From NCBI RefSeq assembly GCF_000472285.1, contig NZ_KI421412.1, positions 494,430 through 527,977 on the forward strand: 33,548 bases of DNA, given 5' to 3'. This document shows positions 1 to 33,548 of this stretch, piece after piece (positions within the stretch are counted from its first letter, which is position 1; the number at the start of each line of letters is the position of its first letter). This DNA is from Desulfuromonas sp. TF. Its GTDB lineage: Bacteria > Desulfobacterota > Desulfuromonadia > Desulfuromonadales > ATBO01. Made by a program: the position numbers and the translations under genes. The notes beneath the pieces were generated by a model. The model did no database searches and was not told the DNA's origin. It was given only the letters and a program-made list of their open reading frames with translations.

Positions 1-216
1 ATTTCCCGAGGCCTCCTGGTGGACGATGAGGACAACCGCTTTGCCTTTCAATTCGGAGCGGGACTGGGATACGAGCTCAGTCCGCATTTCGCCCTGGACC
101 TGGGCTACCGGTATTTTGCGACCCTCGACCCCGAATTCCGGGATGCTCAGGGCGAAGAGTTCGAATCCGAGTACCGAACCCACCAAGTCCAGTTGGGGGT
201 GAGGGTAACTTTCTGA
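1..216 (+). CDS. Outer-membrane beta-barrel protein, C-terminal end (partial)
   Basis: The reading frame is open from the first base of the window, so this is the 3' end of a longer gene. About 71 residues are visible. They alternate polar and hydrophobic residues in strand-like stretches (AFQFGAGLGYEL, FALDLGYRYF, HQVQLGVRVTF), with a charged loop between the last strands. The protein ends in Phe preceded by aromatic/hydrophobic residues at alternating positions, which is the classical C-terminal signal of outer-membrane barrels recognised by the BAM machinery. The layout resembles the small 8-stranded OmpA/opacity-type barrels (OMP_b-brl). The substrate or partner cannot be told from this fragment. 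A GTG at 19 is an internal Val codon, not a start. Confidence 0.7.
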   Translation: MSRGLLVDDEDNRFAFQFGAGLGYELSPHFALDLGYRYFATLDPEFRDAQGEEFESEYRTHQVQLGVRVTF

Positions 217-358
217 GATCAATCTCCCAGGCAAACCATCCCCGAAGAAATTGTGCGCCGCTTGCCGGATCATGGGGCGCTTGCCCATGGCGGCCGACCC
301 GGCAACCACCGCAACAAATGAAGAAACAAACTAAAATAGAAAAAAGGAGGAAAATCCC

Positions 359-550
359 ATGCCGATTATCACCATCGAGGGACCGGAGATCAAAGACCTC
401 GACACCCGTCGAGCCATGGTCCGTGAACTGACCGACGCCGCCGCCAAAGCCTATGGGCTGTCGCGCGAGAAGATGATCGTGCTCATCCGCGAAAGCACGC
501 CGGAGAGGGTCGCGGTCGGTGGTGAGCTTCTCGTCGATCTTCACAAGTGA
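359..550 (+). CDS. 4-oxalocrotonate tautomerase family protein
   Basis: A 63-residue protein with the size and pattern of the 4-oxalocrotonate tautomerase (4-OT) family. These small enzymes work as oligomers and use the N-terminal proline exposed after Met removal as the catalytic base for keto-enol tautomerisation. The sequence starts Met-Pro-Ile-Ile-Thr-Ile, giving Pro2. It continues with the helix containing RRAMVRELTDAAAKAYG and the second strand VLIRE, as in the family. The start is supported by a strong ribosome-binding site, AGGAGGA, 7 bases upstream. The gene is monocistronic and ends at a perfect inverted repeat. The true substrate is unknown; free-standing 4-OT paralogs are common and often not linked to aromatic degradation, and no such genes lie nearby. 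Confidence 0.9.
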   Translation: MPIITIEGPEIKDLDTRRAMVRELTDAAAKAYGLSREKMIVLIRESTPERVAVGGELLVDLHK

Positions 551-588
551 AACAGGAAAAGGCAGCCGATAGGCTGCCTTTTCCTGTT
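551..588. terminator. Bidirectional intrinsic terminator between convergent genes
   Basis: A perfect 17-bp inverted repeat (551-567 and 572-588) with a 4-base loop lies directly after the tautomerase stop codon. The GC-rich core GGCAGCC/GGCTGCC is flanked by an A-run on one side and a T-run on the other, so it can terminate transcripts from both directions. The convergent membrane-protein gene ends at 647. Confidence 0.9.
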
Positions 589-646
589 ATGTCTCTCTCA
601 CGGGCCCCATTGTTTTCAGGTTCCTTTTAGCGTTCCGACCTGAGCA

Positions 647-994
647 TCAGGGAGGAGTCAGCGCAACCGACAGCAGAAGCAAAAACCCGATCAGTGCCAG
701 CGAGGCGTGCAAAAACAGCAACGGCGTGGGCAGGCGCCGGTCCCGCAACGCGTAGGAGATGAGGCCCAGACCGCCGAGAGCAGTCACCGCGAAGACCCCT
801 GCGGCCACCGCCAGCATACCGGCGGTGGCTTGCCTGAAGACGACCAGAAGCAGCAGCACCAGGCCGGTGGCCGCCAGAGATCCGTGACCCAGGCCCAACG
901 CCAGGGGAATCTTCTTGCCTTGGAAATGCAACGTCGCCATCGTCAGCCCGGCGAAAATAGCCAGGGCGAAGAAGGTTATGCTTGCCGTCAACAT
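647..994 (-). CDS. Small four-helix membrane protein with repeated His motif
   Basis: I do not recognise the family. The 115-residue product is almost entirely hydrophobic, with four likely membrane helices at about residues 3-22, 32-53, 58-81 and 92-111. Between helices 1 and 2 lies the basic loop HFQGKKIP, and between 3 and 4 the loop RDRRLPT. Helices 2 and 4 carry the same motif: His37-Gly-Ser-Leu-Ala-x-x-Gly44 followed by a Leu run, and His96-Ala-Ser-Leu-Ala-x-x-Gly103 followed by a Leu run. This suggests an internal duplication and two intramembrane histidines that might bind heme or a metal. The start is backed by AAAGGGG 6 bases upstream. The gene stands alone and converges on the tautomerase gene. 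Confidence 0.75.
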   Translation of the reverse strand: MLTASITFFALAIFAGLTMATLHFQGKKIPLALGLGHGSLAATGLVLLLLVVFRQATAGMLAVAAGVFAVTALGGLGLISYALRDRRLPTPLLFLHASLALIGFLLLLSVALTPP

Positions 995-1161
995 GGTTGT
1001 CCCCTTTCTTCCATGAATTTTCCAGCCGATGCATCCTGCTTCTCAGTATATATCCGCGGAGGCCCTCAGCAGGCCCGACACGGGATTTTTGCCTTCTTCC
1101 CCTAGCCGTATTATAGCGGTAAACCAACCCTTCGCCGGTTAATGATTCCGGACGGAACCCC

Positions 1162-1191
1162 AAAGGAAAAGGCGGTCAAATCGACCGCCTT
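1162..1191 (-). terminator. Terminator of the RIO kinase / helicase transcript
   Basis: A 9-bp inverted repeat (1169-1177 / 1183-1191, core GGCGGTC/GACCGCC, 5-base loop). On the minus strand it is followed by TTTTCCTTT, placing an intrinsic terminator about 45 bases past the helicase stop codon. Confidence 0.8.
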
Positions 1192-1234
1192 CTTGTGAAC
1201 GTCCTCACTGCCCCCCAACCATCCCCGGATTCCT

Positions 1235-2590
1235 TCAGCGTTTCGACCTTTGCCCGCGGCGACCTATCTTGGGGGCGGGACATTCCTCCGCGGCCTTTTT
1301 CCGCCGGGCAGGAGTGGACTTTGTCGATTTCGTAGCCGGAGGCGAGGCCTTGACGGGCTTGACTTTAGCCTGCGCCGGCCTGGCCGCTCTCTTCTTCGAT
1401 TTGGACGGAGGATTAGCCGCCTTGCCCGTTTTCGCCTGCACCCACCGCACGACCGCAACCTGCGGGAATTCCTCCAGGGTCTGTCGCGGGATGGCATATT
1501 TGAGCAGCTTCTCGATTGCTTTCAGCAGCGGCTGTTCTTCCGGACACAGGAGCGAGAGGGCCACCCCGTCCTCTCCGGCCCGGCCGGTGCGGCCGATGCG
1601 ATGCACATAGTCTTCGGGGACCTGGGGCAGGTCGTAATTCACGACATGCGGCAGACGCTCGATGTCGAGGCCGCGCGCCGCCACATCGGTCGCCACCAGC
1701 ACGCGCAGCTCTCCCCTCTTGAACTCCGCCAGGGTGCGCGTCCGGATCGACTGGCTCTTGTTGCTGTGGATGGCGGCGGCCTTGATGCCGTCGAAGAGCA
1801 ATTCGGCGGTCAGCTTGTCCGCGCCGTAGCGGGTGCGGGCGAAGACCAGCACCTGATTCCATTCCCCCTTGCGGATCAGGTGGGAGAGCATTTCCCGTTT
1901 GCGCGCCCGCTCCACCGGATAAACGGCCTGGGTCACCGCGTCGGCGGCGATATTGCGGCGCGCCACCTCGATGCGCCGCGGCTGGTGAAGCAGCTCGTCG
2001 GCAAGATCCTTGATGTTTTGCGAATAGGTCGCCGAGAAGAGCAGGCTCTGGCGGTTCTCCGGGAGATACTCCGCCACTTTGAGGATGTCGTCGATGAACC
2101 CAAGGTCGAGCATGCGGTCGGCCTCGTCCAGCACCAGGACCTCGATCCTGGACAGGTTGATGGTATTTCGTTCGGCGTGATCGAGAAGCCGCCCAGGCGT
2201 CGCGACGACGATGTCGACCCCGCGATGCAGCCGCTCGATCTGCGCCTGGATGTTCACCCCGCCGTAGATCGTGGTCGAGCGCAGCGACAGCCGCCGTCCG
2301 TAATTCTGCATCTGCTCGCTGACCTGGGCCGCCAGTTCGCGGGTCGGCACCAGGACCAGCGCCCGCGGACGCCGTCGCTTCTCCGGAGGGGTCTTTTCAC
2401 TCAGCCTCTGCACGATCGGCAGGGCGAACGCCGCCGTCTTGCCGGTGCCGGTCTGGGCGCCCGCCAGCAGGTCGCAGCCCTCGAAAATCACCGGGATCGC
2501 CTGGGTCTGAATGGGGGTCGGTGTGGTATAGCCCTGTGCGCCGATCGCGCTCAGCAGCTCGGCGCACAGGCCTAGAGAGTCAAATGACAT
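1235..2590 (-). CDS. rhlE: DEAD-box ATP-dependent RNA helicase (RhlE-like)
   Basis: A 451-residue superfamily-2 RNA helicase that unwinds short RNA duplexes with ATP, probably in ribosome assembly or RNA decay. All family motifs are visible: the Q motif near PTPIQ (24-28), Walker A AQTGTGKT (45-52), PTRELA (82-87), GG and TPGR (131-134), DEAD (155-158), SAT (186-188), and in the second RecA domain RGLDI and HRIGRTGR. The last 80 or so residues are a Lys/Arg/Ala/Pro-rich tail, typical of RhlE-type RNA-binding extensions. The frame runs open upstream, but the ATG at 2590 begins at the conserved MSFDSLGL and has AAAGGA about 10 bases upstream. The gene follows a RIO kinase gene by 55 bases and is probably co-transcribed with it. 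The subfamily label is by resemblance. Confidence 0.93.
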
Positions 2591-2645
2591 GGAAAGAAAT
2601 CCTTTAAGTGATCCAAAACAGCCGATGGCGCCGACCGCCGGTTCT

Positions 2646-3509
2646 TCATCCCTTTGCGCCTGACGCCATCCGCATGCGTCCGAGCTCTCGGGCGAGCGCT
2701 TCCTTGCGCGAGTCGTCGATCTCGCGCATGACGCTGCGGACGTCGGCGGGTTTCTCGCTCCGCGCAAAGCAGCCGGTCAAGGTTGACTCCGGGCGCAGCC
2801 TGCCTTTCTCGTAGAGGTGCCAGATCTCCTCGGAATAGGCGGTGGCCAGGAGTTCAGGAGCGTACCGGCCGAAGTAGGCGGCGAGGTTGTCGACGTCCCG
2901 GGCGAAGAGGCGGCCGGCGTTGTTGTTGCCGGCGGCGTCGATCGCCTGGGGCAGATCGATGATCACCGGCCCGTCGCAGGCGACCAGCACGTTGAACTCG
3001 GAGAGGTCGCCGTGCACCAGCCCGGCGCAGAGCATGCGCACCACCTCACCGATCAGCAGGCGATGGTAGTCCCGGGCCAGCGCCGCGTTCAGCTGCAGGT
3101 CGTTGAGGCGCGGGGCGACTTCGCCGCCGGCACCGACCACCAGCTCCATCAGCAGCACCCCCTCGTAAAAGGAATAGGGTCTGGGGACGCGCACCCCGGC
3201 ATCGGCCAGGCGGTAAAGGGCGTCGACCTCGGCGTTCTGCCAGGCCGTCTCCTGCTCCTTGCGCCCGAACTTCGAGTGCTTCTCCATGGCGCGGGAGCGT
3301 CGGCTGTTGCGCACCTTGCGCCCCTCCATGTACTGGGTCTGCTTCTGAAAGCTGCGCTGCTTGAGCTCTTTATAGACCTTGGCGCAGCGGATTTCGCCTT
3401 CGCTGCGCACCACGTAGACCTCGGCTTCCTTGCCGCTCATCAACTGGGCGAGAACCTCCTCGATCAGGCCGTCCTGCAGCAGAGGTTCCAACCGTTTTGG
3501 GATTTTCAT
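2646..3509 (-). CDS. RIO-type serine/threonine protein kinase
   Basis: A 287-residue atypical kinase of the RIO1/RioK fold. Visible motifs are the flexible P-loop SGKEAEVY (25-32), the ATP-binding Lys44 in CAKVYK, the catalytic loop [10 protein letters not shown] (164-173, with Asp168 and Asn173) and the metal-binding loop IIDLPQA (183-189, Asp185). In eukaryotes and archaea RIO proteins act in small-subunit maturation; bacterial members are common in proteobacteria with poorly known roles. Start choice: the open frame extends to 3611 but would cross the terminator at 3572-3603, so the ATG at 3509 (MKIPKRLEP) is preferred, although its ribosome-binding site is weak. An ATG at 3524 is the alternative. 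It precedes an RhlE-like helicase gene by 55 bases, which fits a shared role in RNA or ribosome work. Confidence 0.88.
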
Positions 3510-3571
3510 CGATGTTTTTTCCATTTTGGGATCGCGGTGCGCCGCGCGCCTTCGAGTTGCGCCGCCGCTAT

Positions 3572-3603
3572 AAAAAAAGCCTGAAACCACGTCGATTTCA
3601 GGC
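3572..3603 (-). terminator. Terminator downstream of the lysine-rich micro-gene
   Basis: An 8-bp inverted repeat, GCCTGAAA (3579-3586) / TTTCAGGC (3596-3603), is followed on the minus strand by an uninterrupted run of seven Ts. It lies between the lysine-rich small gene and the RIO kinase gene. It argues against starting the kinase upstream at 3611. Confidence 0.85.
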
Positions 3604-3630
3604 CGACTCAAGTACTTCCGGTGTTATGAC

Positions 3631-3656
3631 CCGGGCGGGCCCCAGAGCCCGCCCGG
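3631..3656. repeat. GC-rich perfect hairpin
   Basis: A perfect 10-bp inverted repeat, CCGGGCGGGC / GCCCGCCCGG, with a 6-base loop, lies 3 bases past the stop codon of the lysine-rich small gene. There is no T-run, so it may protect the mRNA 3' end; the true terminator follows at 3572-3603. Confidence 0.6.
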
Positions 3657-3658
3657 AA

Positions 3659-3763
3659 CTACTTCTTTTCCGCTTTTTTGATCTTTTTATCGGCCTTCTT
3701 TTCCTTCATGGTTTTGGCCGGTTGCTTTTTTTCCGGCTTCTTGCTGTCCATGCCCTTGCTCAT
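3659..3763 (-). CDS. 34-residue lysine-rich small protein
   Basis: A short gene that size cut-offs would miss. The product starts MSKGMDSKKPEKKQPAKTMK and continues with KEKKADKKIKK-type repeats to the C-terminus. About 14 of 34 residues are Lys, with no aromatic residues and no membrane segment, so it should be disordered and strongly cationic. Support: a good Shine-Dalgarno (AGGAGA, 6 bases before ATG), a possible extended -10 box upstream, and a hairpin plus intrinsic terminator downstream, making it a self-contained transcription unit. Its opening resembles small Lys-rich hypothetical proteins (MSKGQxSKK...) that I recall as widespread in proteobacteria. The function is unknown; nucleic-acid or ribosome binding is a guess from charge. 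Confidence 0.75.
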   Translation of the reverse strand: MSKGMDSKKPEKKQPAKTMKEKKADKKIKKAEKK

Positions 3764-3805
3764 GATGGTTCTCCTGTCAGGATACGACGAGACGATATTC
3801 GGATC

Positions 3806-3814
3806 ATCATAGCA
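3806..3814 (-). promoter_or_regulatory. Possible extended -10 promoter for the lysine-rich gene
   Basis: On the minus strand, TGC-TATGAT forms an extended -10 element about 43 bases upstream of the ATG at 3763. No clear -35 box is seen, which is tolerated with an extended -10. Confidence 0.4.
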
Positions 3815-3861
3815 CGCCCGGGTTTTCGGAGGACTCTTTTTTTTGGGGCCGGCGGTACGGA

Positions 3862-4707
3862 CTACTTGTATGCCGTGACGCCCATGAGCTCGACGATTTT
3901 CACCACTTTGGTGAAGCCGGCCTCCCTGAGCCTCTGCGCGGCATGATCTGTAAAGCTGGTGCCGCGCTTCAGCAGATGCGGGTTGCCCGTATAATGGAAC
4001 AGGACGCCGCGCCTTCTCAGCACACGGTAAATCTCCCGGTAGAAACGCTCTCCATAGAGCTCCCCGGCGAGGGAAAACCGGGGCGGATCATGAATGATCG
4101 AATCAAAGGATTCGTCCGCGAGCTCCCTGATGTAGTCATCGATATCGGCATGGACCAGCTGGATGCCGGCGCCGAAAATCCTCTGCGACCACGGGTTCTT
4201 CTTGCGCAGCTCCATCACCGTTGCGCTCCGCTCGACCGAAACGACTTCGCGCGCCCCTAGATTCAGCGCTGCCGAGGCCGCGTAGCCGAGCCCGCTGCAG
4301 GTATCCAGCACCCGGTCCCCTTTTTTCACGACCTGCGCGGCCATCTGCCCGGCACTTTCAAAGGGATTGACCCCCTTCGAGATGTGCATTTTTACTCCGC
4401 TGATTTCCAGCAGCGGCGCCTGATCCGTGGGGACGAGCTTGTAATAACCGTCACCCCTCGCCTCGAGCACCTCGAGCCGGCCGTCCTCCAGGTGGAAGAT
4501 CCTGTTCTCCTTCCCCTCAATCCGCCGCAGCTCTTCCCGGCTCAGCCGGTTCTCCGCGTCCAGGGTCAGCCCGTCGCCGCAGAGGCCGAATGTGCCGCGG
4601 GAGAGGTTGAGATCGACCGAAATGTCAATGCGGTTGTCGCCTCTGTCCATCGCGTCGAGGATCCGGCGGGCAACAGCCGAATAGAACCAGTAGCCGTTTT
4701 TGCTCAT
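3862..4707 (-). CDS. SAM-dependent methyltransferase, COG2521-like
   Basis: A 281-residue class I methyltransferase. The SAM-binding motif I is VLDTCSGLGYAA (133-144), the acidic end of the next strand is VVSVERS (155-161), motif II/III contains VHADIDDYI (185-193), and the catalytic-type motif IV is IIHDPPRFS (204-212). DPPR resembles the (D/N)PP(Y/F) signature of N- or RNA-base methyltransferases. The first 110 residues form a separate domain. The layout matches the group described as predicted archaeal methyltransferase, COG2521, which also occurs in some bacteria; the substrate is unknown. Its ATG overlaps the stop of the upstream pseudouridine synthase gene by 4 bases (ATGA). That translational coupling hints at an RNA substrate, by inference only. 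Confidence 0.82.
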   Translation of the reverse strand: MSKNGYWFYSAVARRILDAMDRGDNRIDISVDLNLSRGTFGLCGDGLTLDAENRLSREELRRIEGKENRIFHLEDGRLEVLEARGDGYYKLVPTDQAPLLEISGVKMHISKGVNPFESAGQMAAQVVKKGDRVLDTCSGLGYAASAALNLGAREVVSVERSATVMELRKKNPWSQRIFGAGIQLVHADIDDYIRELADESFDSIIHDPPRFSLAGELYGERFYREIYRVLRRRGVLFHYTGNPHLLKRGTSFTDHAAQRLREAGFTKVVKIVELMGVTAYK

Positions 4708-5414
4708 GACAGCTTGCCGAGCAGCCTGACAAAATCCTCCGGCATTCCGGTGTCGAAGCTCATGGTCCTGCCATTGTAAGGGTGAATGAAGGAAATCGAT
4801 CGGGCATGAAGGGCAAGCCGTTTTGAGACTGTTTCCCCGCTCCCGTATTTCCTGTCTCCCACGACGGGATGCCCCATTTCCGAGAGATGCACCCGGATCT
4901 GGTGCTTCCTTCCGGTGAGGAGGTGGATTTCCAGCAGGCTGAACCCCCTGGTCTCTTTCAATACCTTGTAGGTCGTATGGGAGAGCTTCCCTTTGGCGGC
5001 GTCAGGGGTCGAGTAGACCCTTTGGGCGGCATTCTCGGCCAGGAAGGTGGAGATCGTGCCCTCCCCGGGCGTCAGCCGTCCGTGGACGATGGCCAGATAG
5101 CGCTTGTCGGTCTGCTCCCAATTCTCCTGCAGGAATTTCTTGGCCTGCTCGCTTTTGGCAAAAAGCAGTATCCCGGACGTGTCCTGATCCAGGCGATGGA
5201 CCACATACACCCTGTTTCTCGATTTCGGATCTCCCTTGCGGACATAATCGTTGAGCAGGTAGTGGGCCGTTCTCGACTTGTCCCGCTCCGTGCCGATGGT
5301 CAGCAGCCCGGAAGGCTTATCCACCACGAGGATATCCCTGTCTTCATGCAGGATGGGCAGCCCCCGGGGCTGATGCTTTCGGGCCGGCCGGTTGTCTTTG
5401 CGCGGATGATCCAA
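4704..5414 (-). CDS. RluA-family RNA pseudouridine synthase
   Basis: A 236-residue enzyme that isomerises uridine to pseudouridine in RNA. The family signature HRLDQDTSG is at 73-81, with Asp76 as the catalytic nucleophile. Other conserved blocks are VVDKPSGLLT (30-39), KRYLAIVHG and LLTGRKHQIRVHLS, followed by GHPVVGDRKYG. There is no N-terminal S4 domain, so it is a short RluA/RluC-type member. The start is a TTG at 5414 with AAAGGTGG 8 bases upstream; no in-frame ATG lies between this codon and the conserved core. It overlaps the following methyltransferase gene by 4 bases. The target position (23S, 16S or tRNA) cannot be told. Confidence 0.92.
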   Translation of the reverse strand: MDHPRKDNRPARKHQPRGLPILHEDRDILVVDKPSGLLTIGTERDKSRTAHYLLNDYVRKGDPKSRNRVYVVHRLDQDTSGILLFAKSEQAKKFLQENWEQTDKRYLAIVHGRLTPGEGTISTFLAENAAQRVYSTPDAAKGKLSHTTYKVLKETRGFSLLEIHLLTGRKHQIRVHLSEMGHPVVGDRKYGSGETVSKRLALHARSISFIHPYNGRTMSFDTGMPEDFVRLLGKLS

Positions 5415-5627
5415 TGTGCTTCCACCTTTCCCTGGCCCGCTGGTCCTGTTCAGGGCTTACCCATGAGCGCAGATTTCCAGCTTATATCCAGGAGGCAAAA
5501 GGGTACAGGTTTATTTTTTTCGGTCTTGCCATCTGCCGAGGATCTGGATAGTCTTCATATAACCCCCGCACCGAAACCCGAATCAACATTGAACACATCC
5601 CCTCCCCCTGACAGGACACATCCTGAA

Positions 5628-6977
5628 ATGACTGGAAAGTTATTTGTCCTATTTACAGGAGTTCTGCTCCTTTCGCTGCTGGCGGGATGCTCTCCGGAGC
5701 AGGCGCGGAAGGAGCGCTTTATCTCTGCACTGTACAATCTGGATTATGCCGATCCGCGCTCCGCGGGTATAAATCCGAAAAAATTGAAGGAAATAGATGC
5801 CATCGTCAAAGAGGCTATCCGTGAAAGGGCCACGCCGGGCGCCGTGGTGGTGGTGCTCAAGGACGGGAAGATCATCTTTGATCGAGCCTACGGGCATCAT
5901 ACGTACGACAAAGAAGTGCCGACGCGGCCGTTCGACATCTATGATGTGGCATCGGTCACCAAGATTTTCGCCACCACGATCGCGGCCATGCGCCTGGTGG
6001 ACCAGGGGAAACTGGACCTGGATGCCACAGTGGGCACCTACCTGAGCGAATTGAACCATTCGCATCCCGACAAAGCCGCCATAATAGTGCGCGATCTGCT
6101 GACGCACCGGGCCGGCTTCATTCCATTCATCCCCTTTTTCCGCGGTATCGGTGAGGGCGATTACAGCACCGAATCCTCTGCCCGTTACCCTGTCAAAGTG
6201 GCGGAGCGCTTTTATCTGGGCAGCGATTATTACAGTGAAGTGATGTGGAAGCAGATCATCGACTCGCCGCTGCGGACACCGGGAAAATCGATCTACAGCG
6301 ATATCGGCATGTTCGTGATGAAGGAGGTTCTGGAGCGCATCGTGCAGCAATCTCTGGATGCGTATGTCGACGAGCAGTTCTACCGGCCTTTAGGCGCCTG
6401 TTCCGTGGGTTTCTGTCCGCTCGACCGCTTTGCCGAAGCACGGATCGTCCCCACCGAGATCGACACTTACTTTCGCGGGCAGCTGCTGAAAGGGTACGTG
6501 CAGGATCCGGGAGCGGCCATGGCGGGCGGCGTATCGGGCCATGCCGGGCTGTTCGCCGCCGCCTATGACCTCGCCATCCTATCCCAGATGCTTCTGAATG
6601 GCGGCATCTATAACGGCCGGCACTATATCAGGCCCGAAACGGTGAGACAGTTTTCGTCCCGCCACTCCGATGACAGCCGACGCGGTCTGGGTTTCGATTG
6701 CTGGGACCCCGAATCGAAGGAGGGTTATCCCTGCAGACTGGCCTCGCCTGAGACCTTCGGCCATACCGGCTATACCGGTACGTGCGTGTGGATCGATCCT
6801 GAACATCGACTGATCTATATCTTTCTATCGAACCGGCTCTACCCCTCGCAGACGGTAAACAAGCTCGCGAAGTTGAATATTCGTTCGCGCATTCAGGACG
6901 TAGTCTACGAGGCGATCGGGACATCCTCCGCAGAATCCAGGAACTTTTCCCCGCCCATCTCCTCTGTTTCTCAATAG
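5628..6977 (+). CDS. Beta-lactamase-fold serine hydrolase lipoprotein
   Basis: A 449-residue member of the class C beta-lactamase / penicillin-binding-protein-like esterase superfamily. A lipoprotein signal peptide is clear: hydrophobic residues 5-18 and the lipobox LLAG|C with Cys21. Active-site motifs are Ser109-Val-Thr-Lys112 (SxxK), Tyr223-Ser-Asp (YxN-like, with Asp in place of Asn) and His379-Thr-Gly (KTG-like). The frame is open far upstream over the divergent pseudouridine synthase gene, but only the ATG at 5628 precedes the signal peptide. It probably acts in the periplasm on cell-wall peptides or esters. Resistance to beta-lactams is not implied. It is transcribed alone, divergent from the RluA gene. 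Confidence 0.88.
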   Translation: MTGKLFVLFTGVLLLSLLAGCSPEQARKERFISALYNLDYADPRSAGINPKKLKEIDAIVKEAIRERATPGAVVVVLKDGKIIFDRAYGHHTYDKEVPTRPFDIYDVASVTKIFATTIAAMRLVDQGKLDLDATVGTYLSELNHSHPDKAAIIVRDLLTHRAGFIPFIPFFRGIGEGDYSTESSARYPVKVAERFYLGSDYYSEVMWKQIIDSPLRTPGKSIYSDIGMFVMKEVLERIVQQSLDAYVDEQFYRPLGACSVGFCPLDRFAEARIVPTEIDTYFRGQLLKGYVQDPGAAMAGGVSGHAGLFAAAYDLAILSQMLLNGGIYNGRHYIRPETVRQFSSRHSDDSRRGLGFDCWDPESKEGYPCRLASPETFGHTGYTGTCVWIDPEHRLIYIFLSNRLYPSQTVNKLAKLNIRSRIQDVVYEAIGTSSAESRNFSPPISSVSQ

Positions 6978-6996
6978 ACACTTCACCAGCCCCCTC

Positions 6997-7231
6997 TCAC
7001 TCCGGCGCGGGAAAACCGAGAGCGGGTCGGATGACCAGCAGGAACGCCTCGGCAATGCGTGCATGCCCTTCGTCGGAAGGATGGAACCCATCCACATCGC
7101 CCTGCATCGCTCGCCCCAAGCGCCAGATAGGCCAGCGGGCCTAGCGGCGGCGGCCTGTCATCCCCCGAAGAACCTCCACAGGCGGTTAGCAGGACCGCCG
7201 ACACCATCCAAGCCAGATATCGCCTCCCCAT
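6997..7231 (-). pseudogene. GDSL/SGNH hydrolase lipoprotein, internally deleted
   Basis: The minus strand starts with a good ribosome-binding site (GGAGAGG) and an ATG at 7231. It encodes a lipoprotein signal (MGRRYLAWMVSAVLLTAC, then GGSSGDD) and the first SGNH-hydrolase block, YLALGASDA. The frame then breaks at about 7110. Directly after, in another frame, comes the last SGNH block, GDVDGFHPSDEGHARIAEAF, with the catalytic Asp-x-x-His-type ending, followed by LLVIRPALGFPAPE and a stop. Everything between the Ser block and the Asp-His block, normally some 130-180 residues, is missing. This is therefore a deletion remnant of a secreted esterase gene and not functional. It lies convergent to the serine-hydrolase gene, 20 bases away. 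Confidence 0.75.
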
Positions 7232-7530
7232 AACCTCTCCCTTGAACGTCCCCCTGCCCTTCCATGGTGCCCCGTAAAAGCCCATTGGCAAGAATGCACG
7301 GACGAAAGGCCGGTGGCCAAAAATTTCTGGAACTGTTTGAAAAACAGGGGGAAAAGCCCCCCCTTAAAGCAGGGACTTCCCCCATGGCTAAATTTCCCCC
7401 GGATCAGCCATAATAAACCTTGCAATTCTCATGAAAACCATGAATCGCCAGAAGGGGCCTTCGCCCCATGAACAAAATATTTATTCTTTTGTCCTGTTCC
7501 CTTTCACCCGACACAAAGAGAGACGATGAA
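7232..7530. other. Intergenic region upstream of the oxidase locus
   Basis: About 300 bases between the GDSL pseudogene and the first oxidase gene. It contains C/G-run hairpins (GGGGG at 7347-7351 pairing with CCCCC at 7357-7361) and a small hairpin GGGGC/GCCCC at 7454-7467. An ATG at 7468 opens the oxidase frame but gives no signal peptide and has no good ribosome-binding site. I see no convincing -35/-10 pair, so the promoter of the oxidase locus is not identified. Confidence 0.5.
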
Positions 7531-9114
7531 ATGAAGGTACTGAAACGACGCCAATTCTTGAAGTATTCGGGCCTGGGCCTGGCCGCCATCTATGTAGGTG
7601 GCTGCGGTGGGGGCGGAGGCGGTGGAGGAAACGGTGGCACCGGAGGGGACGACGACGATCTCCCCGCCGGCGGCGGCAATGACGAAGTTGCCGCGACTCT
7701 CAACTTCACCATTACCGATGCCGTCAAGGAAATGATCACCCACGAGCCCCTCAGTCAGGGCGGAGGCGAGGCCCTGTGCTATTTCTGGGCTTATCAGGTC
7801 AGTGACGCGACCGATCCCGAGAACGTGGTCGACTTCCCCGTTGACTGCCCCGGGCCGCAGATCTTCGCCACGGAAGGGGACCGCATCGCGTTGAGAGTCA
7901 CCAACACCCTGGACGTCCCCCACGCCTTCTTCATCGAGGGGCTGGTCGACAGCGGCCCGATCGAGCCGGGAGAAACGTGGGAAGGGGAGTTCGAAGCCAA
8001 AGATACCGGCGTCTTTCTCTATCACGACAATCTCAATGCGCCCGTGAACCGGGTGATGGGCCTTCACGGCGCCCTGGTGGTCATGCCCAAGGAGGCTTCA
8101 GGAGACAGGTGGACGCCTTACAAAGATCCCACACAGGCGGTTCAGCAGCTCTTCGACGACTTCGGCAGCGCTCCCTGGTGGCCGGGGCTGGCCTGGGAAG
8201 AGGGCGATGTCCGCCCCGCCTCCTTCGTCGAGCCCTTCCGCCAGTACGTCTGGCTCTGCCATCAGGCCAGTCCGGTCCTCTTCGCCGAAGTCGGGCGGCA
8301 CCATGAGAACAACCCCGGCGTCGAGTTCGATGCCGCGACCTTTGTCGAAGCCTTTCTCAACGATCCCTTCATCAACACCAGCAACGACCCGCGCACGGAC
8401 CCCGGCGTCGGTCTGCCCAAAACCGAGAACTTCAACCGGAAACCCCATTTTTTCACCATCAACGGCCAGTCGGGGTTCTTCGCCCACCACAATCCGGCCA
8501 TCACTCCCTTTCACCGCATCGGAGAACCCACCTTGGTGCGCATCCTCAACGCGGGCATGACGGTTCACTCCCTGCATCTGCACGCCAATCACTTCTTCGT
8601 GACGGCCGTCAACAACGAGGCCCAGGAGAACCCCCTCTGGGTCGATGTCTACAACGTCTTTCCGATGGACCACGTCGACTACACGATTCCCTTCATGCGT
8701 CCCCCCGACATCCCCAACCAGAGGGGCATCGGCCGGGCCGACGCGGGACGTTCGACGGCGGGCGGCGGCACGACCTGGCCGCCGCTGGAAGAGTTCGATC
8801 GCTTTTTCCCTCCGCAGGGGACCATGGTCCAGAGCTACGACGATCCCAACGTCCTGGTCGATGTCGGCATGCGGCAGTCGCCGCTGTGCTATCCGATGCA
8901 CGACCACACCGAAGCCTCGCAGACGGCCCAGGGCGGCAACTATAACAGCGGCATGATCGCCGGAATCTACTTTATCGGCGACCGCAATACCCCAGGCCAG
9001 ATGAATTTCCCGTTGGAACCCGAGTTTGAAATGATGCTGATGCTCGGGCGCCGCGTCGGCGTCACCGGCAGCCCCGCAGGCGGGTGGCCCGACGGCTCGA
9101 CAACTGAGTCCTGA
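7531..9114 (+). CDS. Multicopper-oxidase-like protein A (Tat lipoprotein)
   Basis: A 527-residue cupredoxin protein. The start at 7531 gives a twin-arginine signal (KRRQFLK at 5-11), a short hydrophobic stretch and a lipobox ending at Cys25, followed by a Gly8 run and a Gly/Asp linker. The C-terminal cupredoxin domain has multicopper-oxidase ligands: His346-x-x-His349-x-His351 and His457-Asp-His459. Asp458 stands where the type-1 copper Cys normally is. In the N-terminal domain the expected HWHG and HCH motifs are degenerate: PHAFFIEG (131-137) and YHDNLNAPVNRVMGLHG (164-180). Alone it offers only half of a trinuclear copper site. The next gene, 41 bases on, has the complementary half. Likely an extracytoplasmic, membrane-anchored oxidase subunit; the substrate (Fe, Mn, Cu or organic) is unknown. 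Confidence 0.85.
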   Translation: MKVLKRRQFLKYSGLGLAAIYVGGCGGGGGGGGNGGTGGDDDDLPAGGGNDEVAATLNFTITDAVKEMITHEPLSQGGGEALCYFWAYQVSDATDPENVVDFPVDCPGPQIFATEGDRIALRVTNTLDVPHAFFIEGLVDSGPIEPGETWEGEFEAKDTGVFLYHDNLNAPVNRVMGLHGALVVMPKEASGDRWTPYKDPTQAVQQLFDDFGSAPWWPGLAWEEGDVRPASFVEPFRQYVWLCHQASPVLFAEVGRHHENNPGVEFDAATFVEAFLNDPFINTSNDPRTDPGVGLPKTENFNRKPHFFTINGQSGFFAHHNPAITPFHRIGEPTLVRILNAGMTVHSLHLHANHFFVTAVNNEAQENPLWVDVYNVFPMDHVDYTIPFMRPPDIPNQRGIGRADAGRSTAGGGTTWPPLEEFDRFFPPQGTMVQSYDDPNVLVDVGMRQSPLCYPMHDHTEASQTAQGGNYNSGMIAGIYFIGDRNTPGQMNFPLEPEFEMMLMLGRRVGVTGSPAGGWPDGSTTES

Positions 9115-9155
9115 TTCCGATCAATACCATTTGGCGATAAGTAAAGGAGAAAAAA

Positions 9156-10595
9156 ATGTCATTCTCTAATCCCGCTCACCGGATAGTTCGTAAAAGGATC
9201 GCCGGCATGCAGGGCGCCTGGACCAAGATGTGGGATCCTCCCGGGGAAACCCCGGCCCTGCCGGAGCGCCTGGCCCCCACCAATCCGGTCCCCGCCTTCA
9301 TGGAGCAGACCCTCGGGCAGGACGTTTTCCGGGTGGACACACCCAATGTCGTGCAGCGCCGGCTCCTGCACGGGCTGACCCTGCGCACGTGGGATGACGC
9401 CAAGGATCTAGAGTTCATGACCTTCCGGGACTCGGACGACCGGGAGGGGGACGGCCATTTTCCCGGCGCCACCATTCGCGTCCCCCGCGGAGCCATCTTC
9501 CATTGCCTGGCCCAGGCCAGCGGTCCGCCCCCTCACACGATCCACTGGCACGGACAGGAGCCGACGCCGATGAACGACGGCGTCGGCCACTGCTCGATGG
9601 AAATCGACGGGGGAGGCAACGGGTACACCTACCAGCTTCAACCCAACTTCATCGGGACCTATTTCTACCACTGCCACCGCAATACGGTTCAGCATTTCGA
9701 GTTCGGCCTTTACGGCATGTTCCTGGTCGAACCTCCCGACGCCTTCGAAGGACCCAACGCCGGCGGATACCCTCGCCGAACCGCGGCCAATCTGGAAAAT
9801 TTCTCGAAATTCGATGACAAGTATGTCGACGGAGACGCCACCTGGGGGGTGGCCGGACCTCTGGACGGCGCACTTGGAGACCCCGATCCCCATGCCTTCA
9901 CCGTCGAATACGACGTCGAAGCCCTCTGGGTGCTCGACGACCGGGACTCGGTCTGGAGCGACCTGGCCTCCGATGCCAAGGCTTTCTACCCCGGAGGGGC
10001 CTTCACCGAGGATGGACATTTTTCTGACGAGGCCGTTTTGGATACGAACCCCCCGGTTGCGGCGCTCCCGGTCAACCGTCCCGGGGTCGACGACCAGTTC
10101 CCCAAAGGCTTCTTCCACGATTTCAACGCCGACTACTGGTTCGTCAGCGGCGTACCGGTACCGGCCCATAAAGGAGGAACCGCATCCATTCCTTCCGGCA
10201 ACGTCGTTCCTGCCGTCCTGAACAGCGGCGTGGCCGGGATGCAGGTGGACGTGAACGCCGAGGTCGACCAGGTGGTCCTGATCCGGGTCCTGAATGCGGC
10301 CTACAACCGCATCGAGGTCACCTTCCCGGTCGACGTAGTGATCATCGCCTTCGACGGGCGTGCATTGGGGGTTCCTCCCTTCGCACGCTACAACCACGCC
10401 TTCGAGCTCAAGGCCGGAACGCCCTACCACATGAGCACGGCACGCCGTTTCGATGCCTTGATCCGCTCCTCCTCGCCCATCAACAGCTTTGCCGAGGTGA
10501 AATTCTTCTCCGCCAAAGGTCCGAACATTCAGGGAGTCGAGCCGCTCCTGGTGACCGCCCGGATCCCCATCGTCATCAACGAACCCGCTCTTTAG
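9156..10595 (+). CDS. Multicopper-oxidase-like protein B, bears type-1 Cu motif
   Basis: A 479-residue cupredoxin protein. The N-terminal domain holds His127-x-x-His130-Trp-His132-Gly and Tyr171-His172-Cys173-His174 with His180, then GLYGM (184-188). That is a full type-1 copper set (His127, Cys173, His180, perhaps Met188) plus four trinuclear-site histidines. The C-terminal cupredoxin domain has lost its ligands: where protein A has His346, His349, His351 and His354, this protein has Ile386, Thr389, Pro391 and Val394. No signal peptide is visible: the N-terminus MSFSNPAHRIVRKRIAGMQG is basic and not hydrophobic. The start has AAAGGAGA 8 bases upstream, so it is well fixed. Export, if it occurs, may depend on protein A. 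It lies in one operon with proteins A and C. Confidence 0.85.
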   Translation: MSFSNPAHRIVRKRIAGMQGAWTKMWDPPGETPALPERLAPTNPVPAFMEQTLGQDVFRVDTPNVVQRRLLHGLTLRTWDDAKDLEFMTFRDSDDREGDGHFPGATIRVPRGAIFHCLAQASGPPPHTIHWHGQEPTPMNDGVGHCSMEIDGGGNGYTYQLQPNFIGTYFYHCHRNTVQHFEFGLYGMFLVEPPDAFEGPNAGGYPRRTAANLENFSKFDDKYVDGDATWGVAGPLDGALGDPDPHAFTVEYDVEALWVLDDRDSVWSDLASDAKAFYPGGAFTEDGHFSDEAVLDTNPPVAALPVNRPGVDDQFPKGFFHDFNADYWFVSGVPVPAHKGGTASIPSGNVVPAVLNSGVAGMQVDVNAEVDQVVLIRVLNAAYNRIEVTFPVDVVIIAFDGRALGVPPFARYNHAFELKAGTPYHMSTARRFDALIRSSSPINSFAEVKFFSAKGPNIQGVEPLLVTARIPIVINEPAL

Positions 10596-10615
10596 AAAAA
10601 TCACACATGTAAACC

Positions 10616-10641
10616 GCGGGGGGATGTTCCTATCCCCCCGC
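10616..10641 (+). repeat. Intercistronic perfect hairpin between oxidase B and lipoprotein C
   Basis: GCGGGGGGAT (10616-10625) pairs perfectly with ATCCCCCCGC (10632-10641) around a 6-base loop. It sits 20 bases after the oxidase B stop and 24 bases before the next start. No T-run follows, so it could be an mRNA processing or stabilising element or a partial attenuator that sets subunit ratios. Confidence 0.75.
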
Positions 10642-10665
10642 ACCCATTTCAGGAAAGGGGAAGGA

Positions 10666-12327
10666 ATGCACCCAGCGCTGAAGTCCTCGATGGCGGTCCT
10701 ATCTCCTGTCGCCCTGTCTCTTGTCCTCCTGGTTGCCTTGACCGCGTGCGGAGGTGGTGGCGGGGACGGCAGCACCGTGCCCGCGCCACGGGCTGACCGC
10801 TTCACCTGGACCGGCAACACCCGCCTCAACGTCACCGCATCCGACGGCTTGCTCGCCAACGACCCGCCCGGCACCACCATCTCCACGGCCTCAAGCGTCA
10901 CCGGCCAAGGAGGGGCCGTCACCGTCAATCTGGCCACCGGAGCCTTCGTCTACGATCCTCCGGTCGGCCTCCAGAACGCGGACGACACTTTCAGCTACAC
11001 CACCAGCGGTGGTGCGGTCACGGCGACAATCACGCTTGAAGAGCGCATCTGGTACGTGCGGAACAATGATGCCGGAGCCAACCAAGGGACTCAGTTGTCT
11101 CCCTTTCTAACCCTGGCACAAGCCGAAGCCGCCGCGGACGAGAACGACATCCTCTTCGTGTTTGCCGGCGATCAGACGGACACCGGTCAGGACACCGGCA
11201 TCACCCTGAAAAACGGTCAGCGACTGCTCGGCGAAGGGGTGGGATTGCGAGTAAACGGCGTGCCCATCGTCGATCCGGTGCCCGAATCTCTTATATCCAA
11301 CGCCGCACTGGCAGCAGTCGGCGACTCGCCTGTCGTCACGCTCGCCTCAAACAACGAGGTTGCTGGCTTCATCCTCCAGCCGGCCTTCAACGAAGGCATT
11401 CTAGCCATGGGGGGCGGCGGATACAGCCTGCACGACAATATCATTCGGAATTTCGATCCCGACAACGGCAGCGAAGGGATACGGCTGCTCCACGTCACCG
11501 GCGAAAACCTGGTGACCCGCAACACGATCAGCGGTTCGCCGGGCACGGCCATCAAGGTGGCCAACAATGAGGACCGGACCGGGGACATGGTGCCTGCAAC
11601 ACCTGTTGTCGCCAGGGTGACCATAAGCCGCAACACTATAACCAGCGCGGTTCGCAACGGGATTGCATGCAATCTCGACGGTGCCGGCACCGAGGTGACG
11701 CTGAACATCCTGACCAATACCATAGCCACCGCCGGCCTCGCCGCTGCGGACAAGGGAATCCGTATCGACAGTCTGGGCGGCGCCGGTGTCACCACCCTCC
11801 TCTCCCGCAATTCCATCTCGGCCAGCAGCGGCGAGGCCATCGGTCTTCTGGCTGCCGCCACCGCCCAGTTGCACGCCTTTGCCGCCAACGGCAATCTGAC
11901 CGGAAGCGGAGCGGTTTTCGACTTTCACGCGTCGACGGCCTCCCCTGGCGCGGCCCTTTGCCTGGAGCTGGTCAACAACGCCAACGCTGCCGGCAACTCA
12001 TCGTTCCAGATCGATAACGTCGCCGGAGGTGATCTTCGCTTTTTCGAGGATCTGAACGACACCCTCGCCGAGCGCGTCGAGCCGGTCGTCCCCATTGCTC
12101 CAGGAGAGTGCGGCATCCCTCTCGACGGCGCGGCGCTCTTCGAGACCAATTGCGGCCACTGTCATCGCGGCAATGGCCTGGGCCGCGGATCGGTAGGGCC
12201 GAACGTTACCAACACGACCGCGGACGAAATCAACTTTCAGATCGCCACCAACTTTTCCATGAGCGATATTAACCTGACCCAACAGGAGATCGCGGCCATC
12301 GCGGCGACTCTGTCTGCGACACCCTGA
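10666..12327 (+). CDS. Beta-helix lipoprotein with C-terminal c-type heme domain
   Basis: A 553-residue secreted redox protein. The ATG at 10666 has AAGGGGAAGGA just upstream; an earlier in-frame start at 10624 lies inside a hairpin. The signal peptide ends with the lipobox LTA|C (Cys28) followed by Gly5. Residues about 40-125 look like a bacterial Ig/cadherin-type domain (SDGLLANDPPGTTIS, GAFVYDPP, DTFSYTTSGG). Residues about 130-480 form a right-handed parallel beta-helix of the pectate-lyase/NosD kind, with repeats such as NNEVAGFILQ, HDNIIRNF and RNTISGS. The last 70 residues are a mono-heme cytochrome c domain: Cys496-Gly-His-Cys499-His500 with Met532 as likely axial ligand. It probably partners the two oxidase proteins as scaffold and electron carrier; this is inferred from gene order. 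Confidence 0.85.
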   Translation: MHPALKSSMAVLSPVALSLVLLVALTACGGGGGDGSTVPAPRADRFTWTGNTRLNVTASDGLLANDPPGTTISTASSVTGQGGAVTVNLATGAFVYDPPVGLQNADDTFSYTTSGGAVTATITLEERIWYVRNNDAGANQGTQLSPFLTLAQAEAAADENDILFVFAGDQTDTGQDTGITLKNGQRLLGEGVGLRVNGVPIVDPVPESLISNAALAAVGDSPVVTLASNNEVAGFILQPAFNEGILAMGGGGYSLHDNIIRNFDPDNGSEGIRLLHVTGENLVTRNTISGSPGTAIKVANNEDRTGDMVPATPVVARVTISRNTITSAVRNGIACNLDGAGTEVTLNILTNTIATAGLAAADKGIRIDSLGGAGVTTLLSRNSISASSGEAIGLLAAATAQLHAFAANGNLTGSGAVFDFHASTASPGAALCLELVNNANAAGNSSFQIDNVAGGDLRFFEDLNDTLAERVEPVVPIAPGECGIPLDGAALFETNCGHCHRGNGLGRGSVGPNVTNTTADEINFQIATNFSMSDINLTQQEIAAIAATLSATP

Positions 12328-12337
12328 AACGACCTTC

Positions 12338-12356
12338 CCATGGCTGCCAGCCATGG
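12338..12356. repeat. Hairpin after the oxidase locus
   Basis: CCATGGCT / AGCCATGG inverted repeat with a 3-base loop, 11 bases after the beta-helix lipoprotein stop. There is no T-run, so it is a weak terminator candidate or an mRNA end-protecting structure between convergent genes. Confidence 0.45.
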
Positions 12357-12435
12357 ATAAACCATAAGTCCCTCTCCCCGGGTGGATTTTCCTGTCTTCC
12401 GTGGTACGCAGCAAAAGCTGGCGGCGTCTCGGCGG

Positions 12436-12741
12436 CTACTTCCTGAATACGCTCAGGAGCCTTTCGAATCCCGCCTTTTCGAGGGTCGAGACCTCCTCGA
12501 GTTCTCCGGCATCCAGCCAGACCCCTGCGCATTCGGTACATTTATCGACCTTGATCGTCCTGTAGTCGATTTCAACGAGTTCCATCCCGCACTTGGGACA
12601 TCTCATAAAATGAAGTTCCCTGAGCCGCTTCTTCTCCTCCTCGGCAAGGGCTTTATGCCTCTCCTCATGGATTCTTCTCTGCTTCTCGTACGCCTCTCTG
12701 GCAAAGTATTCTTCTTCTTTTCCGCTCGGCTTCTGCACCAT
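12436..12741 (-). CDS. Zinc-ribbon (zf-TFIIB-like) protein
   Basis: A 101-residue protein. The first 45 residues are charged and helix-forming, probably a coiled coil (EEEYFAREAYEKQRRIHEER). They are followed by a zinc ribbon with Cys48-Pro-Lys-Cys51 and Cys68-Thr-Glu-Cys71, then the hallmark GVWLDAGELEEV (73-84) of the zf-TFIIB family (Pfam zf-TFIIB). Such proteins are common in proteobacteria and have no firm function. GAGGAG lies 8 bases before the ATG. It is monocistronic, convergent with the oxidase locus and divergent from the octaheme cytochrome gene. Confidence 0.87.
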   Translation of the reverse strand: MVQKPSGKEEEYFAREAYEKQRRIHEERHKALAEEEKKRLRELHFMRCPKCGMELVEIDYRTIKVDKCTECAGVWLDAGELEEVSTLEKAGFERLLSVFRK

Positions 12742-12807
12742 GGAAACGCTCCTCTATGACAGGGAATGATTTACAACCCGGGGTCATCTTCTTTCGCCCC
12801 CGAATAA

Positions 12808-12835
12808 AACATATAGAAGAGCGGAAGGAGGTCAA
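12808..12835 (-). promoter_or_regulatory. Sigma-70-like promoter for the zinc-ribbon gene
   Basis: On the minus strand, TTGACC (12835-12830), a 16-bp spacer and TATGTT (12813-12808), about 67 bases upstream of the ATG at 12741. Confidence 0.5.
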
Positions 12836-12865
12836 GTCCCTTTCTTCTATTTTGGATTCACCCGA

Positions 12866-12893
12866 TTGCATTGGCGGGAGAGGCTGCTAACAT
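12866..12893 (+). promoter_or_regulatory. Sigma-70-like promoter for the octaheme cytochrome gene
   Basis: TTGCAT (12866-12871), a 16-bp spacer and an extended -10 TGC-TAACAT (to 12893), about 46 bases upstream of the cytochrome ATG. Plausible but not strong. Confidence 0.4.
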
Positions 12894-12939
12894 GAAAATT
12901 ATTTAGCTTTACAGCTTACAGCAATCACGGGAGGTGGAC

Positions 12940-14532
12940 ATGCGAGGATGGTGGAAGGGGATGCTGCCGCTCCTGACGGGTGCGGCCCTGGTGAGCATGG
13001 CAGCGCTTTCGGCAGCCCAGGCGCCGAATGGGGAGAAGGTGGATGCGGCCGGCTGCTTCGGCTGCCACGAAGAGGTGCAGACACTCTGGAAGGGCTCCAG
13101 CCATGTCGATCTCGGCTGCGACACCTGTCATGCCGGGATGCCGGCGCACCTGAAGAACCCGCAGGAGAAACCCCGGACCGATCTGAATCCGGAGGTCTGC
13201 GGCGCGTGCCATCAGAATCAGTACGAGACGTTCTTCCAGGTCAACTGGAATTCTCCGGCGCGCCAGGAAAAAGGGGTTCCGGAAGGGCGCTCGCCGCAGC
13301 AGGACAAGCTGCTGGCCCCGCACGGATTCACCGTCGAACACAACGAGCCGCGCTCCCATCCCTTCATGGTGGCGGACATGCTGGTCGTGGACCGCTTTTC
13401 CGCAGGCCGCTACCAGTTCAAGGAGCGGTGGGGGGTAACCCGACCTGGAAAGGTCTGGGACGTGGTGGAGGACACCGGCCGGACGCTTCCGGCGACGACC
13501 AAGGCCGGGAATCCCGTCTGTCTGCAGTGCAAGACCTCCGACCTGATCCTGAAGTGGAAATTCCTGGGAGACAAGGACCCCGGCGCGAAGTGGGACCGGA
13601 CCTCCGACGTCGATGCCATGGTCAAGGATGTCCAGAACGTGATGGGCTGCATCCATTGTCATGACCCGCACGCCGCACGTTCCCGCATCGTCCGCGACGC
13701 CCTGATCGAGGCGGTCAGCCGCGAAGGCATCAATCCTTACGCCCCCGATCCCCAGAAGAATGCCGTCGAGGTGGTCACTTTCCGCGACTTCCGGCGAATC
13801 GGACTGATCAACGAGGGCGGCGCCGGCCTGGTCTGCGGGCAGTGCCATGTGGAATACAGCTGCAATCCCGGCATCACGCCGGAAGGGGAGAAGATAGGCT
13901 TCGATGACCGCCGCACCAACCATTTTCCCTGGCGCAACGCCCTGGACATTCTGGAGCAGTACGACACGATCGGTTTCCGCGACTTCCGGCACGCGGTGAC
14001 CGGCGCCCGCCTGGTCAAGCTCCAGCATCCGGAATTCGAAACGTTCTGGGGGAGCGTGCACGAGCGGGCCGGAGTGAAATGCATCGACTGCCACATGGTC
14101 CCGGCGAAGAACGGGGCGGGGGAAACCTTCACCTCCCACCTGATGGTCGGACCGCGGGAGCGGATCGAGCAGGTCTGCCTGCGCTGCCACCCTGAATCCA
14201 CTGCGGAGGAAGCCCTCTACCAGGTCGATGCGGTGCAGAACTATACCCGCGGCAAGATGCGCAAGGCCGAGTACCACCTGGAGCTGCTGATCGACACCTT
14301 CGAGGAGGCCGCCCGCCAGGGGGTGCCCGAGGAAGCGCTCGCCGCCGCCCGCAAGCAGCACGAGATCGCCCACGTGCTCTGGGAATGGTGGACGGCTGAG
14401 AACAGCGACGGCTGGCATAATCCGTCCCTGGCGAGGGAGAGCCTGGCCGCCTCGGAAGCGGCCGCCAAGGAGGGGATCAAGACGCTGCAGGACGCCATGA
14501 AGGCGAAGACGGGCGCTCCCGTGGTGCGCTGA
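12940..14532 (+). CDS. Octaheme c-type cytochrome, nitrite reductase (ONR) type
   Basis: A 530-residue secreted cytochrome; the signal peptide ends near AQA (28). Eight heme-binding motifs occur in order: C39FGCH, C60DTCH, C87GACH, C194LQCK198, C237IHCH, C299GQCH, C381IDCH, C413LRCH. A CxxCK at position four with seven CxxCH is the signature of octaheme nitrite reductases such as that of Thioalkalivibrio nitratireducens, related to pentaheme NrfA, which reduce nitrite (and sulfite) to ammonia (sulfide). Likely active-site residues are Lys198 (heme ligand), Arg138, Tyr306 and His363. Cys308, two residues after Tyr306, matches the Tyr-Cys cross-link pair of that enzyme. The ATG at 12940 is preferred over GTG at 12934, since GGGAGGT just upstream serves as ribosome-binding site. 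No quinol-oxidising partner gene is adjacent. Confidence 0.9.
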   Translation: MRGWWKGMLPLLTGAALVSMAALSAAQAPNGEKVDAAGCFGCHEEVQTLWKGSSHVDLGCDTCHAGMPAHLKNPQEKPRTDLNPEVCGACHQNQYETFFQVNWNSPARQEKGVPEGRSPQQDKLLAPHGFTVEHNEPRSHPFMVADMLVVDRFSAGRYQFKERWGVTRPGKVWDVVEDTGRTLPATTKAGNPVCLQCKTSDLILKWKFLGDKDPGAKWDRTSDVDAMVKDVQNVMGCIHCHDPHAARSRIVRDALIEAVSREGINPYAPDPQKNAVEVVTFRDFRRIGLINEGGAGLVCGQCHVEYSCNPGITPEGEKIGFDDRRTNHFPWRNALDILEQYDTIGFRDFRHAVTGARLVKLQHPEFETFWGSVHERAGVKCIDCHMVPAKNGAGETFTSHLMVGPRERIEQVCLRCHPESTAEEALYQVDAVQNYTRGKMRKAEYHLELLIDTFEEAARQGVPEEALAAARKQHEIAHVLWEWWTAENSDGWHNPSLARESLAASEAAAKEGIKTLQDAMKAKTGAPVVR

Positions 14533-14544
14533 CGTTGTAATGTG

Positions 14545-14577
14545 AAAGGGGGCGCCGGTGAAGGCGCCCCCTTTTTT
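14545..14577 (+). terminator. Strong intrinsic terminator of the octaheme cytochrome gene
   Basis: GGGGGCGCC (14548-14556) pairs perfectly with GGCGCCCCC (14563-14571) around a 6-base loop, followed by six Ts. It lies 15 bases after the stop codon. Confidence 0.95.
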
Positions 14578-14690
14578 ACTCCGGCGATCCGATGACCCTG
14601 ACCCGGCCGACATGGCCGTCCGTGAGCCGCACCTTGATGCCGCGCGTATGGACCGGCGCGCTGGTAAGCAGGTCCTTGACCACTCAATGC
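14576..14690 (-). pseudogene. YwbE-family remnant (C-terminal half only)
   Basis: On the minus strand, from 14680 down to a TAA at 14576, the frame reads VKDLLTSAPVHTRGIKVRLT and continues DGHVGRVRVIGSPE. This matches the second half of the small YwbE family (typically ...GIVKDILTxSPxHPxGIKVRLxDGxVGRV). Immediately upstream GGC-ATT-G would give the expected Gly-Ile, but four extra bases (AGTG, 14681-14684) break the frame, and the N-terminal half is absent beyond about 14690, next to the palindrome CATAATTATG. It is therefore a truncated, frameshifted gene. Its stop overlaps the cytochrome terminator. Confidence 0.65.
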
Positions 14691-14846
14691 CGCCATAATT
14701 ATGCGACTTGAGCAATAGATTTCTTTAATCCACGAATCCCCACCCGCTGCATACAGGGGTTAGCTGCTGATTTTTGTTTTCAAATAAGAGGTAGCTATCT
14801 CAGACGCGAGCGAATGCCTGAACCTCAGGGTCAAGGATCTCGACTT

Positions 14847-14881
14847 GTCAAGGGACTGCTCGGCGTGCGCAGCCCCTTGAC
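14847..14881. repeat. Long imperfect hairpin
   Basis: GTCAAGGG-a-CTGC (14847-14859) pairs with GCAG-c-CCCTTGAC (14869-14881), giving 12 paired bases with one A/C mismatch and a 9-base loop. No T-run follows on either strand. Its role is unknown. Confidence 0.6.
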
Positions 14882-14950
14882 AGCAGCTGATGCCGAAGTG
14901 GAATAACCGAATCAGGAGAAGGCGGGATGGCCGGTGATTGCTGTTCTGTC

Positions 14951-14984
14951 GATTGCCGGAAACGCTTCGCTTATTCCAGCCTAC
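14951..14984. repeat. REP-like repeat, copy 1
   Basis: A 34-base element (GATTGCCGGAAACGCTTCGC, then TTATTCCAGCCTAC) that matches 23941-23974 at 30 of 34 positions. It is extragenic, next to the 3' end of the EF-G gene. Confidence 0.7.
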
Positions 14985-15024
14985 ATTCTTCTGTCGCGTT
15001 GCGTCGTTGCATGAAATCACTTTC

Positions 15025-17094
15025 CTAGAGCAGGCCGAAGCGCCGCAGCGTCTCCTCCGGTGCCTGATCGAAGTGGGAAAACTCCATGGTGAAGGTGCCG
15101 CGCCCTCGGGTGGCGCTGCGCAGTTCGGTCATGTATCCGAACATCTCCGACAGCGGGACGCTGGCCCGGATCACCTCGATGTCGCTGCGCGACAGCATCC
15201 CTTCCACGCGCCCTCGCTTCTGCTGCAGAGTGCCCAGAACCTTGCCGGCGTGCTCTGAGGGGACGGTCACCTCCAGGGCCATGACCGGTTCCAGCAGGGT
15301 AGGAGAGGCCTCCCGCGCGGCCATGGCCAGGCCGCGCTGGGCGGCGGCCCTCAATCCCAGGTCGGTCGTTATGCCGGCTTCGAAGGGAGCCTCCAGGACC
15401 TCCACCTGCAGATCAGTGAGAGGATATCCCGCTCTTACCCCTGCGGCGCAGGCCTGCTCCAGACTTCGGCGAAGGTTTTCCCTGAGTTCGGCGGGCAAGG
15501 TGAATCCCTCCGCCTCGGGAAGGATGATCTGCAGGCCTTTCCCGCGGGCCAGGGGAGTGAGCCGAAGCAGCACCTCGCCGCCCTGAATGCGTCCCTCCGC
15601 TTCTCTGTGGAAAACTTCCCTCCGCTCTATCTGTCTTCCCAGGGTTTCGCGATAGACCACCTGCGGCCGCCCGGTCTGGACTCGTACCCCGAATTCCCGC
15701 CCCAGGCGCGTCGTTATCACCTCAAGGTGCAGCTCCCCCATGCCGGTCAGAATCGTCTGGCCCGTATCCTCATCCTCCCGGACTCTGAAGGTCGGATCTT
15801 CCCATTGCAGTTTCTCCAACGAGGGGAGAAGTTTTTCCCGGTCGTCAACCCCGCGGGGTTCGACCGCCAGGGAAACGACCGGCTCGGGGACGGCTAACCC
15901 CTCCAGAATCAGGAGATGAGCGGGGTCGCACAGCGTATCCCCGGTAAGAGCTCCTTTGAGTCCGGTTACGGCGACGATGTCCCCTGCCCGGGCCGAATCA
16001 AGGCGCTCGCGTTTATGTGCGTGCATGCGAAAGAGCCTGGCGACCTTTTCCATGCTGCCGCGGCCGGCATTGCAAACTTCCTGCCCCACTCGCAGCGATC
16101 CCGAGTAGAGTCGCAGGTAAGTCAGTTTGCGTCCCTCGTCGGAGAGGACCTTGAAGGCGAGAGCGCATAGAGGTCCCTGGGGATCGCAGGCGAGGAGTTC
16201 GGCAGGTTCGCCGTCCTCGGGATGACGTGCGGAGACGGGCGGGGTTTCCAGGGGTGAAGGAAGATAGGCGCCGACGGCATCGAGAAGGGGCTGGATTCCC
16301 TTGTTGCGCAGCGCCGATCCGAGCAGAACCGGAAAAAGCCGGCAGGCCAGGGTCCCACGGCGCAGAGCGGCCATCAGCCTTTCCGGCCCCACTTCCCGGC
16401 CATCCAGAAAATCGGCGAGAATAGCATCGTCGAAGTCAGCCGCCGCCTCGACGATCCTTTCCCGAGCGGCATGCACTTCCTCGAGGCGCCCCTCGGGAAC
16501 GGGACCGGCGGATACGGTACGGCCCTGGTCCGTCTCGTCGAAGGTGAGGAGCTGTTCGGACAGAAGGTCGATAACCCCCGAGAATTCCCCTTCCAGGCCC
16601 ACCGGGAGCTGAAGCAGAACGGGCCTGGCTCCAAGCCGGTCCGCCATCTGGGTCAGCACCGACTCACAGTCGGCGCCGACCCGGTCGAGCTTGTTGATCA
16701 GACAGACCCGCGGCACCCGGTAGCGGTCGGCCTGGCGCCAGACCGATTCCGTCTGCGGCTGCACTCCTTCCACGGCGCTGAAGATGGCCACCGCCCCGTC
16801 GAGGACGCGAAGCGAGCGTTCCACCTCGATGGTGAAGTCGATGTGCCCGGGGGTGTCGATGAGATTGATCGTGCAGCTGCGCCAGCGGCAGGTGGTGCTC
16901 GTGGCCGTGATGGTGATCCCGCGCTCCTGTTCCTGGTCCATCCAGTCCATGGTGGCGGAGCCGTCGTGGACTTCGCCCATCTTATGGATTTCCCCGGTGT
17001 AGAAGAGGATACGCTCCGAAACCGTGGTTTTCCCGGCGTCGATATGGGAAATGATGCCGATATTGCGGATTTCCTGAAGATCCGGGTACTTCAT
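15025..17094 (-). CDS. fusA: Elongation factor G paralog
   Basis: A 689-residue translational GTPase of normal EF-G length, which drives translocation or ribosome recycling. GTPase motifs: SHIDAGKTT (G1, about 16-24), RGITI (G2), DTPGHIDF (G3) and NKLD (G4), followed by domain II and the domain III-V region with GMGELHLEV and the C-terminal [20 protein letters not shown]. The effector region [11 protein letters not shown] differs from the usual ATTxxW pattern. The gene is not in a str operon with rpsL/rpsG/tuf, so it is probably a second EF-G copy. The ATG at 17094 ([14 protein letters not shown]) has GAGG 7 bases upstream; the longer open frame upstream runs through the intergenic hairpin and is rejected. 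It follows the 609-aa gene by 82 bases. Confidence 0.93.
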
Positions 17095-17154
17095 GGCGCC
17101 TCGCTGCACATAAGTTGCCGGAAAGTATAGCGGAATTTGGAAGGAAGGCAAGAA

Positions 17155-17177
17155 GGGGCGGGTCTCGAACCCGCCCC
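17155..17177 (-). terminator. GC-rich hairpin after the 609-aa gene
   Basis: A perfect 9-bp inverted repeat, GGGGCGGGT / ACCCGCCCC, with a 5-base loop begins at the stop codon of the upstream gene. On the minus strand it is followed by TTCTTGCCTTCC, a poor T-tract, so termination may be partial and EF-G may be read through from upstream. Confidence 0.45.
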
Positions 17178-19006
17178 TACGCTGTGGAGAATCCCTTGCG
17201 GATCTGGTAGAGGTTCTCCATCGGCAGATCGTTGAGCTCGAAATACTCCCGCTCCAGCTCCTCGACGTAAAAACGGTCCAGGCCGCTGTTGTCGAGGAAG
17301 TCTTCTCGCAGGACCGTATCCCGGTCGGCAATGATCCGCGGCAGCAGGTTGTGCAGGTAGATGGCTTCTTTTTTGATGTTCACCACCACGTTGCGGAACA
17401 GCTCCATAGGGATATCGCCCTCCAGCAAACCTTTAGCGCGCAGTTCGTCGGTGATCTCGGTGCGCAGGGCATCCTGTTCGGCCCGGGTATTGTATCGGGA
17501 GTAAAAGTTGCGGATCCTGTCCTTGACATGGTTGCGGAGGGTAACGGCTAGGCGCTCCTGACGGTCGATTTCCTTCAACTGCCGCAGCAGACCCTGCACC
17601 GTCATCCTGCCGTCTTCGATTCCGTTCAACCCTTCCTCGAGGCAAAGCACTTTTTTGCGTCCGAACTGACCCAGGTATTTGTTTTCAAGAATTCCGGTGA
17701 AGAAGAGTTCCTTGAACAGACCGCCGGAGAGTTCGGCAAAGGCCTTCCGATTTCCGAGAAGACTGCGGATCAACTCTTCGGAAAAACGAACGTTCTCCAT
17801 GAAGGCCAGTTGATTGATCCCCGCCGAGGCATTGTCGTAACGATCGAAGTAGGTAATGATGGCGGAGAAGCTTTCGAGGAGGGTAAGGTCGGCGCCGTCC
17901 CGAATCTTCTCGTCACAGGCCTTGCCTGTTTCGAGGAGAATCTGCTCGAAGGTATGATCGCGGTTCTCACTGGCGCGCCGCTTGGCCCTAAGCAATTTGA
18001 TCATGTCCTCCCGGTCGATGCCGGCGTCGATCTGCTGTGAATGGAGGAACAACCCCTCCAGGATCTGTCGGGTTTCGGCAATATAATCCTGGTCCCACAG
18101 ATCGACGAGATTGTCGTGTTTGAGCATCTCATCCAGGGTGTAGAAGAGGGCGGAGGGAATCTTGTTGCGCACGGAAAGGGTTTTCAGGCGGGTCAGGCGG
18201 GCGTTTTCGAGCTGATTGATGGACCCCTTGAGGTTGCAGTCGATAAGGATGTTTTTGTATTCGTCGACAATCCGCCGATTGTCGGGATGCTTGTACATCA
18301 CATTGATGCGAATTCGCTCCTGCTGGTATTCGTCGATGCCGAGGCTTTCCGCCAGATGCTGCAGCTTTCCGAATTCTTCTTCGGGAATGGACTTATTCCG
18401 CTGATAGAGATCATTGAAGGCGTCATGGTAGATTTTATGCTTCTTGTGAATCAGTTTTATGAGATACAGGGAGCTCTTATGGCCCAAAAGCCCGAGTATT
18501 TCATCGACTAGATCCGCATCATCCTCTTCGCTTACTCCGGGACTTCGTTTCAGAAGCTTGCCCAGAAGCCGCAGAAGTCCTTCCTGCTGCTCCGGAAGGG
18601 TTCCGGCAACCGACCCGGTCAGAAAAAAGAAATAATTGCAGACGGCATTCCCTTCGAAAAACATCTTTTCGTAACTCTGGCTGCCTTCGGTGCGGCCGCT
18701 GAAGGAAAGACTGCCGTCTTCCCGGAAAGTGGCCCCGTACAGGACCAGGCGGTTGCGCACATCGCCTTTGGCCAGATCGGCCAGGGGCAGATCAACCCCG
18801 AACATATATTCGCAGAAAGAGCCGCCGTTACCCCGGTGGCTTATTCCTTCCTCCCCCAGCACGAATTCGTTTCCCGGCGAGAAGAAGCGCAGATCGAAGC
18901 CCTTGGTCTCGTAAAAATAACACCGGTAAGCGTCCCTGGCCGCGGCCGTGGCGAAGTATTCGATGGTGTCGTTGATGTGCCCGTGGAGGCGAATTTCCTG
19001 ATGCAT
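17177..19006 (-). CDS. Conserved 609-aa protein of unknown function (TIGR04442-like?)
   Basis: A soluble, largely alpha-helical protein of 609 residues with no signal peptide, membrane segment or recognised catalytic motif. The first 115 residues look like a mixed alpha/beta domain ([31 protein letters not shown]). The remainder is rich in Leu/Glu/Lys/Arg helices with acidic-basic heptad-like stretches ([28 protein letters not shown]). It resembles a family I recall from Geobacter-type genomes annotated as TIGR04442, but I cannot verify this. The start at 19006 has a weak ribosome-binding site (GGAAC). It lies 45 bases after the PhnP-like gene in a run with a chemoreceptor, so it may be co-expressed with them. 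Confidence 0.7.
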
Positions 19007-19051
19007 GAGATTTGTTCCGAAACGATTCGGGAAACCGGTGAAAACCGCCGC

Positions 19052-19855
19052 CTAAATGCGCGCCTGATCTCCTCGATTCAGACACAGCTCAACCTGTTGA
19101 CCGTCGAAAGCCAGTTCCACCCCGCCCGGCAGCGTTTTGTTGCAATCGGCATGTTCCACCTCGTGGCTCAGGTGGGTCAGCAGGGTTCGTCCGGCGCGCA
19201 GGCGGGCGGACATCTCGATCGCCTGTGGGATATTGAAGTGAGTCGAATGGGGTCGAAAACGCAGACCGTCGATCACAAGAACTTCAAGATCCTGCAGCCG
19301 CCGTTGCGACGCCTCCGGAATGGCGCTGCAGTCGGTCAGATAAGCGAAGGGGCCGATCCGAAAGCCCAGAGAACTGCCGCTGCCGTGATGCAGGGGGAGC
19401 GGTTCCACCGATAGGCCGAACAATTCAAAAGGGCCGCTGATCTGTCGGGGATCCAGCCGTGGGCGGTATCCCTCCTCGGCTTCCTCACTGAAAATATAGC
19501 TGAAATTTCTCCGGATGGATGCAATCGTCTCTGCGGAACCGTAAATGGGAATCGCCCGGCCCGCGACGAAGTTGAAAGGTCGCAGATCGTCGATGCCGTG
19601 GACATGGTCGGCATGGGTGTGGGTATAGAGAACCGCGTCGATACGTTTGATCTTCTCTCGCAGGGACTGCTGCCGCAGATCAGTGGTCGTGTCGATGAGA
19701 ATATTTCTGCCCCCATGAGAGATCAGGGCGCTGCAACGGGTCCGCGAATTCCGCGGATCGTGCGATGTACATACGGCGCAGGGACATGCGACGACCGGAA
19801 CGCCTGTACTGGTCCCGGATCCGAGAATGGTGACGGTCATGGTGGCGCTATTCAT
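19052..19855 (-). CDS. PhnP-like metallo-beta-lactamase phosphodiesterase
   Basis: A 267-residue metallo-beta-lactamase-fold hydrolase. The metal motif is His79-Thr-His81-Ala-Asp83-His84, followed by [10 protein letters not shown]. Near the N-terminus, [10 protein letters not shown] precedes Cys24-x-Cys26-x-x-Cys29, which corresponds to the extra structural zinc site of PhnP. Further ligands are likely the His in LPLHHGSG, the Asp in YLTDCSAIP and the His in THFN. PhnP hydrolyses phosphoribosyl cyclic phosphate in the C-P lyase pathway, but no phn genes lie nearby, so the substrate may be another cyclic phosphodiester. The ATG overlaps the stop of the chemoreceptor gene by 3 bases (ATGA). Confidence 0.88.
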
Positions 19856-22224
19856 ATCTTGAATGCGCCCACCTCGCCTTCCAGAGCCGACGTTTGCCTG
19901 ACGAGGATCTCCACCACCTGATCGAGTTCGGCGGTACGGGCCGCATTGTTCTCAGAAATGCTGCGAACGTTGGAAACCGCTTCCACCACCTGACGACTGC
20001 GTTCGGTCTGCTCCCGGGTGGCGGCGTCGATGCGCTCGATCATGGTGCGGATTTTTTCCATGCTGGCATTGATCTGCCGGCTCCCCTTTGCCTGCTCTGC
20101 TGTGCTGAGTTTGCCTTGTGAAGCGATTTCCTTCATGGACTCGGCGGCTCTGGCGAGGTGCTGGGTGCCGTCACTCTGCTGCTTGATCGCGGTAGCGATC
20201 TGCCCCAGCATGGCGGCGACCTCGTTAATTGAATTAGTGATCTGGCGGCTCCCCCGGGACTGCTCCTGGGTGGCCCTTACAATGCCTCGCACCTGCTCAG
20301 TCGCAGTCAGGGTGCTGCTGCGGATCTTATCCAGAGCGGTGCCGGCCACCCTGGAACGGGCCACCTCCAGGTGAACACGCTCGCTGCCGACCGTCATCGC
20401 CTTGACCGCTTCCTTCGTTCCGGACTGCAAGTTGCCTATGATCGTTGCAATTTCCTTGGTCGATACAGCGGTTCTGTCGGCGAGTTCGCGGATTTCGTCA
20501 GCCACAACGGCAAATCCCTTTCCATGTTCGCCGGCCTGGGCTGCGATGATGGCGGCATTAAGGGCCAGGAGGCTGGTCTGGTCGGCCACGTCATCAATCA
20601 CTGTTAGGATCTTGCCGATGGCGCTGGACTGATTCCCCAGTTCCTGAATGGTAGCGCTGGCCTTGTCCACCATTTCACGAACAGCCCCGATTCCCTCGAT
20701 GGTTTCATCCACCGCCTCCTTGCCCCGTTGCGCATCCTGGGCCGCCTCTTCCGAGAGCCGGTTGGTCTTTTCGGCATTCTCTTCGATTTCCTTAATGGAG
20801 GCATCCAGTTCGGTAATCGAAGAAGCGGTCACTTCGGTCGAGGAGGAAAGAATTTCCACATTGTCGGCAATCTGCTGACTGGCCACCGACATTTCGTTTA
20901 TGGAGCTGGAAACCTCCTCCACTGTAAAGAAGAGCTTCTCCATCTGCGAGGCGATCTGTTCTATCGTGGCACCCAGTTCCAGGGTGGCCGAAGAGCTCTC
21001 CTCCGCTGAATCAACGAGATAGCCCGTGCTCTCGGCGATTCCCGAGACGGCTTCCTCAATCCCCTGGATGGCCAAGTGGGACTGTTCGAGGGAATGAGAC
21101 TGCTGAGCCGCGCCTTCACTTACTTCGCGGGCGGAGTGGCGAATCTTTTCGGTGGCTTCGGCCAAGTCGACCGAAACCGAACGGGTGCGGCTGACCATCT
21201 CCCGGAGCCGTCCCACAAACCGGTTGAAACTCCCCGCCAGCTCTCCCACTTCATCCCGGGAGTGAATCACCAGCGTCCGGGTCAGATCCCCTCCTCCTTC
21301 GGAAATCTCCTTGAGGTTCTCGGTCACCTGTACCAGAGGCCGGACGGCGCCACGGGAAATGGCGAGACTGACCAGTACGGCCAGGCCGACGGCCACCACG
21401 AGCGCGATAAACATGACTTCTCGTATATGCTGCCGGGCGGCCACGACATCAGACAGATCCAATGCCAGCAGAACACCGCGCTGGGCTACCCCCAGGTTCT
21501 TGGTGAAAAGGATATGGGGCTTGCCCTCCAGGCGGATCTCTGATTCCCCTTTCTGATATTCAGACGGGAGGAGCCCCTTCAGTTCCTGGTGAGAGGCGGC
21601 GATAATTCCTGATTCATCGAAAAATGCTACCTCCGCTCCGCTCAGGGATTTGATGCGGGTGGCGAAGGCGTCGTTGAGAAAAGAAACCCCCAGAAGATAG
21701 CCAATCTGTTCCTGCTGCAGTCGCACCGGAGAGGCTGCGACAATGGCCAGGCGGCCGTCGAAGGGCTCGACGGAGCTTAACGCCTCGCCTTCCAAGACGG
21801 CGGCGATGACGGGATGCTCTCGACCGCTTGCGTTCCCTGCAGGTTTCTCCTCTGCCGGAATGCGCAAAAGGGCATTTCCCTCCTTGTCCAGTACCTCGAG
21901 AAGGTCAAAGTTGAATATTTCCTGACTATCCCGAATGACCTCTTCGAGCTGCAGAAAATCATTGGTGAGAGATGCGTAATAGACTGCGTTGACCATATCG
22001 GCGTTACGACTCATCAGTTTGATATAGTTGACGACTTCGCGCTGGGAATAGACAGTACTCCTTTCGGCAAAATTTGCCACCTGGTGGAACCGGGCATCCA
22101 TGCTCCTTTCAACCTCCTTCAGGGTGAGACCGGAGAGAACATAGAGGGTACTGAACAGAGGAAGAACGGAAAGGGTGACGAGTGCCAGAAGAATCTTCCA
22201 ACGCAACTTTAAAGATTTGAACAT
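19852..22224 (-). CDS. Methyl-accepting chemotaxis protein
   Basis: A 790-residue transmembrane chemoreceptor. TM1 spans about 10-31 and TM2 about 270-290. The periplasmic part (about 32-268) looks like a Cache-type ligand sensor ([32 protein letters not shown]). A HAMP domain follows (about 291-345), then a long coiled-coil signalling region whose hairpin tip (about 543-575) reads [20 protein letters not shown]. This differs from the textbook AAIEAARAGE at two positions, a form I recall from Geobacter-type receptors. There is no C-terminal CheR-docking pentapeptide; the protein ends EGEVGAFKI. The start has AAAGGTG 6 bases upstream. It heads a coupled run with the PhnP-like gene. The ligand is unknown. 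Confidence 0.95.
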
Positions 22225-22383
22225 CGCAGCACCTTTTTCTATTTAGGAGCCTTCGAAAGTTAAACCAACGGAAGGATCGGTCTCTCACCTGAGGGATTTC
22301 CGGGAGACGACCTTCTGCCCCTGCGCTCAGTGTGGATTCGATGAACTTGGCCACATCGACTGGAGAGGGGTTCCGATCGGGCA

Positions 22384-22413
22384 AAAATAACATCTTTTAA
22401 CAACCCATGGCAA
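22384..22413 (-). promoter_or_regulatory. Possible chemoreceptor promoter
   Basis: On the minus strand, TTGCCA (22413-22408), an 18-bp spacer and TATTTT (22389-22384). It would give a leader of about 150 bases. Weak. Confidence 0.3.
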
Positions 22414-22487
22414 CTGTTTATAGTCGTAAAACCCCGATTTAACGTCGTAGTGAACCCGCATTTTCCATCCAATCTACCGCCGGGGGA

Positions 22488-22516
22488 TTGTTCCCGATTC
22501 GATCAGAGGTTATGAT
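22488..22516 (+). promoter_or_regulatory. Sigma-70-like promoter for the 22544 gene
   Basis: TTGTTC (22488-22493), exactly 17 bp, then TATGAT (22511-22516). It lies 28 bases before the ATG, giving a short leader with the AAGGGAGA ribosome-binding site. Confidence 0.6.
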
Positions 22517-22543
22517 TAAAATATCCCCAAAAGGGAGAATTCC

Positions 22544-23851
22544 ATGAATTACAAATCCCTGAGTATTCCCAAACTCTTCAAAAGCAGATTTACTGTCGAT
22601 TATTCCGCTCCCTTCCGCCGGCACCTCAACCGATTGGAGGTGGAAATCGGCCGCGAGGATTATCGTCATCTCAAGAGGGTGGAGCTGCTTGCCGAGTCTC
22701 CGGCCGAGAGGGATTTCGATGCCATGGAGGAAATCACCTCTCGTCTTCTTGAAACCACACAGAATAATTACAATCGGGACCTTCTGCGCCGCCTGGGCAT
22801 CCAGGTCTACCTCGACGTTCCTCAATACGCCGTTTACTACCGCCTCCCTGAAAAGACGCTCCGCTTCGTCGCCACCTGGCGCCAGCAGGTGCTTCATCGC
22901 TTCTTCCGCACCGTACCCGCGGAGGACACCGGCTGGAGATCCGGCGCACCTCGTCTTGCGGATTTTGAAGCCCGCTTTCTCCCCGACCAGGCCGGCGGAG
23001 TGCTGCTGCTGCGCCGCAGCGACCGGCGGGGACCCGGCCAGCCGCTCCTCACCGCTACTCACGGTCCCTACGATCCCCACTCCCTCGATGTGACGCTCTA
23101 CTTCCTCCGTACCGGCAAAGGGGGTTCCGCCCTGATCAATCTCGGATTTTCCGGGCGCGAACCCCTGACCGACGAGAATCTGGAAAAACTGAAGAGCTGG
23201 GGCGTTCCCCTCAATCCCAGCAACATCGACGTCATCTATCCCTATGTCGACGGCGGTGGCCATCCCTACTGCTATAAACTGGAGGAAGGCCTCGGGCGCT
23301 ACGTCGCCATTCTCGACCGCCCTTCCCCGGAGCTGATAATCGATATGCATGGCTGCGTGGGGACCCGTCCCGACGACTCCCGGCTGGTGGTCGGACTAGG
23401 CGGCTTCCCCCCCTACCCCCCGTGCGCCGAAATGGGGCAAATGGAAAAAAGGGGAGACATTTTCCATCTCTCCCCCTCCTCCCCACTGCGCACCGGGCTT
23501 TTCCTGCTGCGCGACCTGTCGGAGGAAATCTATGTCCAGTTCTGCGACGCTCCGAACCATGGCTACCATTTCTTCGTCATGGGGGGACTGCATCTCCTCG
23601 GCCGGGACCTGAACCCCTCTACGGAAGTCAAAAGCCTGCTCCCCGGAGAAGAGCGCACCTATCTGCCCATGGAGAATATCCGCTGGCTTCCGGGTGCCGG
23701 AGGAAACGCCCTCCAGCGGATCGAGGCCCGGAAATTGCGAGCCGATGCGATCTGCCTGCACGTGGAAATACCCACCTCCGTCCGGCGGAGAATCGCGCTC
23801 AAGCTGCGCGAACTGGAAATCGCCGATTCCCTGGATGCCAGCGCCCTTTGA
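22544..23851 (+). CDS. Uncharacterised protein, possible N-formylglutamate amidohydrolase-like
   Basis: A 435-residue soluble protein with no signal peptide. Clusters of possible metal ligands are His173-Gly-Pro-Tyr-Asp177-Pro-His179 and Ile-Asp267-Met-His269-Gly-Cys271-Val-Gly-Thr-Arg. A His-x3-Asp plus Asp-x-His arrangement recalls zinc-dependent N-formylglutamate amidohydrolase / AstE-type hydrolases, but the match is loose. The first 150 residues are a separate, helix-rich region of unknown role. Late in the protein, FCDAPNHGYHFFVMGGLHLLG adds two more histidines. The start has AAGGGAGA 7 bases upstream and a good promoter. It is monocistronic and ends at a REP-like inverted pair. The function should be regarded as unknown. 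Confidence 0.6.
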   Translation: MNYKSLSIPKLFKSRFTVDYSAPFRRHLNRLEVEIGREDYRHLKRVELLAESPAERDFDAMEEITSRLLETTQNNYNRDLLRRLGIQVYLDVPQYAVYYRLPEKTLRFVATWRQQVLHRFFRTVPAEDTGWRSGAPRLADFEARFLPDQAGGVLLLRRSDRRGPGQPLLTATHGPYDPHSLDVTLYFLRTGKGGSALINLGFSGREPLTDENLEKLKSWGVPLNPSNIDVIYPYVDGGGHPYCYKLEEGLGRYVAILDRPSPELIIDMHGCVGTRPDDSRLVVGLGGFPPYPPCAEMGQMEKRGDIFHLSPSSPLRTGLFLLRDLSEEIYVQFCDAPNHGYHFFVMGGLHLLGRDLNPSTEVKSLLPGEERTYLPMENIRWLPGAGGNALQRIEARKLRADAICLHVEIPTSVRRRIALKLRELEIADSLDASAL

Positions 23852-23881
23852 CCCTCTCAAGAGGCGTCGTCAGGTAGTCAT

Positions 23882-23974
23882 GTAGGCCGGGATAAGGCGC
23901 AGCCGTTCCCGGCGCGCCAAGAAGCATCGCCGTTCTGGCCGGTTGCCGGAAACGCTCCGCTTATACCGGCCTAC
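23882..23974. repeat. REP-like inverted pair (BIME-like)
   Basis: Two copies of a REP-like element in opposite orientation: GTAGGCCGGGATAAGGCGCA at 23882-23901, continuing GCCGTTCCCGGC to 23913, and GCCGGAAACGCTCCGC followed by TTATACCGGCCTAC at 23945-23974. Together they can form a long stem-loop between two convergent genes. The second copy overlaps the end of the HTH/zinc-ribbon gene and contributes its last codons and TAA stop. Confidence 0.75.
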
Positions 23975-24293
23975 CTATTGAAAAGAAGGTCTCGGAAATC
24001 GATTCGCTACGGCAAACCGGGCACTTGCCGGGGGTTGTCAGCCGCTGCCGTTTGTGGAAGACAAAACCACATCCGAGGCAGGAGGACGGCAGGACGATCA
24101 GCCGCCGCCTCTCCCGTTGAAGGCTGCGCCGGATGTGCTCCAGATGAGGGTAGACTTCCTTCTCCGCCAAACCGACAGCTCCGGAGATGTCCCGGGCGGA
24201 GACCGGCTGATTCTCCAGCAGCGCCATGATCCGGCGTCTTGCGGTTTCGGTGTGGGAAGAGGGGAGAACAGGGGATTTCGGCTTCTGTTTCAT
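23961..24293 (-). CDS. Predicted transcriptional regulator, HTH plus zinc ribbon
   Basis: A 110-residue protein with a winged-helix/HTH region at about 15-65 (RRRIMALLENQPVSARDISG, then KEVYPHLEHIRRSL) followed by a zinc ribbon, Cys72-Leu-Gly-Cys75 and Cys91-Pro-Val-Cys94. This domain order matches COG3357 (HTH fused to Zn ribbon), a small regulator group of unknown targets. The ATG at 24293 has GGAGAG 4 bases upstream; the open frame to 24401 would enter the divergent gene and is rejected. The last codons (Arg-Pro-Val-stop) lie inside a REP-like repeat, so the C-terminus may have been altered by the repeat. It is divergent from the SDR gene with a short 79-base gap, so it may control that gene. 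Confidence 0.82.
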   Translation of the reverse strand: MKQKPKSPVLPSSHTETARRRIMALLENQPVSARDISGAVGLAEKEVYPHLEHIRRSLQRERRRLIVLPSSCLGCGFVFHKRQRLTTPGKCPVCRSESISETFFSIGRPV

Positions 24294-24372
24294 TTCTCTC
24301 CGCTTCGGATAAACTTGCGGTGTTGCTGCGTGCTTGACATCTGGTATCCATTTTACCCCACGAGGAGGGTTC

Positions 24373-25290
24373 ATGCCGGAAAACGAGCTCAATGTGGTCA
24401 CCGGAGCCTACAGCTTCACCGGCAAATACATCGCGCGGCGATTGCTCTCCGCCGGCAAAAAGGTGAAAACCCTCACCAGCCATTCCGATCGCGAACACCC
24501 TTTCGGCGAGACGGTGCCGGCGATTCCGTACAACTTTGGAGACCCTGAGGCTCTGGCTGAGAGTCTGTCCGGCGCGACCACTCTATACAATACCTACTGG
24601 ATCCGTTTCGAACATCGGCAGGCTACCTTCGAACAGGCCGTCGCAAATACGGAAATCCTCCTTCAGGCGGCCCGCGAGGCCGGCTTGCGCCGTTGCATTC
24701 ATATCAGTGCCGTTGCCGCCGATGAAAACTCCACGTTTCGCTACTTCCGGGCAAAGGGCAGGGCCGAACGCATCGTGCGCGAATCGGGGCTTTCCTGGGC
24801 TATTCTCCGCCCCACCGTCCTCTTCGGCAAGGAGAGCATCCTTTTCAACAATATCGCCTGGCTGCTGCGCCGCTATCCTGTCTTCGCTGTTCCCGATTCC
24901 AGGCGCAGCGAACTACAGCCTATCCATGTCGACGATGTCGCCGAACTGGCGGTTAGAGTCGGCCGGAGCGAGGAAAATTTGTGCCTCAATGCCGGGGGTC
25001 CCGAAACCTACGCCTTCGACCAACTGGTCCGTCTCATGGCCAAAGAGATAGGCACTCACGTCCGCCTCCTGCGGGTAAAGCCGAAACGGATACTTCAGTT
25101 CACCCGTATGCTCAGCGGACGAGTCAAAGACGTCCTCCTGACGGAGGACGAAATCGAAGGGCTGGCACGCAACTTGCTGACATCACCTGCAGAGCCCGCT
25201 GGACACACCCTTTTCAGCGAATGGCTGAAACAGCATGCCGACACCCTCGGCGACACGTATATTTCCGAATTGGAGCGTCATTTCGACTGA
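24373..25290 (+). CDS. NAD(P)-binding SDR-family protein (NmrA/NDUFA9-like)
   Basis: A 305-residue atypical short-chain dehydrogenase/reductase. The nucleotide-binding motif is VTGAYSFTGKYIARRLL (about 8-24), a TGxxxxTG variant of the GxxGxxG loop. Other blocks are YNTYWIRF, CIHISAVAADENS (strand 5 Ser), FRAKGRAERIVRESGLSWAI (which occupies the Tyr-x-x-x-Lys position with altered residues) and LQPIHVDDVAEL, the usual C-terminal signature of NDUFA9/NmrA-type members. Such proteins are often sensors or chaperones rather than enzymes. The ATG at 24373 has GAGGAGG 6 bases upstream, preferred over one at 24334. It leads a likely three-gene operon (SDR, TPR protein, DUF3147 protein). Confidence 0.88.
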   Translation: MPENELNVVTGAYSFTGKYIARRLLSAGKKVKTLTSHSDREHPFGETVPAIPYNFGDPEALAESLSGATTLYNTYWIRFEHRQATFEQAVANTEILLQAAREAGLRRCIHISAVAADENSTFRYFRAKGRAERIVRESGLSWAILRPTVLFGKESILFNNIAWLLRRYPVFAVPDSRRSELQPIHVDDVAELAVRVGRSEENLCLNAGGPETYAFDQLVRLMAKEIGTHVRLLRVKPKRILQFTRMLSGRVKDVLLTEDEIEGLARNLLTSPAEPAGHTLFSEWLKQHADTLGDTYISELERHFD

Positions 25291-25330
25291 GGCCTGACCA
25301 CAGCGGAAGCGGCAGCAAAAAGGATGATCC

Positions 25331-25774
25331 ATGTCCAGTAACAAAGCGACAGACCTGATCAGAAAAGGGATGGAGGCTCTCAATGAAGGGAGCACCCTGG
25401 TGGCCATAGTCCACTTCGAGGATGCGGTGAAACTGGATGACAGCCCAACCGCCCGCTCATATTTGGCATTCTGTCTGGCCAAAGAACAACATCAGATCGG
25501 CAGGGCGGCCGCCCTGTGTCTCTCGGCCATGCAGGAGGAGCCGAACAAGGCGCTGCATTATCTCAACCTTGGCCGGATCTACCTTCTGGCCGGAGAGAAA
25601 ACCCGCGCCATCAAAACCTTCCGGAAGGGGCTGAAACTGGAGAGGAATCGCCAGATCATTGATGAACTCAAGAATCTGGGCCTCCGGCAGCCGCCTGTGG
25701 TGAAAACTCTCCATCGAGACAATCCGCTGAATAAATGTCTCGGAATCCTGTTTCATAAACTCGGGATGCGGTAA
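25331..25774 (+). CDS. Tetratricopeptide-repeat protein
   Basis: A 147-residue all-helical protein with about three TPR units. The clearest is ALHYLNLGRIYLLAGEKTRAIKTFRKGLKLER, with the usual Gly/Tyr/Ala pattern; an earlier one covers ATDLIRKGMEALNEGSTLVAIVHFEDAVKLD. There is no signal peptide. The C-terminal 30 residues (VVKTLHRDNPLNKCLGILFHKLGMR) are basic and may form a capping helix or bind a partner. The start has AAGGATGATCC upstream of the ATG. It lies 40 bases after the SDR gene. A protein-protein scaffold is likely; the partner is unknown. Confidence 0.87.
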   Translation: MSSNKATDLIRKGMEALNEGSTLVAIVHFEDAVKLDDSPTARSYLAFCLAKEQHQIGRAAALCLSAMQEEPNKALHYLNLGRIYLLAGEKTRAIKTFRKGLKLERNRQIIDELKNLGLRQPPVVKTLHRDNPLNKCLGILFHKLGMR

Positions 25775-25916
25775 TGCCGGGCGAACTGGATCCTGAAGGT
25801 GAGAGGAGAGAGGACGTACTGCCGACATGTGCGTTGTCGGGTAAAATGAGATTGGTGCCTTCAGCACTCAAAGGGTTCAGATGAACACACAGGAACGGCG
25901 CTGAAAAGAGGAGAAA

Positions 25917-26264
25917 ATGTATTTTCTCATCAAGGTGCTAGTGACGGCGGTGGTGATCGCCGCCGTATCCGAACTGGCCAAACGCTCCCTTCCCCTGGCC
26001 GCCATCCTGGCCTCCCTGCCGCTGACCTCCATCCTTGCCATGCTGTGGCTCTACCGGGACACCGGGAATGAACTCCTCGTCGTCGATCTCTCCCAACAGA
26101 TATTCTGGGCCCTTCTTCCATCTCTTCTCTTTTTCGTCCTTCTCCCCTGGATGATCCGATGGGGGCTCCGCTTCGAGCTCGCCATCTGCGGCGCCATGAT
26201 CATCATGGTTTTCGGGTATCTACTCTATGCGTGGGTTATCAGCCGCTTCGGCATCAATCTTTAG
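25917..26264 (+). CDS. DUF3147 family membrane protein
   Basis: A 115-residue integral membrane protein with four predicted helices (about 3-20, 27-46, 62-80, 88-108). The motif SELAKRSLPLAAILASLPLTSILAMLWLY, with its small-residue and Pro pattern, is typical of the DUF3147 family, small bacterial membrane proteins of unknown function. AGAGGAG lies just before the ATG. It sits 142 bases after the TPR gene; a possible -10 (TAAAAT) occurs in that gap but has no good -35. A hairpin with a T-run at 26376-26402 ends the transcript. Confidence 0.85.
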   Translation: MYFLIKVLVTAVVIAAVSELAKRSLPLAAILASLPLTSILAMLWLYRDTGNELLVVDLSQQIFWALLPSLLFFVLLPWMIRWGLRFELAICGAMIIMVFGYLLYAWVISRFGINL

Positions 26265-26265
26265 G

Positions 26266-26384
26266 CTGGTGAGCACGGGAAAGAAGGAAAGATGTCCGCG
26301 CTGCGGCGGCAGGATCAAGAAGGAAAAGATCTCCGGACGCAGTCATATTTCTGCCGCGACCATCAGGAAAACAATAAAACCATT
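26266..26384 (+). pseudogene. Fpg/Nei-type zinc-finger remnant with one-base deletion
   Basis: Directly after the DUF3147 stop, one frame reads LVSTGKKERCPRCGGRIKKE followed by KISGRS. The neighbouring frame from 26346 then reads YFCRDHQENNK. Joined by one missing base near 26345, this gives Cys-x2-Cys ... GRS-x-YFC-x2-His. That is the layout of the C-terminal zinc finger of Fpg/Nei DNA glycosylases (CxRCGxxI...GRSTYFCPxCQ), with the last ligand His rather than Cys. The catalytic body of the enzyme is absent. It is a decayed gene end, not a functional gene. Confidence 0.5.
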
Positions 26385-26402
26385 ATTCGCAAATGGTTTT
26401 TT
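26376..26402. terminator. Bidirectional terminator overlapping the yjgA stop codon
   Basis: AAAACCATT (26376-26384) pairs perfectly with AATGGTTTT (26392-26400) around a 7-base loop, with a T-run of six on the plus strand. The TAA of the convergent yjgA gene (26383-26385) lies within the stem. Confidence 0.75.
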
Positions 26403-26883
26403 CCCTGGCCTCCCTCAGGCGGCGAAAGATCTCGCGGAAGGCTCGTCGGTCGCCGTGAGCATGAACGGAACCGGCCAGCCGGCTGATGGCTCCCCGATCG
26501 AGTCCGGGCATGGCGGATGCGGCCTCGTCGAGGGCCGCTTCGGAGAGATCAGGGTTGCAGATGCGGTCACGAAGGTTTTCGAGCTCGTGAAAATCCCGCT
26601 GTTCTCTGAGATGAACCTGGTCGAGGCCGGACAAGAAGGCCTGCAGCTCTTCGGTCTCCTCATCCATCTGGCGCAGGAGGGCTGCCAGATGTTTAGTCTG
26701 CCGCTTGCGGGATCCGTGCCCTTTCGTGACCCGGGCCAGTTCGATTTCTCTGTGCAGAGCCGGGGAAGCAGGGAGCTTTTTCCACTCGGCTTCCGGCATA
26801 TCCACCATCTGACGGGCCAGGTCCTCGACGGCCTTGGCTGCCCGCTTCAAAGCTGAACGGCTCGGTTTTTCTTCCTCGGTCAT
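26383..26883 (-). CDS. yjgA: Ribosome-associated protein YjgA/DarP (DUF615)
   Basis: A 166-residue, charged helical protein of the DUF615 family, whose E. coli member YjgA (DarP) binds late large-subunit precursors during ribosome assembly. Family blocks are SRSALKRAAKAVEDLARQMV (8-27), LPASPALHREIELARVTKGH, RKRQTKHLAALLRQMD and the C-terminal FREIFRRLREA. Its ATG shares one base with the stop of dtd (TGATG), so the two are translationally coupled. The stop codon lies in a bidirectional terminator. Confidence 0.92.
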   Translation of the reverse strand: MTEEEKPSRSALKRAAKAVEDLARQMVDMPEAEWKKLPASPALHREIELARVTKGHGSRKRQTKHLAALLRQMDEETEELQAFLSGLDQVHLREQRDFHELENLRDRICNPDLSEAALDEAASAMPGLDRGAISRLAGSVHAHGDRRAFREIFRRLREAREKTICE

Positions 26884-27332
26884 CAGAAAACCTTTCGGCT
26901 GTCCAGCAGCATCGTCACCGGCCCCCTGTTCACCAGGGACACCTCCATCATCGCCTGGAAGGTCCCCGTCTCCACCCTCAGGCCCCGCTCCCGCAGGAGA
27001 TCGACATAATGTTCGTAAAGGGCGTTGGCCTTTTCGGGCGGGGCCGCCCGGGAGAAACCGGGCCGGCGCCCCTGGCGGCAGTCGGCCAGCAGGGTGAACT
27101 GGGAAACCACCAGAATTTCACCGCCGGTATCCGTCACCGAGAGATTCATCTTTCCCTCTCCGTCTTCGAAGATCCTCAGCCCGGCCGTCTTTTCGGCCAG
27201 AAAGAGAGCATCGTTTTCCTCGTCCCCCTCCTCAACCCCGAGCAGAACGGCCAGACCGGGACCGATTTCTCCGACACTCTCCTCTTCGACGACGACTCGG
27301 GCCGAGGAAACCCGCTGCAAAACGGCGCGCAT
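26883..27332 (-). CDS. dtd: D-aminoacyl-tRNA deacylase
   Basis: A 149-residue enzyme of normal length that removes D-amino acids (and Gly) mischarged on tRNA. Signature motifs are clear: the N-terminal [28 protein letters not shown] (77-91, the SQFT catalytic loop) and [12 protein letters not shown] (134-145, the family's NxGPVT cis-Pro motif). It abuts the nfo gene with no gap (TAG immediately before ATG) and overlaps yjgA by one base, forming a tight minus-strand operon. Confidence 0.96.
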
Positions 27333-28184
27333 CTATCGCTCCCCCGCCAGCTGCCGCAGGGCGGCCAGGTTCATCCGGTCGAATTCGTCCCCTTCCCCCT
27401 TGGGCGTCTCCAGAATCTTGGGAACCGCGTTGAACCGGTCGTCCCGCATCAGGGCCCTGAACCCCTCCCGGCCGATGCATCCCTTGCCGACATGCTCATG
27501 GCGGTCGAGCCTGCCGCCCAAGGCCTTTTTGCTGTCGTTGACGTGGAAGGCGCGGATATGCCCCACGCCGACCACCCTTTCGAACTCGTCCATGGTGGCG
27601 GCGAAACCCTCCGCCGTGGAGATGTCGAAACCGGCGGCGAAAGCGTGGCAGGTGTCGAAGCAGACGCCGAAGCGCCCTTCCGGGACCCCCTCCATGATCG
27701 AGGCCAGATGCTCGAACCGCCCGCCGAGATAGGTCCCCTGGGAGGCGGTGTTTTCCAGCAGAACCGTCACTTCTCCAGGCGCCTCGGCGAAGATGGTGCG
27801 AAACGCTGCGCAGATGCGCTTCAGTCCTGACTCTACCCCGGCTCCCATGTGCGCTCCCGGATGCATGACTAGGGCAGGAATCCCGAGCAGGGCGCAGCGC
27901 TCCATCTCATCGATGAATGCGGCAATGGACATTTTCCATTTTTCCTCGTCCGGAGCGGCCAGATTGATGAGATAGCTGTCATGGGCGATGACCGGACCGA
28001 TGGAGCTCTCTTTCCAGGCTTTGCGGAACGCCTCGGCCTCCACCACATCCAGAGCCTTGGCCCGCCATCGGCTGGCATTTTTGGTGAAGACCTGAATGGC
28101 GGTGCACCCCACCTCCTCCCCCCGGGAAAAGGCCAGATGCATCCCTCCGGCGATCGACATGTGAGCGCCTATCGGCTGCTGCAT
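27333..28184 (-). CDS. nfo: Deoxyribonuclease IV (endonuclease IV)
   Basis: A 283-residue AP endonuclease of the TIM-barrel family, using three zinc ions to cut DNA 5' of abasic sites. Conserved blocks: IGAHMSIAGG (5-14), AIQVFTKN, HDSYLINLA, ALVMHPGAH, LLENTASQG, GVCFDTCHAFAAGFD, FHVNDSKKALGGRLDRHEHVGKG and ILETPKGEG. These contain the family's metal-binding His, Glu and Asp residues. The start is ATG at 28184, 21 bases after the stop of the upstream nucleotidase gene. It is followed without a gap by dtd. Confidence 0.97.
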   Translation of the reverse strand: MQQPIGAHMSIAGGMHLAFSRGEEVGCTAIQVFTKNASRWRAKALDVVEAEAFRKAWKESSIGPVIAHDSYLINLAAPDEEKWKMSIAAFIDEMERCALLGIPALVMHPGAHMGAGVESGLKRICAAFRTIFAEAPGEVTVLLENTASQGTYLGGRFEHLASIMEGVPEGRFGVCFDTCHAFAAGFDISTAEGFAATMDEFERVVGVGHIRAFHVNDSKKALGGRLDRHEHVGKGCIGREGFRALMRDDRFNAVPKILETPKGEGDEFDRMNLAALRQLAGER

Positions 28185-28205
28185 GATTTGAATCCTTTAT
28201 ACTAT

Positions 28206-28835
28206 TCAGAACAGGGAACTCACCAGTCGACAGGCGGCAAAAGCCGTCGGCGCCTGATAGTCGACGAAGGGGGCAGGCGGGCCGGCCCCGACCAGGACGG
28301 TGGTCATCCCGAGATCTTTGGCAGTTGCCAGATTATCCGGCGAATCCTCCACCATGATACAGCGCTCGGCGCTCAGACCGAGGGCCGCGAGCACGCCGTA
28401 GTAGGGATCGGGGCAGGGTTTGGGCTGATACGCGGCGACACGGATATCGAAGATCTCTTCGAAGTGCTCCGCCAGTCCGAGAGCGGCAAGCACCCGCTCG
28501 GCATGCCTCCTGGACCCGTTGGTGAATATACACCGGCGGGCGGCCAGCCCCGAGAGTTCGCGGCCAAGGTCGAGGTCCGGCAGAAGCCTTCCGGCTATAT
28601 CGACATCATGGACATATTCCAGATAGTGCTCCGGATCGACTCCGTAATGCCGGATCAGCCCTTGGAGAGTGGCGCCGTACGCCTTCCAGTAGTGCCGGCG
28701 CAGCCCGTCCACCTCCGCGGGCCGGATGGCGACGACCTCCTCCATGAAACGGTTGATCCGCTTATCGATCAACGAGAAGAGGTCCCGCTCCGGCGCATAA
28801 AGCGTATTATCAAGATCAAAAAGAATCGCATCCAT
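28206..28835 (-). CDS. HAD-family pyrimidine 5'-nucleotidase
   Basis: A 209-residue HAD phosphatase. Motif I is FDLDNTLY (6-13, Asp7 nucleophile and Asp9), motif II is IFTNGSRRH, motif III includes the Lys of YQPKPCP, and motif IV is MVEDSPDN. The DNTLY start, small helical cap and PKPDPxxY-like motif match the pyrimidine 5'-nucleotidase (SDT1-like, TIGR01993) group, which dephosphorylates UMP/CMP or related nucleotides. The start has AGGA 9 bases upstream. It heads the nucleotidase-nfo-dtd-yjgA run. The exact substrate is not determined. Confidence 0.9.
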   Translation of the reverse strand: MDAILFDLDNTLYAPERDLFSLIDKRINRFMEEVVAIRPAEVDGLRRHYWKAYGATLQGLIRHYGVDPEHYLEYVHDVDIAGRLLPDLDLGRELSGLAARRCIFTNGSRRHAERVLAALGLAEHFEEIFDIRVAAYQPKPCPDPYYGVLAALGLSAERCIMVEDSPDNLATAKDLGMTTVLVGAGPPAPFVDYQAPTAFAACRLVSSLF

Positions 28836-28849
28836 AGTTCATTATCCTG

Positions 28850-28897
28850 CAGGGGCACTGCCCGCGCCGCCTGGGCGACCCCGGCGAAGGTGCCCTG
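28850..28897. repeat. GC-rich imperfect hairpin between HIT and nucleotidase genes
   Basis: CAGGGGCAC (28850-28858) pairs with GTGCCCTG (28890-28897, one G bulged), with further inner pairing such as GCCC/GGGC. It separates two minus-strand operons. No T-run, so it is more likely a structured spacer than a classical terminator. Confidence 0.4.
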
Positions 28898-28918
28898 ATT
28901 CGGACGGCATTCCGCCCT

Positions 28919-29338
28919 TTATTCTATCAAATCCAGCGTCTCACGAATTTTACGGATCGTCTCCCGGTACTCCTCCGGAGAAAGGTGGATCTCCTCGTGC
29001 GGTTCGCTCCAGATCGGCCGGGGCCACAGTACATCGGAGGTGAACCGCGGCACTAGGTGCCAGTGCATGTGCGGCACCATGTTGCCGAGCAGTTCGTAAT
29101 TCATCTTGGCAGGCCGGTAAATGCGATCGAGAGCGGCGGACACGCGGCTTACCTCCTCCATCACCCCGCGGCGTCCGGACGGATCGAGATGAAATAGTTC
29201 TGTGACATGCTCCCGGGCGAAAACCAGGGTATAGCCGGGAAAAAACTGGTCGCGGTTGAGAAGAATAAAGCAGTGCTCCAGCTCCGCGATACGCATTTCG
29301 GCATCATCCTGCCAGCGGCTGCACATGGGACAGTTCAT
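28919..29338 (-). CDS. HIT-family hydrolase
   Basis: A 139-residue histidine-triad protein. The catalytic motif His-Met-His-Trp-His-Leu-Val-Pro-Arg (HxHxHxx) lies at about 90-98, preceded by NYELLGNMVP. The N-terminus MNCPMCSRWQDD carries a Cys-x-x-Cys pair, as in several bacterial HIT proteins that bind zinc there. HIT enzymes hydrolyse dinucleoside polyphosphates or nucleoside phosphoramidates; the substrate here is unknown. Its ATG overlaps the dapF stop by 4 bases (ATGA), which fixes the start and shows coupling. The longer frame upstream inside dapF is a shadow. Confidence 0.92.
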   Translation of the reverse strand: MNCPMCSRWQDDAEMRIAELEHCFILLNRDQFFPGYTLVFAREHVTELFHLDPSGRRGVMEEVSRVSAALDRIYRPAKMNYELLGNMVPHMHWHLVPRFTSDVLWPRPIWSEPHEEIHLSPEEYRETIRKIRETLDLIE

Positions 29339-30174
29339 TGCGGGCGGTATTCTCCCTCGAAAACCTGGACCGCCGGCCCGGTCATGTAAATGTCTCCTTC
29401 CTCCGTCCATTCCATTTCCAGATCGCCTCCGCACAGGCGGTTGAGGAGGCGGCGGCCGGTATGTCCGTTCAGAACCCCCGCCACGGTGACGGCTGCGGCT
29501 CCGGTTCCGCAGGCCAGGGTCTCTCCAGCCCCCCGCTCCCACGTGCGCTGTTTGACTTCGGTTGACGAGACGATCTCCACGAATTCCACATTGGTGCGGT
29601 TGGGAAATACGGAATGGGTTTCGATGGCCGGACCGTACTTCTCCACCGGGAACTCCGCCACGTTGTCGACGAAGATGACGCAGTGCGGGTTGCCCATGGA
29701 GATGCCGGTAATGTGGAAGGTTCGGTCGAGCACGTGGAGTTCCGCCCCCACCACCTGCTCGTCGGGGGAACCGGTCATGGGGATTTCCCCACGGGTGAGC
29801 CTCGGCCGTCCCATGTTTACCCGCACCTTTTCAACCTTTTCGGCTTCGTTTGTATACAGCTGGAGTTTGAGGATGCCTGCCGCCGTTTCGACGGAAATCT
29901 CCTTTTTATCCACCAGTCCGTGATCCCAGGCGTATTTGGCCACGCAGCGGACGCCGTTTCCGCACATCTCCGCCTCGCTGCCGTCTGCATTAAACATCCG
30001 CATGCGCACGTCGGCGAGCCGTGAAGGAAGAATAAGGATAAGACCGTCGGAACCGATGCCGAAATTACGGTTGCTCAGCTCGATCGCCAGGCCGGCAGGA
30101 TCCGGGACCGTCTCCTTGAAGCCGTTAATATACACGTAGTCGTTTCCGGCGCCGTGCATTTTTGTGAATCTCAT
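29335..30174 (-). CDS. dapF: Diaminopimelate epimerase
   Basis: A 279-residue PLP-independent epimerase that converts LL- to meso-diaminopimelate for lysine and peptidoglycan synthesis. Conserved blocks: FTKMHGAGNDYVYING (3-18), NRNFGIGSDGLI, AEMCGNGVRCVAKYA (first catalytic Cys), VSMGNPHCVIFVD-type (ISMGNPHCVIF) and ETLACGTGAAAV (second catalytic Cys). The start at 30174 has AAAGG about 10 bases upstream; the open frame to 30264 covers the promoter and is rejected. It is co-transcribed with the HIT gene. Confidence 0.97.
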   Translation of the reverse strand: MRFTKMHGAGNDYVYINGFKETVPDPAGLAIELSNRNFGIGSDGLILILPSRLADVRMRMFNADGSEAEMCGNGVRCVAKYAWDHGLVDKKEISVETAAGILKLQLYTNEAEKVEKVRVNMGRPRLTRGEIPMTGSPDEQVVGAELHVLDRTFHITGISMGNPHCVIFVDNVAEFPVEKYGPAIETHSVFPNRTNVEFVEIVSSTEVKQRTWERGAGETLACGTGAAAVTVAGVLNGHTGRRLLNRLCGGDLEMEWTEEGDIYMTGPAVQVFEGEYRPQ

Positions 30175-30216
30175 GTCGACGGACCTTTCTTTGTTCTCAT
30201 CGGAAGGTAACATGCT

Positions 30217-30246
30217 ATTATAGGCGATCTTTCCACCGGGGAACAA
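30217..30246 (-). promoter_or_regulatory. dapF promoter (sigma-70)
   Basis: On the minus strand, a perfect -10 TATAAT (30222-30217) with TTGTTC (30246-30241) 18 bp upstream. The leader to the dapF ATG is about 36 bases. Confidence 0.75.
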
Positions 30247-30263
30247 GGGACAATGTGCTCGCA

Positions 30264-30292
30264 TTGACCCGCGCGGCTGGCAAACGTATCAT
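30264..30292 (+). promoter_or_regulatory. Promoter for the small gene and hydrolase (sigma-70)
   Basis: TTGACC (30264-30269), a 17-bp spacer and TATCAT (30287-30292): one mismatch in each box and ideal spacing. It leads into the AGGAGG ribosome-binding site at 30311-30316. Confidence 0.75.
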
Positions 30293-30322
30293 GAAGGAAA
30301 CACTAGAATGAGGAGGATGCCC

Positions 30323-30541
30323 TTGGCTTTCAATCTCAAGACCAAGCTCTGGCAGACCGGAGCCCTGGAATGGTGGGGTTTTATCGACAATGAGGATGTC
30401 TATCTGGGGAGCCGGGAGTTTCCCAATCCGCCGGAGGAGGGAGACGAGTGGATTGTTCGCGCCACCGGCGATGTCTTCCGCATCGTCGAAGGCGAAATCG
30501 TCAAGGTGGGGCACCAGGAGCCCCCCGAGCAGCTCTGGTGA
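30323..30541 (+). CDS. Small conserved-looking protein of unknown function
   Basis: I do not recognise the family. The 72-residue product is soluble and rich in Trp and Glu: LKTKLWQTGALEWWGFIDNE, VYLGSREFPNPPEEGDEWIV, then RATGDVFRIVEGEIVKVG. The alternating pattern suggests a small all-beta fold. The start is uncertain. AGGAGG at 30311-30316 is 6 bases before a TTG at 30323, which fits best; ATG codons at 30308 and 30317 lie before or directly against that ribosome-binding site. A strong promoter lies just upstream, supporting a real gene. It nearly touches the following hydrolase gene (TGA at 30539, next ATG at 30547), so the two are probably translated together. Confidence 0.75.
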   Translation: MAFNLKTKLWQTGALEWWGFIDNEDVYLGSREFPNPPEEGDEWIVRATGDVFRIVEGEIVKVGHQEPPEQLW

Positions 30542-30546
30542 TCGCC

Positions 30547-31161
30547 ATGCCCCTGGAAATCGTTCAGGTTCCCGCCGGCGAGATGGAGAACTTCTCCTAC
30601 CTCGTCTACTGCCCGGCCAGCGGCCGGGGGATCGCCGTCGATCCTTCTCTCGCCCCGGAAAAGCTGCTTGCGGCCGCCGCAGAACGCAACATCGTCCTGG
30701 AGATTCTGGTCAACACCCACGGCCACCGCGATCACACCGCCGGCAACGGCCGCATCGTCGAGGCTACCGGCGCCAGACTCGCCGCTCACCCAGCCGACGT
30801 TCCCGGGGCAGACATTCCGCTGACAGAGGGGACCCTCATTACCATCAGCGAGGAAAGGGTGAAGGTCCTCCACACCCCCGGGCATACCCCCGGCTCGATC
30901 GTCCTGAATCCGCCCGGTGCCCTGATCACCGGCGACACCCTCTTCGTCACGCGGGTCGGCCGGGCCGATCTCCCCGGCAGCGACCCCGAAGAACTCTATC
31001 GCAGCCTGCGCCGGCTGGCGGAATTTCCACCGGAAACCCGCGTCTATCCCGGGCATGACTACGGGCCCCGGCCCGTTTCCACCATCGGCTTCGAGCGGGA
31101 GAACAACCCCTATCTGCAGTGTCCAAACCTGGAAAGCTTTATCCGCCTGCGAATGGGTTAA
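30547..31161 (+). CDS. Metallo-beta-lactamase fold hydrolase (glyoxalase II-like)
   Basis: A 204-residue enzyme with the metal motif Thr-His-Gly-His-Arg-Asp-His (THGHRDH, about 57-63), HTPGHTPGS (third His), GDTLFVTRVGRADLPGSDP (bridging Asp) and YPGHDYG (last His). It matches the glyoxalase II / persulfide dioxygenase branch of the superfamily. Glyoxalase II hydrolyses S-lactoylglutathione-type thioesters; in organisms without glutathione the substrate may differ. The ATG at 30547 is preferred; an in-frame GTG at 30538 overlapping the preceding stop is possible. It is co-transcribed with the small gene before it. Confidence 0.92.
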   Translation: MPLEIVQVPAGEMENFSYLVYCPASGRGIAVDPSLAPEKLLAAAAERNIVLEILVNTHGHRDHTAGNGRIVEATGARLAAHPADVPGADIPLTEGTLITISEERVKVLHTPGHTPGSIVLNPPGALITGDTLFVTRVGRADLPGSDPEELYRSLRRLAEFPPETRVYPGHDYGPRPVSTIGFERENNPYLQCPNLESFIRLRMG

Positions 31162-31163
31162 AT

Positions 31164-32705
31164 CTATCCCTCCTCCGCCAGACCCTCTTCACTTAATTCT
31201 TCCAGACGCTCCCACCCGGTTACGGGAACCACCCGGCTGTTCGCCAGTCGATCATTCCAGCCTCGCCGTTCCCCGTCAAAGGCGATGCGAAGATAGCCGA
31301 GGCCGGCCGGAAGCAGGGACAGCAGGCCCCCGACGCTGCGCAGAAAAGCCTGGGAGAACATCAAACCTCCCCCTTCCTCTCCCACGACCCGTATCCGGAA
31401 GAGCATCTTTCCGGGTGTTTGGCCGATCAAAAAATGAAAGAGGGTGAAATAACCGAAACAGACAGCGAAAAGGACCAGAAAGTAGGGTGTCGCCAGTTCG
31501 ATCAGATTCGCCGGGGAGGGGAAAAAAATTCCGCTCTGGCCGGAGTCGAGAGCCACCTCTCCCGCCATCAGAAAGAGGATGAAGACCACGGTCAGGATGA
31601 CCAGGTCCGTGATTCCGGCTCCAAGCCGGGAGCTCAGAGAGGGGGGGGCGGGCACGACGGATTTTCCGGCCCCTGTTTCCTCCAGACCCTCCGGAAGATC
31701 CAGCGTCACTTCCGACGAAATATTTCCGAAGAGTTCCTCGTCCGCAAAAAGGGCAGGAACCGCTGCCGTCACACCGTCGTCATCGGCACCGTCGTCGAGA
31801 GATTTGAGGAAAAGCTCAGCCAGATTCGGTGCCGAAGATCCGAGGTGACTGTTCCCATCTTCGGACGGTTCTTCGGTTGCGTCATCCCAAGAAAACGGTT
31901 CGGCGGCGGGGAAGGATTCGGAAAGGATTGACCGTCCCGCAACGCCTCCAGTCGAAACACCGGAATCTTCCCACATCGACGGCTGGTCCATCAGGGCAAA
32001 GTCTTGTCCGGCGATTTCCTTCTCGAATATACGGGGAAATTCGTCTTGAGTTTCGACAGGTTCCTCCTCGAAAACGAATTCCGGAAACTCCTCATCCGAT
32101 AATCCTGGAGCCGCATCAGAGTTCTGGCCGTAAGTATCGGGGGTGGCCCCGAAGGGAACGGCAGCCCTGGACAAATCGAGACCGGAAGCCTCATTCTCCG
32201 CAAATCCGGGGAACGTTTCAGATGCGAACATTCCTTCGTCGCCGGAAATTTCTCCGGCTCCGGTCAGAGACTTTTCTTCCCAGGTGACGTCGAAATCAGA
32301 GGCGTCACCCGCCGGAACGTCATCATAGTGTTCAAGCGGGGAGGGGATGGCGGAGGAACCTGGAGAAGGTTCCTTTTGTTCGACATAAAAAACCTGACTT
32401 TCCTTAAGACCGGTGCCGAGCAGTTCTTCCAGGGAGGAATTGAGCGGATCTTCGGTGGGGAGTTGCTTGTCCATGAAATCGAATCCGAAGTCCGTCGCCG
32501 CGGCCGGAGCGACTTCATCCTCGGGCAGAGCTTTCGATTCCGCTTCTTCCACCGAGGTCAGGGGCGTGGCCGGCTCGCCCTTCCCGCAGCCGAAGAACAG
32601 GCTGCGCAGGCCGAACCTGGCCTTGTGCGTCTCCATATCCTCGCCACACTTTTTGCAGCTCTCCAGGTGGTCGAAGCTGTTATATCCGCATTTGGGACAC
32701 TTCAT
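31164..32705 (-). CDS. Zinc-ribbon, acidic linker and RDD membrane protein
   Basis: A 513-residue protein with three parts. The N-terminus is a zinc ribbon: MKCPKCGYNSFDHLESCKKC with Cys3, Cys6, Cys17 and Cys20, then GLRSLFFGCG. Residues about 45-355 are a low-complexity, Glu/Asp/Pro/Ser/Phe-rich acidic region, surely disordered, with repeated short motifs such as EEFPEFVF and EDSGVSTG. Residues about 360-500 form an RDD domain with three membrane helices (ITDLVILTVVFILFLMAG, YFLVLFAVCFGYFTLFHFLI, AFLRSVGGLLSLLPAGLGYL) and the GQTPGKMLFRIRVV signature. The start has AAGGAG 5 bases upstream and overlaps the rsmE stop by 4 bases. The function is unknown; RDD proteins are often implicated in ion transport. 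Confidence 0.87.
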   Translation of the reverse strand: MKCPKCGYNSFDHLESCKKCGEDMETHKARFGLRSLFFGCGKGEPATPLTSVEEAESKALPEDEVAPAAATDFGFDFMDKQLPTEDPLNSSLEELLGTGLKESQVFYVEQKEPSPGSSAIPSPLEHYDDVPAGDASDFDVTWEEKSLTGAGEISGDEGMFASETFPGFAENEASGLDLSRAAVPFGATPDTYGQNSDAAPGLSDEEFPEFVFEEEPVETQDEFPRIFEKEIAGQDFALMDQPSMWEDSGVSTGGVAGRSILSESFPAAEPFSWDDATEEPSEDGNSHLGSSAPNLAELFLKSLDDGADDDGVTAAVPALFADEELFGNISSEVTLDLPEGLEETGAGKSVVPAPPSLSSRLGAGITDLVILTVVFILFLMAGEVALDSGQSGIFFPSPANLIELATPYFLVLFAVCFGYFTLFHFLIGQTPGKMLFRIRVVGEEGGGLMFSQAFLRSVGGLLSLLPAGLGYLRIAFDGERRGWNDRLANSRVVPVTGWERLEELSEEGLAEEG

Positions 32706-33463
32706 GGCATCTCCTTGCACGGATGGGCTTTTGAGCAGGGTCCCAAATCTCCGTAAAGATACTGCAGGATGGACGCGACGGCGAATCCGGCCGTTTCAGT
32801 CCTGAGAATGCGCGGTCCGATCCGAACCGGAAGGAAGCCCGCCCGCCGGGCGAGTTCCGCCTCCTGAGACGAGAAGCCTCCTTCAGGGCCGACGAGAATG
32901 GCTGCCTGCCGAGGCGCAGCAGCGGGCAACGCCCCGGCAAGGGGGCGGCTCTCTTCTTCCCAGAGCATCAGACGTAGGTCGGCATTGCATTCGGACAGGG
33001 CTTGAGGCAGAGGCAGAGGTGAGGTGAGGTGAGGGAGACAAGGACGGCGGCACTGACGGGCAGCCTCCCGGACTATGCGCTCCCAGCGGAGCTGGCGCTT
33101 TTCCTCTCCGGTCCCGGGGCGGGAAATGCTGCGTCCGGCCAGCACCGGGATGAAAATCGACACCCCCAGCTCAGTCCCTTTCTGCAGAACGAGATCCATT
33201 TTGTCGCCCTTGGGGAGGGCCTGCAGCAGACAGACGGGAAGGGCGCTCTCCTCCTCGCGCCACCGGTGAAGCACGCGAGCCTTTCCTGAACGCCGGTCGA
33301 GGGACTCGATGCGGCAGCGGCACAGGTTCCCCAATCCGTCCAGAAGCACGATCTCCTCTCCTGCCGAAAGCCGCAGCACCGCCCCTAGGTGGTGCAGAAT
33401 CTCGGACGAGAGGGTGATTTCTTCATTAGCCATGTTGGCGGGGGGAAGAAAGAAGCGTCGCAT
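32702..33463 (-). CDS. rsmE: 16S rRNA m3U1498 methyltransferase
   Basis: A 253-residue SPOUT-type methyltransferase that modifies N3 of U1498 in 16S rRNA. Visible blocks: the N-terminal MRRFFLPP (PUA-like domain), KGDKMDLVLQKGTELGV, RWERIVREAARQCRRPCLP, VGPEGGFSSQEAEL and RIGPRILRTETA, the last two forming the SAM-binding knot. The ATG at 33463 has GGGAG 6 bases upstream and shares a base with the preceding stop (TGATG). It is followed with a 4-base overlap by the RDD protein gene. Confidence 0.96.
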   Translation of the reverse strand: MRRFFLPPANMANEEITLSSEILHHLGAVLRLSAGEEIVLLDGLGNLCRCRIESLDRRSGKARVLHRWREEESALPVCLLQALPKGDKMDLVLQKGTELGVSIFIPVLAGRSISRPGTGEEKRQLRWERIVREAARQCRRPCLPHLTSPLPLPQALSECNADLRLMLWEEESRPLAGALPAAAPRQAAILVGPEGGFSSQEAELARRAGFLPVRIGPRILRTETAGFAVASILQYLYGDLGPCSKAHPCKEMP

Positions 33464-33548
33464 CAGCGCTCCCGCCGATAGAGAAGACAGATCCACTCCT
33501 CCCGGCAAGTGATTTCGGGCTCCGACAAAGGAAAAGCGGCGAAAGCTT
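33463..33548 (-). CDS. prmA: Ribosomal protein L11 methyltransferase, C-terminal end (partial)
   Basis: The frame running in from the window edge on the minus strand reads AFAAFPLSEPEITCREEWIC, then LLYRRER and a TGA that overlaps the rsmE ATG by one base. The ending resembles PrmA C-termini (...EWxxLxxRR), and prmA-rsmE is a common gene order, so this is probably prmA. Only 27 residues are visible, hence the modest certainty. Confidence 0.55.
   Translation of the reverse strand, partial: AFAAFPLSEPEITCREEWICLLYRRER

Follow-up and report, generated by a model that had tools for sequence, protein, structure and literature searches.

Results

Gene Pair and Domain Organization

The window, i.e., the whole stretch of 33,548 nucleotides analyzed from Desulfuromonas sp. 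TF, contains two adjoining genes on the plus strand, A (7531..9114, 527 aa) and B (9156..10595, 479 aa); both open reading frames (ORFs) were found where an earlier sequence-only reading had placed them. The ribosome-binding site of B is clear (AAGGAG, 9144–9149), and that of A is weaker. The product of A is a two-domain cupredoxin protein, predicted to be Tat-exported, with a trinuclear half-site in domain 2; the product of B is a two-domain cupredoxin protein with a type-1 site and a trinuclear half-site in domain 1. Both proteins score above the curated cut-off of PF07732/PF07731 and thus contain the cupredoxin domains of multicopper oxidases. In A, Pfam Cu-oxidase_3 matches residues 97–188, and Cu-oxidase_2 matches residues 301–382; in B, Cu-oxidase_3 and Cu-oxidase_2 (99–194) match one and the same domain. 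Domain 1 of A comprises residues 97–190 (7819..8100, plus strand), and domain 2 residues ~301–490 (8431..9000, plus strand). Domain 1 of B, delimited from Cu-oxidase_3, comprises residues 99–196 (9450..9743, plus strand), and domain 2 residues ~330–475 (10143..10580, plus strand).

A single broken gene was considered and rejected: both ORFs are open, each domain of one protein has its homolog in the other, and B is preceded by a ribosome-binding site of its own. Comparison of profiles yields 96–97% for domain 1 of A with domain 1 of B and 93–94% for the two second domains, versus 0–2% for the cross pairs, in agreement with the earlier proposal that a two-domain ancestor was duplicated. Judged by sequence, A and B are paralogs, both of them two-domain cupredoxin proteins, and their copper ligands complement each other.

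Distribution of Copper Ligands

In domain 1 of B, PHTIHWHG (9531..9554, plus strand) contains His127 (type 1) and His130/His132 (trinuclear), and HCH.....H (9669..9695, plus strand) contains His172/Cys173/His174/His180; Leu185, further along, likely occupies the axial position. Domain 2 of B is without copper ligands, with Ile386, Thr389, and Pro391 at 10311–10328. In A, the distribution is reversed: most ligands of domain 1 are lost (PHAFFIEG, 7918–7941; YHDN...N, 8020–8049), and domain 2 contains HSLHLH (8566..8583, plus strand; His346/349/351, of which 349 and 351 are the expected trinuclear ligands) and HDH (8899..8907, plus strand; residues 457–459). The type-1 site of A is incomplete, as His346 is kept at one position and Asp458 stands at the position of the type-1 Cys.

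All residues named in the sequence-only reading are correct, both for A (Phe134, Glu136, Asp166, Asn167, Asn173, His346/349/351, HDH 457–459) and for B (His130/132, Cys173, His174, His180, Ile386, Thr389, Pro391), and His127 and His172 of B can be added. Its count of exactly four HxH motifs, two per protein, holds, as does its assignment of the one complete type-1 site to the N-terminal domain of B (His127, Cys173, His180). The eight trinuclear His residues, four in domain 2 of A and four in domain 1 of B, are contained in these four motifs, and the full set is found in A and B jointly and in neither chain alone. Two further claims stand in part. The alignment of A with B is ungapped within the motifs (a 43-residue ungapped BLASTP match, E 0.022), but not between them: the starts of the two domain-1 motifs are separated by 34 residues in A and 45 in B. 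The loss of domain-1 ligands in A is correct for the named positions, but His131 and His165 remain, matching His127 and His172 of B. From their ligands, the two adjoining genes appear to make half-dead copies of a copper enzyme, with one complete copper center only jointly.

Conservation of Ligands and Export Signal

Conservation was assessed in 50 A rows and 48 B rows; the rows are ORFs, so a single place may give two. The trinuclear His349, His351, His457, and His459 of A are present in 48 of the 48 rows that reach those positions. His346 is weaker (40/48), and position 458 is Asp in 32 rows, Ser in eight, and Cys in eight. His131 is kept in 41/46 rows, while position 165 is His in just 4/46. 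In B, His127, His130/132, His172/174, and Cys173 are invariant (45/45), His180 is found in 45/46 rows, and position 185 is Leu in 27 and Met in 19. Some positions of lost ligands show a conservation of their own (Asp166 of A, 46/46; Pro391 of B, 35/43), and others vary (134 of A, 386 of B). The carriers of the invariant complementary halves are named as Desulfobacteraceae, Desulfobulbaceae, Phycisphaerae, Alphaproteobacteria, and Actinomycetes, although part of the relatives are metagenome bins, whose names can be wrong. The invariance of the ligands across these rows led us to reject chance motif matches.

A Tat-type signal is seen at residues 6–26 of A (RRQFLKYSGLGLAAIYVGG..., 7546..7608, plus strand), where Pfam TAT_signal gives a weak match below cut-off (E 0.081). 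RRxF occurs in 41/50 A rows, and six of the remaining nine are truncated or fragments. RRxF(L/I/V/M) is found in none of the 48 B rows, and no signal peptide of B is recognized by motif and hydrophobicity, the hydrophobicity ranges of A and B rows overlapping (lowest A, 0.76; highest B, 1.30). Given a Tat-type signal on A and none recognized on B, B probably rides with A in export. This one-sided signal is new here and absent from the earlier reading.

Linkage and Co-occurrence

A search for the pair in other genomes, suggested together with the sequence-only reading, shows that it recurs: B lies directly downstream of A, on the same strand, at 46 of 49 places. These places are A matches over approximately 100 bits in the genome searches plus three plasmid loci (H2, H3, and H4), excluding a 172-residue A fragment at a contig edge (G354:C137), other plasmid hits, matches below 100 bits, and a second Indioceanicola plasmid (H1/H11), though A and B matches adjoin there. 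Two of the three places without an adjacent B are contig ends; the third is real, the Paenarthrobacter plasmid pTC1, where an A homolog is present and B is absent from the replicon. This case counts against strict obligation; nevertheless, homologs do not occur alone as a rule, with one true exception among the 49 places. A further adjacent pair, again on the same strand, is found in genome G752 (locus L182).

The profiles of A and B mark the identical 15 of the 136 genomes of the order (Fisher p 3e-20, uncorrected for kinship) and the identical 10 of the 22 genomes of another family. At >100 bits, both are found in the identical 13 of the 395 genomes of a phylum sample and, among the 246 genomes of the phylum of G533, only in G533 and G752. 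This co-occurrence is partly due to joint inheritance of the gene pair. At a looser limit (E 1e-10), 39/395 genomes match A and 56/395 match B; the weaker of these matches, inspected in a sample, belong to other multicopper oxidases or to the cousin system described below. Public plasmid records label relatives as hypothetical, Tat domain protein, or generic multicopper oxidase.

Structural Model of a Related Pair

The AlphaFold2 model was made for the read-through pair of a relative, L076 (A 58% and B 54% identical to those of the window), with the chains joined via the natural 20-codon in-frame intergenic stretch. The folding alignment contained 10 in-frame pairs, 15 A rows, and 17 B rows, without truncated or broken rows (A of L084, L092, and L093; B of L077) and some other pairs. 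The model has pLDDT 83.6 and pTM 0.88. Its residues 4–879 align in order with ceruloplasmin 1–698 (Z 17.6, rmsd 3.9, 520 residues), and this ceruloplasmin-like order (domains 1–4) sets domain 2 of A beside domain 1 of B; single-chain oxidases score less than 2 Z from ceruloplasmin, and AlphaFold may be copying the ceruloplasmin order into the model. Foldseek ranks the Mnx oxidase complex first (E 4e-23), with loose whole-length superpositions (Mnx, TM 0.45, rmsd 13.5; ceruloplasmin 4enz, TM 0.44, rmsd 12.5). In this model of a relative, the order of the half-sites and the whole-model alignment fit a trinuclear site between domains 2 and 3. The sequence-only reading had named half-sites modeled confidently apart as evidence against a heteromer, and here, at this pTM, they come in neighboring domains.

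A Three-Gene Cousin and Neighboring Genes

A cousin system, B'-A'-C', divides one ligand set among its chains in the same way as A and B. Its fold, for which five A'-only rows that displaced C' rows were removed from the alignment, has pLDDT 71 and pTM 0.54; the chains singly match two-domain copper proteins, and no ceruloplasmin chain is found among the best 50 structural matches listed. In the second-domain tree (trees were built from every second row of larger groups), the three cousin domains cluster (87/85) apart from A-D2 and B-D2; hence, the ligand losses may be independent in the two systems.

Many A–B pairs have a MauG/MbnH-like di-heme enzyme and secreted GFPxWYxD proteins as neighbors, which suggests that they may be part of a surface metal-redox system. 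The next gene in the window (10666..12327, plus strand) encodes a lipoprotein-like right-handed beta-helix protein with one C-terminal c-type heme site, a possible electron-transfer partner of A–B. A homolog of it adjoins the A–B genes in L138 (55% over 520 aa) and, over 47 residues at a contig end, in L005.

Discussion

Comparison with Known Systems

Among the best 60 solved structures listed for each profile, 2zwn and 3g5w are the closest relatives of B (E 4e-25 and 1e-24) and the second and third matches of A; we take both to be type-C two-domain multicopper oxidases. The motifs HxxHxH and HDH of 2zwn domain 2, partly visible in the alignments, recur in domain 2 of A. Type-C oxidases are homotrimers with both half-sites on each chain and the trinuclear site between neighboring subunits. 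In A and B, by contrast, two genes encode one half-site each, and either chain by itself is incomplete; in the aligned rows this split replaces the one-chain arrangement of type C (type-1 site in domain 1, trinuclear His in both domains).

MnxG, MofA-like proteins, and Geobacter GSU1252 have six domains in one polypeptide and the type-1 site in domain 2, whereas A and B have four domains on two chains and the type-1 site in domain 1 of B, i.e., at the domain-3 position, so that neither of these MnxG/MofA features is found. MnxG is absent from the best 60 listed solved matches of each profile. Mnx (MnxG + MnxE3F3) and fungal heterodimeric laccases, like A and B, have more than one kind of subunit; the latter consist of a whole laccase and a small subunit. 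MnxG is the sole multicopper oxidase encoded in its operon (PMC5622069). Bacterial six-domain oxidases have their trinuclear site at the interface of domains 2 and 3 (PMC3600357), to which A-D2/B-D1 corresponds. By title and start of abstract, the listed matches in the open-licence literature on heteromeric, split, paired, or tandem multicopper oxidases or laccases contain no such pair.

Interpretation and Alternatives

We consider it probable that A and B form an obligate hetero-oligomeric multicopper oxidase, in which the two proteins share one trinuclear center at their interface and electrons enter through B. The obligate heteromer proposed in the sequence-only reading thereby gains support from the linkage, the co-occurrence of the profiles, and the model of the relative's pair. 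A two-domain, type-C-like oxidase with active sites between subunits would have been duplicated, after which A would have lost the copper ligands of domain 1 and B those of domain 2. The proteins would fold and pair in the cytoplasm, A would carry B through the Tat pore, and copper would be loaded outside. A donor would then reduce the type-1 copper of B, from which electrons would pass via Cys173 and His172/His174 of B to the interface, where the trinuclear cluster would convert oxygen to water. Given the heme proteins in the neighborhood, the electrons could plausibly come from another protein or from a metal ion (Cu(I), Fe(II), or Mn(II)).

The stoichiometry may differ from a 1:1 dimer, as the ring known from trimers and ceruloplasmin has six domain places, of which two two-domain chains fill four and leave two empty. 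A working unit of three two-domain chains in a six-domain ring (A2B, AB2, or AB with a third, copper-free protein), with one live trinuclear site and the other interfaces dead, is compatible with the obligate heteromer, and we hold it to be a possibility of some weight, though not the expected one. For bacterial two-domain laccases, the active form is mostly a homotrimer (PMC10707984); the model of the pair spans the first four ceruloplasmin domains only, and the operon of the cousin includes a gene for a third chain, C', with no HxH motif in any of the nine found (9/9). On the other hand, the arrangement in the cousin's model is not confident, and when 29 stretches of 4–33 kb around A genes were compared with 12 profiles of A, B, and the cousin proteins (E 1e-3), none contained an additional matching ORF; hence, any separate third chain would have to be unrelated to these proteins or come from a gene located elsewhere.

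The heteromer might bind copper as a copper store, a copper carrier, or a nitrite reductase-like protein, rather than reduce oxygen: among the best 60 listed, the best solved match of the A profile is a NirK-type protein (5zl1), some pairs are flanked by ORFs that by eye resemble RND efflux pumps, and a MauG/MbnH-like heme gene is common nearby. We regard this as unlikely, since all eight trinuclear His and the type-1 Cys are invariant, while the type-2 copper of NirK requires three His only; NirK has a mononuclear type-2 site and no trinuclear cluster, and the full trinuclear His set of A and B argues against it. It is very improbable that A and B are separate self-oligomers, their complementary losses being coincidental decay of a tandem duplicate. 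Joint inheritance is indeed expected of tandem duplicates, and pTC1 provides one A without B; however, the complementary halves are invariant across all five groups of carriers, the export signal is one-sided, and the genomes marked by the two profiles coincide. As independent enzymes, A and B were rejected on the ligand and linkage data.

Since the pair recurs in distantly related bacteria, the obligate heteromer would be a naturally occurring example of two separate proteins jointly building one active site. Whether it represents a broader class of bacterial oxidases, in which one trinuclear center is formed from separately encoded half-sites after reciprocal loss, we judge to be evenly balanced. 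Such a class would have an A+B form, with an apparently unsigned B smuggled through Tat by A, and a B'+A'+C' form, with six cupredoxin domains like ceruloplasmin and ligands for one center only.

Generally, multicopper oxidases are thought to derive from two-domain proteins with active sites between identical subunits, which were later fused into longer chains. The pair suggests another evolutionary exit besides fusion, namely, duplication and complementary loss, with products that need each other for a single center. It allows the dependence of paralogs to be tested in a simple enzyme, poses the problem of loading a three-copper cluster at the interface of two different chains, and predicts hitchhiker export for B. 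The same reading gives a likely role to the proteins of the public plasmid records whose labels are cited above.

Copper Ligands of the Gene Pair

Genes A (7531–9114, 527 aa) and B (9156–10595, 479 aa) lie on the + strand, 41 bases apart, and both encode two-domain cupredoxin proteins. The Pfam families Cu-oxidase_3 and Cu-oxidase_2 are above cut-off in both, and Cu-oxidase matches over both domains in A and domain 1 only in B; matches to the NCBIfam models of named oxidases are all far under the cut-offs. The sequence-only reading was right about the ligands of A and B: each residue named for the two proteins checks out, and A and B together contain exactly four HxH motifs. The alignment of A with B, claimed to be free of gaps, is so within the motifs but not between those of domain 1 (34 residues versus 45), and the ligand loss described for domain 1 of A applies to most positions, although His131 and His165 still occupy two of them.

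For ligand counts, homologue rows were added to seed alignments of A and B. His349, His351, His457, and His459 of A are present in all 48 rows reaching these positions, as is His354, outside the known ligand positions; position 346 is His in 40/48. His127, His130, His132, His172, Cys173, and His174 of B are present in 45/45 rows, and His180 in 45/46. These counts are as expected for one trinuclear cluster, with four ligands from domain 2 of A and four from domain 1 of B, and one type-1 copper in B. Position 165 of A is His in only 4/46 rows, and position 166 is always Asp (46/46); His131 is retained in 41/46, which counts against complete ligand loss in this domain. In domain 2 of B, position 386 is variable, 389 is Thr in 26/43 rows, and 391 is Pro in 35/43 and His in one. 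Position 458 of A is Asp (32), Ser (8), or Cys (8) in 48 rows; the Cys rows (loci L085, L118, L119, L126, L127, L128, L129, and L130; motif HCH) all lack the second type-1 His. This Cys may be left over from an ancestor that had a type-1 site in each domain.

Origin and Export

Comparison of domain profiles by hhalign gives 96–97% for domain 1 of A with domain 1 of B and 93–94% for the second domains, versus 0–2% for both cross pairs; hence, A and B are both units of a first and a second domain. In the first-domain tree, a 99/96 branch parts copper-free domains (A and the chains A' and C' of a three-gene cousin system) from copper-bearing ones (B, the cousin chain B', and type-C-like), a split that may be partly due to common ligand residues. 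All groups are clean in the second-domain tree, with a long branch under B; the three cousin domains join each other (87/85), not A or B.

The export signal RRxF is seen in 41/50 A rows; of the other nine, six are ORFs that are truncated or in fragments, and three are plasmid forms (L128, RR variant; L129, single-R variant, "Tat domain protein" by its record; L130, none recognised). RRxF(L/I/V/M) is found in 0/48 B rows within the first 90 residues. The median of the best 15-residue mean hydrophobicity is 0.68 for B N-termini (43 rows) versus 1.49 for A (41 rows), with overlapping ranges. We infer that B is exported; it would then need a carrier, the obvious one being A. The Tat system takes folded complexes.

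Structure Model

The modelled pair comes from locus L076 (A 58% and B 54% identical to those of the window), where both genes are in one frame; the chain was read through stops, including the 20-codon intergenic stretch. AlphaFold2 with 42 alignment rows yields pLDDT 83.6 and pTM 0.88 over 879 residues. Residues 4–879 align structurally with residues 1–698 of human ceruloplasmin (Z 17.6, rmsd 3.9, 520 residues), just ahead of clotting factors V/VIII and single two-domain oxidases. The top Foldseek match is the Mnx manganese oxidase complex; over the whole length this superposition is loose (TM 0.45, rmsd 13.5). With domain boundaries that we assume from ceruloplasmin, the domains are ordered D1–D4, and the two half-sites that keep their ligands would both lie where D2 meets D3.

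According to a phylogenetic study of six-domain proteins (PMC3600357), the six-domain bacterial oxidases analysed there have the trinuclear site between domains 2 and 3 and the type-1 site in domain 2. The A–B pair would use the same junction, but with the type-1 copper on the opposite side, the side seen in type-C two-domain oxidases.

Distribution and Gene Surroundings

A peptide-pattern scan of a species-genome collection with A, which detects close relatives only, gives nine loci; B directly follows A in all eight whose contig runs on. Profile searches at >100 bits mark identical genomes for A and B in the phylum sample (13/395), and the two profiles also agree in the window's order (15/136) and in one family (10/22). 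Among 246 genomes from the phylum of G533 (record title Phycisphaerae), both profiles mark G533 and G752, the latter with one more A–B pair (L182). Five others match B alone, at 82–97 bits and over the copper domain only: one (G599) is a cousin system, and four are frames of 301–343 residues.

The search for the pair in other genomes, suggested from sequence, finds a same-strand B directly downstream at 46 of 49 places with an A, some overlapping and a few broken (L114 is two fragments). The contig edge follows A at L012 and L117, and the one true exception is the Paenarthrobacter plasmid pTC1 (A homologue at L129 5350–6930), where no B was found anywhere on the plasmid. A small hypothetical protein, twin-arginine at its N-terminus, is encoded upstream of this A homologue. 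Carriers by name include Desulfobacteraceae, Desulfobulbaceae, and Phycisphaerae bins, an Indioceanicola profundi plasmid, and an Arthrobacter plasmid. In Arthrobacter sp. FW305-BF8 (plasmid, L130 4716–7063) the A frame, by eye, enters a B-like start before a frame change, which suggests a formerly fused gene. The genome from which the window comes also carries a second and diverged pair (C1:8594–11892).

A di-heme gene (e.g., L139 6169–8184, − strand; MauG/MbnH-like, matching CCP_MauG, with the MbnH and MauG models under cut-off) is present in 14/28 stretches around A genes, or 13/27 places, L006 and L146 being identical. Often beside it are secreted proteins (as many as three at one locus) that share a GFPxWYxD motif; a lipoprotein-like protein with HAF repeats also occurs nearby. 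The window has neither di-heme gene nor GFPxWYxD proteins; relatives of all three accompany the genome's second pair (L142). The next gene after B (10666–12327) encodes a beta-helix protein that carries a single c-type heme site (CGHCH) at its C-terminal end, and relatives follow the pair in L138 (55% identical, 520 residues) and L005 (interrupted by the contig end). A c-type heme protein is therefore often found next to the pair; this is consistent with electron exchange with B and proves nothing. In 29 stretches, no third cupredoxin-like ORF beside the pairs reaches E 1e-3.

Between B and the next gene is a strong GC-rich hairpin without a T run (10616–10641; GCGGGGGGATG TTCC TATCCCCCCGC; −26.3 kcal/mol for a 65-base stretch). 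Farther on, 12934–14532 encodes an NrfA-superfamily octaheme protein with seven CxxCH and one CxxCK (CLQCK), resembling octaheme nitrite reductases.

Cousin System and Classification

Weak profile matches in other genomes of the phylum led to the operon B'-A'-C'. Of 14 places fetched, L105 and L107 are other oxidases; in the remaining 12, the motifs are HxxHxHG and HCHxEAxEH in B' and HxxHxHGN and HSH in A'. In L166–L177 (e.g., L175 685–4944, + strand), B' carries the type-1 site and half of the trinuclear His, and A' the other half. A third two-domain chain, C', is recognised in 9/12 places, with an HxH motif in none of the nine, and also in the operon at L178 8532–11183. G599 has a further operon, where B' forms the last part of a 2694-aa frame. 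The cousin model is not confident (pTM 0.54), and ceruloplasmin is not among the 50 matches listed for it; our proposal is that B'-A'-C' looks like a ceruloplasmin-like six-domain ring built from three chains that together hold the ligands of one centre.

The A–B heteromer with one shared centre, as first proposed from sequence, is well supported by calculation, i.e., by ligands, linkage, and the model of a relative's pair. A and B differ from type-C two-domain oxidases in that neither qualifies as a single chain, and from six-domain bacterial oxidases in both chain organisation and type-1 site. Judged by sequence, we file A and B together as a putative variant of multicopper oxidases, in which only the pair would provide the ligands that define the family.
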